This document shows positions 1 to 64,000 of a stretch of 64,000 bases of DNA, one piece after another (the first letter of the stretch is position 1; the number at the start of each line of letters is the position of its first letter). The translations under genes were made by a program, and so were the position numbers. The DNA is from Candidatus Peregrinibacteria bacterium (GTDB lineage Bacteria > Patescibacteriota > Gracilibacteria > UBA1369 > LOWO2-01-FULL-3): contig JAPLYN010000005.1 of NCBI GenBank assembly GCA_026395515.1, forward strand, positions 237,521 through 301,520, in the 5' to 3' direction. The notes below the pieces were generated by a model. It was not told the origin of the DNA, made no database searches, and worked only from the letters and a program-made list of their open reading frames with translations.

Positions 1-122
1 ACTACTACATAGGTCGAAAATGCCACGATGAACTTACGCGTCCAGCTAAGCTCCCAAGCCTTATCAATCTCAACGCGTTTATTGCGCTCGTGAATTTGCT
101 GAATTTCCTGCTCAATATTCAT
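1..122 (-). CDS. Partial small membrane protein, N-terminal 40 residues
   Basis: A minus-strand frame starts at ATG 122-120 and runs open off the left edge. It encodes 40 residues beginning MNIEQEIQQIHERNKRVEID, followed by KAWELSWTRKF and a hydrophobic stretch at the window edge that looks like the start of a membrane helix. The pattern (charged amphipathic N-terminus, 'DKAWE.SWTR', then a membrane segment) resembles short hypothetical proteins I associate with Patescibacteria; that is recollection, not a search. No SD is present. It lies just downstream of the 5S terminator on the same strand. Function unknown. Confidence 0.6.
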   Translation of the reverse strand, partial: MNIEQEIQQIHERNKRVEIDKAWELSWTRKFIVAFSTYVV

Positions 123-142
123 GACAAAGTTTTAACATAAAA

Positions 143-173
143 CAAAAAAAAAGCCCAGGACGAATCCTAAGCT
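143..173 (-). terminator. Intrinsic terminator of the 23S-5S unit
   Basis: On the minus strand a 9-bp stem (AGCTTAGGA / TCCTGGGCT, two G-U pairs) is capped by a UUCG tetraloop and followed by a run of eight or nine T. It lies about 50 nt past the 5S 3' end and before the next minus-strand gene. Confidence 0.85.
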
Positions 174-222
174 CAACAGGTTTAACCCTGAAAATTAGCG
201 GCAGAATTATAGAAACCATTAT

Positions 223-337
223 CTTGGCAGCGCCCTACTTTCCCGTGGGAAAACCACAGTAACATCGGCGAGGGCAGGCTTAACTGCTGTATTCGGGATG
301 GGAACAGGTGTACCCCTGCCTCTAGAACTACCAAGAT
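223..337 (-). rRNA. rrf: 5S ribosomal RNA
   Basis: The minus strand reads a typical 5S rRNA: the TTGGTAG-like 5' strand pairs with the CTGCCAAG 3' strand, and the core CCCATCCCGAA followed by GCAGTTAAGCC is present. Length is about 113 nt. It is 62 nt downstream of the 23S 3' end, so 23S and 5S are probably co-transcribed. Ends are good to a few nucleotides. Confidence 0.93.
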
Positions 338-370
338 GATGGCTTCTATAAATATAAATTTTTTTCACTA

Positions 371-397
371 ATTACTAGTCAAAATAAAGGTTCTCTG
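371..397 (-). other. 3' arm of the 23S precursor processing stem
   Basis: This 27-nt segment just past the 23S 3' end is almost fully complementary to 3411-3438, just before the 23S 5' end (ATTACTAGT and GGTTCTCTG blocks in both arms). In the precursor these arms would form a long RNase III-type stem bringing the 23S ends together. Confidence 0.8.
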
Positions 398-399
398 AA

Positions 400-3403
<3,004 letters not shown>

Positions 3404-3410
3404 GAAATTA

Positions 3411-3438
3411 CAGAGAACCAATTACTTTAACTAGTAAT
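3411..3438 (-). other. 5' arm of the 23S precursor processing stem
   Basis: Partner of 371-397. The two blocks CAGAGAACC and ACTAGTAAT match the complementary blocks in the 3' arm with only small internal mismatches, as expected of a double-stranded pre-rRNA processing stem. Confidence 0.8.
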
Positions 3439-3484
3439 TGATAAAAAAAATTTATTTATATTTTGCCACTAATTTTCAAGGATC

Positions 3485-3541
3485 AAAAAAGGGTGTGTAT
3501 TGCTACGCACCCTTCAAGCTACGACTTTGAGAGACAAAGTC
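3485..3541 (-). terminator. Terminator-like hairpin inside the 23S leader
   Basis: On the minus strand two hairpins follow each other: GACTTTG-tctct-CAAAGTC (3541-3523), then GGGTGCGTA-GCAA-TACACACCC (3512-3491) followed directly by six T. The second is a textbook intrinsic terminator. It lies between the consensus promoter at 3624-3652 and the 23S 5' end, so it is either an attenuator bypassed by rRNA antitermination or the terminator for transcripts arriving from the gene at 3720-3965. Confidence 0.65.
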
Positions 3542-3623
3542 ATGAACCTAAAGGGTAAGTAGCTAATTTTTCCTGCATCAAGTTTCTTATTTTCAATCTG
3601 TTATCAATCCCAAATGCCTCGCC

Positions 3624-3652
3624 ATTATATTTATGAGGGATAACAATGTCAA
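3624..3652 (-). promoter_or_regulatory. Consensus sigma-70-type promoter of the 23S-5S unit
   Basis: On the minus strand the -35 is TTGACA (3652-3647), the spacer is 17 nt and the -10 is TATAAT (3629-3624), a perfect consensus match. The predicted start near 3617 gives a leader of about 210 nt before 23S. It shows that 23S has its own promoter and does not depend on 16S transcription. Confidence 0.85.
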
Positions 3653-3719
3653 CATCATTTTATACAAAAACTCTATAATCTACCGAAATCGCTTATACAA
3701 GCGATAAAATCACATCACT

Positions 3720-3965
3720 TTATTTGCTCTTGAAGAACCCACCTAGAGAATCTACCAATAAAGACTGAAAAGTCCCCATGGCATACATTAATGAACCAAT
3801 AAAAACCAACATACCTATTATAACCACTAATGTATTAGTACCACCTACTCCCAAATATTGTTCGGCAAAACCAACCTCACCGAAAAATTCTTTTATAGCA
3901 CGGCGAAAATACATAATCACGAATCCCAAAGGACAACCTATAATCAACGCTATGAATCGATCCAT
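3720..3965 (-). CDS. Small two-helix membrane protein
   Basis: An 81-residue protein with two predicted membrane segments: residues about 4-20 (IALIIGCPLGFVIMYF) and about 46-66 (LVVIIGMLVFIGSLMYAMG), separated by a polar region rich in Phe, Glu and Gly. It ends in FFKSK. It starts 19 nt after tRNA-Ile on the same strand, so the two may share a transcript. No SD precedes the ATG. No family is recognised; two-helix proteins of this kind occur near secretion and pilus genes in Patescibacteria, but nothing here shows such a role. The 23S promoter follows its stop codon. Confidence 0.6.
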   Translation of the reverse strand: MDRFIALIIGCPLGFVIMYFRRAIKEFFGEVGFAEQYLGVGGTNTLVVIIGMLVFIGSLMYAMGTFQSLLVDSLGGFFKSK

Positions 3966-3984
3966 TTAATTGAGGTTAAATAAA

Positions 3985-4061
3985 TGGTGGGCGAGGGAGG
4001 ACTCGAACCTCCGACCTCGACATTATCAGTGTCGCGCTCTAACCACCTGAGCTACTCGCCC
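3985..4061 (-). tRNA. tRNA-Ile (GAT)
   Basis: The minus strand folds into a complete cloverleaf with acceptor GGGCGAG/CTCGCCC, D-arm GCTCAGGTGGTTAGAGC, anticodon loop CTGATAA (anticodon GAT) and T-arm GGTTCGAGTCC. The 3' CCA is encoded at 3987-3985. tRNA-Ile(GAT) and tRNA-Ala(TGC) are the two tRNAs usually found between 16S and 23S; both are in the present 16S-23S gap. Confidence 0.95.
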
Positions 4062-4121
4062 TTGAATGTATAAAACAAATAAGCGAAGACAAAGTTACTT
4101 GAAAGGACCGCAGGAGTCAAT

Positions 4122-4679
4122 TTATTTTTTAATATAAAGATAAACCCCATCTTTCTCTTCTGTAATTTTAACGTGTTTCAATTTGAAAGAGTTAGAGATA
4201 ACCCTTGTCCCCTTCTTTAATTTTGGCCAAACATCTTTTTCGAAATTCGTCATCGCCTCTATTAATAGAAAGCAAACAATTACGTCATACCTAGCAAGAT
4301 CTTGATGCCAAAAGTTCCCAAAACATATTTTTTCCTTTCCTCCACTCAAGAAAGTTCTAAACCGAGCCAGTAAGAAAGTAGGAATAGAAAGTTCATATCC
4401 TATGGCCTCCTTCACTCCTTCTTTAGCAATTCTCCTTATAACCTTTCCATCGCCACAACCTATATCCACTACCCTATCCGTCTTTTTAAATTTACCTAAT
4501 TCGATCATAGCTCTGATAGCTTTATCCATACTAGGAACAAACGGAGCGCCCTTCACCATGGCATAAACACCAGGAAAGATAAGCACAACCAAAAGCACCA
4601 AAAAGAGTACCTTAAGCCAAAATAAAACTGTAAAAACAATCAAAACCGTAAAAACAAAGGTGACTAGAACTTCAAGCAT
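4122..4679 (-). CDS. Membrane-anchored FAM173-like SAM-dependent methyltransferase
   Basis: A 185-residue protein. Residues 1-43 form one long or two short hydrophobic helices, followed by the motif APFVPS (about residues 46-51), then a class I SAM-binding fold with motif I VVDIGCGDGKV (about 70-80) and GYELS at the end of beta strand 2. The order 'membrane helix, (V/A)PFVPS, VDxGxGDG, GYEL, ARFR' is that of the FAM173 family, which includes the mitochondrial lysine methyltransferases of ATP synthase subunit c and ADP/ATP carrier. Substrate here is unknown; a membrane-protein lysine is the family-based guess. It is divergent from the sigma gene at 4744 and precedes tRNA-Ile on the same strand. 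Confidence 0.75.
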   Translation of the reverse strand: MLEVLVTFVFTVLIVFTVLFWLKVLFLVLLVVLIFPGVYAMVKGAPFVPSMDKAIRAMIELGKFKKTDRVVDIGCGDGKVIRRIAKEGVKEAIGYELSIPTFLLARFRTFLSGGKEKICFGNFWHQDLARYDVIVCFLLIEAMTNFEKDVWPKLKKGTRVISNSFKLKHVKITEEKDGVYLYIKK

Positions 4680-4743
4680 TTAATTTTTTTTAAAAAAGAT
4701 GTAATATCTCCTCACTAATATAGTATACCTAGCTGTGTAACCG

Positions 4744-5265
4744 ATGCCAAACTTCGAAGAATTCAATAAATATTACGAGGAACATATGCCGCAAGTCTAT
4801 GGGTATGTTTACATGCGAACGAATAGAGACAAATCGTTGGCAGAAGATATTGTTTCAGAAATATTCCTAAAGGCTATTGAAAACTTTGAACAATATAGTA
4901 AAGAGAAAGGTACCTTTAAATCATGGATATTCCAGATTACTAAGAACTACCTAATCGATTACTTCCGTTCAAACAAGAATAAGGCTAGCAGCTCAATAGA
5001 TGATCTAGCCAATGAACTAAGAGACCCAAGCGACACAAAAAAAGCAGCTCAAGAAGAAATAGAGAAAGAAATTATAAAAGAAGCTATAGAAACCCTACCA
5101 GATAATAAAAAAGAATTAATACTACTAAGATACTTCTCCGGATACTCCTATGAAGAGATAGCAGAAATAACCAAGGATAACGAAAACAATATAAGAGTAG
5201 TTATCCACAGAACACTACAAGACTTAAAAAGAAAATTAGAACCAATCAAATACCAATCAGAATAA
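4744..5265 (+). CDS. ECF-type sigma-70 family sigma factor
   Basis: A 173-residue protein with sigma region 2 at about residues 8-77 (VYGYVYMRTNRDKSLAEDIVSEIFLK followed by GTFKSWIFQITKNYLIDYFR, the RNA polymerase and -10 binding helices) and region 4 at about 112-165 (LPDNKKELILLRYFSGYSYEEIA followed by a helix-turn-helix). There is no region 3 and no extra domain, so it is a minimal ECF factor. Its stop overlaps the ATG of the next gene by one base (TAATG), indicating translational coupling with a membrane protein that probably acts as its regulator. TATAGT/TATACC elements at 4719-4729 lie 14-19 nt before the ATG, so the leader is very short. Confidence 0.9.
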   Translation: MPNFEEFNKYYEEHMPQVYGYVYMRTNRDKSLAEDIVSEIFLKAIENFEQYSKEKGTFKSWIFQITKNYLIDYFRSNKNKASSSIDDLANELRDPSDTKKAAQEEIEKEIIKEAIETLPDNKKELILLRYFSGYSYEEIAEITKDNENNIRVVIHRTLQDLKRKLEPIKYQSE

Positions 5266-6146
5266 TGGAGAACAACAATCACGAACAATTAGAAAAGATC
5301 TTAAATAGCATCTCTCAAGATGCTAAACCAGATAAAAACTTTGAACAAATGCTCAAAGTAAAATTGCGTGAACGTTTTTATACACAATACGAAACACCAA
5401 AAGTTCCATTCTTCAAAAGGATTTGGAGATTGAAAACTCAGCTAGTTGCAACCTTTATACTTGTGGCTTTCAGCTCAACAACAATCTACGCATATGGTAG
5501 CGATAGCGTAACAAATGGAAGTATTCTCTATCCTCTTAAGCGCACTACAGAAAACGTTGAAGCTTCTTTTGCCACTACTCCACAAGCCAAAACGAACTAT
5601 TACAATAAGATGGCCAAGAGAAGAATGCGCGAATTAGCTGTACTTGAAAAAAGAGGCATAAGCGATGAACTTACTATTAAAGAAACTAATGATCTCATAG
5701 TAAAAGCTTCAACTATAGCTCTAGAGATTCCAGATGAAGTTGATGGCAGCATTGAAACTGATATCGATACCAAAGTGATAGAAAAAGCTGCTCCTATTCA
5801 GCTAGCCATACCAGCTAAATCCAATATTAACCTAGCAGCAGATCAGACTCCAGTTGCAGCAGAGGTTATTGAAAAACCACATAGAAAAACCAAGAGAGAA
5901 AAAGCTATGGAAGAATCTTCCCAAGTTCGTGCAGAATTTGAAGATAAATTCTATAAGAGAACAAAACAACCAATTATTGAGATCAAACCACCACTAGAGA
6001 TTAAAGAACCAAAAAGAGAAGAAAGAAAGACTGAAGAACTAATAACTCCGACAATTGAACAACAAAGAGAAGTACGAAGAGAATTGCAAAATGCTCTAGA
6101 ACAAGCCCAGACAAAAACACTAGAAAGAACGGATATAGGAAGATAA
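5265..6146 (+). CDS. Membrane protein with DUF5667-like region, probable anti-sigma partner
   Basis: A 293-residue protein. Residues 1-60 are cytoplasmic and charged, one membrane helix follows at about 64-83 (LVATFILVAFSSTTIYAYG), then GSILYPLKRTTENV and a helical segment (KTNYYNKMAKRRMRELAVL), the signature of DUF5667 as I recall it. A long charged Glu/Lys/Pro-rich tail makes up the rest. The TAATG overlap with the ECF sigma gene and the single-pass topology support a sigma-regulator role, with the N-terminus as the likely sigma-binding part. It lacks a recognisable zinc anti-sigma HxxxCxxC motif. Role inferred from context. Confidence 0.7.
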   Translation: MENNNHEQLEKILNSISQDAKPDKNFEQMLKVKLRERFYTQYETPKVPFFKRIWRLKTQLVATFILVAFSSTTIYAYGSDSVTNGSILYPLKRTTENVEASFATTPQAKTNYYNKMAKRRMRELAVLEKRGISDELTIKETNDLIVKASTIALEIPDEVDGSIETDIDTKVIEKAAPIQLAIPAKSNINLAADQTPVAAEVIEKPHRKTKREKAMEESSQVRAEFEDKFYKRTKQPIIEIKPPLEIKEPKREERKTEELITPTIEQQREVRRELQNALEQAQTKTLERTDIGR

Positions 6147-6209
6147 TAAAATTTTCAATTTTATCTTGCAAAGAAAAGGCAGTTTACGTAATATACCGCT
6201 GTTCCTTAT

Positions 6210-6286
6210 GGGGCTGTAGCTCACTTGGCTAGAGCGCCTCGCTTGCACCGAGGAGGTAAAGGGTTCGACTCCCTTCAGCTCCACCA
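6210..6286 (+). tRNA. tRNA-Ala (TGC)
   Basis: Plus-strand cloverleaf with acceptor GGGGCTG/CAGCTCC (one G-U pair), anticodon stem CTCGC/GCGAG-like with TTGCACC loop (anticodon TGC), T-arm GGGTTCGACTCCC, and encoded CCA at 6284-6286. It lies in the 16S-23S gap but opposite in orientation to the rRNAs and to tRNA-Ile. Confidence 0.95.
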
Positions 6287-6295
6287 TCATAAAAC

Positions 6296-6323
6296 AGACT
6301 TTCCGCAAGGGAGTCTATTTTTT
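6296..6323 (+). terminator. Intrinsic terminator after tRNA-Ala
   Basis: AGACT...AGTCT stem extended by TCC/GGG, capped by GCAA, followed by ATTTTTT. It lies 10 nt after the tRNA CCA end. Confidence 0.75.
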
Positions 6324-6379
6324 GTTGTATTTGGTATTATGCTATGATTCGAAATGGTCAAATTTTTTAATTTCAAATC

Positions 6380-7417
6380 ATGGAACCAACAAGTAAAAAA
6401 GCCCTAAAAGCCATCTTAGTGGTAATAGGCATTTTGGGAATAATTGCACTCACCTGGTTTGCAGCAATGAACTATAAAGCAAATTCAGGAAAAGAAGAAG
6501 TATCCGAAAACAAAACTGAAACCAAGAGCACAGAAGAAACGAAAATAATTAATGGAATACCAACTATTGAACCAGGCAAAGTAACAGAAGTAAAAACTAC
6601 TGCAGCCACATCCTCTGATCAAGAATTAATTGCTTCATACTACAACAAACTAGCTCAAGGCGACTACCAAGGAGCCTATGACATGAAGAAGTATAAAAGA
6701 ATGGATTTTAGCGTCTTCAAGAATTTATACACAAATCTAAAAAGTACGAAATTCTTAGACTTTATAGAGGTTGCCCCAAATCAGTATGACTTCATAGTAG
6801 AATTAACTAATAAAGACGATACCAAAGAAAGATACCGCGTATGGATGCAAGTTGAAGGAAATTTGTTAAACACGATGTCCTCTAACTCAACAGATGAAAA
6901 ACCAGAACTAAGATTCGTATATGGTGAAGATGGTGCCATCACTACCCTATTCCTCGCCCAAAATGGTCAAAAAACGATTATCGACACAGCAAAAAAATAT
7001 CAAAAAGATGAGACTAAAAATGAAGAGTTTAATAATGTAGAAATAACTCCTGGTGGAGAATATTTGATTTACTGGAAAACTGGCTGGGAATCAGCAACTG
7101 GAAAAGTATACGACATAAAACAAAAAAAAGTTGTCCACGACATCGATAATCAAAGAGGCCTATATGGTTTTACCTATGATATGAAACATTTTTACAATTG
7201 TTCAGGATCAGGGATGCTTAGTGGAAGTGTAAATGTTTCATCAGTTCCATCCTTTGAATTAGAAAAAAACCTACAGCAAGCAGGTGCTCTAGTCTTCGGA
7301 TGTGATGGTTACGACAATAACAAAAACACACTAAAATACGCTCTTTCATTCCAAGGATTCACAAATAAGCACAACTTTGAATACAACTTCGACACAGGAG
7401 TAGTAAAAGAACTTTAA
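6380..7417 (+). CDS. Single-pass surface protein with NTF2-like region
   Basis: A 345-residue protein. A membrane helix lies at about residues 9-30 (AILVVIGILGIIALTWFAAM) after a short basic N-terminus, so the body is probably outside the cell. A Lys/Glu/Thr-rich linker runs to about residue 80. The segment at 80-165 (QELIASYYNKLAQGDYQGAYDM, then FKNLYTN and a YRVWMQVEGN strand) resembles the NTF2-like folds of DUF4878-type extracytoplasmic proteins. The C-terminal 180 residues are beta-rich with two cysteines (FYNCSG, VFGCDGYDNN) that may form a disulphide. No enzyme motif is seen. No SD. A terminator at 7445-7474 follows. Confidence 0.65.
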   Translation: MEPTSKKALKAILVVIGILGIIALTWFAAMNYKANSGKEEVSENKTETKSTEETKIINGIPTIEPGKVTEVKTTAATSSDQELIASYYNKLAQGDYQGAYDMKKYKRMDFSVFKNLYTNLKSTKFLDFIEVAPNQYDFIVELTNKDDTKERYRVWMQVEGNLLNTMSSNSTDEKPELRFVYGEDGAITTLFLAQNGQKTIIDTAKKYQKDETKNEEFNNVEITPGGEYLIYWKTGWESATGKVYDIKQKKVVHDIDNQRGLYGFTYDMKHFYNCSGSGMLSGSVNVSSVPSFELEKNLQQAGALVFGCDGYDNNKNTLKYALSFQGFTNKHNFEYNFDTGVVKEL

Positions 7418-7444
7418 AGTATTAACCACAATTCAAATCTAAAA

Positions 7445-7474
7445 TAGACTTTTGAAAAAGAGTCTATTTTTTTT
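7445..7474 (+). terminator. Intrinsic terminator after the gene at 6380-7417
   Basis: TAGACTTTT pairs with AAAgAGTCTA around a GAA loop and is followed by eight T. Spacing of about 28 nt from the stop codon fits. Confidence 0.8.
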
Positions 7475-7503
7475 AATGTGTAAAATAAATATAGAATTTT
7501 TAC

Positions 7504-7530
7504 AAAAGAAAAAGACCTCCGTGAGGTCTT
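7504..7530 (-). terminator. Intrinsic terminator of the 16S transcript
   Basis: Minus strand: AAGACCTC-acg-GAGGTCTT, a stem of eight base pairs, then TTTTCTTTTG. It lies about 190 nt past the 16S 3' end, just beyond the processing-stem arm at 7535-7570, so 16S is transcribed as a monocistronic unit. Confidence 0.85.
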
Positions 7531-7534
7531 AAGT

Positions 7535-7570
7535 CCTTAACATCCAGAATGTAATAGAGAAAAAAATGAG
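7535..7570 (-). other. 3' arm of the 16S precursor processing stem
   Basis: This 36-nt segment is complementary to 9296-9333 upstream of 16S. The blocks TTAACATC.AGAATGTAATAG and AGAGAAAAA recur as inverted copies with only three or four differences. In the precursor the arms would clamp the 16S ends for RNase III-type cleavage. Confidence 0.85.
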
Positions 7571-7575
7571 TCTCG

Positions 7576-7678
7576 CCAGTCTTGCGACTGGACTTGTTTG
7601 CTCGATATTGCTATCGAGACTTTTTGTAACTATCTACCGAAGTAGACAGTTCGACCATAAGAATTTTGCATTCTTATG
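7576..7678 (-). other. 16S trailer with four tetraloop hairpins
   Basis: In the transcript (minus) sense the 3' trailer holds CATAAGAAT-GCAAA-ATTCTTATG (7678-7656), ACTGTCTAC-TTCG-GTAGATAGT (7650-7629), CTCGATA-GCAA-TATCGAG (7618-7601) and CCAGTC-GCAA-GACTGG (7591-7576). Three have GNRA-type loops and one has the very stable C(UUCG)G loop. It fills the otherwise gene-free stretch 7475-7720. Confidence 0.75.
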
Positions 7679-7721
7679 AGTGGTTAACCAACCCATAAGT
7701 TTGCAACTCTTTGTTCTCCAT

Positions 7722-9187
<1,466 letters not shown>

Positions 9188-9295
9188 AAAGAAATCTCTT
9201 TACGAGATTAGATTGGTAAGCCCGAAGGCTAAACCAAAATGTTTGTATAATGACTCACAACGCTGATTTATTTAAATCATTTGCTGTGAGAAAAA

Positions 9296-9335
9296 CTCAA
9301 ATTTTTCTCTATTACATTCTAGATGTTAAAGGGCA
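9296..9335 (-). promoter_or_regulatory. 16S leader: boxA-like antiterminator and 5' processing arm
   Basis: 9333-9296 pairs with 7570-7535 to form the 16S processing stem. At its base, minus strand 9335-9324 reads TGCCCTTTAACA, differing at one position from the E. coli rRNA boxA TGCTCTTTAACA, the NusB/S10 loading site of rRNA antitermination. Position, between promoter and 16S, is as in classical rRNA leaders. Confidence 0.8.
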
Positions 9336-9395
9336 GCTATTTTCAGAAAGAAAATTATTGGAGACATCTTTGCTAACCATCTCCAGAGCGTTGGC

Positions 9396-9424
9396 AGTGT
9401 ATTCAATATTAAAAACAAAGTCAA
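9396..9424 (-). promoter_or_regulatory. 16S rRNA promoter
   Basis: Minus strand: -35 TTGACT (9424-9419), 17-nt spacer, -10 TACACT (9401-9396), with AT-rich sequence upstream of the -35 that could serve as an UP element. Predicted start near 9389, leaving a leader of about 200 nt that contains boxA and the processing arm. Confidence 0.8.
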
Positions 9425-9535
9425 CACAATTTTATAATGATAATTCAAATAGTTGATTTATGGGCTTAAAAGCCACGTTTTAATCATATAAAAATGATTT
9501 CACAACAAGGATTAAGATACGTCAATTCCAACCGC

Positions 9536-9564
9536 CTGAAAGAAAAGTCCATTTCTGGTATAAT
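9536..9564 (+). promoter_or_regulatory. clpP promoter
   Basis: -35 CTGAAA, 17-nt spacer, extended -10 TGGTATAAT (TATAAT at 9559-9564). Predicted start about 36 nt before the clpP ATG. No CIRCE or CtsR-type repeat is apparent. Confidence 0.7.
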
Positions 9565-9606
9565 AATCAGAGTCACAAACAAAAATAACCCTTTAACTTC
9601 AACCTC

Positions 9607-10221
9607 ATGTCCTCATCTTTCGATCCAATTAAATCTGAATCAATTCTTATTCCTACGGTAATAGAAAAAACTCACGCAGGAGAAAGAGCTTACGATATTT
9701 ATTCTCGTTTACTTAAAGATCGCGTTATCTTCTTAGGTACTGCTATCGATAGTAGCGTAGCAAATATTATCGTTGCTCAATTACTATTCTTAGAGAACGA
9801 AGATCCAAAGAGAGACATCATTATGTATATAAATAGCCCAGGTGGTCATGTAACTGCTGGTTTAGCCATTTACGATACAATGCAGTACATCAAACCAGAC
9901 GTATCTACTGTATGTCTAGGTATGGCAGCTTCTATGGGAGCAGTAATTCTTGCAGGTGGAGCTAAAGGAAAAAGATTTGTTCTTCCAAATTCTGAAGTAA
10001 TGATTCACCAACCTTTAGGCGGAACAGAAGGTCAGGCTTCCGATATTATTATTCACGCAGACCATATTAAGAAGACTAAGCACATTCTAAATGGAATTCT
10101 TGCTAAACATAGTGGTCAACCTCTTAAGACAGTTGAAAAAGATACTGATAGAGATAACTACATGGACGCCGAAACTGCAAAGAAATACGGTCTAGTAGAC
10201 AATATTATCGAGAAACGATAG
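9607..10221 (+). CDS. clpP: ATP-dependent Clp protease proteolytic subunit
   Basis: A 204-residue serine peptidase of the ClpP family, normal length. ClpP forms a double heptameric barrel that degrades substrates unfolded by ClpX/ClpA/ClpC. The triad is visible: Ser in GMAASMGA (about residue 103), His in EVMIHQP (about 128) and Asp in DTDRDNYM (about 177). The handle and oxyanion segment YINSPGG is intact. No SD precedes the ATG. It is convergent with the ATP-grasp gene 7 nt downstream. No Clp ATPase gene is in the window. Confidence 0.96.
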
Positions 10222-10228
10222 TAGCAAA

Positions 10229-11137
10229 TTATTCTCTAACAGATACTTGCCTGTGTCTTGTGCCATATTCGATGGCATAATCAACGATGGCACCAGCAAT
10301 ACTCACGCCAGTAGCCTTTTCTAATTCCTTAAAACCAGGATTGGAGTTTACTTCTAATACTACCGGACCGTTAACGCCTCTTATTACATCTACACCTCCA
10401 TAAGTTAAATCTAATGCCTGCACTGAACGCAAAGCTATAGAAGCCTCTTCTTCAGTAATTTCTACCGGTCTACCTATAGCACCTAATTCTATATTAGATC
10501 TAAATTCACCTTTTTTAGCTTTTCTCATCATTGAACCAACAATTTTACCATTCACCACAAAAATTCTAATATCTTTTCCTTTAGAATATTTAACAAATTC
10601 TTGAATTAAATACATTGGCTGATCCCAAAGCAAGAAAGATTTCAACGCACGCATACTTTCAATAATAGTCACACCAGCACCGAAAGAACCAACTGGCTGC
10701 TTCACAATCACTGGAAATCCTCCGATCAGCTTAGCAATCTCTCCCAAGTCATCTTTTCTTCTAATTACAACAGTCTTGGGAATGGGAATACCATAGTGAT
10801 CCAAGATCTGCATTGTCTTAATTTTATTCTTTGCAGCAAGAATCGCCTGAGATCTATTAAATAAAGAAATTCCCATCATTTCCATCTGCTGAATCAAAGA
10901 CACATGTAAATCCACATTATTTAAAATAGAAGGTCTAGTAATAACAACATCGTAATTTTCAAAAGGTTTTCCATCATATAAAAGCCACGGAGATTTATTA
11001 TCAAAAATTAATTGAAACTTTGAAGCACGAAAAATACGCGCCACGTGACCTTTTTCTCTAGCAACTTTTTTAAGCTCAAGCTCTTCTTTAGTTGCTTTAG
11101 TGCTTGATGAACGATAAGAAAGAATTCCTATTTTCAT
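10229..11137 (-). CDS. RimK-family ATP-grasp ligase
   Basis: A 302-residue protein of RimK length and order. The N-terminal pre-ATP-grasp domain has KIGILSYR and VVITRPSI. The ATP-grasp core has KNKIKTMQILDHYGIPIPKT (about 105-124), FPVIVKQPVGSFGAGV (phosphate loop), IQEFV and RIFVVNGKIVGSM, and ends with the metal-binding LEVNSNPGF. RimK enzymes add glutamate to the C-terminus of ribosomal protein bS6; relatives build gamma-glutamyl or lysine-biosynthesis conjugates. Which acceptor is used here cannot be told. It is transcribed alone from 11165-11192. Confidence 0.88.
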   Translation of the reverse strand: MKIGILSYRSSSTKATKEELELKKVAREKGHVARIFRASKFQLIFDNKSPWLLYDGKPFENYDVVITRPSILNNVDLHVSLIQQMEMMGISLFNRSQAILAAKNKIKTMQILDHYGIPIPKTVVIRRKDDLGEIAKLIGGFPVIVKQPVGSFGAGVTIIESMRALKSFLLWDQPMYLIQEFVKYSKGKDIRIFVVNGKIVGSMMRKAKKGEFRSNIELGAIGRPVEITEEEASIALRSVQALDLTYGGVDVIRGVNGPVVLEVNSNPGFKELEKATGVSIAGAIVDYAIEYGTRHRQVSVRE

Positions 11138-11164
11138 AAATCTGCCGGTAATAAAACAAGCCTG

Positions 11165-11192
11165 AGTCTATACGCTATTTATGCAAAGTCAA
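11165..11192 (-). promoter_or_regulatory. Promoter of the RimK-like gene
   Basis: Minus strand: -35 TTGACT (11192-11187), 16-nt spacer, -10 TAGACT (11170-11165). Predicted start about 21 nt before the ATG. Confidence 0.65.
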
Positions 11193-11292
11193 CATGCATG
11201 GCTAAGGCGCTGTGTCGCATGAAGTATGCGACCGACGTAGTCGCGTATTGTTTAATGTGCTAAAATCAAAGCAAAATCACTAAATAATTTTT

Positions 11293-11889
11293 ATGAAATT
11301 CAAACATTTAGTTACAATAATTATTAGCCTTACATTCACGTTTCTCTTTACTGGCTGTAGCGGAAGCTCAAGCACTTCAACAACCACCCCTACTATAAAA
11401 GAAGGAAATACAGTTTACGAAAATAATACTTTCAGCTTACAGCTTCCGAAATCTTGGGAAGTAATTGATAAAACTAGTTTCACTTCTACGGTTCCAACTG
11501 AGACAGTTATAGGATTTAGAAACAATATTAAGAGCGATATTTTCACTGCAAATGTAAATGTAGCTCAAAAACAATTACAACAATCTGACAGTCCAAGCGT
11601 GAAAGATTTCGCAAAAAGTAGTTTAGAAATTTTGAGAAACAATCTAATTAGTTATCAAATATTTAACGAGAAAGAAGGCAAAATGACTTACGGGAAAGAT
11701 GGCTTAGTTACTTACTATACTGAGTTAGAAGGCAAAAAATCTGCCAGCGAACAAATCATCCATTTCAAACAAGTCTACGTTATCAATCAAGGCATTGCTT
11801 ACACTGTAACTGCCGCCTATCTGCCAAATGAAGACGAAAGTGTTGTCACAACAGTAGGAGAAATGTTAGACAGCTTTTATTTGAAGTAA
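11293..11889 (+). CDS. Lipoprotein with PsbP/DUF1795-like fold
   Basis: A 198-residue lipoprotein: basic start MKFKH, hydrophobic core and lipobox LFTGC (Cys at about residue 22), then a Ser/Thr-rich linker. The mature part begins NTFSLQLPKSWEVID, the strand pattern of PsbP- or DcrB-like proteins ('f.i..P.gW'), and continues with alternating strands and one helix to a C-terminal LDSFYLK. Anchored at the outer face of the membrane. No enzymatic residue is evident. ATG follows ATTTTT with no SD. Confidence 0.75.
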   Translation: MKFKHLVTIIISLTFTFLFTGCSGSSSTSTTTPTIKEGNTVYENNTFSLQLPKSWEVIDKTSFTSTVPTETVIGFRNNIKSDIFTANVNVAQKQLQQSDSPSVKDFAKSSLEILRNNLISYQIFNEKEGKMTYGKDGLVTYYTELEGKKSASEQIIHFKQVYVINQGIAYTVTAAYLPNEDESVVTTVGEMLDSFYLK

Positions 11890-11917
11890 ACCTAAGAACT
11901 TACAGATCAAAGCACTT

Positions 11918-11991
11918 CCCCAAGATTTTGGACCACCCTGGTTTATGGCCTACAAAAGGCCATAATTCGATTTAGGCCACATTTTTTGGGG
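11918..11991. other. Structured intergenic element of unknown role
   Basis: A 74-nt segment closed by CCCCAA/TTGGGG and containing the hairpin ATGGCC-tacaaaa-GGCCAT (11945-11963) plus a further TAGGCCAC able to compete with it. It lies between a lipoprotein gene and tRNA-Cys. It has no T-run typical of a terminator; a small RNA or processing element are alternatives. Confidence 0.3.
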
Positions 11992-12056
11992 ACCAACATT
12001 TTGAAAGCATTGTCAAGGATGCCTTGGAATGTTAAACTCGGTCACGTCTTGAATAA

Positions 12057-12131
12057 GGCGCCATGGCCAAGTGGTAAGGCAGCGGTTTGCAAAACCGTTA
12101 TTCTCCAGTTCGAATCTGGATGGCGCCTCCA
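12057..12131 (+). tRNA. tRNA-Cys (GCA)
   Basis: Cloverleaf with acceptor GGCGCCA/TGGCGCC, anticodon stem CGGTT/AACCG around TTGCAAA (anticodon GCA), T-arm CCAGTTCGAATCTGG, discriminator U73 (a tRNA-Cys identity element) and encoded CCA. Confidence 0.95.
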
Positions 12132-12133
12132 AT

Positions 12134-12622
12134 CTAGCAATAAGTCTTCGGCTGAGTAAGTACTTCATCTGTCATCAAAACACCAAGGACAATATTTCTT
12201 TGTCTTCCTAAAACCTCCAAACGATGCAGATCCAAAGCTCTGGCGATTTGAACAAATGGCATTTTTGCCTCAGTAAGTTTTTGCATATTAACAGAATCAG
12301 CAATCAAAGATTCAACTCCAGCCCTCAATTGAGCCACTAATTCATCCACCTTAGTTTTCAAAGGGACACCCCTTTCTTGAGAATCGGCAACTAAGGCAAC
12401 AGCAATCTTAGTACTAATCTCGGCAACTCTAACTCTTGATAAATTCTCAATAGTAATCGCAGTAGACTCACCTCTAGTTCGACGGTCACTAGCACTAAAA
12501 ATCTCGTTTAAAAAAACTCCATTATCTTTATCAAAACCAATCTCGAGCGTAATTGCTCCAGACTTATCATCAAAATATTCTTGTCGAGGCTGATTATCTA
12601 GTATTCTTCTTCCGAGTGGCAT
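12134..12622 (-). CDS. Unknown soluble protein, 162 residues
   Basis: A protein without signal peptide or membrane helix. The N-terminal half (to about residue 60) is rich in Arg and Asp (MPLGRRILDNQPRQEYFDD, then ALTLEIGF-like strands). The C-terminal half is mostly helical (SRVRVAEISTKIAVALVAD, KVDELVAQLRAGVESLI). A single Cys is the last residue. I recognise no family. Its stop lies 3 nt past the CCA of the opposite-strand tRNA-Cys. No SD before the ATG. Confidence 0.6.
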   Translation of the reverse strand: MPLGRRILDNQPRQEYFDDKSGAITLEIGFDKDNGVFLNEIFSASDRRTRGESTAITIENLSRVRVAEISTKIAVALVADSQERGVPLKTKVDELVAQLRAGVESLIADSVNMQKLTEAKMPFVQIARALDLHRLEVLGRQRNIVLGVLMTDEVLTQPKTYC

Positions 12623-12706
12623 ATTAATTTACAGTTTCAGATATTTGATTTAGAATAACAAAGAATAGCATTCTATTTTACAAGAAAACCAGTTTTTGTC
12701 AACCAT

Positions 12707-13411
12707 ATGCCTTTAAACACCGCCACACTCAAAACCAAGCAACAATTCACCGACGACGTTATTGAACTAGTATTCGAGACGCCTCAACCTTTTAATTTCC
12801 AAGCAGGACAATTCGTCACCTATAAAATCGCTGACAAAATGCCACCTTGCTTCAGAGCTTATTCTATTTCCACAGCACCAGTTAAAGATGGAAATACTGT
12901 CGCCACTTGTCTGAAAGTAATTCCAGGAGGACGTGGAAGCAATTGGCTAAATACCTTAAAGATCGGAGATAAAGTAGAATTCATGGGACCTAGTGGAAAA
13001 TTAATTTTCCAAACTCCTCCAGAAAAATCTGTGATTTTCATTGCCACCGGTACAGGAATTACGCCAATGAAATCCCTTATTGAAGACGAATTAAACAAAG
13101 GAAATAAACAAAAGATGCACCTACTTTTTGGCTTACGTTACATCAAAGACGTATTTTACAAAGAACATTTCGAAGAACTAGCAAAAAAATATCCAAACTT
13201 TACAGTAGAATATACTCTCTCTCGTCCAGAAAATGATTCATGGACTGGTTCAAAAGGACGTGTCACAGAAATTTTAGAAAAAACTACAATTGATCCGAAA
13301 AATACTGAATTTTATATGTGTGGACTAAAAGATATGATCCTGGAAGTCACTAATCTTCTCAAGTCAAAAGGAATGGAAGATAAAGATATTCATGACGAAA
13401 AATACAATTAA
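12707..13411 (+). CDS. FAD/NAD(P)-binding oxidoreductase of the ferredoxin reductase family
   Basis: A 234-residue flavoprotein reductase module. The FAD domain (residues 1-100) has RAYSIS, the family RxYS flavin motif, preceded by FQAGQFVTYKI. The NAD(P) domain has IATGTGITPMKSL (about 107-119), LLFGLRYIKDVFY and a C-terminal YMCGLKDMI. No 2Fe-2S ferredoxin domain is attached, so the electron partner is separate. The stop overlaps the ATG of the FemAB-like gene by one base (TAATG), implying coupled translation. Substrate unknown. Confidence 0.88.
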   Translation: MPLNTATLKTKQQFTDDVIELVFETPQPFNFQAGQFVTYKIADKMPPCFRAYSISTAPVKDGNTVATCLKVIPGGRGSNWLNTLKIGDKVEFMGPSGKLIFQTPPEKSVIFIATGTGITPMKSLIEDELNKGNKQKMHLLFGLRYIKDVFYKEHFEELAKKYPNFTVEYTLSRPENDSWTGSKGRVTEILEKTTIDPKNTEFYMCGLKDMILEVTNLLKSKGMEDKDIHDEKYN

Positions 13412-14433
13412 TGTCCTACTACTGCAAACACATCATCAATGATAACGAAAAGGACTGGGAAGAATTGGTGAAAAAATCTCCCGCTGGTGGCTTCCATCAA
13501 GCTTTTTCATGGTCAAAATTTAAACAATGGGACAATTGGGATAGCTACAAAATTGGCATTTTCGACACCAGCACCGACAAACTTTGCGGAGGCTGTATCG
13601 CCTATTCTTTCGAATGCACCAAAGAAACTAATTTCATTTATATTCCTGAAGGACCGATTCTAGATTACGAAAACGAAGAAGAACTATTTTGGCAATGGAG
13701 AAGCCTAGAAACTGCTATACACAGCATTATAGAAATTTCAGCAAAGATGCGCACCACTCACCTACGCATGGAACCAAGAGTAGAAAGTATCCCCTCTTGG
13801 ATGCTACTCGGTTGGAAAAAATCACCACTAAATCTTCAACCACGTCACACTAGAGTGATTGATTTGGAAACAAAGGAAGAAGAAATTCTTGCAGCAATGA
13901 AACAAAAATGCCGCTACAATATCAGATTAGCAGAAAAGAAAAATGTCCGCGTCTATAAAGCTTCATGGAGTGAATTACCAAAATTTTACAAACTTTACGA
14001 AGACACCGCCAAAAGAGATGGATTCGATTGTAAACAAATTAGATTTTTCGAAGGACTAGTTCAAAGCATGAAATCGGAACTCGAGCTATATATAACTGAA
14101 TCAGCAGAAGGAATTCCCCTAGCCTCCGCTCTTGTCGTAAATTTTGGCGACAGAGCTACTTATCTTTATGGCGCATCCTCAAATGAAAATCGCAATCTTA
14201 TGGGACCATATGCCTTACATTGGCATATCATGAAAGAGGCCAAAAAGAATGGTTACAAAGAATATGATTTATGGGGCGTAGCACCATCTCTCACCGATGA
14301 AGCCCATGATTGGCATGGTCTCAGTGTCTTTAAAGCCGGATTCGGCGGAAAACACCTTAGTTTTGCTGGTGCTTACGATTACATCCTTCAACCTGAAGAA
14401 TACAAAGCATTCGTGGGGAAATACGAAAGCTAA
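13411..14433 (+). CDS. FemAB-like peptidyltransferase of the GNAT fold
   Basis: A 340-residue protein with two GNAT-like halves. The most diagnostic segment is MKQKCRYNIRLAEKK (about residues 160-174) followed by a region ending FYKLYEDTAKRDGF, typical of FemA/FemB/MurM enzymes that add amino acids from aminoacyl-tRNA to the peptidoglycan peptide. The C-terminal half has YLYGASSNENRNLMGPYALHW and YDLWGV, also typical. Cytoplasmic, acting on lipid II. The neighbourhood holds other envelope genes, consistent with cell-wall work. Amino acid donor not predictable. Confidence 0.87.
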   Translation: MSYYCKHIINDNEKDWEELVKKSPAGGFHQAFSWSKFKQWDNWDSYKIGIFDTSTDKLCGGCIAYSFECTKETNFIYIPEGPILDYENEEELFWQWRSLETAIHSIIEISAKMRTTHLRMEPRVESIPSWMLLGWKKSPLNLQPRHTRVIDLETKEEEILAAMKQKCRYNIRLAEKKNVRVYKASWSELPKFYKLYEDTAKRDGFDCKQIRFFEGLVQSMKSELELYITESAEGIPLASALVVNFGDRATYLYGASSNENRNLMGPYALHWHIMKEAKKNGYKEYDLWGVAPSLTDEAHDWHGLSVFKAGFGGKHLSFAGAYDYILQPEEYKAFVGKYES

Positions 14434-14436
14434 TTT

Positions 14437-15417
14437 TTAGTTAGATTTAGTATCCGTAGATGGCTTTGTGTATGTTTGTGATGGATCTTGGACAAAAGAT
14501 TTCATATCTTTATAAGATGCATCAACCTTATATTGAACATCATTCTTAGTAGATTTCAAATCCTTGTAAGATTGCTCTGCTTTTTGACTTACAGTTTGAT
14601 AATAAGCTGCATCAGCCTTATTGGATTTCCCTTCTGAAAAAGCCGCCTTTTCGTCTTTATAAGAAGCATCAAGCTTAGAGCTCAAATCTTTCAAATCGCT
14701 AACATCAATTTTCTGAGATTTTGTTTCTGTGATCAATGCTGTAATATTAGCTTTCTGATCAGCATACGCAGCATCAATCTTCTGACTCTTTTCATCTAGA
14801 TACACAACATCCTCTTTTGTAGATTTAGAATCACTAACTACCTTTCCCTCCAATTTTTGAACGTAAGCTTTTTGATCTTTATAAGAAGAATCAACTTTAG
14901 TACTCAACTTTTCCAAAGCAACGGTAACATCAGTTTTAAATGATCCATCGACTATCGTTTGCATATAAGCCTTTGAATCTTTATATGAAGCCTCTGCCTT
15001 TTGACTCAAAAGATCAGCATAATTCACATCATCCTTCGTAGACTTAACTTCCGTAACCAAGCCCTGCATATAAGCTTTTTCATCCTTATAACTAGCCTCA
15101 ACTTTCGCTGATAAATCTTGATAATAAGCCTTTGTATCCTTGTATGACTGGTCGATTTTAGCAGATTGATCAGGATTCTTTTTCTTTGCAGCTTTAGCAT
15201 CTTTTTCCGCCTTCTTTAAAGTGGCATCAATATATGCCTTTTCACTCTTGTAAGTTTTATCCAATTGACCAGCAAGACTATCAACATAAGCTTTGCTACT
15301 CTGATAAGTTTTAGTATCTTTATATGATTTAGCATAAGCAGAACCGGCAGAAGCTCCAAGCATACCCGTAGTAGCCGTAATAATTGAGGCAGAAATAGCT
15401 AAAATCTTCTTTTTCAT
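14437..15417 (-). CDS. Secreted helical repeat protein with SYKDxKAY motifs
   Basis: A 326-residue protein with a signal peptide (MKKKILAISASIITATTG, likely cleavage after AYA at about residue 29). The rest is low-complexity helical sequence built on ten copies of SYKDxKAY or close variants at residues 31, 55, 91, 109, 144, 178, 217, 252, 283 and 301. Most are preceded by K(V/I/A/L)(D/E)x. A second motif, STKxDV, recurs at least four times between copies. Spacings of 18, 24, 31-39 suggest an 18-residue or 35-residue helical unit. It is rich in Lys, Asp, Ser and Tyr, with no Cys. It looks like a surface fibre or coiled-coil spacer. No known family. Confidence 0.7.
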   Translation of the reverse strand: MKKKILAISASIITATTGMLGASAGSAYAKSYKDTKTYQSSKAYVDSLAGQLDKTYKSEKAYIDATLKKAEKDAKAAKKKNPDQSAKIDQSYKDTKAYYQDLSAKVEASYKDEKAYMQGLVTEVKSTKDDVNYADLLSQKAEASYKDSKAYMQTIVDGSFKTDVTVALEKLSTKVDSSYKDQKAYVQKLEGKVVSDSKSTKEDVVYLDEKSQKIDAAYADQKANITALITETKSQKIDVSDLKDLSSKLDASYKDEKAAFSEGKSNKADAAYYQTVSQKAEQSYKDLKSTKNDVQYKVDASYKDMKSFVQDPSQTYTKPSTDTKSN

Positions 15418-15472
15418 ATTTTTAAATTAGATGACTGCCTCAATATAGCAGAAACATCACCAATTGAACAGA

Positions 15473-15558
15473 TGGTGCCCGGGGCGGGACTTGAACCCGC
15501 ACATCATTGCTGATACAGGATTTTAAGTCCTGCGTGTCTACCATTTCACCACCCGGGC
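15473..15558 (-). tRNA. tRNA-Leu (TAA)
   Basis: Minus-strand class II tRNA with acceptor GCCCGGG/CCCGGGC, anticodon arm CAGGA-CTTAAAA-TCCTG (anticodon TAA), a variable arm (TATCAGCAATGATG region), T-arm GCGGGTTCAAGTCCCGC and encoded CCA at 15475-15473. Confidence 0.94.
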
Positions 15559-15634
15559 TAGGGGTATAGAAACTACCGCCCCATTTTTCCCTTTTTTCAA
15601 GATAAAATCAACCTCTATTTGCAGTATAGGGATC

Positions 15635-15663
15635 TTGTGAAAAGTGCCATTTTATGATATAAT
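15635..15663 (+). promoter_or_regulatory. Promoter of the surface-protein/lysozyme operon
   Basis: -35 TTGTGA (15635-15640), 17-nt spacer, -10 TATAAT (15658-15663). Predicted start near 15670, about 20 nt before the ATG at 15690. Confidence 0.7.
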
Positions 15664-15689
15664 AAACAAAAAATTAAACACAAAAACAA

Positions 15690-17333
15690 ATGGACAATCT
15701 AACACAAAACTCAACTCCAACTCCTGAAAACAATGGCAATTCTAGAAAAAAAGTTCTTATTGGAACTTTAGCGCTAGTTCTACTTTTATCAGGAACATAT
15801 TTTTTGGGTTCAGGCACAGGAACTCAAGGTTCAATTAACAATCGTAAAGTTCCAGCAAAAACTGAAATAAGAGCCACAGAACAAAGAGAAACACCACCAG
15901 CAACAACTGGTGTTTTACGTGGTAAACCAACTCAAACAACAACAACAACTACTACTACAACCGCTCCAGCTACAACTCCAACACAAACAACTCCCCCACC
16001 AACTCAAACAACACCTGCGCAGACTCCTCCTCCAGTAGCTGCAACATTTGATGCCTCTACTATGGATATTAGTCGTCAGTGGCAAGGAGAAGCCAAATAT
16101 TCAAATGTAATTTTTTACAACGACTCAACCAACGGAGTGCAATTTAATATTAAACTTCCTACTTATACTGGCCAAGATTATGGAGCAGTAGCTCATTTAC
16201 AGATCTGTAAAAACTCCAATTGTTCAGATATTAAAACTCTCGCTGTTCAAACAATGAGCATGATAGATAGAACAATTATGGTAAGCAAAGAGGAAGTAAA
16301 TTCAGCAGTAAAAGCTGCCGGAATTAGCAATAACGATCAAGGAACAATTCAATATTCGATCAATGACAATACCGGAAAAACCCTAACTTCAAAATCTCTC
16401 GCTTACACTTTTTATGATTATAATGCCGCACCAGCAGTAGCTGCAGGACAAACCTTATTCGATAAAAATACCATGAGTTTATCCTATACATCAGTAGCTG
16501 CAGGCGGTGGATATTCTAGCAGCGGTACACAAGTTTTTTACGACAAAAACGTAAAAAATTCTCTCAGTATTCAATTCAACACTCCTACCTATAATTTAGA
16601 TGCTGCTCCAAACACAAAAACAAGCTATATAGCAGAAATAACTGCGCAAGTATGTAACGCTGACGGGACACAGTGTCAAAACCTTACAACAGATACAAAA
16701 ACTATTTTCAACAAAGACCAAAAGTTCCAAACGGATGCAGATACATACAGAAAATATGTTTATACTATCCCTAACGACACTCTTATAACTGAAGTAAAAG
16801 ATCACCTCACCAATAACGGTGGAAATCCAACTTACATTTTTACAATAAAAGATCCTACAGGAACAACTCTTACCACAAATTCTCTCACTCTCGTGATCAG
16901 TGATAAGGACAAAGCTGCAATTATGGCTCCTCCTATTGTTGGAAACATTTTTGATGAAACAACTTTCACAATGAAAGTAGAATATCCGCAACTAACTGAT
17001 AATCAAATCACTTATAGCGTAAGTAATACCCAGCCAATTACCTTTAAGTATAAGCTACCAAATATCAAAGTGGGCGCCACTCAAACACAGTATCTAGCTA
17101 CAGCAACTCTCATATTCTGTGATGATGCCAAGAGTTCATGTACAGATCTCAAATCATTTGAAAGCTACGTATTTAACACTGACAATCAAACAAAACAGAT
17201 GATTTTTATGAAAGCAGACTTTGATAGTTTAATTGCTTCAAACCCAGATAAAACAACCTTTGCTTACAAACTTACAGATCCATCTGGATCAACTTTCTTC
17301 TCTGCAAACAGCTTTAAACTAATCAAACAATGA
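15690..17333 (+). CDS. Membrane-anchored surface protein with three tandem beta domains
   Basis: A 547-residue protein with one membrane helix at about residues 20-40 (KVLIGTLALVLLLSGTYFLG), a Thr/Pro-rich stalk at about 80-115, then three homologous domains of about 140-160 residues. Their starts align: FDASTMDISRQW (about 119), FDKNTMSLSYTS (about 257) and FDETTFTMKVEY (about 418). Each contains a paired cysteine motif such as ICKNSNCSDI, VCNADGTQCQNL or FCDDAKSSCTDL, likely a disulphide. The architecture suggests an extracellular stalked binding protein. Its TGA stop overlaps the start of the next gene (ATGA), so it is coupled with a cell-wall hydrolase candidate. Confidence 0.75.
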   Translation: MDNLTQNSTPTPENNGNSRKKVLIGTLALVLLLSGTYFLGSGTGTQGSINNRKVPAKTEIRATEQRETPPATTGVLRGKPTQTTTTTTTTTAPATTPTQTTPPPTQTTPAQTPPPVAATFDASTMDISRQWQGEAKYSNVIFYNDSTNGVQFNIKLPTYTGQDYGAVAHLQICKNSNCSDIKTLAVQTMSMIDRTIMVSKEEVNSAVKAAGISNNDQGTIQYSINDNTGKTLTSKSLAYTFYDYNAAPAVAAGQTLFDKNTMSLSYTSVAAGGGYSSSGTQVFYDKNVKNSLSIQFNTPTYNLDAAPNTKTSYIAEITAQVCNADGTQCQNLTTDTKTIFNKDQKFQTDADTYRKYVYTIPNDTLITEVKDHLTNNGGNPTYIFTIKDPTGTTLTTNSLTLVISDKDKAAIMAPPIVGNIFDETTFTMKVEYPQLTDNQITYSVSNTQPITFKYKLPNIKVGATQTQYLATATLIFCDDAKSSCTDLKSFESYVFNTDNQTKQMIFMKADFDSLIASNPDKTTFAYKLTDPSGSTFFSANSFKLIKQ

Positions 17334-19879
17334 TAAAGGTAAAAAAGTTCTACAATTTGTTTTTGAATAATAGATTTGTTTTCGACAAACCTGGCGAAAC
17401 ACCAAGAGCTGCCGAAAGTGAAACAAGGGTAGAAAAAAAAACACCAGATCTTAAAGAAAAAACGGAGATTAAAGCTGAACGTGCTGATTTAGCAGATAAA
17501 AAAGCACAAGAAACAACAGAAAAACCTGTTGAAAATGAAACTCCAGCCGGAAAAATTCACAAAACATATTTTGAAAAAACTGAAGCAATTAAAGAAGAAG
17601 ATGCAGAAAAAGATCGCACAACACTTCGTGATAATGATATTAAAACTATTCGTTTCAAATCCCGTCTCTTAAAACCAAAAGCAGAAAAAGAAGACGAAAT
17701 GACTCAAGCCTTGAGCATTAAAGAAGAAACAGCAAGACGTATCAAAGCATATACAGATAAGGGTACTAACGACTGGTACACCTTAAACTATCAACGTCTA
17801 GGATCAGATAAAAAAGGACACACTCACGAAATGAATGTGGGTCTTGGGGACATTTTATTAGATCCATCTATAAAAAATTTGTTAGTTAAAAAGGCCGATG
17901 GATCAATCATTAAAGCTCACCGTGGAATAGTTCCATCTCGCCAAATGCATGCCGGTCGCTTAGCATTTATGGATGAGAATAACACCTATATCGGTACATT
18001 TACCGGTGACAGCTTCCGTATTTTAAGTGATGAAGAAGCCGATCTAACAAATCCAGAAGCAAGAAAGAAATATCTCAAAGAATTTTCAGATGAAGAAAAA
18101 GCACGTGAAGAAGATGAAAAACATTTTGATGACGAAATGAAATCTCAAGAAGATCAAGATGTATACTATACAGAAGCCAATCTAGATCCAAATAAAAGCG
18201 TTGTGGAACAAATCAAAATTCCACTTAACGCTTCACAAAAAGAAAATGCGCAAATAATCGAAAAGATTTTTAAAGAAAAACTCCAAGGAAAAGGACTTAC
18301 AGATGAAGCCATAGCTAAAATAACAGCTGCAGCCATCGTAAATGCCTACAAAGAATCTGGATTAAATGCGAAATCAGTTGGAGACCACGGAAATAGTATT
18401 GGATTATTTCAATTAAACGTTAACGGTGGAGGTCATGGTATGAGCATAGAAGAAAGACAAGATCCAACAACAAACACAACAACTATCATAGACCGAGAAG
18501 TTTTAGGGTCATTTGGAAGAGTATTAATTGCTCGTGCAAAAGCTGGCGCCACAGTGACAGAATTAGCCGCAATATTCTCCAAATACATCGAGAGACCTAG
18601 AGATGTCTACGGTGCTATGCAGGCCCGTTCTAAAACAGCCTTAAAGATGTTTGGTGAACGTGTAGTAAACACTCAGGATGAAATCGCCGAAAGAATCGAC
18701 AATGGCAAAGAAGGTGCAAATGGAAAAGGCATCATAAAACTCCGCAGCAACCAAGACGCTTGGATTTTCGGAAGCAGCAGTGCAGTTGGACTAAATAGTT
18801 CAAAAGACAAATTAGGATTACAAAACGTAGGATTCTTCGGAATTGTCGGAATTAACTCAGGAAACTTCTACAAGAAACTTGTAGAAAACTGGGACAGAAT
18901 TAAAACTTTAAAATTTCCACCTCAAGTCATTCTAATGGGTATGGCGGCTAATGGACTAAATAATTCAGATAGCAGCGTGAGAGAAAATCTCGAAAATTAT
19001 TCTAAGATAAAAACACTTTTAGAATCAAGAGGTACAAAAGTAACAGTAACGACTGTACAACCTTCAGAAAAAAACGGCGAAGGAGTAAAAAAATTCAATG
19101 ACGAATTAAGAAGAATATATGGAGAAAATTGCATAGATGTTGCTCAATACACCACAACTTCTGATGGAACAGAAATTATCTCGGAATACGCAGCTCAATA
19201 CGGACACCTAAAAGGAGAAGGTGCAAAAATTCTAGACAGAATGGTAATAAAAGCGGTTAAAGATGGGGCAAAATCAAACGATCAAGCTATCAATAATAAC
19301 GAAGAAATTTCCGAAAAAATTAAAAACGGAATTATCAATCTTCGCAGCAATCAAGACAGCTGGATTCTAGGTAGTAGCACTGCTGTACAGATGAACGGAA
19401 TTAGAGACACACTTAGCCTTGGGAACACAGGATTCTTTGGAATTGGCGGAAGTGGTCCAGACGGATTCTACCAAAAACTACAAGACAATTGGCCAAGAAT
19501 TTCTCAACTAAAATTACCTAAACAAATAGTAATTGCAGGGCTAGCAGTAAATGGTCTGAGTTCAGCTACAAATTCAGTAGAAAAAAATCTTTCAACATAC
19601 GAAAAAATCAGAAAATTCCTTTCTGAAAAAGGTGTAAAAGTAAGAATTGCAACTATTCAACCAGCAGTGGGAAAAGGCGAAGTAACCAGAGAATTCAACG
19701 ATGAATTACGTAAAAAATACGGCTCAGACGTTCTAATAGATATTTCCAAATACACTGTCGCCGAAGACGGCACAAAACTAAAACCTGAATTTGCGAATTC
19801 AGACGGAATACATTTAAGCAAAAAAGGTTATCAAGCCTTTGCTAAAATGATCAACGAAAGCGCAAACGGAAATTCCTAG
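17330..19879 (+). CDS. Phage-type lysozyme domain fused to two SGNH-like domains
   Basis: An 849-residue protein. Residues 1-125 are charged and disordered. At about 296-440 lies a helical domain with ITAAAIVNAYKESGLNA and SIGLFQLN, the pattern of phage tail lysozyme (Phage_lysozyme2) domains that cut peptidoglycan glycan strands. Two homologous domains follow, at about 463-645 and 665-849. Each starts (I)INLRSNQDSWI(L/F)GSS and has a GMAANGL/GLAVNGL block and VTTVQP/IATIQP strands, as in SGNH esterases. The second keeps DGIHLSKKGY, the DxxH of block V; the first has QYGHLKGEG, with Asp replaced by Gln. No signal peptide is visible, so the export route is unclear. Probably a cell-wall-active enzyme, perhaps with one inactive esterase copy. 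Confidence 0.75.
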   Translation: MIKVKKFYNLFLNNRFVFDKPGETPRAAESETRVEKKTPDLKEKTEIKAERADLADKKAQETTEKPVENETPAGKIHKTYFEKTEAIKEEDAEKDRTTLRDNDIKTIRFKSRLLKPKAEKEDEMTQALSIKEETARRIKAYTDKGTNDWYTLNYQRLGSDKKGHTHEMNVGLGDILLDPSIKNLLVKKADGSIIKAHRGIVPSRQMHAGRLAFMDENNTYIGTFTGDSFRILSDEEADLTNPEARKKYLKEFSDEEKAREEDEKHFDDEMKSQEDQDVYYTEANLDPNKSVVEQIKIPLNASQKENAQIIEKIFKEKLQGKGLTDEAIAKITAAAIVNAYKESGLNAKSVGDHGNSIGLFQLNVNGGGHGMSIEERQDPTTNTTTIIDREVLGSFGRVLIARAKAGATVTELAAIFSKYIERPRDVYGAMQARSKTALKMFGERVVNTQDEIAERIDNGKEGANGKGIIKLRSNQDAWIFGSSSAVGLNSSKDKLGLQNVGFFGIVGINSGNFYKKLVENWDRIKTLKFPPQVILMGMAANGLNNSDSSVRENLENYSKIKTLLESRGTKVTVTTVQPSEKNGEGVKKFNDELRRIYGENCIDVAQYTTTSDGTEIISEYAAQYGHLKGEGAKILDRMVIKAVKDGAKSNDQAINNNEEISEKIKNGIINLRSNQDSWILGSSTAVQMNGIRDTLSLGNTGFFGIGGSGPDGFYQKLQDNWPRISQLKLPKQIVIAGLAVNGLSSATNSVEKNLSTYEKIRKFLSEKGVKVRIATIQPAVGKGEVTREFNDELRKKYGSDVLIDISKYTVAEDGTKLKPEFANSDGIHLSKKGYQAFAKMINESANGNS

Positions 19880-19882
19880 CAA

Positions 19883-20968
19883 TTATACACCTTTGTGCGC
19901 AGACTGATAAACACCCTCAGCCACAACTTTCTCAAACCTTTTTATCAAAAATTTAAGAGGAACTACTCTAATTCCATTTGGTTTAACAACTATTCCTTTT
20001 TTATTTAAGGAAATCACCAATTTACAATTTTGATCTAATTCCTCCACCTTTGGCAACTTTTTAAAATCAAAGCCGTAAGCCAAACTACCAAACCTTCCAT
20101 AGAAGTCACTTGGTATAAACATTTTAACATTATTAAATGAAGACATAACCAATTCCATTACCGTATTCATAGAAATACCAAGCTCCATCCCGGATACTCT
20201 CAAATCTGGTCTAGACAAATCAAATTCAAACAACATATCGCCCTCACTAGAAACCGACTCTTTCCATTTACTAAAACCAGTAGATAAAGCCGTAGGCAGA
20301 TTAGCCATATCCAATATGTGGGCATTACTACGTGCACTCTCATTATTTTGAAAACCAAAAAGCAAAATTTTTCTTTCATTGCCAGTCTCAGGATCTTTAA
20401 TTAAAAACGTAGCTTTCACATCAGGTTTTATTTGAGAACATTTTTCTACAACATCCGGAGCTAGCTCATCCACACAAGCATGCCATTCAATATTGTTTTG
20501 CACTGGATCCATAAAACGCAAAGCCTCTACTCCTGCAACCTCTTCACCTTTAGACAACAAAGCTTCAACCACACTACCAGCGGAAAACATCATGTCTGAA
20601 CTATGAACCAAAGAAGTACTCCAACCATAATTAAATCTCATTTTCCCAACAGCCGTAGCCCTCTTACGATCTTCGGCTATTTCTATAGGTTTCGCAAAAA
20701 AAACATCACCAACATCAGATTCAACTACAGGCGACCTCTGAGCAGCCATAAATTCCGCCATTTGTCTTCTCATTGTTCTCGAAGCCGCAGCAACAATTTC
20801 AGGATCCAAAGCTGTAGCTACTACTGGACTCATTACAGCCTTTCCATCTTCTCTTATACCATTTACTCCTCCAGACACGCCGAGTTTTCTAAGCTCAACA
20901 TCAAGCTCCCCAGGAGTACCCTTAAAAATAAATTCGCTATCATCTACAGACCTAGCTTCCTCCGGCAT
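19883..20968 (-). CDS. Unknown soluble protein, 361 residues
   Basis: No signal peptide or membrane helix. Notable segments are GTPGELDVELRKLGVSGG near the N-terminus, MRRQMAEFMAAQRSPVV (about 67-83), an alpha/beta middle with ATFLIKDPETGNERKILLFG, and a C-terminal LVISLNKKGIVVKPNGIRVV. I recognise no family or catalytic motif. It is transcribed from the promoter at 20999-21026 and is convergent with the lysozyme-SGNH gene, whose stop is 3 nt away. Confidence 0.6.
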   Translation of the reverse strand: MPEEARSVDDSEFIFKGTPGELDVELRKLGVSGGVNGIREDGKAVMSPVVATALDPEIVAAASRTMRRQMAEFMAAQRSPVVESDVGDVFFAKPIEIAEDRKRATAVGKMRFNYGWSTSLVHSSDMMFSAGSVVEALLSKGEEVAGVEALRFMDPVQNNIEWHACVDELAPDVVEKCSQIKPDVKATFLIKDPETGNERKILLFGFQNNESARSNAHILDMANLPTALSTGFSKWKESVSSEGDMLFEFDLSRPDLRVSGMELGISMNTVMELVMSSFNNVKMFIPSDFYGRFGSLAYGFDFKKLPKVEELDQNCKLVISLNKKGIVVKPNGIRVVPLKFLIKRFEKVVAEGVYQSAHKGV

Positions 20969-20998
20969 AGTAAATATTACTTAGAATTTAAGTAGTAT

Positions 20999-21026
20999 AC
21001 TATAGAGATAAATCAAAAAAAGTCAA
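20999..21026 (-). promoter_or_regulatory. Promoter of the unknown gene at 19883-20968
   Basis: Minus strand: -35 TTGACT (21026-21021), 16-nt spacer, -10 TATAGT (21004-20999). Predicted leader about 24 nt. Confidence 0.65.
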
Positions 21027-21049
21027 GAGCGTGTTATCTAGAGTTTTCA

Positions 21050-21125
21050 TGGTGGGGCAGCCGGGGGTCGAACCCGGGACCGTCGCCTTAAGAGGGCGCT
21101 GCTCTACCAGCTGAGCTACTGCCCC
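21050..21125 (-). tRNA. tRNA-Lys (CTT)
   Basis: Minus-strand cloverleaf with acceptor GGGGCAG/CTGCCCC, D-arm GCTCAGCTGGTAGAGC, anticodon loop CTCTTAA on a CGCC/GGCG stem (anticodon CTT), T-arm CCGGGTTCGACCCCCGG and encoded CCA at 21052-21050. Confidence 0.93.
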
Positions 21126-21138
21126 ATGAAACCTGTGC

Positions 21139-21190
21139 AAAAATTGCAAGGAGCAAACTATCACCATTTAGTGCCCCTTGCAAGATTTTT
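21139..21190 (-). terminator. Bidirectional intrinsic terminator
   Basis: TTGCAAGGaGCA (21144-21155) pairs with TGCcCCTTGCAA (21172-21183), fully paired on the minus strand through a G-U. It is flanked by an A-run at 21139-21143 and a T-run at 21185-21190. It ends the minus-strand DUF4153 gene before tRNA-Lys. Confidence 0.8.
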
Positions 21191-21209
21191 ACTGAATTTT
21201 AAATTTCAA

Positions 21210-23054
21210 TTATTTCAACAACAAAGCCACCGACATATTATCAAAACTCTTAAACTCACCTGAAGGATAGTTAGCATTAATATAATTAATTCTCATGACA
21301 CCAGCACCAAAATCCACAGTCATATCACTAGCTGGAATAGCCTGATTTCCAGGATATTTCTTTAAAAGATTAGTGACGAAATCTTTCACATTTAAAGTCA
21401 TGAGCACTTCCTTAGACAAATTATTTCTAATAGTAACCGTTTGACCAGAACTAACCTCAGCAACATATTCCACATTCCCAGCCTTGAAATGAGGATATTC
21501 ATATCCTGGACCACCATAGAAATCCAAAGGCTGATAATAGCTATAACCCGCTACATTCACTGGACAACCCACCGGATAAGAAATTGATTTATCCATCTGA
21601 CAACCCGTCTGGTCAACATTAAAACTCTTATAAGCACTATAATCACCCATACCATAAGGTCCCGGGAATTTATTCATATTAATTCCCATATAATCTTGTT
21701 CCATAGTCTGAATCTTAGTCCAGTAGTCATTTGGATACTGAGTTTTAATCTCAGCTAAATTTTGACTGAACCAAGGCTGAAACACTTCCACTCCATAATT
21801 CTGCGCAATATAATTCATGATCGAATTAATAGCATAACCATCATCCTGACTAATTTTAGAATCATCAATCTTAACAACCTTTCCATCTACAAGAGCACCA
21901 TATTTCACCAAAATACTTTCCAAACGCGCCATTTGAGTAGTTTTTGGCAACTCAAACACGCTTTGAGGTCCATACATTGTAAGCAACAAAATCACAAACA
22001 AAGACCAAGCCATAAATTTCAAACTCTTTGAACGAGAAATAAGATAGAAAGCCGCCAAAATCAAAGCCCAAATACCAAACACTACTACAAAATATCTATC
22101 TTGAGTAACAGCATACTGTTGAATTCTAATTCCAATCGAAAGAGCCAAGACAAGAAGCAAAGGCAAAAGAGAAACAAAAAACCACTTCTTATAAAACTCA
22201 ACATATTTCAAAAACTTTTCTTTCGTAGAATGTATAAAGAAATAAGTAACCACACCCACTGCAGAAAAGCCCATAATCCATGAAGCCACTCCACCAAGAG
22301 GCCAAGTCAAAGTAAACAAAATCTTCGCACTATAAGCATACAAAACAATCAAATAAAGAGTCACCAAAGGCACCAAAAAATATTCGGTCAAAACGCGTAA
22401 AAACTTTGGATAAGCTGTAGTTTGATCAAGACTCTTGAAATTATAAGGAACACCGGAAAGACCATAAACTGAAGCAAAAATTCCAGTAATAATAAACCAA
22501 GCATCCCCAAAATATGCTCCACTAAGATTCAATTGAAAAAGATAATTAACAGATTCAATCAAAAGAACAATTCCCAAATACAAAATTCCAAAATAAACCA
22601 CTGCCTGAAAAAATCTCACAATAATAGTGATTGCAAATTGCCAGAAAGCATTAGATTTCCCTCTGCAGAAAAATGGCGCAAGAAAGACCAAAACAGTAGC
22701 AGACAAAAACATCAAAAATGCCCTCACCCCATCAATTTGAAAATTTTCTTTTAAATTTTTGAAAACAAAATAATAAGCTGCACCAATTACGCCAAGAACA
22801 ACTACTCTAGAAAAAAATCTTCCTATTCCACCTACTCTCTTAGATTCCATAAAAAGATCCACCGCCAAAGCTAATGGAAAAGCAAAAAGACAAGTCATTA
22901 TATATGCATACAAATCATTCTCCATACCGTAGCTATAATGATTAGCAATCACCGCCAAAATCGTCGCCACATAAGCCGCAAGCACCGAAATTGTAAATCT
23001 ACGAATCGTTCTGGCCGTAAAGTCAGAGACCTCAATTAGAGAAGGAAGAGACAT
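21210..23054 (-). CDS. DUF4153-type polytopic membrane protein
   Basis: A 614-residue integral membrane protein starting MSLPSLIEVSDF. About eleven to twelve membrane helices occupy residues 20-385, followed by a soluble domain of about 225 residues. The N-terminal region (helix ending AVIANHYSYG, then a helix with FAFPLALAVDLF) and the GVASWIMGF segment fit the DUF4153 family of uncharacterised membrane proteins. The C-terminal part contains ALVDGKVVKIDDSKISQDDGYAINSI-like regions seen in the same family. An in-frame TTG at 23078 would add eight residues; I prefer the ATG at 23054. Upstream there is a six-codon ORF (MMIVVL) with an AAGGAG before it. Function unknown. Confidence 0.8.
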   Translation of the reverse strand: MSLPSLIEVSDFTARTIRRFTISVLAAYVATILAVIANHYSYGMENDLYAYIMTCLFAFPLALAVDLFMESKRVGGIGRFFSRVVVLGVIGAAYYFVFKNLKENFQIDGVRAFLMFLSATVLVFLAPFFCRGKSNAFWQFAITIIVRFFQAVVYFGILYLGIVLLIESVNYLFQLNLSGAYFGDAWFIITGIFASVYGLSGVPYNFKSLDQTTAYPKFLRVLTEYFLVPLVTLYLIVLYAYSAKILFTLTWPLGGVASWIMGFSAVGVVTYFFIHSTKEKFLKYVEFYKKWFFVSLLPLLLVLALSIGIRIQQYAVTQDRYFVVVFGIWALILAAFYLISRSKSLKFMAWSLFVILLLTMYGPQSVFELPKTTQMARLESILVKYGALVDGKVVKIDDSKISQDDGYAINSIMNYIAQNYGVEVFQPWFSQNLAEIKTQYPNDYWTKIQTMEQDYMGINMNKFPGPYGMGDYSAYKSFNVDQTGCQMDKSISYPVGCPVNVAGYSYYQPLDFYGGPGYEYPHFKAGNVEYVAEVSSGQTVTIRNNLSKEVLMTLNVKDFVTNLLKKYPGNQAIPASDMTVDFGAGVMRINYINANYPSGEFKSFDNMSVALLLK

Positions 23055-23122
23055 AAATGAAGGGTTATAAAACAACAATCATCATAATCGTTTTCTCCTT
23101 CAGATACAATAATTTCTCGCAC

Positions 23123-23848
23123 CTAACTTCCCAAAATTTCCTTCACTCTTTTACGATTTGGATTTAAATCATAGATATCAGTTTTCAAAGCAATTCCAGG
23201 AAGAGTAGCAGACTTAAGCTCTACCTCTCGTGGCTTAGGATCAAAAAACCTATCTTTAACTCCCATTGAATAAGGAGCACTCATTCTCGACATGGGAAGT
23301 GTTTCAGACTTCAAAGCTAACCACCATCCATCATCAAGCAAACCTCTCGATTTTTCAATTACATATGCCGCCATTCCCTCGAGAACATTAACACCAAAAA
23401 AACTTTTTGGATCAGGATACTCATCTTGCTGAATACCTTGAATGTGATCAATAAGACAATATGGCTTTTCAGCCTGAACATCATAAGCATATTTCAACAT
23501 CACTTCACCAAAATAAACCGGACCACGCGCAAACATATAAAAATCACCTTCTCTTCTATGTCCATCAGGATAAATCCAAGATTGACGCGGAATCACCTGA
23601 AAATTTGGACCACCAGCCATCATTCCCAAAGTATGATCCACAAGAGCCTTTCTCTCTGGCTCCTTAAAGTCATCACTCATTGTTCTGAGAGTTCTAGCCA
23701 CCCTCGTCCAAACAGCAGCCTGAACCTTAGCATTTTCCATTTCTACAGAACGCTCTATCTCACGAATAGTTCTCTCATCAAGGAATTCACCCGCCTTTTC
23801 ACGATTAACATCAACTGATTCACTAAATCCTGACAAAAAATCTTCCAT
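23123..23848 (-). CDS. Unknown soluble protein, 241 residues
   Basis: No signal or membrane helix. The N-terminal third is helical and acidic (EDFLSGFSESVDVNREKAGEF, then ERTIREIERSVEMENAKVQ). The middle has FYMFARGPVYFGEVMLKYAYDV and CLIDHIQGIQQDEYPDP, the C-terminal part LPGIALKTDIYDLNPNRKRV. It carries two His and a DHIQG motif but no family I recognise. It lies 44 nt after nothing but the divergent glycosyltransferase region, with no SD before its ATG. Confidence 0.6.
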   Translation of the reverse strand: MEDFLSGFSESVDVNREKAGEFLDERTIREIERSVEMENAKVQAAVWTRVARTLRTMSDDFKEPERKALVDHTLGMMAGGPNFQVIPRQSWIYPDGHRREGDFYMFARGPVYFGEVMLKYAYDVQAEKPYCLIDHIQGIQQDEYPDPKSFFGVNVLEGMAAYVIEKSRGLLDDGWWLALKSETLPMSRMSAPYSMGVKDRFFDPKPREVELKSATLPGIALKTDIYDLNPNRKRVKEILGS

Positions 23849-23938
23849 AGTTAAATAAAAGAATAGAAGATATTAAAACATTAATTAGTGCACAAGTCAA
23901 AGCCTTCCCACAATCCTACCACCTGCTATACTGTGCAA

Positions 23939-25057
23939 GTGAAAAACATCTTACTCTATACAGACACACCACAAATAGGCGGCGCAGAATTACAAATGTT
24001 CTTATTGGCCAAATTTCTAAATAAAAATGAATTCACGCCAATTTTGGCTTGTAGCAACTACCCATCACTTAATAAATGGTGTGAAAATTTTATCAAAGAA
24101 GGAATTAAAGTAATTCGCATCAACGTAAAACATAAACACGATCCTAAGCATTTCATAGAACTTCGTCGCATAATTAAAGAAGAAAAAATTGACTTGGTGC
24201 ATGCCCATGTCTGGAATCCAGCAAGTTGTCGATATGCCTTTAGTGCAGCAAGTAGCACACAAACTCCTATTATCACAACCGAACACGACCCCTTCAAACT
24301 TTCAATTCTCAAAGATTTCATTAAAAAGAGAAGTATAAAGGCAACAAATCGAATAATAACTGTATCAACTGCCAATCAAAAAGTTCTCAAAAAATTATAC
24401 CCAGAATTCAAAGAAAAATTCGTCGTGATTCCTAATGGCATTGATACTACTTGGTGGCATTCTCAGTCATTACGTTTTACAGATCTAGATCGCAAAAAAG
24501 TGAAAGAGGAAATATTTCTCGCACATGAGGATTCTTTGATAATAATAAGTGTAGCCGAACTTCATGAAAGAAAGGGTTTGAAATTCTTAATTGAAGCAAT
24601 TCCAGAAGTTGCGGCAAAATTTGCAAACATTAAATTAGTGATTGTCGGTGAAGGACCAGAACGCGAAGAACTCGAAAAAGAAATCAAAAAACTCGGAGTT
24701 GAAAATCACGTAATTCTTCTTGGAAAACAAAAAGAAATTCCAAAACTACTGAAATGTGCCGATATTTTTGTACTTCCATCACGACGCGAAGCCTTCGGAT
24801 TAGTGCTTTTGGAAGCTATGATTAGTAACCTACCAGTTATCGCTAGCGAAACCGGAGGTATTCCAGAAATTATCAAAAATACAGGAATCTTAGTCGAACC
24901 AGAAAATTATAAGGGAATTGCAGCCGCACTGATAGATCTCATTTCCCACCCCGAAAAACGCCAAAAACTTGCTTCAGCCGGTGAAAAATTAGTTCACGAA
25001 AAATTTGAAGCTAAAAAAATGGCTGAGGAATACGAAAAAATCTACAAAGCGCAATAA
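23939..25057 (+). CDS. GT4-family glycosyltransferase
   Basis: A 372-residue GT-B glycosyltransferase. The N-terminal domain begins VKNILLYTDTPQIGGAE, the acceptor-side start common in GT4 enzymes. The C-terminal domain has VIVGEGPEREELEKE and the E-x7-E segment REAFGLVLLEAMI (nucleotide-sugar binding). I chose the GTG at 23939 because homology-like sequence starts there, and a TATACT (23927-23932) leaves 6 nt before it, so the mRNA may be leaderless. An ATG at 23888 would add 17 unsupported residues. Probably builds a surface glycan or glycolipid; sugar unknown. Confidence 0.85.
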   Translation: MKNILLYTDTPQIGGAELQMFLLAKFLNKNEFTPILACSNYPSLNKWCENFIKEGIKVIRINVKHKHDPKHFIELRRIIKEEKIDLVHAHVWNPASCRYAFSAASSTQTPIITTEHDPFKLSILKDFIKKRSIKATNRIITVSTANQKVLKKLYPEFKEKFVVIPNGIDTTWWHSQSLRFTDLDRKKVKEEIFLAHEDSLIIISVAELHERKGLKFLIEAIPEVAAKFANIKLVIVGEGPEREELEKEIKKLGVENHVILLGKQKEIPKLLKCADIFVLPSRREAFGLVLLEAMISNLPVIASETGGIPEIIKNTGILVEPENYKGIAAALIDLISHPEKRQKLASAGEKLVHEKFEAKKMAEEYEKIYKAQ

Positions 25058-25062
25058 ATCTC

Positions 25063-25091
25063 TTGACGGTGAGCGTACACTCACCTATACT
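25063..25091 (+). promoter_or_regulatory. radA promoter giving a leaderless transcript
   Basis: -35 TTGACG (25063-25068), 17-nt spacer, -10 TATACT (25086-25091). Six nucleotides then precede the ATG at 25098, which therefore falls at the predicted +1. It starts right after the stop of the glycosyltransferase gene. Confidence 0.8.
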
Positions 25092-25097
25092 CGCAGC

Positions 25098-26426
25098 ATG
25101 AAGTTGAAAACAATTTACATCTGCAATTCCTGCCAATATGAAAGCTCCAAATGGATTGGCCAATGTCCCGAGTGCAATACTTGGAATAGCTTTGCCGAAG
25201 ATGTAATCAATGTAGGAAAACCAGAAAAAGGCAGCATTTCCAGAACCCCAAGGACGGCAAAAGCTGGTGCCAGATCCCCTACTTCTTTAGAAATGAGTGG
25301 GCAGACAAAAACCATCAGACTTTTAAGCGACATAGAGGAATTTGATAGAGTTATTGGTGACGGAATAGTACCAGGAAGCATGATTCTTTTAAGTGGAGAA
25401 CCAGGAATTGGCAAATCTACACTTACACTTCAGGTCGCTAACAATTTAGCAAAAAAACTAAAAGTACTTTTAGTTTCGGGAGAAGAATCAGTAGAACAAA
25501 TTGCCGGTCGCGCTGGTCGTTTAAAATTAAATGAAAAGAATCTTTTAGCACTTAATGAATACAATCTCGAGACAATTCTTGAAACTATTGATGCTGAAAA
25601 ACCAGGACTAATTATTATCGATTCCATTCAGGTTATTTCCAGTATGGACTTTCCGGGATCAGCTGGCTCTATCACTCAAGTAAGATACTGCACTGAACGC
25701 CTACTAGAAGTCGCGAAAAACACCAACACACCAGTAATTTTAATTGGTCATGTCACAAAAGATGGCACTCTAGCCGGACCAAAAGTCTTAGAACATTTAG
25801 TAGATACTGTACTGCTTTTTGAAGGAGATAGATTTCAACAATTCAGACTTCTCAGAGCAAATAAAAATCGTTTTGGACCTTGTTCGGAAGTTGGAATTTT
25901 CGAGATGACTGAAGATGGTCTGACGGAAATAAAAAATCCTTCTCAACAATTTCTAGAAGGTCGCAAACAAAATGCCATTGGTTCAGCAATTACTGTAGCT
26001 ATGGAAGGAACTCGTCCATTTTTAGTAGAAGTACAAGCCCTTGCTTCAACCAGCTCGTTTGGTTTCCCAAAGCGTACAGCTAATGGTTTCGATTTAAATC
26101 GCTTACAAATTCTCATCGCAGTCTTAGAAAAATACGCTAAATTCAATCTGCAAAACCAAGACGTTTTCATCAATGTCGTTGGTGGAATAAAACTCAGTGA
26201 ACCAGCTGCAGATTTAGCAGTACTCATGGCCATTGCTTCTTCTTATCTCAAAAAACCCTTGCCTCAAACCAGCGCTATCTTCGGTGAAGTAGGACTTTCC
26301 GGAGAACTTCGTAAAGTAATTCACCACGAAAAACGTCTAAAAGAAGCCGACAAACTAGGATTCAAAGACATAGTCAGCCCTGCCACACACAAAGAAATAC
26401 AGACGGCACTTAGAGACCTAAATTAA
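25098..26426 (+). CDS. radA: DNA repair protein RadA (Sms)
   Basis: A 442-residue RecA-like ATPase that acts in recombinational repair by processing branched intermediates. The N-terminal zinc finger is CNSCQYESSKWIGQCPEC (C4). Walker A is GEPGIGKST (about residues 95-103), Walker B IIIDSIQ, the RadA-specific KNRFG motif is KNRFGPCSEVG, and the C-terminal Lon-like domain has FGEVGLSGELRKV. Length is normal. The frame is open 31 codons upstream, but the start at 25098 gives the correct N-terminus and sits on the promoter's +1. The 3' end overlaps tatD by 4 nt, tail to tail. Confidence 0.95.
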   Translation: MKLKTIYICNSCQYESSKWIGQCPECNTWNSFAEDVINVGKPEKGSISRTPRTAKAGARSPTSLEMSGQTKTIRLLSDIEEFDRVIGDGIVPGSMILLSGEPGIGKSTLTLQVANNLAKKLKVLLVSGEESVEQIAGRAGRLKLNEKNLLALNEYNLETILETIDAEKPGLIIIDSIQVISSMDFPGSAGSITQVRYCTERLLEVAKNTNTPVILIGHVTKDGTLAGPKVLEHLVDTVLLFEGDRFQQFRLLRANKNRFGPCSEVGIFEMTEDGLTEIKNPSQQFLEGRKQNAIGSAITVAMEGTRPFLVEVQALASTSSFGFPKRTANGFDLNRLQILIAVLEKYAKFNLQNQDVFINVVGGIKLSEPAADLAVLMAIASSYLKKPLPQTSAIFGEVGLSGELRKVIHHEKRLKEADKLGFKDIVSPATHKEIQTALRDLN

Positions 26427-27283
26427 AAACCAAAAAACTTTTTAGTATTTTCCATCACTTGTTTTTCAACATCACTTAGCCCCATACCTTTTATTTCCGC
26501 AATCTTCTCTGCCGTTTCTACTACATAAGATGGCTCATTTCGCTTTCCTCTATTTCCTTGCGGCGCCAAATAAGGACAATCTGTTTCCACCATAAATTTA
26601 TCCAAAGGCACTTCCTTCACCACTTCTCTTAAATCCTTCGCGCTTGGATATGTAATAATTCCCGTAAATGAAGTCATAAATCCAGCAGCCCATACTTTTC
26701 TAGCAAATTCCAAAGTAGAACCATAACAATGGAAAACAGCTTTCACCGGCGCCATGTCATTTTCCTCACAACCACAATCTCTTATTAACTTTTTATACCC
26801 CCCTCCATCTCTACTAAATTCTTTCAACAAATTTAAACAATCCTCATCCGCTGAACGATTGTGAACAATCACCGGCAATCCCATTTTGACCGCCAATTCC
26901 AAATGCTTTTTAAAAGAATATTTTTGTTTTTCTGGATCAACTTTTGATTTAAAATAATCCAAACCAGTTTCACCAATTGCGATAATTTTTCGCGCACCAC
27001 CACTCTCCTCAGCCGCATCCTTATCGGCCAAAATCCATTTTTCCCACCTCGCCATTAATTCATCACTCACTTCCATTGCATCATATGGATGAAGTCCCAC
27101 AGTCGCATACAAAAAACCACTTTCATCTTCTTGCGCCATTTTTACCGCCGCCTCGGAAGATCCAGCTCCGCACCCCACGCATATGATCCTCTCCAATCCA
27201 GCATCCATAGCACGTTGAATAACCTCTTCACGATCTTCATCAAACTCTGGAAACATTATATGTGCGTGTGTATCGATTAGCAT
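26423..27283 (-). CDS. tatD: TatD-family metal-dependent DNase
   Basis: A 286-residue TIM-barrel hydrolase. Metal-binding motifs are in order: DTHAHI (residues 4-9), a catalytic Glu in IGETGLDYF, His in VIVHNRSAD, His in FHCYGS and Asp in ETDCPYLAP (about 235). TatD enzymes are 3'-5' exonucleases or D-aminoacyl-type hydrolases; nuclease activity is the usual annotation. The segment around residues 95-105 (DKDAAEESGGARK) is a slightly long loop. Convergent overlap with radA by 4 nt. No SD. Confidence 0.9.
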   Translation of the reverse strand: MLIDTHAHIMFPEFDEDREEVIQRAMDAGLERIICVGCGAGSSEAAVKMAQEDESGFLYATVGLHPYDAMEVSDELMARWEKWILADKDAAEESGGARKIIAIGETGLDYFKSKVDPEKQKYSFKKHLELAVKMGLPVIVHNRSADEDCLNLLKEFSRDGGGYKKLIRDCGCEENDMAPVKAVFHCYGSTLEFARKVWAAGFMTSFTGIITYPSAKDLREVVKEVPLDKFMVETDCPYLAPQGNRGKRNEPSYVVETAEKIAEIKGMGLSDVEKQVMENTKKFFGF

Positions 27284-27304
27284 GGATCCAATTTAACATA
27301 TTCC

Positions 27305-28693
27305 TCAGTCCTTCCAAAACACTCCGCCTTTTCTTAATTCACCATCAGGATGAAGACTCAACAATGTACTACCCTGAGAAACACCATGCAAATCTACTAC
27401 CTCTGGATCATTTTGCATTGCGTCCACACCCTCAAAGTAAACCACAGCCTTTCCTCCAACCACGCCTTCATTCACCAATTCAGCCATTCTATTTCCAATC
27501 CTCAAACCCATAGTTTTATCGTAATAAGAAGGTCTTGTACCTCTAGCCTGACGAGTCTGAGTAGTAACATTCACCTTAGTCAAACCAGCAAATTGCTTTA
27601 AACCATCAGCAATTAGATCACTTACTTTACTATGTGAACCATTGGAATAATCCGTAGGAGTAAATCCCTCAGCAACTACTATTACACAACTACCGAATCT
27701 CTTTTTTCTTGCAAGAACTTCCTCCGCTATATCCTTCATTGACGCTGGCTTTTCTGGAATTAAAATAAGCATAATAGGACCCAATTCCTCTATTTTTCTT
27801 TTTAAATCCCTACCTTCATCTGCCACAGCCAAAGTATCATGACGCGCAGATTCAAAAGCTAGCCTACCGTAATTTCGCCCAAACACCTCCACCACATCCA
27901 CAGTGCCGTGGGCAAATGCACTCTGCGCAATATCATAAACTGCATGTCTATTTGCACGAACAGCAGTATTAAAACCAAGCATCTGAGTTGGTCTACCATC
28001 AAGCAACCCATCCCCATCAATACTTTTAAAAGTTCCCACTACACACTTTTCCGGAAAAGCTTTTGAGATTCTTTCCAACATCGCCAAACCTCCATTTCCA
28101 CCAGTTCCATAAACAGCACCAAAATCCCTCACATTATCCAAAACATTCTGAGCCTCATGATCGAAAGCATTCTTGCGAGAAGATCCAAAAGGAGTACTTC
28201 CGCGACCGACCATGTCAGCACGCATCAATGCATCAACCAAAATCAAATTATTATCAAAAAGGTCGGGAGGCAAAGCTAAACCTTCACTGGCATTTTGAAC
28301 ACCAAGCATCACTTTATCTTTTCTTAAACTTTGAGCAAACGAAGCCAAGCAATCAGATATTCCAGCACAATCACCACCTCCTGTGATACCTAAACAAGCA
28401 TTACCTCTATCCAACAATTTCAAAAGATCAGACTGAGAAAACTTGGATAAACTACCATCATACAAACCTCTTGAAACTGTATCTCTATCCCAACCCATCT
28501 GATTAAGAACACTCATCTTTGTAGAAGATAAACATTCAATCACTTCACCATCCAAAATTTGTGATAAAACAGCTCCTTCAATCCCACCATTAGTAGGAAG
28601 CACAAAATAAGGTTTCCTATCAGAATCAGGATCCAACCTCGTAGAAATAATATCACCAATCACCCTATCTCTATTTCCAGCCTCTCCTCCCAT
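27305..28693 (-). CDS. Divergent phosphofructokinase-family protein
   Basis: A 462-residue PFK-A fold protein, in size nearer to PPi-dependent enzymes. Recognisable blocks: FVLPTNGGIEGA (phosphate loop region), LGITGGGDCAGIS, YGTGGNGGLAML where canonical enzymes have GGDGS, TFKSIDGDGLLDG where canonical enzymes have PKTIDND, and VEVFGRNYGRLA where they have EVMGRxxGxLA. The Asp of GGDGS, a Mg-binding residue, is Asn here, and GGDDS of PPi enzymes is also absent. The catalytic Asp in the TID segment is kept. It may be an unusual phosphoryl-donor variant or a non-glycolytic relative. ATG 28693 is chosen; TTG 28702 is possible. Divergent from the aro promoter. Confidence 0.75.
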   Translation of the reverse strand: MGGEAGNRDRVIGDIISTRLDPDSDRKPYFVLPTNGGIEGAVLSQILDGEVIECLSSTKMSVLNQMGWDRDTVSRGLYDGSLSKFSQSDLLKLLDRGNACLGITGGGDCAGISDCLASFAQSLRKDKVMLGVQNASEGLALPPDLFDNNLILVDALMRADMVGRGSTPFGSSRKNAFDHEAQNVLDNVRDFGAVYGTGGNGGLAMLERISKAFPEKCVVGTFKSIDGDGLLDGRPTQMLGFNTAVRANRHAVYDIAQSAFAHGTVDVVEVFGRNYGRLAFESARHDTLAVADEGRDLKRKIEELGPIMLILIPEKPASMKDIAEEVLARKKRFGSCVIVVAEGFTPTDYSNGSHSKVSDLIADGLKQFAGLTKVNVTTQTRQARGTRPSYYDKTMGLRIGNRMAELVNEGVVGGKAVVYFEGVDAMQNDPEVVDLHGVSQGSTLLSLHPDGELRKGGVFWKD

Positions 28694-28712
28694 AGCTTTC
28701 AAATCTTAAAAA

Positions 28713-28741
28713 TTGACAAAGGCATTTTATCCAAATATTAT
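28713..28741 (+). promoter_or_regulatory. Promoter of the aromatic biosynthesis operon
   Basis: -35 TTGACA (28713-28718), 17-nt spacer, -10 TATTAT (28736-28741), predicted start near 28748, 16 nt before the leader-peptide ATG. It lies in the divergent gap next to the phosphofructokinase gene. Confidence 0.85.
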
Positions 28742-28763
28742 GAAGACACAACATAAAAATTTC

Positions 28764-28850
28764 ATGAGACAAGAAAGCCAAAAAATCCAGTCTCTCTCAA
28801 AAAACAACTCTTTTAACTGGGCTTTCTTTTACTTTTTAGCTAATTATTGA
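28764..28850 (+). CDS. Aromatic leader peptide of the shikimate operon
   Basis: A 28-codon ORF, ATG at 28764, TGA at 28848-28850. The first 16 residues are polar. The last twelve are FNWAFFYFLANY, with seven aromatic residues (four Phe, one Trp, two Tyr) at codons 17, 19, 21, 22, 23, 24 and 28. It lies between a strong promoter and an antiterminator/terminator pair, and its stop codon overlaps the antiterminator's 5' strand. The leader RNA also has a hairpin 28771-28779 with 28820-28828 that overlaps the aromatic codons. This matches the leader peptides of the enterobacterial pheA and trp attenuators in logic. No SD. Confidence 0.85.
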   Translation: MRQESQKIQSLSKNNSFNWAFFYFLANY

Positions 28851-28901
28851 GGCCTTTAGATTAATTCTAATATCTAAGCCTCAACAAGAGGCTATTTTTT
28901 T
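28847..28901 (+). promoter_or_regulatory. Transcription attenuator: antiterminator and terminator hairpins
   Basis: Antiterminator: TTGAGGC (28847-28853) with GCCTCAA (28878-28884) plus TTAGAT (28856-28861) with ATCTAA (28872-28877). Terminator: AGCCTC (28877-28882) with GAGGCT (28888-28893), then seven T (28895-28901). The two share 28877-28882 and exclude each other. A ribosome at the leader stop (28848-28850) would cover TTGAGGC and favour termination; one stalled on the aromatic codons at 28812-28835 would leave it free and favour read-through into the DAHP synthase gene. Confidence 0.85.
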
Positions 28902-28930
28902 ATTTCATCCATTTTCTAACCACAAAAAAC

Positions 28931-29944
28931 ATGATTATCGTAATGCAGGCCGGCGCACCAAAAGAAGAAGCTCTAAGAATCATTGAAGAACTTCAATCCA
29001 TTGGACTAACACCAATGCCTCTCTACGGCGTAGAACGCACTGTAATCGCAGTGATTGGTGAAGAAAGAGACTTGAGCATCGGACACCTCGAAGCCCTCCC
29101 AGGCGTAGAAAAAGTAATGCGTGTCGTTCACCCATACAAACTAGTAAGCAAAGAAACCAAACACGACCCAAGTATTATAGAAGTTAATGGCGTAAAAATT
29201 GGTAGCAATCAGCTGGCCATTATTGCCGGACCTTGCTCCGTAGAATCAGAAGAACAAATGGAAGAAGTCACTAGAGAACTATCTAAAGTCGGCGTAAAAA
29301 TTCTCCGCGGTGGCGCTTACAAACCTCGCACCGGTCCATACTCTTTCCAAGGTCTCGGTAAACCAGGACTAAAAATGATGCGCGAAGCCGCAGATCGTTA
29401 CGGCATGGCTACGATTACAGAAGTTCTAGACATTCGTGATCTCGACAATATCGCTGCACAAAGCGATATGATTCAAGTTGGTGCGCGCAACATGCAAAAT
29501 TTCGAACTATTAAAAGAACTCGGCAAAGTGAAAAAACCAGTTCTCTTAAAACGAGGACTCTCTGCAACTATTGAAGAACTACTTCTCGCCGCAGAATACA
29601 TTATGTCTCACGGCAATCCCCAAGTAATTCTCTGCGAACGCGGTATTCGTACATTCGAAACTGACACCCGCAATACTCTAGCTCTTGCTACCGTACCGCT
29701 CGTAAAGGAACTAAGCCACTTACCAATTCTAGTAGATCCATCTCATGCAACAGGTAAAAGATCATTATTGGAACCGATGAGCAAAGCCGCCATCGCTTGC
29801 GGTGCAGATGGAATTTGCATTGAAGTTCATCCAAATCCCGAGAAAGCTCTATCAGATGCACAACAACAAATTACCCCAGCTCGCTTCGCCGAAATGCTCG
29901 AAAGTTTGAAACCAATTATACAAGCGGTCGGAAAGACATTATAA
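28931..29944 (+). CDS. aroF: 3-deoxy-7-phosphoheptulonate synthase (type I beta, AroF)
   Basis: A 337-residue DAHP synthase, the first step of the shikimate pathway (PEP plus erythrose 4-phosphate). Residues 1-70 form the ferredoxin-like regulatory domain seen in the Thermotoga enzyme, where Tyr and Phe bind. The barrel has [10 protein letters not shown] (about 97-106), [17 protein letters not shown] (KPRTSP with Ser to Gly), [11 protein letters not shown] and DPSHATGKR. It is the first gene after the attenuator, so both transcription and enzyme activity are probably controlled by aromatic amino acids. aroB starts 9 nt later. Confidence 0.96.
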
Positions 29945-29953
29945 TCAGCGCAT

Positions 29954-30997
29954 ATGCCTATCATTCAAGCCAAACACAAGAAGGAAGTAGATGATTCTTA
30001 CAAAGTTTTCATTGAAAAAGGAGTAGTCAACAAATTACCAAGCCTTTTGAAAAAACTAAATCTCGGACAAAAGTATGCCATTATTACAGATTCAAGAACG
30101 GCAAAAATCCATGGATTAACTATTTCAAAGTTCCTTAACAAGAATGGAATTAAAAATGAAATTTTATCTTTCGAATCTGGCGAAAAATCCAAGACTTTAA
30201 GCTCAATTGAAGAACTTGCCGAATCTATGGTGGAAAAAGGTTTCAATCGCAAGGATGCAATTATTGCGCTTGGCGGAGGCGTTGTGGGAGATGTCGCAGG
30301 ATTTTTAGCCTCAATTTATTTACGCGGAATTCCTTTCGTTCAAATCCCTACCACTCTCTTGGCCATGGTTGATTCTGCCATTGGGGGAAAAACTGGTGTA
30401 GATCTAAAAATCGGAAAAAATCTATTAGGGACAATCACTCAACCAAAAGCAGTTTTTGTAGACATTAATTTACTCAAAACTTTACCGGAAAATCAGATCA
30501 GAAATGGACTCGGAGAAATTATAAAATACGGCATCATTAAAGATGAAAAATTCTTCTCATATTTAGAAAAAAATCTCTCAAAAGTTTTTAAACACGATGA
30601 AAAAGTTCTCAATTATATTATCCAAAAATCAATCGCCATAAAAGTAGAGGTAGTAGAAAACGATGAGAAGGAAGCCAAAAATCGCATGTTGCTAAACTAC
30701 GGCCACACCTACGGCCACGCTTTAGAAACAATGTCTAACTACACATTACTTCATGGCTATGCCATCAGTATTGGAATGGTAATCGCCAATGAAATGGCTA
30801 TAGAAAAAAAACTTTTAAAACAAAAAGATGCCGACAGAATCAAAGCTCTATTAGAAAAAGCTGGATTACCAGTTTACAGCATGAATAAGCCAACAATGAA
30901 AGATTTAATGACTGACAAGAAGAGTGACGGTAAATCTATTAATTTCATTTTGCCAACAAAAATTGGCAACGCAATTATTTATAATCAAAAAATTTAA
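29954..30997 (+). CDS. aroB: 3-dehydroquinate synthase
   Basis: A 347-residue AroB, step two of the shikimate pathway: an NAD- and zinc-dependent cyclisation of DAHP. Motifs: ESGEKSKT, ALGGGVVGDVAGFLAS (NAD loop, about 99-114), PTTLLAMVDSAIGGKTGVD, and the zinc ligands in IKYGII, NYGHTYGHALE (two His) and LLHGYAISIGM. Normal length. It follows the DAHP synthase gene by 9 nt, in one operon, without an SD. Confidence 0.96.
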   Translation: MPIIQAKHKKEVDDSYKVFIEKGVVNKLPSLLKKLNLGQKYAIITDSRTAKIHGLTISKFLNKNGIKNEILSFESGEKSKTLSSIEELAESMVEKGFNRKDAIIALGGGVVGDVAGFLASIYLRGIPFVQIPTTLLAMVDSAIGGKTGVDLKIGKNLLGTITQPKAVFVDINLLKTLPENQIRNGLGEIIKYGIIKDEKFFSYLEKNLSKVFKHDEKVLNYIIQKSIAIKVEVVENDEKEAKNRMLLNYGHTYGHALETMSNYTLLHGYAISIGMVIANEMAIEKKLLKQKDADRIKALLEKAGLPVYSMNKPTMKDLMTDKKSDGKSINFILPTKIGNAIIYNQKI

Positions 30998-31007
30998 CTT
31001 AAACACC

Positions 31008-31187
31008 ATGAATCCATATCTCCGTGAAGCTCTAGCAGAATTAACAAAAGCTGGTGCTGAAAAATTACCAAGAATAGAAACTGTAGAAGCCGCAGCAAAC
31101 GGCAAAACTTTCAGCGGCAAAAAAGCTGATGGCAGTCTCTGGGTTTTGAAAAAGAACAACGAAGACAGCTATAGCGTTCAGTGCTAA
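31008..31187 (+). CDS. Small unknown protein, 59 residues
   Basis: Starts at ATG 31008, 10 nt after aroB, within the aro operon. The N-terminal half is helical (NPYLREALAELTKAGAEKLP), the C-terminal half polar with strand potential (GKTFSGKKADGSLWVLKKNN) and a Cys as last residue. No signal peptide or membrane helix and no known family. An upstream in-frame ATG would overlap aroB by 75 nt and has no support. The operon position hints at, but does not show, a role in aromatic metabolism. Confidence 0.6.
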   Translation: MNPYLREALAELTKAGAEKLPRIETVEAAANGKTFSGKKADGSLWVLKKNNEDSYSVQC

Positions 31188-31203
31188 TTAAATAAAAAAA
31201 ATA

Positions 31204-32769
31204 ATGAAAAAATTTCTTACTATAACAGGTTTATTTTTAGTTTTAGCTGGATGTTCAAATAAAGCAGTACAACAACCGATTATTTCAAATTCATCAGCTA
31301 ATTACCACGAAATTGAAACGACACTGACTAGTGCAGTAGTAGACGATCTAAATCCGATCAAACAAATTCAGCAAGAAAAAGAAAATTTAATTAAAAATGG
31401 ACAGTCTTTTTGGTTCGATGAAAAGAAAGTCTCACCTTATAAAGAGGAAATGTATTACCTACAATACTTATCCAACGAAGTAAAAGGATATAAAGATCAC
31501 TTCCCACCAAAATTCAAAATGGGAACTTGTGATAATGATGGTTGGTGCAAAATAATTTCACCGGAGATTCCAAAAAAGATATTAGCCATAAGTTCTAAAA
31601 ACACAGCAAATACAGAATTTTATGCTAGCTCAAATGGAGAGTTCTACACCTTTCACGAAAAAAATATTTATGGTTCTTCAGAAGTTCTTACAGATATTTA
31701 TGAAAATGATAAGATATTATTCAGTAAAAAAATGGAATTTGGAGCCAGTGGCCCAATTCTAAATCAAACAATTATTAATGACAGCCCCTCATTTACCTTT
31801 CGTGAACCAGGACCTGTTGAAAACACATTCTACAAAGGAGAAACCATGAACGAAAAATACAAAGTAGATGACAGCGAAAATCTTTTTGTAGTGAATGGGA
31901 AAATTGGATTTGTAGCCACAGTAAATGGCAAAAAGTTTATTATGTACGATGGAAAAAAAGTTTCACAAGACTTTGATGAAATCCGAACACATGCTTGCTG
32001 TGCCATCTCTGCCTATCCTTTTGAAATAGACCAAAATGGCACTCTCTCACTTCTAGCAAAACGTGGAGAAAAATATTATTTAGTGGAAATAAAGCTAGCA
32101 TTAGAAACCCAATCACCAAGTGAAACCACTACACCAACTATCAACCAAACACCACAAACTTCTTACGAGAATAAAGAACTTGGGATAAAATTTACACCAT
32201 ATTGGGATGGAATTTATGCAGGAACATTTGAACAACAAGAAAATAAAATTGTTTTTAAAGATCCAATGGTAAAAGATTTAGCTCAAGCCAAAGAAAATGG
32301 CTACAAAGCACCATTTATTCAAGTCTTCACTAAACCAAAAGATCAAAAAATAGACGATGCAATTCTCGACGTAATTAAAAAGGAGAACAAAGACTCCAGT
32401 AAATGCAAAGTCATTGATTATGGACAATATTGGGCAAAGAATTCTTTCGAGAATTACTCTTTAGATCTAGTAAATCAAAAAATTATTTACACAAAAGACG
32501 AAGAAAAAGAAATCAAACAAGCCGATATAGATTCAAAAAAAGATGGTGGTCCATTTGATGGAGAATGGCAAAAGGCAGAGATTTACAGAAAAAGATTAGT
32601 AAGCGAATGTTCTCCTTATGCAGATAGCCTTAAACCAGGTGGAACTTCTAAAACAATGCCAAGCATTTTCCTCTATGATGAAAAGACCTCGAACACTAAA
32701 TTTATTTTCATTCCTGGATCAGCAGATCCATACTTTTTCAAAGAAGATAGTTTGGAAATTTTAAAATAA
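31204..32769 (+). CDS. Large lipoprotein of unknown function
   Basis: A 521-residue lipoprotein with signal MKKFLTITGLFLVLAGC (lipobox LAGC, Cys 17). The mature part is beta-rich with many Tyr, Phe and Lys. A Ser/Thr/Pro linker at about 305-325 divides an N-terminal domain, containing GTCDNDGWCKII and HACCAIS (four cysteines), from a C-terminal one starting ENKELGIKFTPYWDGIY. The latter has Cys in SSKCKVIDY and VSECSPY. No recognised family. It lies inside the aro operon with 1 nt before aroA, an odd location for a surface lipoprotein. Confidence 0.7.
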   Translation: MKKFLTITGLFLVLAGCSNKAVQQPIISNSSANYHEIETTLTSAVVDDLNPIKQIQQEKENLIKNGQSFWFDEKKVSPYKEEMYYLQYLSNEVKGYKDHFPPKFKMGTCDNDGWCKIISPEIPKKILAISSKNTANTEFYASSNGEFYTFHEKNIYGSSEVLTDIYENDKILFSKKMEFGASGPILNQTIINDSPSFTFREPGPVENTFYKGETMNEKYKVDDSENLFVVNGKIGFVATVNGKKFIMYDGKKVSQDFDEIRTHACCAISAYPFEIDQNGTLSLLAKRGEKYYLVEIKLALETQSPSETTTPTINQTPQTSYENKELGIKFTPYWDGIYAGTFEQQENKIVFKDPMVKDLAQAKENGYKAPFIQVFTKPKDQKIDDAILDVIKKENKDSSKCKVIDYGQYWAKNSFENYSLDLVNQKIIYTKDEEKEIKQADIDSKKDGGPFDGEWQKAEIYRKRLVSECSPYADSLKPGGTSKTMPSIFLYDEKTSNTKFIFIPGSADPYFFKEDSLEILK

Positions 32770-32770
32770 A

Positions 32771-34039
32771 ATGGCTATAAAAAAAATAAACATTCCAGGC
32801 TCAAAAAGTCATAGCAATCGAGCAATAATTCTCGCAGTTTTGAGCAGCGAAACAACAATTTTAAAGAATATAGCAATTTGCGATGATACGAATTACTTAA
32901 TCGCAAATCTAAAAAAACTAGGCATAAAAATTCAACAAAAAAATAGCACCGTAAAAATCACGGGAGTTTATGAAAAAGGTAAATTAAATTTCCCTAAACA
33001 CGAAGGAACAATAAACTTCTTTACTGGCAACGCAGGCACCACAACACGCTTTCTCACAGCTCTTTCCACTCTAACAGAAAACAATATTATCATAGATGGC
33101 GACTCGCGTATGCGCGAACGCCCAATCTCAGAACTCACAAAAACTCTAAATAAACTTGGCGCAAAAATTGAGACTAAAAATTATTGTCCTCCAGTTCAAA
33201 TTTCCCCACAAACTTTAAAAGGTGGAGAAGTAAATCTCCCTGGTAATATTAGCAGCCAATATCTATCTGCACTTTTAATGGTCTCACCATTCTCAGATAA
33301 AAAAACTATTATCAACATCACCGAAGATCTCTGTTCTAAGCCATATATCGCCATGACTATTAATGTCATGAATAAATTCGGACTCAAAGTAGTCAACAAA
33401 AATTTCAAAAAATTCACAATAATTCCAAAACAAAAACCAAAAACTCCTAAAACTTATATTATAGAAAGCGACGCATCCTCCGCTTCATATTTTGGTGCTT
33501 TTGCCGCAATTTATTCACAAAAAATTCTTCTTCAAAATATTCACCAAAATTCTCTCCAAGGAGACATCAAATTCCTGAAATATCTGCAGAAAATGGGCTG
33601 CAAAATAAAGAAAAATAAATTTGGGACAATAATTGAAGGACCAAAAGTTCTCAAGTCTCTTGGCACCATAGACATGAACGAAACTCCAGATCTAGTAATG
33701 ACTTTTGCCATCACCTCTTTGTTTACAAAAGGCAGCACGAAAATAACAAATATAGCCAATTTACGCATTAAAGAAACTGATCGTCTTCAAGCCTTAGAAA
33801 ATGAATTAAAAAAATTAGGAGCAACAGTAAAAACAGGCAAAGATTGGATAGAAATTAATGAACTAAAAAAAGTTGAAAATAAAAAATTGATCAAAATTTC
33901 CACTTACAATGATCATCGTATTGCCATGTCCTTTGGCATTCTCACCTCCATAATTAAAAACCTAAAAATCGAAAATCCATCCTGCGTCTCCAAGAGCTAC
34001 CCTGCATTTTGGCAAGATCTTAAAAAAGTTCAAAAATGA
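32771..34039 (+). CDS. aroA: 3-phosphoshikimate 1-carboxyvinyltransferase (EPSP synthase)
   Basis: A 422-residue EPSP synthase, step six of the shikimate pathway. Motifs: IPGSKSHSNRAIILA (shikimate-3-phosphate and PEP-binding Lys), FTGNAGTTTRFLTAL, DGDSRMRERPI, SSQYLSALLM, ETPDLVMTFAI (catalytic Asp), RIKETDRLQALENEL and YNDHRIAMSFGI. Cytoplasmic, normal length. Its TGA overlaps the aroK start as ATGA, so the two are translationally coupled. Confidence 0.96.
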   Translation: MAIKKINIPGSKSHSNRAIILAVLSSETTILKNIAICDDTNYLIANLKKLGIKIQQKNSTVKITGVYEKGKLNFPKHEGTINFFTGNAGTTTRFLTALSTLTENNIIIDGDSRMRERPISELTKTLNKLGAKIETKNYCPPVQISPQTLKGGEVNLPGNISSQYLSALLMVSPFSDKKTIINITEDLCSKPYIAMTINVMNKFGLKVVNKNFKKFTIIPKQKPKTPKTYIIESDASSASYFGAFAAIYSQKILLQNIHQNSLQGDIKFLKYLQKMGCKIKKNKFGTIIEGPKVLKSLGTIDMNETPDLVMTFAITSLFTKGSTKITNIANLRIKETDRLQALENELKKLGATVKTGKDWIEINELKKVENKKLIKISTYNDHRIAMSFGILTSIIKNLKIENPSCVSKSYPAFWQDLKKVQK

Positions 34040-34557
34040 ATATAATACTAACCGGCCTTCGTGGCAGCGGTAAAAGCAAAATAGGCTCAATACTTGCACT
34101 AAAATTGGAAATGAATTTTGTCGACATTGATGAAGAAATAGTAAAAGAAGAAAAGAAAAAAATTCCAGAAATAATAGACTCTCGCGGCTGGGAATATTTC
34201 CGCGCCTTAGAATCCAAAGTTGCACAAAAAATAGCCGAATTAAAAAACACTGTCATTTCAACCGGTGGCGGTACCATCCTCGACCAAGAAAACGAAAAAG
34301 AATTCAAAAAAAATGGCAAAATCATTTATCTCTACGTGAAACCTGAAATCGCCGCATCCCGCATTCTCAAGGACAAAAACCGACCTCCTCTCACCAACAA
34401 AGAATCCGTAGAAGAAGAAATGAAACAAATTTACAAAGAAAGAAATGGCCGCTATTGCGAAAGCGCCAGCATCATCTTCGAGCGCAGCGAAAACATTGAA
34501 AAAGACTGCGAAGAAATTATTGCTCTCCTTTTTCCCCTTCTTCACATCGAGCTCTAA
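34036..34557 (+). CDS. aroK: Shikimate kinase
   Basis: A 173-residue P-loop kinase, step five of the pathway. Walker A GLRGSGKSKIGSILA (residues 7-21), shikimate-binding DIDEEI (about 34) and RGWEYFRALES, STGGGTIL (about 75), lid KNRPPL. Last gene of the operon. The operon thus has steps 1, 2, 5 and 6; dehydroquinase (aroD/aroQ), aroE and aroC are not in the window. Its last 41 nt overlap the end of the opposite-strand trhP-like gene. Confidence 0.94.
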   Translation: MNIILTGLRGSGKSKIGSILALKLEMNFVDIDEEIVKEEKKKIPEIIDSRGWEYFRALESKVAQKIAELKNTVISTGGGTILDQENEKEFKKNGKIIYLYVKPEIAASRILKDKNRPPLTNKESVEEEMKQIYKERNGRYCESASIIFERSENIEKDCEEIIALLFPLLHIEL

Positions 34558-35902
34558 TCATCGCGCCAACCGGAACACCCTTCTTTAAACGAATAACACG
34601 GTTTCCAGCGCCTCCATGTATTGCTTCGACCTCTTTACCATTCAAGTCACACATCTCTTCCGCAATCACGCTAAATTGGTCGTCCGGAGTCATCACTTCA
34701 ATTTCTTTACCTTTATCTAAACGATTACGTACTGAAATTTCATAATGTTCTCCATCAGTAAATCCTGCAGCCTCTCCCATCACAATTCCCACAAATTTCC
34801 AATCCTGCATTGAAGAACTTCGCGCATGATTTGTATCATTATCATCAGGATAACCGAACAAATATCCTGGAATGAATCCACGACTCGCCGTCTTACCAAT
34901 TTCCTCGAGTAATTTCTCGTCAAATGGTTTTCCTGCCATCATATCATCAATAGCTTTTCTATAAGTTTTAGCCACTGTCGCCAAGTAGTATTCAGTTTTA
35001 TTTCTTCCTTCTACTTTAAAGCTACAAATTCCAGCCTCAGCCAAATCTCTCAAATAAGGCAATAAACAATTATCTTTTGAATTCATGAAATAAGTCCCAT
35101 GATCATCTTCCTCCACTTTATAAAATTTTCCTGGACGTTTTGTTTCCTCAAGATACATTGTCTTTGAACGAACTTCCTCCACTTCCTTCTTATCTTTTCC
35201 CTCCAATCCATTCCAACTCTTCTCTCCACTAGCCAATTCTGCTTCTCTTTTTTCCACACCCTTTTCATCCAAAACCTTGTATTTCCATCTACAACTATGA
35301 GAACAAGCTCCCTGATTTGAATCACGACCAGTCATGTAGTTAGAAAGCAAACAACGGCCACTGTAAGCCATACAAATTGCTCCATGTACAAAGAATTCCA
35401 ATTCAATTTTGGGAACTTTTTCATGAATATCTTTAATATCTTTCAATGTTAACTCACGTGGCAAAATCACACGTTCTGCACCTTGTTTTCTCCAAAAATC
35501 CACACCTCTATAATTCAAAATATTCGCCTGAACAGACATATGTACTACCGCCTCAGGATAGAATTCCTGCACTAACTCAAAAATGCCAGGATCCGCTACT
35601 AGAAGAGCATCCGGCCTAATTTCGTCTTTCAAAAATTCCAAGTGTTTTTTAATCGCCTCCATCTTTTCACTGCGTGGAGAAATATTCATCGTCACATAAA
35701 ATTTCTTTCCAGCGGCACGAATCAATTTCACACCTTCAATCAAGTCCTCCATCGTAAATCCATTATCATTACAACGCAAACTAAATGGGCTAAAACCCAA
35801 GAAGAAAGCATCACCACCGTATTGAAGACCAATCTTCAATTTTGATAGATTACCTGCTGGTAATAATAGCTCCGGTTTTTCAAACTTTGGTAATGTTGAC
35901 AT
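34517..35902 (-). CDS. trhP: U32 family protein, probable prephenate-dependent tRNA hydroxylase TrhP
   Basis: A 461-residue U32 family member. It begins EKPELLLPAGNLSKLKIGLQYGG and contains HGAICMAYSGRCLLSNY, then GRDSNQGACSHSCRWKY, a set of cysteines that bind an Fe-S cluster in this family, and a later SFKVEGRNKTEYYLAT. This order and length match E. coli TrhP (YegQ), which hydroxylates U34 of certain tRNAs using prephenate, a shikimate-pathway product. Older annotations say collagenase-like peptidase. Its location back-to-back with the shikimate operon fits the prephenate link, though this could be chance. Convergent overlap of 41 nt with aroK. Confidence 0.8.
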   Translation of the reverse strand: MSTLPKFEKPELLLPAGNLSKLKIGLQYGGDAFFLGFSPFSLRCNDNGFTMEDLIEGVKLIRAAGKKFYVTMNISPRSEKMEAIKKHLEFLKDEIRPDALLVADPGIFELVQEFYPEAVVHMSVQANILNYRGVDFWRKQGAERVILPRELTLKDIKDIHEKVPKIELEFFVHGAICMAYSGRCLLSNYMTGRDSNQGACSHSCRWKYKVLDEKGVEKREAELASGEKSWNGLEGKDKKEVEEVRSKTMYLEETKRPGKFYKVEEDDHGTYFMNSKDNCLLPYLRDLAEAGICSFKVEGRNKTEYYLATVAKTYRKAIDDMMAGKPFDEKLLEEIGKTASRGFIPGYLFGYPDDNDTNHARSSSMQDWKFVGIVMGEAAGFTDGEHYEISVRNRLDKGKEIEVMTPDDQFSVIAEEMCDLNGKEVEAIHGGAGNRVIRLKKGVPVGAMIRARCEEGEKGEQ

Positions 35903-35969
35903 GTTTACTCTAAATTAGCCCAGATATATTAGCGGAAAGAGAAAAAATGGCAACACAATCAGCTAATCT

Positions 35970-36758
35970 CTATTCCTTAAATGAAAATGGCAAAACTACA
36001 GTAAATTTAGTACCAGTATTTTCACCTTCATCAGCAGTAACAGAATCTAGTAATATTTTTCCACCATGAGCCTCAATAATTTTTCTCACCATTGGCAAGC
36101 CCAAACCGTGCCCCCTATTTCCTTTAGTGCTTGCTCCATGTGCCTCAAAAATTTTACTTCTCAACTCAACTGGAATTCCTGGACCATTATCACTCACTAC
36201 AATTTTTACATCATCCCCATCTTCAAAAAATCTTAAAGAAATTTCAGGACTGACTGTTCCATCCAAAGCTTCCGCTGCATTTTTAACAAGATTCAATAAG
36301 GAACTATGTAAATTTGTAATATCTACATAAACATTAAGATGATCATGTTGATTGAAATTCACATTAATTCCTCTAGAAATAAATGGCCTAGCAGAAATAA
36401 TAACAGCACTAATTAACCCATTCAAATCAACTTGATCAATATTAAGCTGCAATTCGGAATTATCAGTAATAGCTCTATTCAACAAAACTTTTAATTTTCT
36501 AGCACTATCAGCAACAATACCCAAATCCTTAAGGGCTTTTGGATCATATACACCAATTGTTGCCAATTCAAGGTAGCCGAAAACAGATACTAATAAATTA
36601 TTTGCATCATGTATACCAGCTCTCAAATTCAAAATTCTACCTTCTGCAACAGCCAAAGCAGCTTCAGCAACCTGTCTTGCAGTATTAGCTATCAGAATTA
36701 ATTCTTCAGGATCATCCGATACAATCTCCTCGCTAGTTTTATCTTCCAAATCAGACAT
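35970..36758 (-). CDS. Soluble histidine kinase without sensor domain
   Basis: A 262-residue protein. Helical N-terminus (residues 15-45), phosphoacceptor H-box RAGIHDANNLLVSVFGYLEL (His 50), then a GHKL ATPase with N-box SSLLNLVKNAAEAL, G1 VVSDNGPGIP, F-region and G2 GHGLGLPMVRKIIEAHGG. There is no membrane helix, PAS, GAF or receiver domain, and no response regulator gene nearby, so it is an orphan. It might take signals through partner binding. No SD. Confidence 0.88.
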   Translation of the reverse strand: MSDLEDKTSEEIVSDDPEELILIANTARQVAEAALAVAEGRILNLRAGIHDANNLLVSVFGYLELATIGVYDPKALKDLGIVADSARKLKVLLNRAITDNSELQLNIDQVDLNGLISAVIISARPFISRGINVNFNQHDHLNVYVDITNLHSSLLNLVKNAAEALDGTVSPEISLRFFEDGDDVKIVVSDNGPGIPVELRSKIFEAHGASTKGNRGHGLGLPMVRKIIEAHGGKILLDSVTADEGENTGTKFTVVLPFSFKE

Positions 36759-36841
36759 ATAACTACATTAAGAGTGGGATTATACAACCAACAATCAAGA
36801 AGTCAATCACCATCTGCATTTCAGCTAATATTTTTTTCTGT

Positions 36842-36853
36842 TACAATCCACAC
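36842..36853 (+). promoter_or_regulatory. -10 element placing nadB at +1
   Basis: TACAAT at 36842-36847 followed by six nucleotides and the nadB ATG at 36854, so the transcript is predicted leaderless. The -35 region (TTTCAG near 36819) is weak. Confidence 0.5.
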
Positions 36854-38347
36854 ATGCACACCAATTTTCTAGTAATAGGCTCAGGAATTTCCGGGCTGAA
36901 TTTTGCTCTCAATGCTGCCAAAAAGGGCAAGGTTCTTGTCATTACAAAAAAGAAAATAATAGATAGCAGCACAAACTACGCACAAGGAGGAATTGCTGCA
37001 GTACTAGATAAAACTGATGATTTTAAACAACATGTCAAAGATACACTTGTCACCGGCGCCTTTCACAACAACAAAAAAGCTGTTGAATTCATGGTGAAAA
37101 ATTCCACAGCCGCGGTCCACAAACTTATGGATCTCGGCGTAGAATTTGCTAAAGAAAAAGGAGAATTAAAACTCACACAAGAAGGAGGCCACAATCATCG
37201 ACGTATCGCCTATGTAGGAGATTATACCGGCAAAGAAATAGAAAGAATCCTCGTAAAAAGAGTAAAAGCAAATAAGAATATTACTATTCTAGAAGATGCC
37301 TTTGCCCTCAAACTAATCACAAAAACCAGAACTTGTTTCGGAGCTCAAATTATTCACAAAAATAAAGTTCAAACCATTCTCGCTGATCAAACAATAATTG
37401 CCACAGGTGGAATCGGACAACTCTACGAATTCACCACAAACCCTCCAATTTCCACAGGAGATGGCATAGCACTTGGAGTAGCAGCAGGCTGCAAAACTCG
37501 CGATCTAGAATTCATTCAATTCCACCCAACCGCACTAGAAACAAATACTTACCCACGCTTTTTAGTATCAGAAACGGTACGTGGAGAAGGAGCAAAACTA
37601 GTAAACAGCAAAGGTGAATACTTCATGGAAAATGTTCATCCTCTCAAAGATCTCGCACCCCGAGATATAGTTGCCCGAGAAATATATGCCCAGATGAAAA
37701 ATGGTCCAGTATTTCTAGATTGCAGCAGCAAATGTACTAAACATTCAGCAAAATTTCTCAAAAATCGATTTCCTCAAATTTACAAACAGCTAGCAAAAGA
37801 TGGTTACAAGATGGAAAAGGATCTAATTCCTGTAACTCCAGCTGCACATTATATTTGCGGAGGAATTGTTACTGACCTATTTGGACGCACCGGTATTAAA
37901 AATCTTTTTGCTTTCGGCGAAGTCACCTGCACTGGAGTCCACGGAGCAAATCGTTTAGCCTCAAATTCACTTTTAGAGGCTCTGGTTTTCAGCAATCAAA
38001 TTATCAAAAAATTAAAAAAATCTTCGGTAAAACTCGACAACAAAATAATTTCACCAAAACTTTTACTAAAGAACTCACCTACTACAAAACTAGCTTTACA
38101 TCTCAAACAACAGATCAAACATCTCATGTGGCAATACTCTGGTATCATCAGAAACCGTAGCTTGATAAAGAAAGAAGCAATTCCACAAATGCAAAAAATT
38201 CTCACAAAACTTTTCCAACTTTCTCAAAATAAAATTCTCACAAACCAAACTCTTACTGAAACAGAGAACATGGCAAAAGTCGGTCTACTCATCCTTCAAG
38301 CCGCATACAAAAGACAAAAATCACTAGGCTGCCATTTTGTAGAATAA
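36854..38347 (+). CDS. nadB: L-aspartate oxidase
   Basis: A 497-residue FAD enzyme oxidising L-aspartate to iminoaspartate, the first step of de novo NAD synthesis. FAD-binding VIGSGISGLNFALNA (residues 6-20), SSTNYAQGGIAAVL (typical of NadB), EGGHNHRRI, the active-site region HPTALE and RGEGAKLVNSKGEYF, and a C-terminal GEVTCTGVHGANRLASNSLLEALVF-type block. Slightly short of the usual 510-540 residues. nadA and nadC are not in the window. Single gene, convergent with prfA by 2 nt. Confidence 0.93.
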   Translation: MHTNFLVIGSGISGLNFALNAAKKGKVLVITKKKIIDSSTNYAQGGIAAVLDKTDDFKQHVKDTLVTGAFHNNKKAVEFMVKNSTAAVHKLMDLGVEFAKEKGELKLTQEGGHNHRRIAYVGDYTGKEIERILVKRVKANKNITILEDAFALKLITKTRTCFGAQIIHKNKVQTILADQTIIATGGIGQLYEFTTNPPISTGDGIALGVAAGCKTRDLEFIQFHPTALETNTYPRFLVSETVRGEGAKLVNSKGEYFMENVHPLKDLAPRDIVAREIYAQMKNGPVFLDCSSKCTKHSAKFLKNRFPQIYKQLAKDGYKMEKDLIPVTPAAHYICGGIVTDLFGRTGIKNLFAFGEVTCTGVHGANRLASNSLLEALVFSNQIIKKLKKSSVKLDNKIISPKLLLKNSPTTKLALHLKQQIKHLMWQYSGIIRNRSLIKKEAIPQMQKILTKLFQLSQNKILTNQTLTETENMAKVGLLILQAAYKRQKSLGCHFVE

Positions 38348-38349
38348 AT

Positions 38350-39420
38350 TTAGTCGCCCAATTTCGCCAACTTCTGTTCTTGGTCGTATTTTTTCATGGC
38401 TTCAACGATGTCTTTGATATCCCCTTCCATAATTCCTGGCAAATTACTCCAGTTCTGATGAATACGGTGATCAGTCAATCTATCCTGAGGGAAATTATAA
38501 GTTCTAATTTTTTCACTACGATCTCCAGTACCAATCTGGCTAGAACGCGCTTCTCCACGCTCTTTAGCAAGTCTTTCCAATTCCATATCATACAAACGAG
38601 TTCTCATTACATTCATCGCCTTAGCTCTATTTTTAATCTGAGAACGTTCATCCTGACATGTTACAACCAATCCACTAGGAATATGAGTCATACGAACTGC
38701 AGACTCAGTTTTATTTACAGACTGACCTCCAGCACCTCCTGAACGATATACATCGATTCTAAGATCGCTTTCCTTGATTTCGATATCAACTTCTTCCGCC
38801 TCAGGCAAAACCGCCACAGACACCGTAGAAGTATGAATTCTACCCTGTGCTTCAGTAACCGGCACACGTTGTACACGATGCACTCCACTTTCAAACTTCA
38901 TAGAAGCATAAGCATTGAGTCCACGTACGGCAAAAACTATTTCTTTAATACATCCTGGAGCACCTTCACTTTTACTCATCAACTCAACATTATAACCATT
39001 GTTTTCAGCATATTTCATATACATTCTAGAAACCTCACCCACAAAAATCGCCGCTTCATCGCCACCAGCACCAGCACGAATTTCAATAATACAATCTTTA
39101 CTATCATTAGGATCTTTCGGTAATAATTCCAATTTCACTTCATCATCAAGTTTCACCAGTCTTGCCTTAGCCTCCTCCAACTGAGATTGAGCCAAAGCCA
39201 CCATATCCACATCAGTTTCAGTCTTTAGAATTTCTTCCGCTTCATTTTTATTCATCAAAACTTCTCTGTATCTCTTCGTAAGATCAGCTGCTTGTTGCAA
39301 AGATTTATAACGACGAGAAAGAGTTTTATACAAATTTTGATCTGAAATCACAGCAGAATCAGACAATTTATTTTGAATGTCCAAAAATTCCTTTTCCAAT
39401 TTTTCTAATTTCTCAATCAT
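38350..39420 (-). CDS. prfA: Peptide chain release factor 1
   Basis: A 356-residue class I release factor for UAA and UAG. The GGQ motif is in [20 protein letters not shown] (about residues 228-247); the codon-recognition tripeptide is PVT in [15 protein letters not shown] (about 186), the RF1 type rather than the SPF of RF2. Full length. It lies 9 nt after prmC, whose product methylates the GGQ glutamine, in the operon prmC-prfA. TGA stops in this window require an RF2 gene elsewhere. Confidence 0.96.
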
Positions 39421-39429
39421 TTGAATTTA

Positions 39430-40314
39430 TTAACTTTTGTATTCTACCACAAACATTCTATCTAACCCTGCCAAATCCTTTTCGATTCTCCAGTTTTGTC
39501 CAAAAAAATCTGTAAGCAAAGCCTCCATGTCTTCACGCTGCATAGATCCGAATTCTCCAACTATCAGATCATAACTCACGTTTTTCTCTTGGATTTGCTT
39601 AAACATTTTTAGGTACAAATCTAGTCCATCCTCTCCTGCAAACAAAGCAGAAGCAGGCTCATGTTTTTCTACATTTTCATCCACATCAGAATTAGTTTTT
39701 GTACCGATATATGGAAGATTTGCCACAATCACGTGGAAATTTTCTCCATCCTCAATAGCATCCAATAAATCACTTTGATATAACTCAACTCTATCTTCTA
39801 CTCCATGCTGATTTACGTTTACTCTAGCCACCTCTATCGCATCATCACTCACATCTAAAGCTACCGCCTCCAAATTTTGAAAATTCGTAGCGAGAGAAAT
39901 AGCGATATTTCCGCTACCCGTACCAACATCTAAAATTCTAAACTTCTCCGCATCACTCTCGAATTCACGACTGCGTTTCACTCCATATTTTTCTTCCAAA
40001 AAACTAAGTACAGTCTCTACTAATTGCTCAGTCTCCGGACGTGGCACCAATACCCTATTATCAACAAAAAAACTAAGTCCATAGAAATCCTTTTCCTTGA
40101 GAATATATGCTACCGGCTCACCTGACTTAACTTTCTTTAAATAAGCCATAAATAGATCCGCCAAACCTTCTTCTACTTCTTCTTCACTATGAGCAATAAG
40201 ATATTCTTTTTCCACTCCGAGCACATTCGCCAAAACCACTTCGCAATTAAGCACAGCGCTTTCAGCACCTTCCAAAAACTCGTAGCCTCGTTTTATTAAA
40301 TCTCGTATTGTCAT
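39430..40314 (-). CDS. prmC: Release factor glutamine methyltransferase
   Basis: A 294-residue class I SAM methyltransferase with N-terminal helical release-factor-binding domain (residues 1-90), SAM motif I ILDVGTGSGNIAISLA and VIVANLPYIGTK. The last is the active-site NPPY motif with the first Pro replaced by Leu (NLPY). The neighbouring prfA supports the function. The NLPY change keeps the Asn and Tyr that bind the glutamine amide, so activity is plausible. No SD; preceded by the rpsU terminator. Confidence 0.92.
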   Translation of the reverse strand: MTIRDLIKRGYEFLEGAESAVLNCEVVLANVLGVEKEYLIAHSEEEVEEGLADLFMAYLKKVKSGEPVAYILKEKDFYGLSFFVDNRVLVPRPETEQLVETVLSFLEEKYGVKRSREFESDAEKFRILDVGTGSGNIAISLATNFQNLEAVALDVSDDAIEVARVNVNQHGVEDRVELYQSDLLDAIEDGENFHVIVANLPYIGTKTNSDVDENVEKHEPASALFAGEDGLDLYLKMFKQIQEKNVSYDLIVGEFGSMQREDMEALLTDFFGQNWRIEKDLAGLDRMFVVEYKS

Positions 40315-40323
40315 AATTCAAAC

Positions 40324-40367
40324 AAAAAACAGACTCAGCCAAATCAAAATAGATCTGGCCAAGTCTG
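40324..40367 (-). terminator. Intrinsic terminator between rpsU and prmC
   Basis: Minus strand: CAGACTTGGCCAGATC pairs with GATTTGGCTGAGTCTG around a TATTTT loop (two small mismatches), followed by TTTTTTG. It separates rpsU, 12 nt upstream, from prmC, so rpsU is largely expressed as a single-gene mRNA. Confidence 0.85.
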
Positions 40368-40378
40368 CTAATATAAAC

Positions 40379-40585
40379 TTAGTAGAACTTACTCTTTTCA
40401 CGAGCTGCTCTGAAATTATCACGCATAATAGCGCGTTTCCTAGCATGGCGTTTGCTTTCAGGACGAGCGTGATATCTCTTACCACGAACGATTAAAAGTT
40501 TTCTACTACCTTGAACCTTCTTGTTAAAGCGAGTTATCGCTCTCTCATTGGATTCTTTTTCACTTTTCCAAACTGTTACTTTCAT
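40379..40585 (-). CDS. rpsU: 30S ribosomal protein bS21
   Basis: A 68-residue basic protein, typical of bS21: N-terminal VTVWKSEKESNERAITRFNKKVQ and a C-terminal Arg/Lys-rich helix (RPESKRHARKRAIMRDNFRA). bS21 sits near the 16S 3' end and anti-SD on the 30S platform. This gene has a strong SD (40602-40593), unlike every other native gene here, its own promoter and a terminator. That arrangement parallels Flavobacteriia, where bS21 blocks the anti-SD and represses its own SD-dependent mRNA. Confidence 0.95.
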   Translation of the reverse strand: MKVTVWKSEKESNERAITRFNKKVQGSRKLLIVRGKRYHARPESKRHARKRAIMRDNFRAAREKSKFY

Positions 40586-40592
40586 ATTTTAT

Positions 40593-40602
40593 TCACCTCC
40601 CC
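40593..40602 (-). promoter_or_regulatory. rpsU: Strong Shine-Dalgarno of rpsU
   Basis: Minus strand GGGGAGGTGA. GGAGGTGA is an uninterrupted 8-nt complement of the 16S 3' tail (TCACCTCC), 7 nt before the ATG. The other native starts examined in the window lack such a sequence. Confidence 0.85.
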
Positions 40603-40630
40603 AATATAGTTAAAATGTAATGCAAATGGC

Positions 40631-40658
40631 ATTATAAAGAGAAAAGATCAAAAGACAA
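40631..40658 (-). promoter_or_regulatory. rpsU promoter
   Basis: Minus strand: -35 TTGTCT (40658-40653), 16-nt spacer, -10 TATAAT (40636-40631). Predicted leader about 40 nt. It lies in the short gap after gyrB. Confidence 0.7.
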
Positions 40659-40665
40659 GGAAATA

Positions 40666-42594
<1,929 letters not shown>

Positions 42595-42631
42595 TTACAT
42601 ATTAAAAAGCGACAGCACTTTAGCATAAGTC

Positions 42632-43012
42632 TTATACCTTCGCAAACATCTCTGCCATCATGGCTTGCAGATGATTAGGATCAAGAACTTCCTTCACTGA
42701 CAAGGTCCCTTCCACTCTGTCAGAAATCAATTCAGCAATATCATCAACATTAACACCTAGAGCATTAATCGCAGATGCATCCAACACTAAACCAATACGT
42801 TTTCCAGCCTGACTCAACACTCCACCAATAGTAAACATCAAAGACTCCACCAACCTATCAAATTCGCGCCTGTCCTCAGGAACAACAATTCTTGTAGCAT
42901 AATCCACTCCTTCCCTACCCTTTACTCCATCATAAAAGTTTCTATCGTTGCTATCACCGACAATACCAATAACTGTATCCGGTGTACCAATTGTCATATT
43001 TTCGTTTGTCAT
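42632..43012 (-). CDS. Unknown small protein, 126 residues
   Basis: A soluble acidic alpha/beta protein: TVIGIVGDSNDRNFYDGVKG near the N-terminus, then ATRIVVPEDRREFDRLVESL, KRIGLVLDASAINALGVN and a C-terminal helix LQAMMAEMFAKV. No membrane helix, no Cys and no recognised family. It is preceded by a 170-nt leader carrying a cysteine-rich mini-ORF and a terminator, and followed 49 nt later by gyrB. The regulated position suggests conditional expression, function unknown. Confidence 0.6.
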   Translation of the reverse strand: MTNENMTIGTPDTVIGIVGDSNDRNFYDGVKGREGVDYATRIVVPEDRREFDRLVESLMFTIGGVLSQAGKRIGLVLDASAINALGVNVDDIAELISDRVEGTLSVKEVLDPNHLQAMMAEMFAKV

Positions 43013-43041
43013 AATTTTTTTAAATTAGAATAATAAATAAT

Positions 43042-43065
43042 AAAAAAGACCCTTCGAGGGGCCTT
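43042..43065 (-). terminator. Terminator after the cysteine-rich mini-ORF
   Basis: Minus strand: AAGGCCC-ctcgaa-GGGTCTT (one G-U) followed by six T. It can serve as terminator for the gene at 43205-45613 and, more interestingly, as an attenuator before 42632-43012. CCTCGAAGG inside it (43059-43051) is complementary to CCTTC..GAGG (43126-43116) within the mini-ORF, an alternative pairing that would break the hairpin. Confidence 0.75.
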
Positions 43066-43089
43066 GAGAGTATAAAACTGACGAGTTTC

Positions 43090-43179
43090 TTAGTTTATAC
43101 AGCTACAACAAGACACCTCTGGAAGGAGTGTACAAACACAACAGTTTGCCTTGCTGATATTGATAAATCTAAAGTTCAT
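43090..43179 (-). CDS. Nearly leaderless cysteine-rich mini-ORF, 29 codons
   Basis: ATG at 43179-43177, TAA at 43092-43090. The 29-residue product starts MNFRFINISKA and has two clusters, NCCVC (residues 12-16) and SCCSC (23-27): six Cys in 15 residues. The ATG is about 2 nt from the predicted transcription start. A terminator follows 25 nt after the stop. Two readings are possible: a cysteine-sensing leader peptide, like the leaderless poly-Cys uORFs known in mycobacteria, or a small metal-binding peptide with paired CCxC motifs. Function inferred. Confidence 0.6.
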   Translation of the reverse strand: MNFRFINISKANCCVCTLLPEVSCCSCIN

Positions 43180-43187
43180 ATGGCTGC

Positions 43188-43215
43188 ATTATAGTAAATA
43201 GAAACTATCTTGCAA
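43188..43215 (-). promoter_or_regulatory. Promoter of the cysteine-rich leader
   Basis: Minus strand: -35 TTGCAA (43215-43210), 16-nt spacer, -10 TATAAT (43193-43188). Predicted start near 43181. It overlaps the 3' end of the gene at 43205-45613. Confidence 0.7.
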
Positions 43216-45613
43216 CACCTTTTGTTGAATCAACAGGCGTAGACTTGCTAGTCTGCCCCTCAGCAGCCATCATATTAGCAAATTCTTCGAAAGTATATTT
43301 GTCCTTCAAAGTCTGAGGTTGATCATTGTAAGTAAGGAAAACATTAGTAATTAGTTCTCCACTCATCAATACATCAAAAGTAACCTTCAAATCAGGACTA
43401 TCTTTAAATGTAACGTTTTCAATTCTATAAACAGCATTCAACTGATCAATAATCTTCACATCATCAGCCGCCACTCCAAAACCAAGCACAACCATTTTCT
43501 TAGCAATATAAACCTTTGCAAAACGTTGAGCGGCAGTTTCCAAAGAAGCATTAGTTTTATCCAAAATCTTAGGTTCTTTAGCCAAATCAGCAAATTTTTG
43601 CTGCAATAGATCCAATAATCCACTTACCTTCACAGCTCTGTCTGAAACAACTTGATTATAAACTTTCACATCCTTCACGGCATCATTATCCCTATCATAA
43701 TTAGCATCAACGGGATATCCACCTAACACAAATTTCACAGATGTATATCTCTGATCTACGGTCTCAATTTTACCAACTTCTATATTGCTCACATCCTTAT
43801 TAGTCTGCAAAGCATTTTGAATTTCAATCGTAACTTGCTGAATGGTTTTTTCAGTATTTTGAACCGGAGCTTCTCCCAAAAGATCCTTCTTAATATTTTC
43901 AAAACTGAGAATGGTCTTTCTATCCTGCAAATAAAGTTTATAGCGATCTTCATGAGTCTGACCATAAGCCTGAGATTGATACTCAGGAGTATTCAAATAT
44001 CCCCAGAAATCATCCATATCAGCCAACTGAGATTCAAATAATTTCAACACACCCAAACCAGAATCATCCTTTGGCATTAATTCAGTAATTTCAGAGAAAA
44101 GCCTCTTATAAATTTCCTTTGCTTGTTTTACATCCAAATCGCCATCAAAGAAAAATCTTCTCAAACGTTTCATGAAATTAATCTTATTATTCACAAAAGC
44201 TTGCTTCAACTCATCTTTAAATTGACCAGCTGGATACAAACTCAAAAGATCATTTTCAAAAATCGTTTTAATCGCAAAATATCCATCTTTATAAAACAAA
44301 GGATATTTTAATAAAAGATTATCAAAAAGTTGATTTTGGTAAGCCAAATAGTTCTTATAAAAATTCTCATCAATTTCTCCCTTCACATTCTTAGTACGAG
44401 TTTTATCAAAATATTCATAATAGGTATTCAAAGCCTCTTCAGCCAAAGAATCAGAAGTATTCAAACCTCTATACACATCATGCCAAAAGCTTTCTACAAT
44501 TGAATTTCTCTCCTTTTCATTAACAAATTTTTCATTCAAAAGAGCCTTTAATACCACATATTCAGAATCCCCAGGACCAAAAATTTTCAAACCATTAATA
44601 AAACTATTCAATCTGGAATTGTACTCTTCACTTTGCAGAACCGATGGATCCAAAGTAAGTCTGTAATCATTAAAAGACTGCAAACTTGCAGCAGATTTCT
44701 CTTTATTTCCCTGATAAGAATAATAAGAAGCATCATAAAGGTAATCGAATAAATGATTCAATAACATTTCATTCTTTTTATCTGGCATGTAAGTCAAATT
44801 TTCCTCTGACCAAAAAAGAAAATTACTCAAAAATCCACTTTGAACTTTTGCTCCTTCATGCAATCTATCAGCACTGAATTTTTGACGTGCCTCTTCTAAA
44901 ACTTTTGTATCTTTTTGACGATTTCCTTTAACCCAATCAGAGTTTTTTACATCATCAGTAATACTAGCCAATTTAAATTCCTTAACCAATTTAGAATAAA
45001 GCAAAGGACGAATTTCCTCTGTCACTTTAGCCATAGGAACAGACAAACTATTTTCACGAGGAACAAGAATTCTATTTATAAAAATAGGACTATAAGGGTC
45101 AATATATTCAGTTACATTCACCTTTTCAGGTAAAAAACCCACGTAAACATCTCCATCATAAACATTCAAAGTCAGCTTAGTTCCATCAAAATCAGCATCA
45201 AAAACCGCTTGATTAGGAATTAACATCACACTTCCCATAAAAATTTCACTCTTATAAGTAGAATTAGAAAAATTTGCCCAAAATTTACCACCAGATACTT
45301 CAGTTAAATAACTTCCATCTTTTAAAAGATGGGTTTTAATTGGAGTAGCACTCTCAGTGTTGGCAAAAACAATAGGATTATCCTGCCAAAATTTAGTAAT
45401 TTCTTCCAAATGATCACCAGCTGCCTGAACAGAAGAAACTTTTCCCGATAAACTTCCTTCATACATAAAAGTTCCAAAAACTGTCAAAAAAGCAATTGCA
45501 GCAAAAACTAAAGTTTTAATCCAATTTCCAGCCAAGAAAAAGCTACCAGAATCTGTATTCAGACTGTTTTTGTCAACATTTACTAGTTTTGATTGCTCAG
45601 AAACCTCAGTCAT
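43205..45613 (-). CDS. Large membrane-anchored protein with FecR-like domain
   Basis: An 802-residue protein with a short cytoplasmic N-terminus and one membrane helix at about residues 31-50 (WIKTLVFAAIAFLTVFGTFMY). An extracellular beta region at about 100-165 (TEVSGGKFWANFSN, EIFMGSVMLIPNQAVFDADF, LTLNVYDGDVYVGF) has the strand pattern of FecR-type domains. The following 450 residues are mainly helical, with many Tyr/Phe/Asn; the C-terminal 170 residues are again alpha/beta. No enzymatic motif. A strong promoter (45634-45662) gives a leader of about 14 nt. It is divergent from the first STAND gene. Function unknown. Confidence 0.7.
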   Translation of the reverse strand: MTEVSEQSKLVNVDKNSLNTDSGSFFLAGNWIKTLVFAAIAFLTVFGTFMYEGSLSGKVSSVQAAGDHLEEITKFWQDNPIVFANTESATPIKTHLLKDGSYLTEVSGGKFWANFSNSTYKSEIFMGSVMLIPNQAVFDADFDGTKLTLNVYDGDVYVGFLPEKVNVTEYIDPYSPIFINRILVPRENSLSVPMAKVTEEIRPLLYSKLVKEFKLASITDDVKNSDWVKGNRQKDTKVLEEARQKFSADRLHEGAKVQSGFLSNFLFWSEENLTYMPDKKNEMLLNHLFDYLYDASYYSYQGNKEKSAASLQSFNDYRLTLDPSVLQSEEYNSRLNSFINGLKIFGPGDSEYVVLKALLNEKFVNEKERNSIVESFWHDVYRGLNTSDSLAEEALNTYYEYFDKTRTKNVKGEIDENFYKNYLAYQNQLFDNLLLKYPLFYKDGYFAIKTIFENDLLSLYPAGQFKDELKQAFVNNKINFMKRLRRFFFDGDLDVKQAKEIYKRLFSEITELMPKDDSGLGVLKLFESQLADMDDFWGYLNTPEYQSQAYGQTHEDRYKLYLQDRKTILSFENIKKDLLGEAPVQNTEKTIQQVTIEIQNALQTNKDVSNIEVGKIETVDQRYTSVKFVLGGYPVDANYDRDNDAVKDVKVYNQVVSDRAVKVSGLLDLLQQKFADLAKEPKILDKTNASLETAAQRFAKVYIAKKMVVLGFGVAADDVKIIDQLNAVYRIENVTFKDSPDLKVTFDVLMSGELITNVFLTYNDQPQTLKDKYTFEEFANMMAAEGQTSKSTPVDSTKGVAR

Positions 45614-45633
45614 AAGTTGAAATTAATCTAATA

Positions 45634-45662
45634 ATTATACCATGAAATGCTCTAATTATCAA
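45634..45662 (-). promoter_or_regulatory. Promoter of the FecR-like-domain gene
   Basis: Minus strand: -35 TTGATA (45662-45657), 17-nt spacer, extended -10 TGGTATAAT (TATAAT at 45639-45634). Predicted start about 14 nt before the ATG. Confidence 0.75.
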
Positions 45663-45693
45663 CAGATACAGACCACAAAAAGCCCCCCTCTAT

Positions 45694-45721
45694 TTGCAAT
45701 ACGAATGGAAAGTAGTAACAT
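45694..45721 (+). promoter_or_regulatory. Candidate promoter of the first STAND gene
   Basis: -35 TTGCAA (45694-45699), 16-nt spacer, -10 TAACAT (45716-45721). Predicted start about 17 nt before the ATG at 45745. A weaker consensus match than most here. Confidence 0.5.
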
Positions 45722-45744
45722 CCACCTCCTAACTTAAAAACCTT

Positions 45745-48700
45745 ATGGCAAACCCTACAGATAAAAGACCAACCGGAGCCCCAGAAGCCCCTACTTCACT
45801 CGAAGAACAAAGAAGAGCCGCCGAACAAGGACGCGATCAAAAAGAACTCCAAATTCCAGACGCAGACCCTAAAGAAACAATCATTACTTCAACTGTAGCT
45901 CTTAGTGCAGCCGCTGAATCTCCAGATTCTTATGAAAACCTACCAGCTGATAGAAAAGCCATGCTACAGATGGGGTTTAAAGCTCCACATTCCGCTTATG
46001 AAGAGATAGACACTAAAGAATTAGGCCAAAAACGCATTATTGCCATTACAGCTTCCAAAGAAAACTTGGCAGCATTAGAGCAAAAGCTCATTGAATCAGG
46101 CTTTGCCTTACCCCTAAACACTCCTGTGATCAGTGGCCCAGATAGCTCGACAATCACAAGATTTTTCTTAACTCCTCACGCCAATAACGTCTTTGTAGTA
46201 GCAAAATCCTTTCCAGAAATTCCAGCCGAAATCACAGTTTCAGGAAATGACACAAAAGGAGCCATAAGATTTGGAGATTTAGTAATTCCACTTGATGCTT
46301 CTGTTCTATCTCGCACCACAAAAAGTGACATAAACAACAGAGTTCTCTCTTTAACTACAAAAAAAGAAAAAAAAAGCACCTCTACTTTCCTCGACAGAAC
46401 TCACCACCTTTTCACACCACTTCCTCTCACGAATAGTCACAGCCGTGCACTCGCTATAGAGCTTGCTCAGAAACCAAACCGTCTTCCGGAAAATATGCAG
46501 GCCGAAAGCAGCTATTTAGTAATAAATATTAATGCTCTTCTTACCAGCAATGATCCTGCAAAAGACAAAATCTTAGATAAAATTGGAAACTTGGCCATTT
46601 CGGAAGATTTCACCATTGCTCTCGATCAAAATGGCAATCTAGTAATTGCAGATTTTGCACAACGTAGTGGATCATACATGGCTGGACTTGCTGCCGACAT
46701 TGAACATTCCACAGAAAATAAAACCAGCATTTTGCTAGCAAAAGGTGTCTTCAAAAAAGATGGCACGGTTACTGGTATTGAAAACTATCCCGACGCAGGT
46801 ACACTTGCTCATTGGGCTGCAATTGCCAAAGAAAATCCAGGAACATATCTCACAGCCGCAACAAAAAAAACTATAAACGAAGGTCGTGATGCCACAACTC
46901 GCGAATTAGAAACCGAAGACCAATACAACAGCGACGAATTACTCAAATTAACCAAAGTTTCTAGACGTCCAAAATTAAGAATTGGAGGACCAGATAAATT
47001 GATTGGTAATGCCGATGCCATCGAAAAAATGCGCAACTTCACTAAACCAAATAATAAATCCAAATTATTAGTCATAAATGGTGGAGCCGGTAGTGGTAAA
47101 TCTCGTTTAGCAGATGAGCTTCTAAAAGACAATCCAACAGCTCTCGTTGCCTCAGTAGACGCATCAGGAGAAAACATCCCGGGCGCAGCTTTATCAGATC
47201 TCGCAATAACAATTGCCGAGGCCATGGAATCTAGATTAACTGATGTTCAAAAAACAAGGTTTTCAGAAGAACTTTCCGAATTACAGAGATTTGTCGCACT
47301 TCCTGATGATGAGAAAATTAGACAAGCTCAAACTGCTCCACATTTCATCACTGAAGCCTGTCAAAGAGGTTTATTTGTATTAGAAAAATCTGGCGGATCC
47401 TTCTTGTTTGCAATCGATGATATTCACCACATTGATAGATTTTCAGAAAAACACATCATGACTTTGGTGGAGAAATTCCTCACAAATTCAAAATCAAAAG
47501 TAATGATGATGCGTCGTCCAGAAGAGACCTATCATTCAACTGCTCAAGAAAACTTAATTACAAACATTCACAATAGGTTCCGAGGACAATCATCAGAAGG
47601 ACAAAGACCTGTAGAAATAATCGAACCAAATCTAAACCTTCAAGATCCAAAAACTGCTCGTGACTATGTATTCTATTCTCTACCAGTAGAAATGAGAATC
47701 AACGAAGTCACCGGAAAAGATAAAGAACTTGGAAACTGGCCACAACAATTAGCCGCAAAATGTCGCACTCCATTTGATCTTACTTCTTTGATAAGTAGCT
47801 TATTAGAAAATCCAGAACAATCTCTTATCATTACTCCAGACTCAATCTCAATTCGCCCTGAAGCTTTAGACGAATTAGCAAAAATTAAAAAACATACCGA
47901 TCTTCAGACTTACCATGAAAACCGTGTTCGCAGACTAGAAGCTCCTGCCCAAGCAGTACTCCAATATGTAAGTATTTTGGGAGCAAAACTTTCCAAATCT
48001 AAATTAATTGATTTAGCCACTTCACTCGGCGGATTTAGCCCTGAAGAAGCCAACCAAGCGTTTATAGATTTACAAAAAGGAGGCTACATAATTGCCGATG
48101 AAAAAGAGGGTTGCGGCATTCAACATGACAATTACAAAAACATTGCTCTATCCTCACTCAATGAAACTAAAAAAAGAGAATTAATTATAAAATTATATTT
48201 GAAATTCAATGACTCTGGAGATGTCCACAATGATAAAAAATTCGCATTACTTTGTGAAATTTCCAATTCAATTCCATTAAATGATGTAAACTTTTGGGCT
48301 CATTATACCGCTCGTGCCAACCAAGCCTTACACGACGCCAAACAAGAACGATCAGCAGGAAGAGGTTACGAAATAGCTATGACAATTTTGGGAGATTTAA
48401 ATATTAGAAAACACAAAAATGAACCTCTAATTCAAGCATTAACAGCACTTTATAATGGTGGCGAAGCAGCGGCACAAGTAGATCCTACAATCAGAAAAAT
48501 GCTCACCTCTTCCCTATTTGCTGTGGTACAAAATGGACTAAATCTCGGACGTTTCAAAAAAACTACTGAAGCTATTGCCATCTTAGAAAAAATTGGCGCA
48601 CAAGAATACCTCACAGAAGCATATTCTATTGGTTTTCATGCAGCCCAAATTCAACACGACACTAGAATGATGGGCAGGTATTTCCAAAGATATATTTCCA

Positions 48701-49974
48701 GACCAGACAAAAAAGAAAGTGAAGTAATGAGTATGAAACTTCGCCTAGCTTTCAAAAAAGCGGACACAGAAGGTTTTGGAGAGTGCGAGAAATTAATGAG
48801 CTCACCAGAATACACTAAAGCCAAAGCAGAATTAGCCTCTTCCGATCACGTAGCCCACACCGAATTTAACAGATTAGAGCAAAGAATTAAGCTAGATCGA
48901 ATTCGCAAAAATTTAGAAAACAAAGATGGCGCAGATGGAGATGTAGTACTCGATCCAGGACTAGTAAGCCCTGCAGATTTTTCAGAAATCATTAAAATAA
49001 AAAGAGAATTAGATATTATTTTTAAGGAATTACAAGAACACCCTGACAATTTCGACCCTCTCCAAGAATTACATCTTCGTGATCAATTAGCGGAAATTCA
49101 AGCGTTCACCGGAAACTATGAAGCTGCAGCTCAATCATTAAATGAAGTATGGCGCCTAGCTCAACAAATGCAAATTCCTACCGAAGCCGTTCGTGCCGCA
49201 AAAATTAAAGGAGATATTGAAATAATGATGGGCGTGGCTCAAATTCAATTACTAGACGGTAAAGGAATGACTGCTCAACCATTCAAAAATGGAACAATTT
49301 TCCCAAAGAGAATATTAAAAGCTCTTCAAACTTACACAGAACTTGGTTTTGGAATTTTAGAAGGAAAAGACGCTGCCAATAAGAACAAAATAGAAGCCCA
49401 CAATCCATATCAACTCACAATGCGTGGCCAGAGATTGAGAGGAATTTCTATTCTTGCACTTTCTTATCAAAATCAAATTGCCGCATCAAAAGTACCTGGA
49501 TCAGAATTGGCATCAACAAGCGAAATAAAAGCCGAACTTATTCCCCACCTTAAAACCGCCATTGAAGATTTCAAATTTATGAACCAATCCCCTGAATGGA
49601 AAGTAATATTCAACAACAAACCTTTTGGAGGAATTTATAGTTACTATCTCACTTCCAGCATGGGACATGTCCTTCAAGCAATCAAAGATCTAGAAATAAG
49701 TGAATCCGAATTAGGAACAGAAATACCAGACGTTTTAGACACCACTACTTATCCTGGATTCTTGCCAGAAAATATTGCTGATGCACTAAAGACTGCTATC
49801 TCAATGAAAGACAACACCGGAGAAGTAGATAATCGAAAACTACTAGGTCTTGCAAAAATCATTGAAGCAGGTGAAAAACAGGCAACAGATTCAATGAAAT
49901 TAGAAGCCATAACAAAATTCCGAGGCCTAAAAGATAGACACTCGGAAGTTGTAGAATTAAGAAAAGCTGCCTAG
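45745..49974 (+). CDS. Giant STAND-type NTPase, paralogue A
   Basis: A 1409-residue protein without signal or membrane helix. Residues 1-230 are unrecognised. About 255-385 (SSYLVININALL, FTIALDQNGNLVIADFA, SILLAKGVFKKDG, PDAGTLAHWAAIAKENPGTYL) follows the order of a class III nucleotidyl cyclase domain, but the metal-binding Asp positions appear to be Asn, so it is probably inactive. GGPDKLIG (about 419) leads into an AAA_16-type NTPase: Walker A NGGAGSGKSR (about 445-454) and Walker B FLFAIDDIHH (553-562). The last 750 residues are helical, TPR-like (YEAAAQSLNEVWRLAQQM). The layout resembles soluble adenylyl cyclase and bacterial cyclase-STAND-TPR sensors. Homologous along its length to the gene at 50728. 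Role unknown, probably signal sensing. Confidence 0.8.
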   Translation: MANPTDKRPTGAPEAPTSLEEQRRAAEQGRDQKELQIPDADPKETIITSTVALSAAAESPDSYENLPADRKAMLQMGFKAPHSAYEEIDTKELGQKRIIAITASKENLAALEQKLIESGFALPLNTPVISGPDSSTITRFFLTPHANNVFVVAKSFPEIPAEITVSGNDTKGAIRFGDLVIPLDASVLSRTTKSDINNRVLSLTTKKEKKSTSTFLDRTHHLFTPLPLTNSHSRALAIELAQKPNRLPENMQAESSYLVININALLTSNDPAKDKILDKIGNLAISEDFTIALDQNGNLVIADFAQRSGSYMAGLAADIEHSTENKTSILLAKGVFKKDGTVTGIENYPDAGTLAHWAAIAKENPGTYLTAATKKTINEGRDATTRELETEDQYNSDELLKLTKVSRRPKLRIGGPDKLIGNADAIEKMRNFTKPNNKSKLLVINGGAGSGKSRLADELLKDNPTALVASVDASGENIPGAALSDLAITIAEAMESRLTDVQKTRFSEELSELQRFVALPDDEKIRQAQTAPHFITEACQRGLFVLEKSGGSFLFAIDDIHHIDRFSEKHIMTLVEKFLTNSKSKVMMMRRPEETYHSTAQENLITNIHNRFRGQSSEGQRPVEIIEPNLNLQDPKTARDYVFYSLPVEMRINEVTGKDKELGNWPQQLAAKCRTPFDLTSLISSLLENPEQSLIITPDSISIRPEALDELAKIKKHTDLQTYHENRVRRLEAPAQAVLQYVSILGAKLSKSKLIDLATSLGGFSPEEANQAFIDLQKGGYIIADEKEGCGIQHDNYKNIALSSLNETKKRELIIKLYLKFNDSGDVHNDKKFALLCEISNSIPLNDVNFWAHYTARANQALHDAKQERSAGRGYEIAMTILGDLNIRKHKNEPLIQALTALYNGGEAAAQVDPTIRKMLTSSLFAVVQNGLNLGRFKKTTEAIAILEKIGAQEYLTEAYSIGFHAAQIQHDTRMMGRYFQRYISRPDKKESEVMSMKLRLAFKKADTEGFGECEKLMSSPEYTKAKAELASSDHVAHTEFNRLEQRIKLDRIRKNLENKDGADGDVVLDPGLVSPADFSEIIKIKRELDIIFKELQEHPDNFDPLQELHLRDQLAEIQAFTGNYEAAAQSLNEVWRLAQQMQIPTEAVRAAKIKGDIEIMMGVAQIQLLDGKGMTAQPFKNGTIFPKRILKALQTYTELGFGILEGKDAANKNKIEAHNPYQLTMRGQRLRGISILALSYQNQIAASKVPGSELASTSEIKAELIPHLKTAIEDFKFMNQSPEWKVIFNNKPFGGIYSYYLTSSMGHVLQAIKDLEISESELGTEIPDVLDTTTYPGFLPENIADALKTAISMKDNTGEVDNRKLLGLAKIIEAGEKQATDSMKLEAITKFRGLKDRHSEVVELRKAA

Positions 49975-50237
49975 TTACCCGTAGGTGTAGGCAGAGCACT
50001 ATAACTATAAGTATTAACCGTCGGTGAAGTTAAAACAGTGGTTGTTGTTGTAGTTGTTCTAGTTGGAGACAACTGCAAGGTTGACCTAGTGCTTTGCAAA
50101 ACTGCAGACTCATACTGATTTGGAGACATAGAACTATAGAAAAAAACTAGTCCAACAACAATAGCACCAGTCAAAACTCCTAACAAAAAGATTAGTTTAG
50201 GCTGTAATTTTACATTTTTCTTAACTGATTTTTTCAT
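49971..50237 (-). CDS. Small single-pass membrane protein, twin 1
   Basis: An 88-residue protein with a basic N-terminus (MKKSVKKNVKLQPK), one membrane helix FLLGVLTGAIVVGLVFFYSS (about 18-37), a Ser/Thr-rich outer part (TRTTTTTTTVLTSPTV) and the C-terminus ALPTPTGN. The helix and last eight residues match the neighbour at 50271-50591, so they are tandem duplicates. Its stop overlaps the 3' end of STAND gene A by 4 nt. Transcribed with twin 2 from 50620-50648. Function unknown. Confidence 0.65.
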   Translation of the reverse strand: MKKSVKKNVKLQPKLIFLLGVLTGAIVVGLVFFYSSMSPNQYESAVLQSTRSTLQLSPTRTTTTTTTVLTSPTVNTYSYSALPTPTGN

Positions 50238-50270
50238 TTTTATTTTATTAATATTTTGGTGAGAATAAGC

Positions 50271-50591
50271 TTAATTACCAGTTGGTGTAGGTAAAGCATT
50301 TTTCCCATTTGGAGGAGTTGGGAAAGCGTTCAAATTACCAGTTGGTGTAGGCAAGCTCTTTGAAGTCACTCCATTTGGAGGAGTTGGAAATTCATTCTTT
50401 CCTTTTCCAGGAATCATTTGAACTGTGCCATTATTAGGATTTAATCCTCTAAGTACAGCAGATTCAAATTCTCTCAATTGAACCACCTTAAAGAAGAAAA
50501 TTAAACCAACGACTAAAGCACCTGTAAGCATTCCTACGCCAAAAACGACATATGGATGAGCTTGCATCTTCTTCACGAACGGAGTTTTCAT
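50271..50591 (-). CDS. Small single-pass membrane protein, twin 2
   Basis: A 106-residue protein with the helix FGVGMLTGALVVGLIFFF (about 17-34), then EFESAVLRGLNPNNG (compare YESAVLQSTRS in twin 1), then alternating tail motifs EFPTPPNG, SLPTPTGN, AFPTPPNG and ALPTPTGN, an internally duplicated 25-residue unit. The tail is not a sortase signal: there is no hydrophobic segment or basic end after it. First gene after a consensus promoter, hence probably well expressed. Partner of the STAND genes is only a positional guess. Confidence 0.65.
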   Translation of the reverse strand: MKTPFVKKMQAHPYVVFGVGMLTGALVVGLIFFFKVVQLREFESAVLRGLNPNNGTVQMIPGKGKNEFPTPPNGVTSKSLPTPTGNLNAFPTPPNGKNALPTPTGN

Positions 50592-50619
50592 TTTTATTTT
50601 TGTTAAATTTGTTGCTTAT

Positions 50620-50648
50620 ATTATAACATACAAACGCAAGATAGTCAA
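50620..50648 (-). promoter_or_regulatory. Strong promoter of the twin membrane protein operon
   Basis: Minus strand: -35 TTGACT (50648-50643), 17-nt spacer, -10 TATAAT (50625-50620). Predicted leader about 22 nt before the ATG at 50591. Confidence 0.8.
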
Positions 50649-50678
50649 CGCATCAGTGACAGGAAATTTTACTTTCCC

Positions 50679-50706
50679 TTCATAAACTTGACACTAGTGC
50701 TATAAT
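50679..50706 (+). promoter_or_regulatory. Candidate promoter of the second STAND gene
   Basis: -10 TATAAT (50701-50706) with TTCATA (50679-50684) 16 nt upstream as a weak -35. A TTGACA at 50689-50694 is only 6 nt from the -10 and cannot act as its -35. Predicted start about 15 nt before the ATG. Confidence 0.5.
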
Positions 50707-50727
50707 GATCCCCAATTTAATTTAAGT

Positions 50728-53700
50728 ATGGCAGAACCACTTCCAACAACACAGATGTCGACAATAGGACCAGATGGTAAACCAGTATCCCCTGAAATCA
50801 CCGCTCAAACAGGAGTCGACGCCTTGGCTAAAACTGATGAAATTCCACAACCAAGATTAGATAAAACTCATACCATCTCTTTAGCTGCAATTCATGAAGC
50901 GATGGCATCTCAACAAGGGGCACCAACTATTGCCGAAGCTGCAAATGAAAATCCAAACGCCTTTTCTTTATCCATCCCCCATTTAAACCATAAACAACTT
51001 TTCAAAAAATTTAAGTTCCCAATCACTCCTGAAGTAAAAAGTGCAAAAAAACGCACAGCAAGTTACTTAATTATTGATGCAGCCACTATATCCGATCCAT
51101 CATCCCAAAAACGAATTCGCAAAGAAATTTCCATAATTGCTAATTCTCGCGATTTTATAGTAACTCAAGACAACAAAGGTAATTTAATAATTTTTTCACT
51201 TTCCGAAAGAGGAGGTGTAGAAAAATTATTCGACATAGAAAAATCAACTCGCGCAGAAGTTCCTAGCTCCAAAATTCTTATAGGTGATTGTACACTTTAC
51301 AATGAAGAAAGAGGATTAACTCTTTTAGATTCTAGCCTCGACCCAGAAGCCGCTCAAATTCTCACATCAGAAGAAACCTGTTTCACCTTAGTCAGCGACC
51401 GCTTATCAACAAAAATTGCAAATCCAGATTCAAGAATAGGAAGTAATACAAAGCTACAGACAAGAAACCACCCAGATTCAAAATTCAGAATTTTAGTTGA
51501 AGCACTTTCTAGAGTATCTGAAGAACTCGGTGGACCAGACAAAATGATTGGCTACGAAGAAGAACTCGCTGCCCTCATCAAATGGGCCACAGACGACACT
51601 ACAAACATTATTTCTCTAGAAGCAGCCGGAGGTATGGGAAAATCTCGTCTTCGCACAGAGCTTTTAAGAAAACTTCCAAATTCAATACTCTGCTCCATGA
51701 ATCCTTCGGACAAAAACATCCAAGGATCAAGCTTAGCCACAATCGCCAAACAACTAGCAGCCATCTCTAAAATCGAAGCAACAGATAATCCAGGACAAAA
51801 CGATCAAGAAGAAATAGTAATCTATAAAGCTTTACTTGGTGTTGATCCAAACACGGGAGAATTTAATTACGAAGATCGCGGAATTACCTTAAGTCAATTC
51901 ACTAATGCTCCACATGCTGAAAGAGTAAGATTTGCAGCAGTTCATCCAGATACAGTTAAAGAATTATGTCTCAGCACAATACAGAAATTAAGATCAACAA
52001 AAAATCCGAAAACACTTTTTGTAATTGAAGATCTTCATCATGCAGATCGTATTTCTGAACCGCACATAATAGAATTAATCAAAGAATTTTCAGCCATAAA
52101 TGGCGATAGTCAGGGCAAGGTTCTTGTCACTTCTAGACCAGAAGAAATGTTCCAATCCCTAGCTTTCAAAGACCTCAAAGGCAACCCTGCAAACAAGAAA
52201 AACATTAAAACACTCAAGCTTAATGGTCTAGATTTATTGAGAAACAGTTCTCTAGCGAAAGAGTTTGCATTCCACTCTCTTCCTACAGAAATTCGCGTGG
52301 ACGATAAAGGACAAGATCTAAAAATGGGAGATTGGTACTACGCACTTGCTCGCAAAGCAAAAAACTCTCCATGGATAATGAAGAGCTACATGGATCAAAT
52401 ATGCGAATATGACGAAGCCACTGGCACCTATCCAAACATCATATTAAAAGAAGGAACACTAGAAGTTTCAAGTGAAGTCATTGATAAAATCACAAAAATA
52501 AACCCAGAGGACGAAAGAGATATCGCCAATTATTTCCAAGAAAGACTGGCCGCACTTTCTGAAGTTTCCCTGAAATTTTTGCAATATATATCCCTAATGG
52601 AAGAAAAACTCGGCACTTGGGATGGTATTCAAATATTGAATAAACTCATGGGCCTAGATAACTCTCAACTTATAGCCCAATCAGAAACTCTAAGCCGAGC
52701 CGGCTATCTCACTCACGACAGTGTTAGAGGAGAATATTGCAAACTCCAACACGAAGGAACTAGAGACATTGTACTGGCCTCAATAGATCCGAAAGCAAAG
52801 GTTGAAATGGCCAAACAACTATTTGAACTTTTCAGAGATAACGACGGAATCACCCCTAAAGTAAAATACAATCTAGCCACAATTATTGCTAAGACCATAC
52901 AGGCTGATCCATACCCTAATCTAGAAACAGAAGATTTCTGGATAAAATACCATGAATTAAGCAAGGGCCTACTTCAAGAAGCAGACCTACAACACGACGT
53001 AAAAAGAATTATTGAAATTGCTCAAGAAGGCCTTTCAATTCCAAATATTCAAGGTTGTTTAGCTGCACTCAAATCAAATAGACTACCATACGGCACAGAA
53101 ATTATAGAAGCCACTTTGGATTACATTTTCAGAATAGCCGAAAACAGCAGACTAACTGGACAATTTGATCAGACAGACAGATCACTTACAACACTTCAAG
53201 AAATTCACAAAAACTTCCCACTTCAAGTAGACGTGGTAAGAATGTACCGCATCTCCTTCGACACGGCTTGCATGAAATATGATGTTCCAGCAATCAAAGC
53301 TGCTCACAAAGCCTTGATTGAATGTGGCAAACCAATTCCAACAACTCAAAGAGCTATAGTAGACATTCTACTAGCTCATTTTGAAGATAGATTCGACGAC
53401 GTAGATAAAATATATGACAAGAATAAAATTGCTATTGAAAAAGAAGCCAATGAATACACAAAGAGTCACGGCATACCTTCTCCACAGCATTTGGAATTAC
53501 GCCGTATTTGCGAAGCAAAAAACCCCTACGAAAGAATTCGCCGCAAGAATGAAATAGATGGTCAAGCCTATGATGATGACGTCATCATGCACCCTGGTTC
53601 ATTGAGCGCAGAAGATCTAATTCAAATGACCCATATAGACCAGATTCTAGAGAAGATAGAAACAACTCGTCGCGCTCACCCACTAGGAATTGATTCTCAC

Positions 53701-55050
53701 TCAGAGCTAAAGATCATTGAACAACAAGCAGGAGTAAAAGCCTTCTTAGGTTCACACGAAGAATCCGTAAAACTTTTTGCCGAAGCCTGGAGAATTGCTA
53801 ACCAAATGGGACTCAACGAGCCAGCGGCCAGAATTGCCAAATTAAAAGGAGACACTCAAGTAATGCAAGCATTACTCCTCTCAGACTTCTCCCGAGACCA
53901 AAAAGTAGAACTATTAAGAGAAGCTATCAGCACATACAGCAACGAAGGTCTCGACAAATCCTTATCTGAAAAAGACTCAGAAGGCTCACAATATCAATTC
54001 ATTATGAGACTGCAGCGCATGCGTGCAACAGGAATCTTATTACAGGAATTGCACTCACAAAGAAGACCAACTCACAAAGCAGAAATAGAACAATTAATTA
54101 ATAGTGGACTCAAAGATTTTACATACATGAACACAGAGCAAAAAGGTCTTTCCAGCGACTTAGAAGGAATGATTCATTTCTATTTCATGGGCTACATTGG
54201 ACACTTACTTCAAATTGCCAGCTTTAACGGAATAGACATCGATCCAAGCATTTATGATGGTACTCAAAATCCATACATGAAACTTACCGCCATTGAAAAA
54301 GCCATCAAATATGGCGAAAGCACTACCGATCTCGGATTTGGAGAAGTTCAAAGAAAACTCGATGGCCTGCATACTTTAGCAAAAGCCCTACGTCGCAAAA
54401 AAAATAAAGAATTCAATCAAGCCAGAGATACAAGAGACGACAATCTCATACTTAAAAGAAATATCCAAATTAGACCTAGAGAAGCAATAGTTTACGAAAA
54501 CGTAGGTCTTGGAGATCCAGAAGAAAAAAGAATCGTAGAAAAACCAACATTTGAAGAGGGCTTTGCCCAAAAAGTACAAGCACTAAAAAGTTTAGGCCAA
54601 TCTGCTAGCAAAGCTCCAGATTTACCTCGTCTACTTAACGAAGAATCAAGAACAATATTACAAGATATGATAAAAGCAGCAGTTGAAATTTTCAAGGAAA
54701 TAAACACCACTCAACCTCAATTTTCAAACACCCCAGAAGTTCTCTATCAAGTAATGAGCGCCATGGGTTATGTGTTAAAGTGTGCCTTCGACCTAAAATT
54801 AGAAATAGATGAAAATCTCTTTGATACAGCAAAATTTCCATATATGAATATGGCAAAAATAAAGGAAACATATGAAGATTTTGCTCAATCAATGTCTGAT
54901 GGTGGAAGAGGTACCGTTGAACATAAATCCGAAGGTCTATTCACCATTCTTTCCATTCTTCAAGAAAAAGAATTCATAAAAAAGAAAGAGGCCCGCATCA
55001 AAAAAGACAATGCCACAGTAGCAAAACGCCGATCAGCACAAATCAACTAA
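50728..55050 (+). CDS. Giant STAND-type NTPase, paralogue B
   Basis: A 1440-residue homologue of the gene at 45745, sharing the order of all parts. There is a cyclase-like segment (ASYLIIDAATIS, DFIVTQDNKGNLIIFSLSERGG, SKILIGDCTLYNEERG) at about 110-215, GGPDKMIGYEEEL (about 269), Walker A AAGGMGKSRLRTELL (about 299), and Walker B TLFVIEDLHHADR (about 429-441) followed by VTSRPEEMF. A long TPR-like tail has HEESVKLFAEAWRIANQMG. The N-terminal extension is about 140 residues shorter than in A; the tail has an extra 250-residue section with a charged stretch. Soluble, cytoplasmic. Function unknown. Confidence 0.8.
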   Translation: MAEPLPTTQMSTIGPDGKPVSPEITAQTGVDALAKTDEIPQPRLDKTHTISLAAIHEAMASQQGAPTIAEAANENPNAFSLSIPHLNHKQLFKKFKFPITPEVKSAKKRTASYLIIDAATISDPSSQKRIRKEISIIANSRDFIVTQDNKGNLIIFSLSERGGVEKLFDIEKSTRAEVPSSKILIGDCTLYNEERGLTLLDSSLDPEAAQILTSEETCFTLVSDRLSTKIANPDSRIGSNTKLQTRNHPDSKFRILVEALSRVSEELGGPDKMIGYEEELAALIKWATDDTTNIISLEAAGGMGKSRLRTELLRKLPNSILCSMNPSDKNIQGSSLATIAKQLAAISKIEATDNPGQNDQEEIVIYKALLGVDPNTGEFNYEDRGITLSQFTNAPHAERVRFAAVHPDTVKELCLSTIQKLRSTKNPKTLFVIEDLHHADRISEPHIIELIKEFSAINGDSQGKVLVTSRPEEMFQSLAFKDLKGNPANKKNIKTLKLNGLDLLRNSSLAKEFAFHSLPTEIRVDDKGQDLKMGDWYYALARKAKNSPWIMKSYMDQICEYDEATGTYPNIILKEGTLEVSSEVIDKITKINPEDERDIANYFQERLAALSEVSLKFLQYISLMEEKLGTWDGIQILNKLMGLDNSQLIAQSETLSRAGYLTHDSVRGEYCKLQHEGTRDIVLASIDPKAKVEMAKQLFELFRDNDGITPKVKYNLATIIAKTIQADPYPNLETEDFWIKYHELSKGLLQEADLQHDVKRIIEIAQEGLSIPNIQGCLAALKSNRLPYGTEIIEATLDYIFRIAENSRLTGQFDQTDRSLTTLQEIHKNFPLQVDVVRMYRISFDTACMKYDVPAIKAAHKALIECGKPIPTTQRAIVDILLAHFEDRFDDVDKIYDKNKIAIEKEANEYTKSHGIPSPQHLELRRICEAKNPYERIRRKNEIDGQAYDDDVIMHPGSLSAEDLIQMTHIDQILEKIETTRRAHPLGIDSHSELKIIEQQAGVKAFLGSHEESVKLFAEAWRIANQMGLNEPAARIAKLKGDTQVMQALLLSDFSRDQKVELLREAISTYSNEGLDKSLSEKDSEGSQYQFIMRLQRMRATGILLQELHSQRRPTHKAEIEQLINSGLKDFTYMNTEQKGLSSDLEGMIHFYFMGYIGHLLQIASFNGIDIDPSIYDGTQNPYMKLTAIEKAIKYGESTTDLGFGEVQRKLDGLHTLAKALRRKKNKEFNQARDTRDDNLILKRNIQIRPREAIVYENVGLGDPEEKRIVEKPTFEEGFAQKVQALKSLGQSASKAPDLPRLLNEESRTILQDMIKAAVEIFKEINTTQPQFSNTPEVLYQVMSAMGYVLKCAFDLKLEIDENLFDTAKFPYMNMAKIKETYEDFAQSMSDGGRGTVEHKSEGLFTILSILQEKEFIKKKEARIKKDNATVAKRRSAQIN

Positions 55051-55127
55051 AAAAACTTTGTAACAAAAGTTTGTTGAAATCAGTATATGAGATTAAAATG
55101 ATCAAGTTTTAAAACCTAATTCCTCAT

Positions 55128-56870
55128 ATGAAAAAATATCTTATCAGCATTTTTGCTGGCTTCACACTTCTGCTTCTTCAGACTACAAACGTCCTCGCTT
55201 TTTATTCAGATGTTTCTCAAACAAATCCATACTACACTTCAATTAAAGCTCTTTACGATCTTGGTCGTTTACCAGTAGAAAGCGACAACAAATTTCATCC
55301 GGATGATCCTTTAACAAACGGCGAATTATATAAATTAATTATTACAGAAGGAATGGCTACCATTTCCAAAACAATAGATTTGCCATTCTCCGATGTGTCC
55401 AAAGATTCCCCATACGCTCCATATATTCAAACAGCCCTAGATAATAAAATCCTCAAGCCATTTCCAGAACAAAAAACTTTTGGCCTCAATAACAAAGTCA
55501 CAAAACTTTCCGCTCTAACCACAATGTTTAACAGCTTGGGAATTGGCACTAATTACTTTTTCTCAAAAACAGACTTCCCTTTCGAGGATATCACTTCCGA
55601 TTCTTCCATCGCTCCACTAGCCGACAAAGCTGCAAAATTAAATATCCTAGAACCAGCAGCTCCAACTCAATTTTTACAGAACAAAAGAATCACAAAAGGC
55701 GAAGCCGCAGATTACCTCTACAAGATTAAACAAAACGGCCAACCTTCTCTCACAATCACCTACACCAATCCCCAACCTCAAATCACAACAACTAATTCAA
55801 TCCCTGAAAACGACCTAACTTCCAACAAAAATTTTGCCACTCTTCTCGACGTTTGGTCCACAATGAAAAACAAATTTCTCTACAAAGACAAACTAAACGA
55901 CGACCAATTAATTTACGCTGCAATCAAAGGAATGGTTTCTGAAGCCAAAGATAAATACACCGTTTTTGATGCACCATCAGAGACAGCCAGCCTACTCGGC
56001 AGACTTTCCAATAAATATGAAGGAATTGGTATCGTCATCGAATTGATTGAAAACAAAGTTACAGTAATTACTCCTTTCCACGACTCCCCTGCCGAAAAAG
56101 CTGGTATTCAAGGCCAAGATATTATTATAAAAGTTGACGGAGTGAGCGCCGAAGGTTTAAGCCTCGAAGAAGTTTCCGCAAAAATTAAAGGACCCTCTAA
56201 ATCATCAGTAAAAATCACTGTTAGCCGTGCTGGAAAAGAAATGGAATTCTCAGTAATGCGCGATTCAATCACTATCAAACGCGTAAATACAAAAACTCTT
56301 AAAACCGCTTCGGGCAAAAGCATTGCCTATATTTCTCTAGCTGATTTCGGACAAGGAGCAGATGAAGAATTTGCTGCCGCAGCAAAAGAATTAATTAAGA
56401 ACAAACCAAACGGCTTTATTATCGATTTAAGAAACAATCCAGGAGGATACGTAGACACAGCCGTAAATATCATCAGCCTCTTCACAAACGAAGCTAAAGT
56501 GGCCGTAAAGATGGAATTCGTAGACAAGCACGTTGAAGAAACCAAGACTGAAGCACTCGGTCTATTAAATGGCTACAAAATAGTCGTGCTCATCAATGAA
56601 GGCTCCGCCTCAGCTTCAGAAATCACCGCTGGCGCCCTCAAAGACTACGGCATCGCTACTCTCGTTGGTAAAAAATCTTTTGGTAAAGGTGTCGCTCAAG
56701 AACTTCGCACTTACAAAGATGGCTCACTTCTGAAATATACTATTTCCAATTGGCTCACACCAAACGGCAGCAGCATCAACAAACAAGGCATCACCCCTGA
56801 TGTCACTATAGAAAGAGGCCTAGATCCAAAAGTGGACGCACAGCTCGATTCAGCATTAGGACAGTTTTAA
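55128..56870 (+). CDS. S41 carboxyl-terminal processing protease with SLH domains
   Basis: A 580-residue exported protease. Signal peptide residues 1-24 (cleavage after VLA), then three SLH-type modules beginning FYSDVSQTNPYY (25), LPFSDVSKDSPYAPYI (about 85) and FPFEDITSDSSIAPLA (about 150), which usually bind cell-wall polymers. A PDZ domain follows at about 295-370 (YEGIGIVIELIENKVTVI, SPAEKAGIQGQDIIIKVDG). The S41 core has FIIDLRNNPGGYVDTAV, catalytic Ser in NEGSASASEI (about 490-499) and catalytic Lys in KKSFGKG (about 522). Likely processes or degrades envelope proteins while attached to the S-layer or wall. Confidence 0.92.
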   Translation: MKKYLISIFAGFTLLLLQTTNVLAFYSDVSQTNPYYTSIKALYDLGRLPVESDNKFHPDDPLTNGELYKLIITEGMATISKTIDLPFSDVSKDSPYAPYIQTALDNKILKPFPEQKTFGLNNKVTKLSALTTMFNSLGIGTNYFFSKTDFPFEDITSDSSIAPLADKAAKLNILEPAAPTQFLQNKRITKGEAADYLYKIKQNGQPSLTITYTNPQPQITTTNSIPENDLTSNKNFATLLDVWSTMKNKFLYKDKLNDDQLIYAAIKGMVSEAKDKYTVFDAPSETASLLGRLSNKYEGIGIVIELIENKVTVITPFHDSPAEKAGIQGQDIIIKVDGVSAEGLSLEEVSAKIKGPSKSSVKITVSRAGKEMEFSVMRDSITIKRVNTKTLKTASGKSIAYISLADFGQGADEEFAAAAKELIKNKPNGFIIDLRNNPGGYVDTAVNIISLFTNEAKVAVKMEFVDKHVEETKTEALGLLNGYKIVVLINEGSASASEITAGALKDYGIATLVGKKSFGKGVAQELRTYKDGSLLKYTISNWLTPNGSSINKQGITPDVTIERGLDPKVDAQLDSALGQF

Positions 56871-59389
56871 GCCTGTTCTCTTTGCTTTAAAAGTTCCTCC
56901 GGATTTGTAGTTACAATCTTATCCTCAGTATATGAGGCAATGATTTGTACTGCTACATGTTTCATACCGGCAAAGAATAATCCCTGACCGACACCACTAT
57001 TTAGCAATACGTATTTTTCACCTTCTGTAAGATTGAATATTTTCGCCAACATATCCACCGCTGAAGGAGCTTGTTTCAAAAGCAACTGCATTGAGGAGTT
57101 GGTAATAATAGATTTACCATAATCACTCTTTACGAAATCCTCCACATCTTGAGTAATTGTAGTAACCCCTAGGTAATATTTACGAGCTCTCTTTACAAGA
57201 CCAAAAAGGAATTTAGCACTATCTTCATGCTGCATCATAGACCAGGCCTCATCAATAACTAGGACACGTTTCTTCATCTCGCTACGAACTCTATTCCAGA
57301 TGTAATTCAATATAATGTACATCGCGATTGGGCGTAAAGCATCTTCCAAATCACGAATACAGAACACCATCATTCCACTAGTAAGATCAAGATTCGTAGG
57401 CTTATTGAAAATTCCAGAATAAGAACCTGTCGTAAACTTAGACAACCTTTGTACAAGTCCTTGCGCACCTTCCAATGAATTTAAAATCTGATATAGATCT
57501 TCCATTGTTGGTGGCTGATAAGCAGAAGGATCTACTACATCCATAGTAATTCCTTTCAACGCATACACATCAATCAAAGCCTTATCCAAAATACTTTCTT
57601 CAGCCGGATTTAAATCTCCAAGCATTAATTTAAGCAAACCATGCAAAGTAATCACATTAGATCTAAGCAAATCTCCAGGCTGAACTTCTTCACCGGCAAT
57701 TGGCTTAGGTAAATCAAAAGGATTAATACGACGGTCGCTATTCAAACTTAGTTTCAAATATGTACCACCCACAGTATTTGCAAGCGCTTGGTACTCATTC
57801 TCAGGATCGATAATGATTACATCAGTACCCATCATCATCATACGCAAAATTTCCAATTTAACGGCGTAAGATTTACCGGCACCAGACTTAGCAAACACCA
57901 CGCTGTTCGCATTTTCCAAAGCAAAACGATCAAAGATAATCAAACTATCATTATGACGATTAATTCCATAAAGAATTCCTTTATCAGAAGTAAGATCAGA
58001 AGATGTGAATGGGAAAGTAGTAGAAAGCGGACCAGTATTCATATTACGAATTGTATATAGCTCATCAAGACAAATAGGAATTGATGAATTAAATCCATGT
58101 TCCGCTTGAATCTGCGCTCTCTTCACCATTACAAGTTTACCAGCGAGAAGACTTTCTAATTGCTTAGTAACTTTTTCAAGTTTCTTTTCACTACTTGCAT
58201 AAATAGTAAAATACATCGCATATTGGAAGAATTTTTCTTGACCACGCTGAATTTCTGTACGCAATTGTTCCGCATCCTCAAGCGCTGTTTCAATAGCTGG
58301 ATCACGTACCATTCCTTTTTCTGCATCAATACGAATACTAGATTCCATTTGCGCTACTTTCTTGCGCAAAATCTTCATGATTTCTCCAGAACTAATAGGA
58401 TAAATAAATTGTGAAACATCCATCGTCACATCGAAATTAATAATTGGCGCTAACCAATTCACTTCGAGATAACGAGGATAAGCAAACACATAGAAAGACT
58501 GAACAAACTGTCCGTCCATATGAATTTTATCATAAAGAATTTCCATAGAAGCTGGAGCAATCAAATCTTTGATTGAAGACAAACCTTCTTGGTAAATTTT
58601 CTCCGCTTCCATATATTTTTTTCTCTCTTCTTGAGAAATTTTATCTTTAGAATTTAGATCAATCTTAGCTACAGCATCATCGTGAGCTTTCGTTTTACCA
58701 GAAAAAAGTGAAGTCAAATTATCAAGAATTGATTTCTTTTTTGCTACAGATTCTTGAGCTTTTGCTTGTTCTTGAATTGTAGGTTTTACTTCTTCAGCAA
58801 TAGCTGCAGCTTTTGCAGCCTCTGGAGTTGGTGCCGCAGCCGCTTGAGCTGCAAGAGTAGACGCATCAACAACTTTATTAGTTTCAGCAGGATGCAAAAC
58901 TTCTTCAGCTTTTACTTCCTCAGCAGATTTATTCACAATATCTTTTTCTAATTTACGACCTGTATCTGGATCATAACCAGCATTTGTCATCTTAACCGCA
59001 GCATCTTTATTTATTTTTTCAACTACTTCAAGAGAAGGAGTTACTTCAATTAAAGAATCTGGATTTACACCCAATTGAGTTTCCGTAGGTTTAACATCAC
59101 GGAAGTTAGCCAAAAGAGCCACATCAACAATTTTATTTTCAGGTGGCAACACCGCCTCAACCTTCTTTTCTTCAACAGCCTTATTGGCTTCTTGAAGCCA
59201 AGCAGGAGTCTCGGTAGTAGGAGCAGCATCCATATTAAAAACTTGTTTTCCAGATTCAGGGACAGTCACCACAGGTTGTTCTGTCGGCAAAGTAACAGTC
59301 GCCGTAGCTTGTGCTACCACTGGCTGCTCCGTAGGAATTGGCTGAGTTGCTGTCGTACTATCTGTTATTGGTGTTTGATTTTGATCCAT
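56867..59389 (-). CDS. VirB4/TraC-like secretion ATPase
   Basis: An 840-residue protein. Residues 1-230 are low-complexity Ala/Glu/Pro/Thr. Then comes a VirB4-type N-domain, a Walker A FAKSGAGKSYAVKLEI (about 497-512) followed by GTDVIIIDPENEYQ, a Walker B RVLVIDEAWSMM (about 707) and TITQDVEDFVKSDYGKSI, the order of VirB4/TraC/TraU hexameric ATPases. Such ATPases power type IV secretion or pilus assembly at the inner face of the membrane. No other T4SS gene is beside it, which is common in Patescibacteria. Overlaps the S41 gene by 4 nt tail to tail. Confidence 0.88.
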   Translation of the reverse strand: MDQNQTPITDSTTATQPIPTEQPVVAQATATVTLPTEQPVVTVPESGKQVFNMDAAPTTETPAWLQEANKAVEEKKVEAVLPPENKIVDVALLANFRDVKPTETQLGVNPDSLIEVTPSLEVVEKINKDAAVKMTNAGYDPDTGRKLEKDIVNKSAEEVKAEEVLHPAETNKVVDASTLAAQAAAAPTPEAAKAAAIAEEVKPTIQEQAKAQESVAKKKSILDNLTSLFSGKTKAHDDAVAKIDLNSKDKISQEERKKYMEAEKIYQEGLSSIKDLIAPASMEILYDKIHMDGQFVQSFYVFAYPRYLEVNWLAPIINFDVTMDVSQFIYPISSGEIMKILRKKVAQMESSIRIDAEKGMVRDPAIETALEDAEQLRTEIQRGQEKFFQYAMYFTIYASSEKKLEKVTKQLESLLAGKLVMVKRAQIQAEHGFNSSIPICLDELYTIRNMNTGPLSTTFPFTSSDLTSDKGILYGINRHNDSLIIFDRFALENANSVVFAKSGAGKSYAVKLEILRMMMMGTDVIIIDPENEYQALANTVGGTYLKLSLNSDRRINPFDLPKPIAGEEVQPGDLLRSNVITLHGLLKLMLGDLNPAEESILDKALIDVYALKGITMDVVDPSAYQPPTMEDLYQILNSLEGAQGLVQRLSKFTTGSYSGIFNKPTNLDLTSGMMVFCIRDLEDALRPIAMYIILNYIWNRVRSEMKKRVLVIDEAWSMMQHEDSAKFLFGLVKRARKYYLGVTTITQDVEDFVKSDYGKSIITNSSMQLLLKQAPSAVDMLAKIFNLTEGEKYVLLNSGVGQGLFFAGMKHVAVQIIASYTEDKIVTTNPEELLKQREQA

Positions 59390-59431
59390 TTTTTGTTTTC
59401 AAATTTATTTCCCTTCTGAAATCATCACAAC

Positions 59432-59460
59432 ATTATACCAAAAAACAGCCCAAATGACAA
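59432..59460 (-). promoter_or_regulatory. Promoter of the VirB4-like gene
   Basis: Minus strand: -35 TTGTCA (59460-59455), 17-nt spacer, extended -10 TGGTATAAT (TATAAT at 59437-59432). Predicted leader about 35 nt. Confidence 0.75.
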
Positions 59461-59689
59461 GATAGGCCATACAACACTCACAGATAGAGCAAAATACGCT
59501 AGTAGAATTTTACAGATTAGAATTTGCGCCCGGGCGCGAGGAATAAACCTAAACGGGAATATGTCAAAGGAAATAAACTTCAAAATTGAAATAGGACAAC
59601 AAGGGAGAAATAGAAAGTGTCAGGTAGGGGTATGTATAGGATTTGCACTGAAGTGCGGAATAGGTAGTGAAAATTTCACCAGGAGAGAG

Positions 59690-60260
59690 GGGGCCACGCG
59701 CGGTCGCACGTGACCCCCTCAAACCCAGCTTCGCGAGTCAGCAATCAGCCGCGCTTTTTTCCGCTTGGCTTCAATACCGACTCGATCCGAGGAAACCGCC
59801 GACTGGCAATCCCCTCGAACTGAACGACTTCAGTTCAACTTTGCACACGAGCCTATCTGTCTGTGGCTCGAGCATTGAAGAACTTAGATCGTTCGACGAC
59901 TTGTCAGGAAGTCCGCAGACCTCCTAGTTACCGAAGTACCAGCGACCGAGCTGCGCGCGGCGCTTCTCAGCGGCCACGCTCCGAATCCACTGTGGATGGG
60001 CCTTCCCTCCATCGAGCTTGCAGTCCGTGACCAGATGGCCATTTTCCGTGACCACATCGCCCATGAGGGCATGGTCGCTGGGCTGCTTCACGAACTTCCC
60101 TTCGTTGCTGCCGGTCTGCTGAACCGGCACCTCCATCATCGCGCTGCTATCATTGCTGTTGAGACCACCAAATACACGCGGGAACAAGCGCTTCAACACG
60201 GTCTTCATCCTCGTACCTCACGAAAATCCAGAACCCCAGCAAGTCATCTTCACTGCGAAG
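59690..60260. other. GC-rich island, foreign-looking
   Basis: Hand counts give 60% GC for 59701-59760 and 70% for 59941-60000, far above the surrounding AT-rich DNA. It holds the 94-residue ORF at 59924-60208 and, left of it, several strong hairpins: GAACTGAA-gtcg-TTCAGTTC (near 59820-59840), CGAGCC...GGCTCG (near 59850-59875) and GGGGGCCACG...CGTGACCCCC (59688-59717). The adjoining 59461-59689 shows nothing I can name. No transposase, integrase or flanking repeat is seen. Confidence 0.6.
59924..60208 (-). CDS. Candidate small protein in the GC-rich island, 94 residues
   Basis: ATG at 60208-60206, preceded by GAGGT 6 nt upstream, one of very few SD-like sequences in the window. The product begins MKTVLKRLFPRVFGG, continues with MMEVPVQQTGSNEGKFV and VVTENGHLVTDCKLDGGK, and ends RRAQLGRWYFGN. 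No family recognised and no membrane helix. GC-rich codon use differs from all neighbours. Acquired DNA is a reasonable inference; the ORF could be spurious because GC-rich sequence has few stops (overlapping frames on the plus strand are also open). Confidence 0.4.
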   Translation of the reverse strand: MKTVLKRLFPRVFGGLNSNDSSAMMEVPVQQTGSNEGKFVKQPSDHALMGDVVTENGHLVTDCKLDGGKAHPQWIRSVAAEKRRAQLGRWYFGN

Positions 60261-60477
60261 ACGACCCACATACCGGAAACCTCAAACGAAGTCCGAATAC
60301 AACGATTCCTTCTTGCGAAGGCATCACCGTACCTAACATTCTTTCGAAGCCGGAATCCAATTTTCCACTCCGTGCACTCGCACGAAAATAAAAAACTAAA
60401 CTCCGACTTCGAATTAATTCTCAACCTTGTTGTCAAAACCTGTTTAAAATTTGGGAAATTCCACCAATCCACATACA

Positions 60478-60662
60478 AAAAAGATTGCGGATAGTAAAAT
60501 CTACTACCGTATCACAGGCCCGAGTCAAACCTCAGGTAGGAAATCTTTCGAAGAACTTTTCTTGCAGCTAATGCCTGCAACAAAGTTCCAAAGAACTCTA
60601 TGCCTAAAGTCTCACTCAATTTGAGAACTCCTTATTGTTAAAGATCATCAAGAAAACAATTG
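60478..60662 (-). ncRNA. Candidate structured RNA of about 185 nt
   Basis: A minus-strand unit with a promoter (60669-60696), predicted start near 60662 and a terminator CGGTAGTA...TACTATCCG followed by CAATCTTTTTTG (60509-60478). The body folds into a rod: TTGCAG-gcatta-GCTGCAA, extended by GAACTTT/AAAGTTC, then ACTTTAGG/CCTGAGGT (with G-U pairs), then GAGT/ACTC. Size and rod shape recall 6S RNA, which mimics an open promoter, but I see no decisive 6S signature. An alternative is a 35-codon ORF starting at a TTG 8 nt after AAGGAG, product beginning SETLGIEFFGTLLQALAARK. Confidence 0.5.
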
Positions 60663-60668
60663 TCCACC

Positions 60669-60696
60669 ATCATACTTAGGTCCAGAAAGAAGTCAA
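60669..60696 (-). promoter_or_regulatory. Promoter of the candidate structured RNA
   Basis: Minus strand: -35 TTGACT (60696-60691), 16-nt spacer, -10 TATGAT (60674-60669). Confidence 0.65.
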
Positions 60697-60799
60697 GGGT
60701 GAAAACATCATTTTCAAGTTAGGCAAGCCAAAAAACATATCAATCTTCATGTCCAGTCACCCTCCTAATTTTAAATTTTTCAAATCCTACCTTTTATGC

Positions 60800-60805
60800 T
60801 AGAAT
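60800..60805 (+). promoter_or_regulatory. -10 element of gyrA
   Basis: TAGAAT at 60800-60805 with only weak -35 candidates (TTTTCA or TTTCAA 16-17 nt upstream). Predicted start about 28 nt before the gyrA ATG. Confidence 0.45.
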
Positions 60806-60839
60806 CCCTCCGTAAAACTTCTACCCGTAACCAAAAGAT

Positions 60840-63527
60840 ATGGCTAAGAAAGATAAAAAAATTCAAGACAACGAAGAGGAGAATAAGAAAAAAGCGCCAA
60901 AGGATGCCGAAAACAACGAAGAACAAGCAGAGACTCAAGACGCAGGATCCGGAGAAACTCCCCAACTTTTCATCAAAGCAGATTCAGTAACTGAGCGTCA
61001 CATTACTGAAGAAATGGAAACTTCCTATTTGGAATACGCGATGAGCGTTATCGTTTCCCGTGCTCTTCCAGATGTACGTGATGGTTTGAAACCGGTACAC
61101 CGCCGTATTCTTCACGCTATGAACGAGATTGGTTTAAAATCTAGTGGATCATTCCGCAAATCAGCCGCTGTAGTGGGTGAGGTGCTCGCAAAGTACCATC
61201 CGCATGGTGATGCTGCCGTTTACGACTCTATGGTGAGAATGGCTCAAGACTTCGCGATGAGATACCAATTAGTAAGAGGTCAGGGTAACTTCGGTTCTAT
61301 CGACGGTGACTCACCTGCTGCTATGCGTTATACAGAGGCAAAAATGGAGAAGATTACAGATGAGATGATGAACGACATCGACAAAGAAACCGTAAACTGG
61401 AGAGACAATTACGATGGACGCTATAAAGAACCAGCTGTTCTTCCTACAAAACTTCCACAACTTCTATTGAATGGTTCTACTGGTATCGCCGTAGGTATGG
61501 CCACATCAATTCCTCCACATAATCTTGGAGAAGTTATTGATGGTGTTCTACACCTTTCAAAGAATCCGGAAGCTACAATCGATGACTTGATGCAATTTAT
61601 TAAAGGTCCAGACTTCCCTACCGGAGGTATTCTTTATGATATCAACGATATCAAAACAGCATACGCTACAGGTCGTGGAGGTATGGTTCTCCGTTCAAAG
61701 ACAGAAATTATTGAAAAGAAAAACGGAAAATTTGAAATTCTCGTTACCGAAATTCCTTACCAAGTAAACAAAGCCAATTTAATTACTAAAATGGCTGAGT
61801 TAGTTCAAGAAAAGAAAATCGTCGGAATCAGCGACATCCGTGATGAATCAAATAAAGATGGTATCCGTGTTGTAATCGAATTAAAGAAAGATAGTTATCC
61901 AAAAAAGATTTTGAATCAGCTTTTCAAAATGACTCAGCTTCAATCAGCGTTCAATATGAACATGATTGCCTTGGTAGATGAAATTCAGCCTCATCTTCTT
62001 GATCTTAAACAAGTACTCGAACACTTCATTTCACACAGAAAGGAAGTCATCACTCGTCGTACTGAATTTGATCTCAAACAAGCCCTTGCTAGAGCCCACA
62101 TTTTGGAAGGTTTAAAAATTGCTATCGACAACATCGACGCAGTAATCAAAACTATCCGCGCTTCCGAGACAAAAGAAGAAGCTCTCGAACAATTAATGAA
62201 AAAATTCAAACTTACAGAACTTCAAGGTAAAGCCATTCTCGACATGAGATTGCAAACTCTTGCTGGTTTGGAAAGACAAAAAATTGAAGATGAATTGGCT
62301 GAAAAAATTAAAGAGATCGAACATCTAAAAAGCATTCTTGCAGACATCAAAAAAGTTCTCAAAATTATGCAGGATGAACTTTCAGAAATCAGAGCAAAAT
62401 ACGCTGACGAACGTCGCACACAAATCGTTCCAAATGCTGTAGATGCTATTTCTCAGAAAGATACTATTCCAAACGAAGCTGTAATAATCATGTTAAGCCG
62501 TGAAAATTACATCAAACGTATTCCAGCAAATACTTTCCGCGCACAACACCGTGGAGGTAAAGGAATTGTAGGAGGTACTACAAAGGAAGAAGACGAGATT
62601 AAATTAATTAAATTCGCCTTCAATCACGACGAATTATTATACTTCACAAATCAAGGACGTGTATTCCGTCTCCCAACATACGAGATTCCAAAAACTTCTC
62701 GCCAAGCGAAAGGTCAGGCCATCGTAAATCTTCTACAATTACAAGAAGACGAAATGGTTACTGCAATCTTAAACAGCGGTGAAAAATTTGAAGGTAAATA
62801 TCTCTTCATGGCTACTAAGAAAGGTACTATCAAGAAAACACCTGTTGAAGATTTCAAGAACGTACGAAAGAGTGGTCTTATTGCAATGAAACTCCGCCCT
62901 GGAGATTCTCTAGAATGGATCAAAGAAACTTCCCCAGGCAACGAAGTAATTCTCGTGAGTCATGAAGGTAAAGGAATTCGTTTCAACGAAGAAGATGCTC
63001 GTCCAATGGGTCGTCCATCTATCGGAGTTCGTGGAATGAAACTTAAAGGAAATGATGAAGTAGTAGAAATGGACGTAGTAAAAGATCCAAACATCGCTGA
63101 ACTTCTTGTAATTATGGAAAACGGTCTCGGAAAAATGACTACGGTTCAAGAATACAGATTCCAAGCTCGTGGTGGATCCGGTGTAAAAACTGCAAATATC
63201 ACAGCGAAAACTGGTAAAATAGTTGGAGCAAAAATTCTCGATAAAGATACTGATGCCGACTTAGTAATTATTTCTAAGGCTGGTCAGGTAATCCGTCTAC
63301 ATTCAAAACAAATTCCTTCACAAGGTCGTACAACTCAAGGTGTTTACCTCATGAGAATGCGTCCAAATGATAAAGTTGCTTCTATCTCCGTAATCGACAA
63401 CAAAGAATTACAAGCAGCAGCAGCTCTAGCAGGAGTAAATCCTGAAGAATTCGAAGAAGGTCAAGAAAGCATTGAAGACATCCAAGAAACAATCGAAGAA
63501 GTAAAGACAGTAAGTAAGAAAAAATAA
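60840..63527 (+). CDS. gyrA: DNA gyrase subunit A
   Basis: An 895-residue gyrase A subunit: an acidic/lysine N-terminal extension (residues 1-50), then the breakage-reunion domain with YAMSVIVSRALPDVRDGLKPV, catalytic Tyr 164 in AAMRYTEAKM, and a C-terminal beta-pinwheel with the GyrA box as QHRGGKG (near residue 567; canonical QRRGGKG), which marks GyrA rather than ParC. At the position of E. coli Ser83 there is Ala 125 (HGDAAVYD), with Asp 129 for Asp87. The acidic C-terminal tail ends in KTVSKKK. Pairs with GyrB from 40666-42582. Confidence 0.96.
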   Translation: MAKKDKKIQDNEEENKKKAPKDAENNEEQAETQDAGSGETPQLFIKADSVTERHITEEMETSYLEYAMSVIVSRALPDVRDGLKPVHRRILHAMNEIGLKSSGSFRKSAAVVGEVLAKYHPHGDAAVYDSMVRMAQDFAMRYQLVRGQGNFGSIDGDSPAAMRYTEAKMEKITDEMMNDIDKETVNWRDNYDGRYKEPAVLPTKLPQLLLNGSTGIAVGMATSIPPHNLGEVIDGVLHLSKNPEATIDDLMQFIKGPDFPTGGILYDINDIKTAYATGRGGMVLRSKTEIIEKKNGKFEILVTEIPYQVNKANLITKMAELVQEKKIVGISDIRDESNKDGIRVVIELKKDSYPKKILNQLFKMTQLQSAFNMNMIALVDEIQPHLLDLKQVLEHFISHRKEVITRRTEFDLKQALARAHILEGLKIAIDNIDAVIKTIRASETKEEALEQLMKKFKLTELQGKAILDMRLQTLAGLERQKIEDELAEKIKEIEHLKSILADIKKVLKIMQDELSEIRAKYADERRTQIVPNAVDAISQKDTIPNEAVIIMLSRENYIKRIPANTFRAQHRGGKGIVGGTTKEEDEIKLIKFAFNHDELLYFTNQGRVFRLPTYEIPKTSRQAKGQAIVNLLQLQEDEMVTAILNSGEKFEGKYLFMATKKGTIKKTPVEDFKNVRKSGLIAMKLRPGDSLEWIKETSPGNEVILVSHEGKGIRFNEEDARPMGRPSIGVRGMKLKGNDEVVEMDVVKDPNIAELLVIMENGLGKMTTVQEYRFQARGGSGVKTANITAKTGKIVGAKILDKDTDADLVIISKAGQVIRLHSKQIPSQGRTTQGVYLMRMRPNDKVASISVIDNKELQAAAALAGVNPEEFEEGQESIEDIQETIEEVKTVSKKK

Positions 63528-63562
63528 TTAGTTTGCCAATCCCCTCTCAATTAGCAAATCCT

Positions 63563-64000
63563 ATGAAAAAAGTTTTTTCTATCATCACAGGCTTAATAAG
63601 TTTTCTCACAATATCCAATATCGCCCTAGCTTATAGCGGCGATATTGCTATTGATAAACAAGATATCACTTTTTCTAATGACAACTTTACAGAAGGAAAA
63701 TCAGTTCGTATCTACGCAAACGTCGTAAATAATAGCGCACAAGATTTGCTAGGAGTTGTAAGATATTACGACAGCAACGGACAGATTGGAGGAGACCAAG
63801 TTGTTTCTATTTTTGCAAAAAAAACTGATGGAGTTTTCATAGATTGGCAACCACCATATGGCAAACAAGTGGTTACAGTAAAAATTTTTCCATGGATTCC
63901 AGCAATAGATGATCCAAAAAATAATGATATTTCTACTGAAATATATGTAGCACAAGATACCGATCATGACGGTATTCCAAACGACAGAGATCCAGATATG
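63563..64000 (+). CDS. Secreted protein with type 3 calcium repeat, N-terminal part
   Basis: The frame runs off the right edge; 146 residues are visible. Signal peptide MKKVFSIITGLISFLTISN with likely cleavage after ALA (about residue 23). An Ig-like CARDB-type domain follows (ITFSNDNFTEGKSVRIYANV, VVNNSAQDLLGVVRYYDSNG). At the window edge is DTDHDGIPNDRDPD, the Asp-rich calcium-binding pattern of thrombospondin type 3 repeats. Probably an adhesion or surface protein. It starts 36 nt after gyrA, no SD. Confidence 0.75.
   Translation, partial: MKKVFSIITGLISFLTISNIALAYSGDIAIDKQDITFSNDNFTEGKSVRIYANVVNNSAQDLLGVVRYYDSNGQIGGDQVVSIFAKKTDGVFIDWQPPYGKQVVTVKIFPWIPAIDDPKNNDISTEIYVAQDTDHDGIPNDRDPDM

Follow-up and report, generated by a model that had tools for sequence, protein, structure and literature searches.

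Upstream of aroF, the DAHP synthase gene that opens the shikimate operon of this genome, lie a promoter, a short aromatic-rich open reading frame (ORF) and a set of overlapping hairpins. Does this region regulate the operon, and if so, how? The original prediction took it for an attenuator responding to aromatic amino acids, and on following it up within the 64,000-nucleotide stretch of DNA analysed here (the window) and in relatives, we find that interpretation largely right. Judging from sequence comparison, we consider it very likely that the region is a ribosome-mediated transcription attenuator of aroF-aroB-aroA-aroK.

Architecture of the aroF leader

The promoter, 28-codon ORF, antiterminator, terminator and DAHP synthase gene on which that interpretation was built were all found, with coordinates unchanged (Table 1). 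The promoter matches the consensus at 11 of 12 positions, is the top match in 2.5 kb and is kept in the sister species. Translation most likely starts at 28764, because the other in-frame ATG (28740) overlaps the −10 box, and the ORF ends with a TGA at 28848–28850. No Shine-Dalgarno (SD) sequence precedes the leader, nor was an SD-like 4-mer found at −18 to −4 in any of the 34 window genes of at least 180 aa. The 3′ end of the 16S RNA retains the anti-SD sequence (GGATCACCTCCTTT) despite these SD-less genes. The upstream phosphofructokinase-like gene (27305–28702) is divergent, which assigns the terminator to the transcript of aroF.

Table 1 Features of the aroF leader and the operon downstream, in window coordinates.
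Feature	Position	Strand	Remarks
Sigma-70-type promoter, TTGACA-17 nt-TATTAT	28713–28741	+	TTGACA 28713–28718, TATTAT 28736–28741
Leader peptide ORF, 28 codons, MRQESQKIQSLSKNNSFNWAFFYFLANY then stop	28764–28850	+	Aromatic run kept in 37 loci
Intra-leader hairpin, candidate RNA polymerase pause hairpin	28771–28828	+	28771–28779 pairs with 28820–28828, 9 bp
Putative control codons F-N-W-A-F-F-Y-F	28812–28835	+	Geometry based on the usual ribosome footprint
Antiterminator	28847–28884	+	Arms 28847–28861 and 28872–28884, 13 bp, one bulge
Intrinsic terminator	28877–28901	+	AGCCTC/GAGGCT 6-bp stem 28877–28893, T7 28895–28901
aroF, DAHP synthase with ferredoxin-like regulatory domain (PF18152)	28931–29944	+	ATG at 28931
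aroB, 3-dehydroquinate synthase	29954–30997	+	
59-aa ORF, no family	31008–31187	+	Also in G002 and G003
521-aa putative lipoprotein, within operon	31204–32769	+	Lipobox-like LAGC by eye
aroA, EPSP synthase	32771–34039	+	
aroK, shikimate kinase	34036–34557	+	

The antiterminator begins at the leader stop codon and overlaps the terminator, which stands between the leader ORF and aroF, the first structural gene. The two helices are mutually exclusive, as had been proposed, and fold at −10.1 kcal/mol (antiterminator, z −2.8) and −9.6 kcal/mol (terminator stem, z −3.9). The shortness of the terminator stem (6 bp) counts against reading it as part of an attenuator. The predicted overlap of the TGA with the antiterminator is present in the window sequence, but it hinges, together with the C-terminal LANY, on a run of five T (~28833–28838). 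In the sister species (G002) the run is six T long, and the leader ends in FYFFS and a stop a few nucleotides earlier; the leaders of G001 and of G003, a genome of the same genus as ours, likewise stop ahead of the helix. The five-T run could conceivably be a sequencing slip, which would leave the aromatic run unaffected. The terminal Tyr of the window leader is not conserved in relatives.

A further hairpin, within the leader, pairs the first codons of the ORF with the Trp-Ala-Phe codons. It is conserved in many relatives and absent from the short leaders of families f2, f15 and f16. Permuting its arms gave 0/20,000 with one genome per genus and a weaker 129/20,000 with one per family. It probably makes RNA polymerase pause, giving the ribosome time to catch up. 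Unlike the 1:2 hairpin of E. coli trp, which shares segment 2 with the antiterminator, this 5′ hairpin joins the beginning of the ORF to the control codons and falls outside the antiterminator arm. No hairpin sequestering that arm in the untranslated leader was found at the site; untranslated RNA should therefore read through, which differs from E. coli trp.

Because untranslated RNA folds into the antiterminator, a ligand could in principle throw the switch, and the hairpins might then constitute a riboswitch, T-box or protein-binding leader that senses an amino acid or tRNA without translation, the ORF being incidental. We regard this as highly improbable. In searches at gathering and permissive thresholds, no Rfam family scored at or above its cutoff, the covariance models of amino-acid operon leaders (e.g., Trp_leader RF00513) and T-boxes included; the matches returned were all at chance level, on the opposite strand, with E up to 5. 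Moreover, what is conserved is the aromatic codon run with its stop at the antiterminator edge, while the helix sequences vary freely with pairing retained.

Promoter-like and terminator-like sites each occur at chance frequency in this region and singly prove little; the combination of leader parts is beyond chance. Our detector scored short ORFs that end in aromatic codons at the foot of a terminator-overlapping antiterminator; stricter variants (six T in eight) missed true cases, and the rule was relaxed and the misses inspected by eye. The window site scored 37.0, whereas the 99.9% quantile over 5,800 shuffles of upstream regions from the order was 26.0, and none of 100 dinucleotide shuffles made from the region upstream of this aroF scored as high. 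It was also the top score in the window on both strands, followed by a runner-up at 30.8.

Conservation and co-variation among relatives

A search of 89 genomes of the order turned up aroF in 58. Sixty aroF loci were read, and exclusion of four paralogues outside the aroF-aroB-aroA-aroK operon and two loci without upstream sequence left 54. An aromatic leader precedes aroF at 37 of these shikimate-operon loci (25 above the 99.9% shuffle quantile, two just below it, G005 and G027, and ten by inspection). The expectation that orthologous loci would conserve the leader codons and both helices was borne out across 10 families and 30 genera. Examples from the order are MRKHSFNFWAYFYPLA, MNNRIKNTFFYFYFFAD, MQKVSKQLVGQFWAYFYFTLKA and MITERSQLELKNFQADWGFFYFYF, each followed by a stop. 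The leader is missing at the other 17 loci, mainly in family f8 and through deletions in f1; it seems deleted in G007, G017 and G018, and the promoter is retained in G007 and G018. The four excluded paralogues (G021b, G035b, G085, G086b) lack the device. In five loci of f8 and f14 (L162, L163, L164, L165, L168), which have no attenuator, the aroF alignments start only at query residue 65–80, so the regulatory domain may be missing from their DAHP synthases.

Outside the order, leaders of this kind are also present in further orders of the class (G217, G338, G340, G346, G255) and in other patescibacterial classes (G406, MNTHNPAQTYFGFYFYWNLTGK then stop; G370, MQNSSHNFYFYFYFTNPGGARG then stop; G363; G637). 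Genomes of f49, from another class of the phylum, have the same arrangement when read by eye. Aromatic leaders with terminators upstream of aroF were also seen in other phyla, in Mesoaciditoga (L065, detector score 42.1), Desulforhabdus (L081, 39.3) and Bryobacteraceae (L097, 39.4), with another high-scoring case in Deferribacteraceae (L080). By sequence, these four look like candidate aroF attenuators.

Phe, Trp and Tyr codons had all been proposed as the signal. Phe and Tyr codons are near-universal (36/37 and 37/37 leaders), but Trp codons occur in just 27/37, the remaining ten leaders having none. Within families, similar residues surround the aromatic run (W-A-F-F-Y-F), which would also fit control by translation or by sensing of the peptide itself (an arrest peptide) instead of codon-specific stalling and termination. 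Between families, however, the peptides diverge (FWAYFYF, FYFFYAINQS, YFNYFFK) and have aromatic codons alone in common. The W-A-F likeness is explained in part by the intra-leader hairpin, which uses GGGCUUUC, and a terminator with a T-run is nearly always present. We rate control by translation or peptide sensing as slightly less probable even than a ligand-sensing leader.

Both helices are conserved with co-variation in orthologues, as in the attenuator class. In 31 leaders with automatic arm assignment, the 5′ arm of the antiterminator has a median start of −3 nt relative to the stop codon (range −27 to +8). In 30 of these leaders, the complete fold exceeds the terminator alone in stability. 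The shared terminator bases pair both ways in these leaders, with several different triplets, and the arm sequences vary by family (GCCTC, CCTCATGC, CTCCTCTGC, CTCCCTC, AACTTTC). Antiterminator arms pair better with their own partners, at a summed duplex energy of −317 kcal/mol versus −219 ± 12 (sd) kcal/mol for swapped arms (0/20,000 permutations). The permutation result was again 0/20,000 with one genome per genus and 5/20,000 with one per family; it is not circular, because the best duplex is searched for anew in the null. Some single loci do not beat their swaps (e.g., G025, G033, G035, G055), partly because the arms were cut mechanically.

A plain constitutive leader would require only a weak terminator and a random ORF, aromatic since TTT, TTC and TAC are common in AT-rich DNA; the region is indeed AT-rich, and its motifs are at chance level singly. 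The shuffles, the whole-window scan and the permutation tests nevertheless all speak against this explanation, the least probable of those considered, and the comparative data already refute it, barring a bias common to all tests.

Proposed mechanism and known systems

We infer translation, pausing, stalling and termination, and which tRNA would matter most, from the layout of the attenuator. RNA polymerase would start near 28748, and a ribosome would translate the leader while the intra-leader hairpin pauses the polymerase until the ribosome catches up. When charged tRNA-Phe, tRNA-Tyr or tRNA-Trp is scarce, the ribosome would stall within 28812–28835, leaving the RNA from 28847 free to form the antiterminator, whose 3′ arm would capture the 5′ half of the terminator and allow transcription to run on into aroF. 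When these charged tRNAs are plentiful, the ribosome would reach the stop codon and cover the 5′ antiterminator arm, and the terminator would end transcription. A ribosome usually covers about 15 nt ahead of its P site. With its A site at any codon from Phe17 to Phe24 it should therefore reach at most ~28845, leaving the antiterminator free, while at Tyr28 or the stop it should cover the 5′ arm; stalling in the control codons should thus open the operon and normal passage close it. The stall window originally proposed, 28812–28847, is accordingly sound for its larger part but should exclude Tyr28 (28845–28847), where a stall would cover the antiterminator and favour termination.

The nearest precedent appears to be the aroR-aroF attenuator of C. 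glutamicum, in which a Phe-Tyr-Phe leader peptide precedes a DAHP synthase operon. A ribosome stall on that leader raises transcription (Neshat et al. 2014, as given in PMC11802643; also PMC4046766), and the system responds to Phe, not Tyr (PMC11802643). The likeness is one of arrangement: C. glutamicum belongs to another phylum, the aromatic run of the window leader is longer and includes Trp, and many relatives of the window genome carry a second mini-ORF. With E. coli trp and pheA, the window leader shares control codons, a stop codon where the antiterminator begins, an antiterminator and a terminator that exclude each other, and a candidate pause hairpin. It differs from them in combining three aromatic residues in one peptide and in preceding the common trunk of the pathway. 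For E. coli aroF-tyrA, it is a literature suggestion only that an aromatic aminoacyl-tRNA attenuates this DAHP synthase operon; PMC2659441 lists it as an 'attenuator sensing tyr-tRNA', citing Camakaris 1980. Repression of aroF in E. coli works through transcriptional regulators such as TyrR (PMC11802643).

Among open-licence papers, our search found none linking Patescibacteria or the candidate phyla radiation to attenuators and leader peptides, and none linking Gracilibacteria to transcription attenuation. By comparative evidence, the device appears to be a conserved attenuator of the known trp/pheA type in a phylum where we found none described. Patescibacteria, with their reduced genomes, are often pictured as poor in regulation. 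A lineage that retains the shikimate pathway would here also retain a classical sensor of tRNA charging, and such a sensor in an SD-less genome window would imply that these uncultured cells couple transcription to translation. The attenuator is compact, and a reporter in a laboratory host could test it directly.

A second mini-ORF and other aromatic genes

Many relatives carry a second ATG-initiated ORF after the terminator, ending 19–58 nt before aroF. This mini-ORF 2 is present at 22 of 27 loci with room for it, against 3.0 expected from shuffles (0/20,000 simulations), among them L119 (G025), L122 (G006), L128 (G022), L148 (G038) and L155 (G088). Its C-termini include AYRY, AYRN, SYQN, YLYRR and CLYRR. 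A C-terminal [ASCLY][YF][RQ], CLY or LY-end motif occurs at 18 loci versus 0.1 expected (0/20,000), an optimistic figure, as the motif was picked after viewing the sequences. Codons vary inside the motif (TAT/TAC, CGA/CGC/AGA), so its conservation points to the peptide. Mini-ORF 2 also lies between tyrA and aroF in f30 (MKTLTSGHSSQAQPPNKHCLFSSTAAANNSYLWLYRR then stop), with no visible attenuator, and, read by eye, in G406 from another class (ending YQAYRLKRNAYRS then stop); it is absent from the genus of the window genome and several others.

The sister family f34 (L184, L185, L186, L193) has a Tyr-rich mini-ORF just before aroF, e.g., MHFNKFGYYRFY followed by a stop, whose TATTAC Tyr codons pair with a GTAATA immediately before the gene. 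The arrangement resembles a translational attenuator, a second level beneath the transcriptional one. Within the window's order, no conserved fold joining mini-ORF 2 to the aroF start was found. We tentatively propose, at a little less than an even chance, that Patescibacteria making aromatic amino acids place DAHP synthase under two-tier leader control, the attenuator being followed by a mini-ORF 2 that would govern aroF translation through a Tyr-linked stall or nascent-peptide signal, with the genus of the window genome lacking the second tier.

The operon downstream has aroF, aroB, aroA and aroK in the predicted order, but aroB and aroA are separated by the 59-aa ORF and the gene for the 521-aa putative lipoprotein. 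The latter was found in the window species alone and has no Pfam or NCBIfam match. aroC lies 1.3 kb past the window end (C6:302824), and the start of contig C6 encodes tyrA and pheA domains in a single frame.

The trp operon, on contig C4, contains trpE, a glutamine amidotransferase gene, a fused trpD-trpC, trpB and trpA. No attenuator or aromatic leader was seen by eye before trpE. Instead, the operon opens, immediately before trpE, with a gene for a TrpR-family repressor (PF01371, E 1.9e-23; L175 3353–3613, G000:C4). One peptide with codons for all three end products had been thought to suit control of the common trunk pathway, and the leader does hold codons for all three; because the trp genes come with a TrpR-type repressor gene of their own, however, the leader peptide is not the genome's sole aromatic control.
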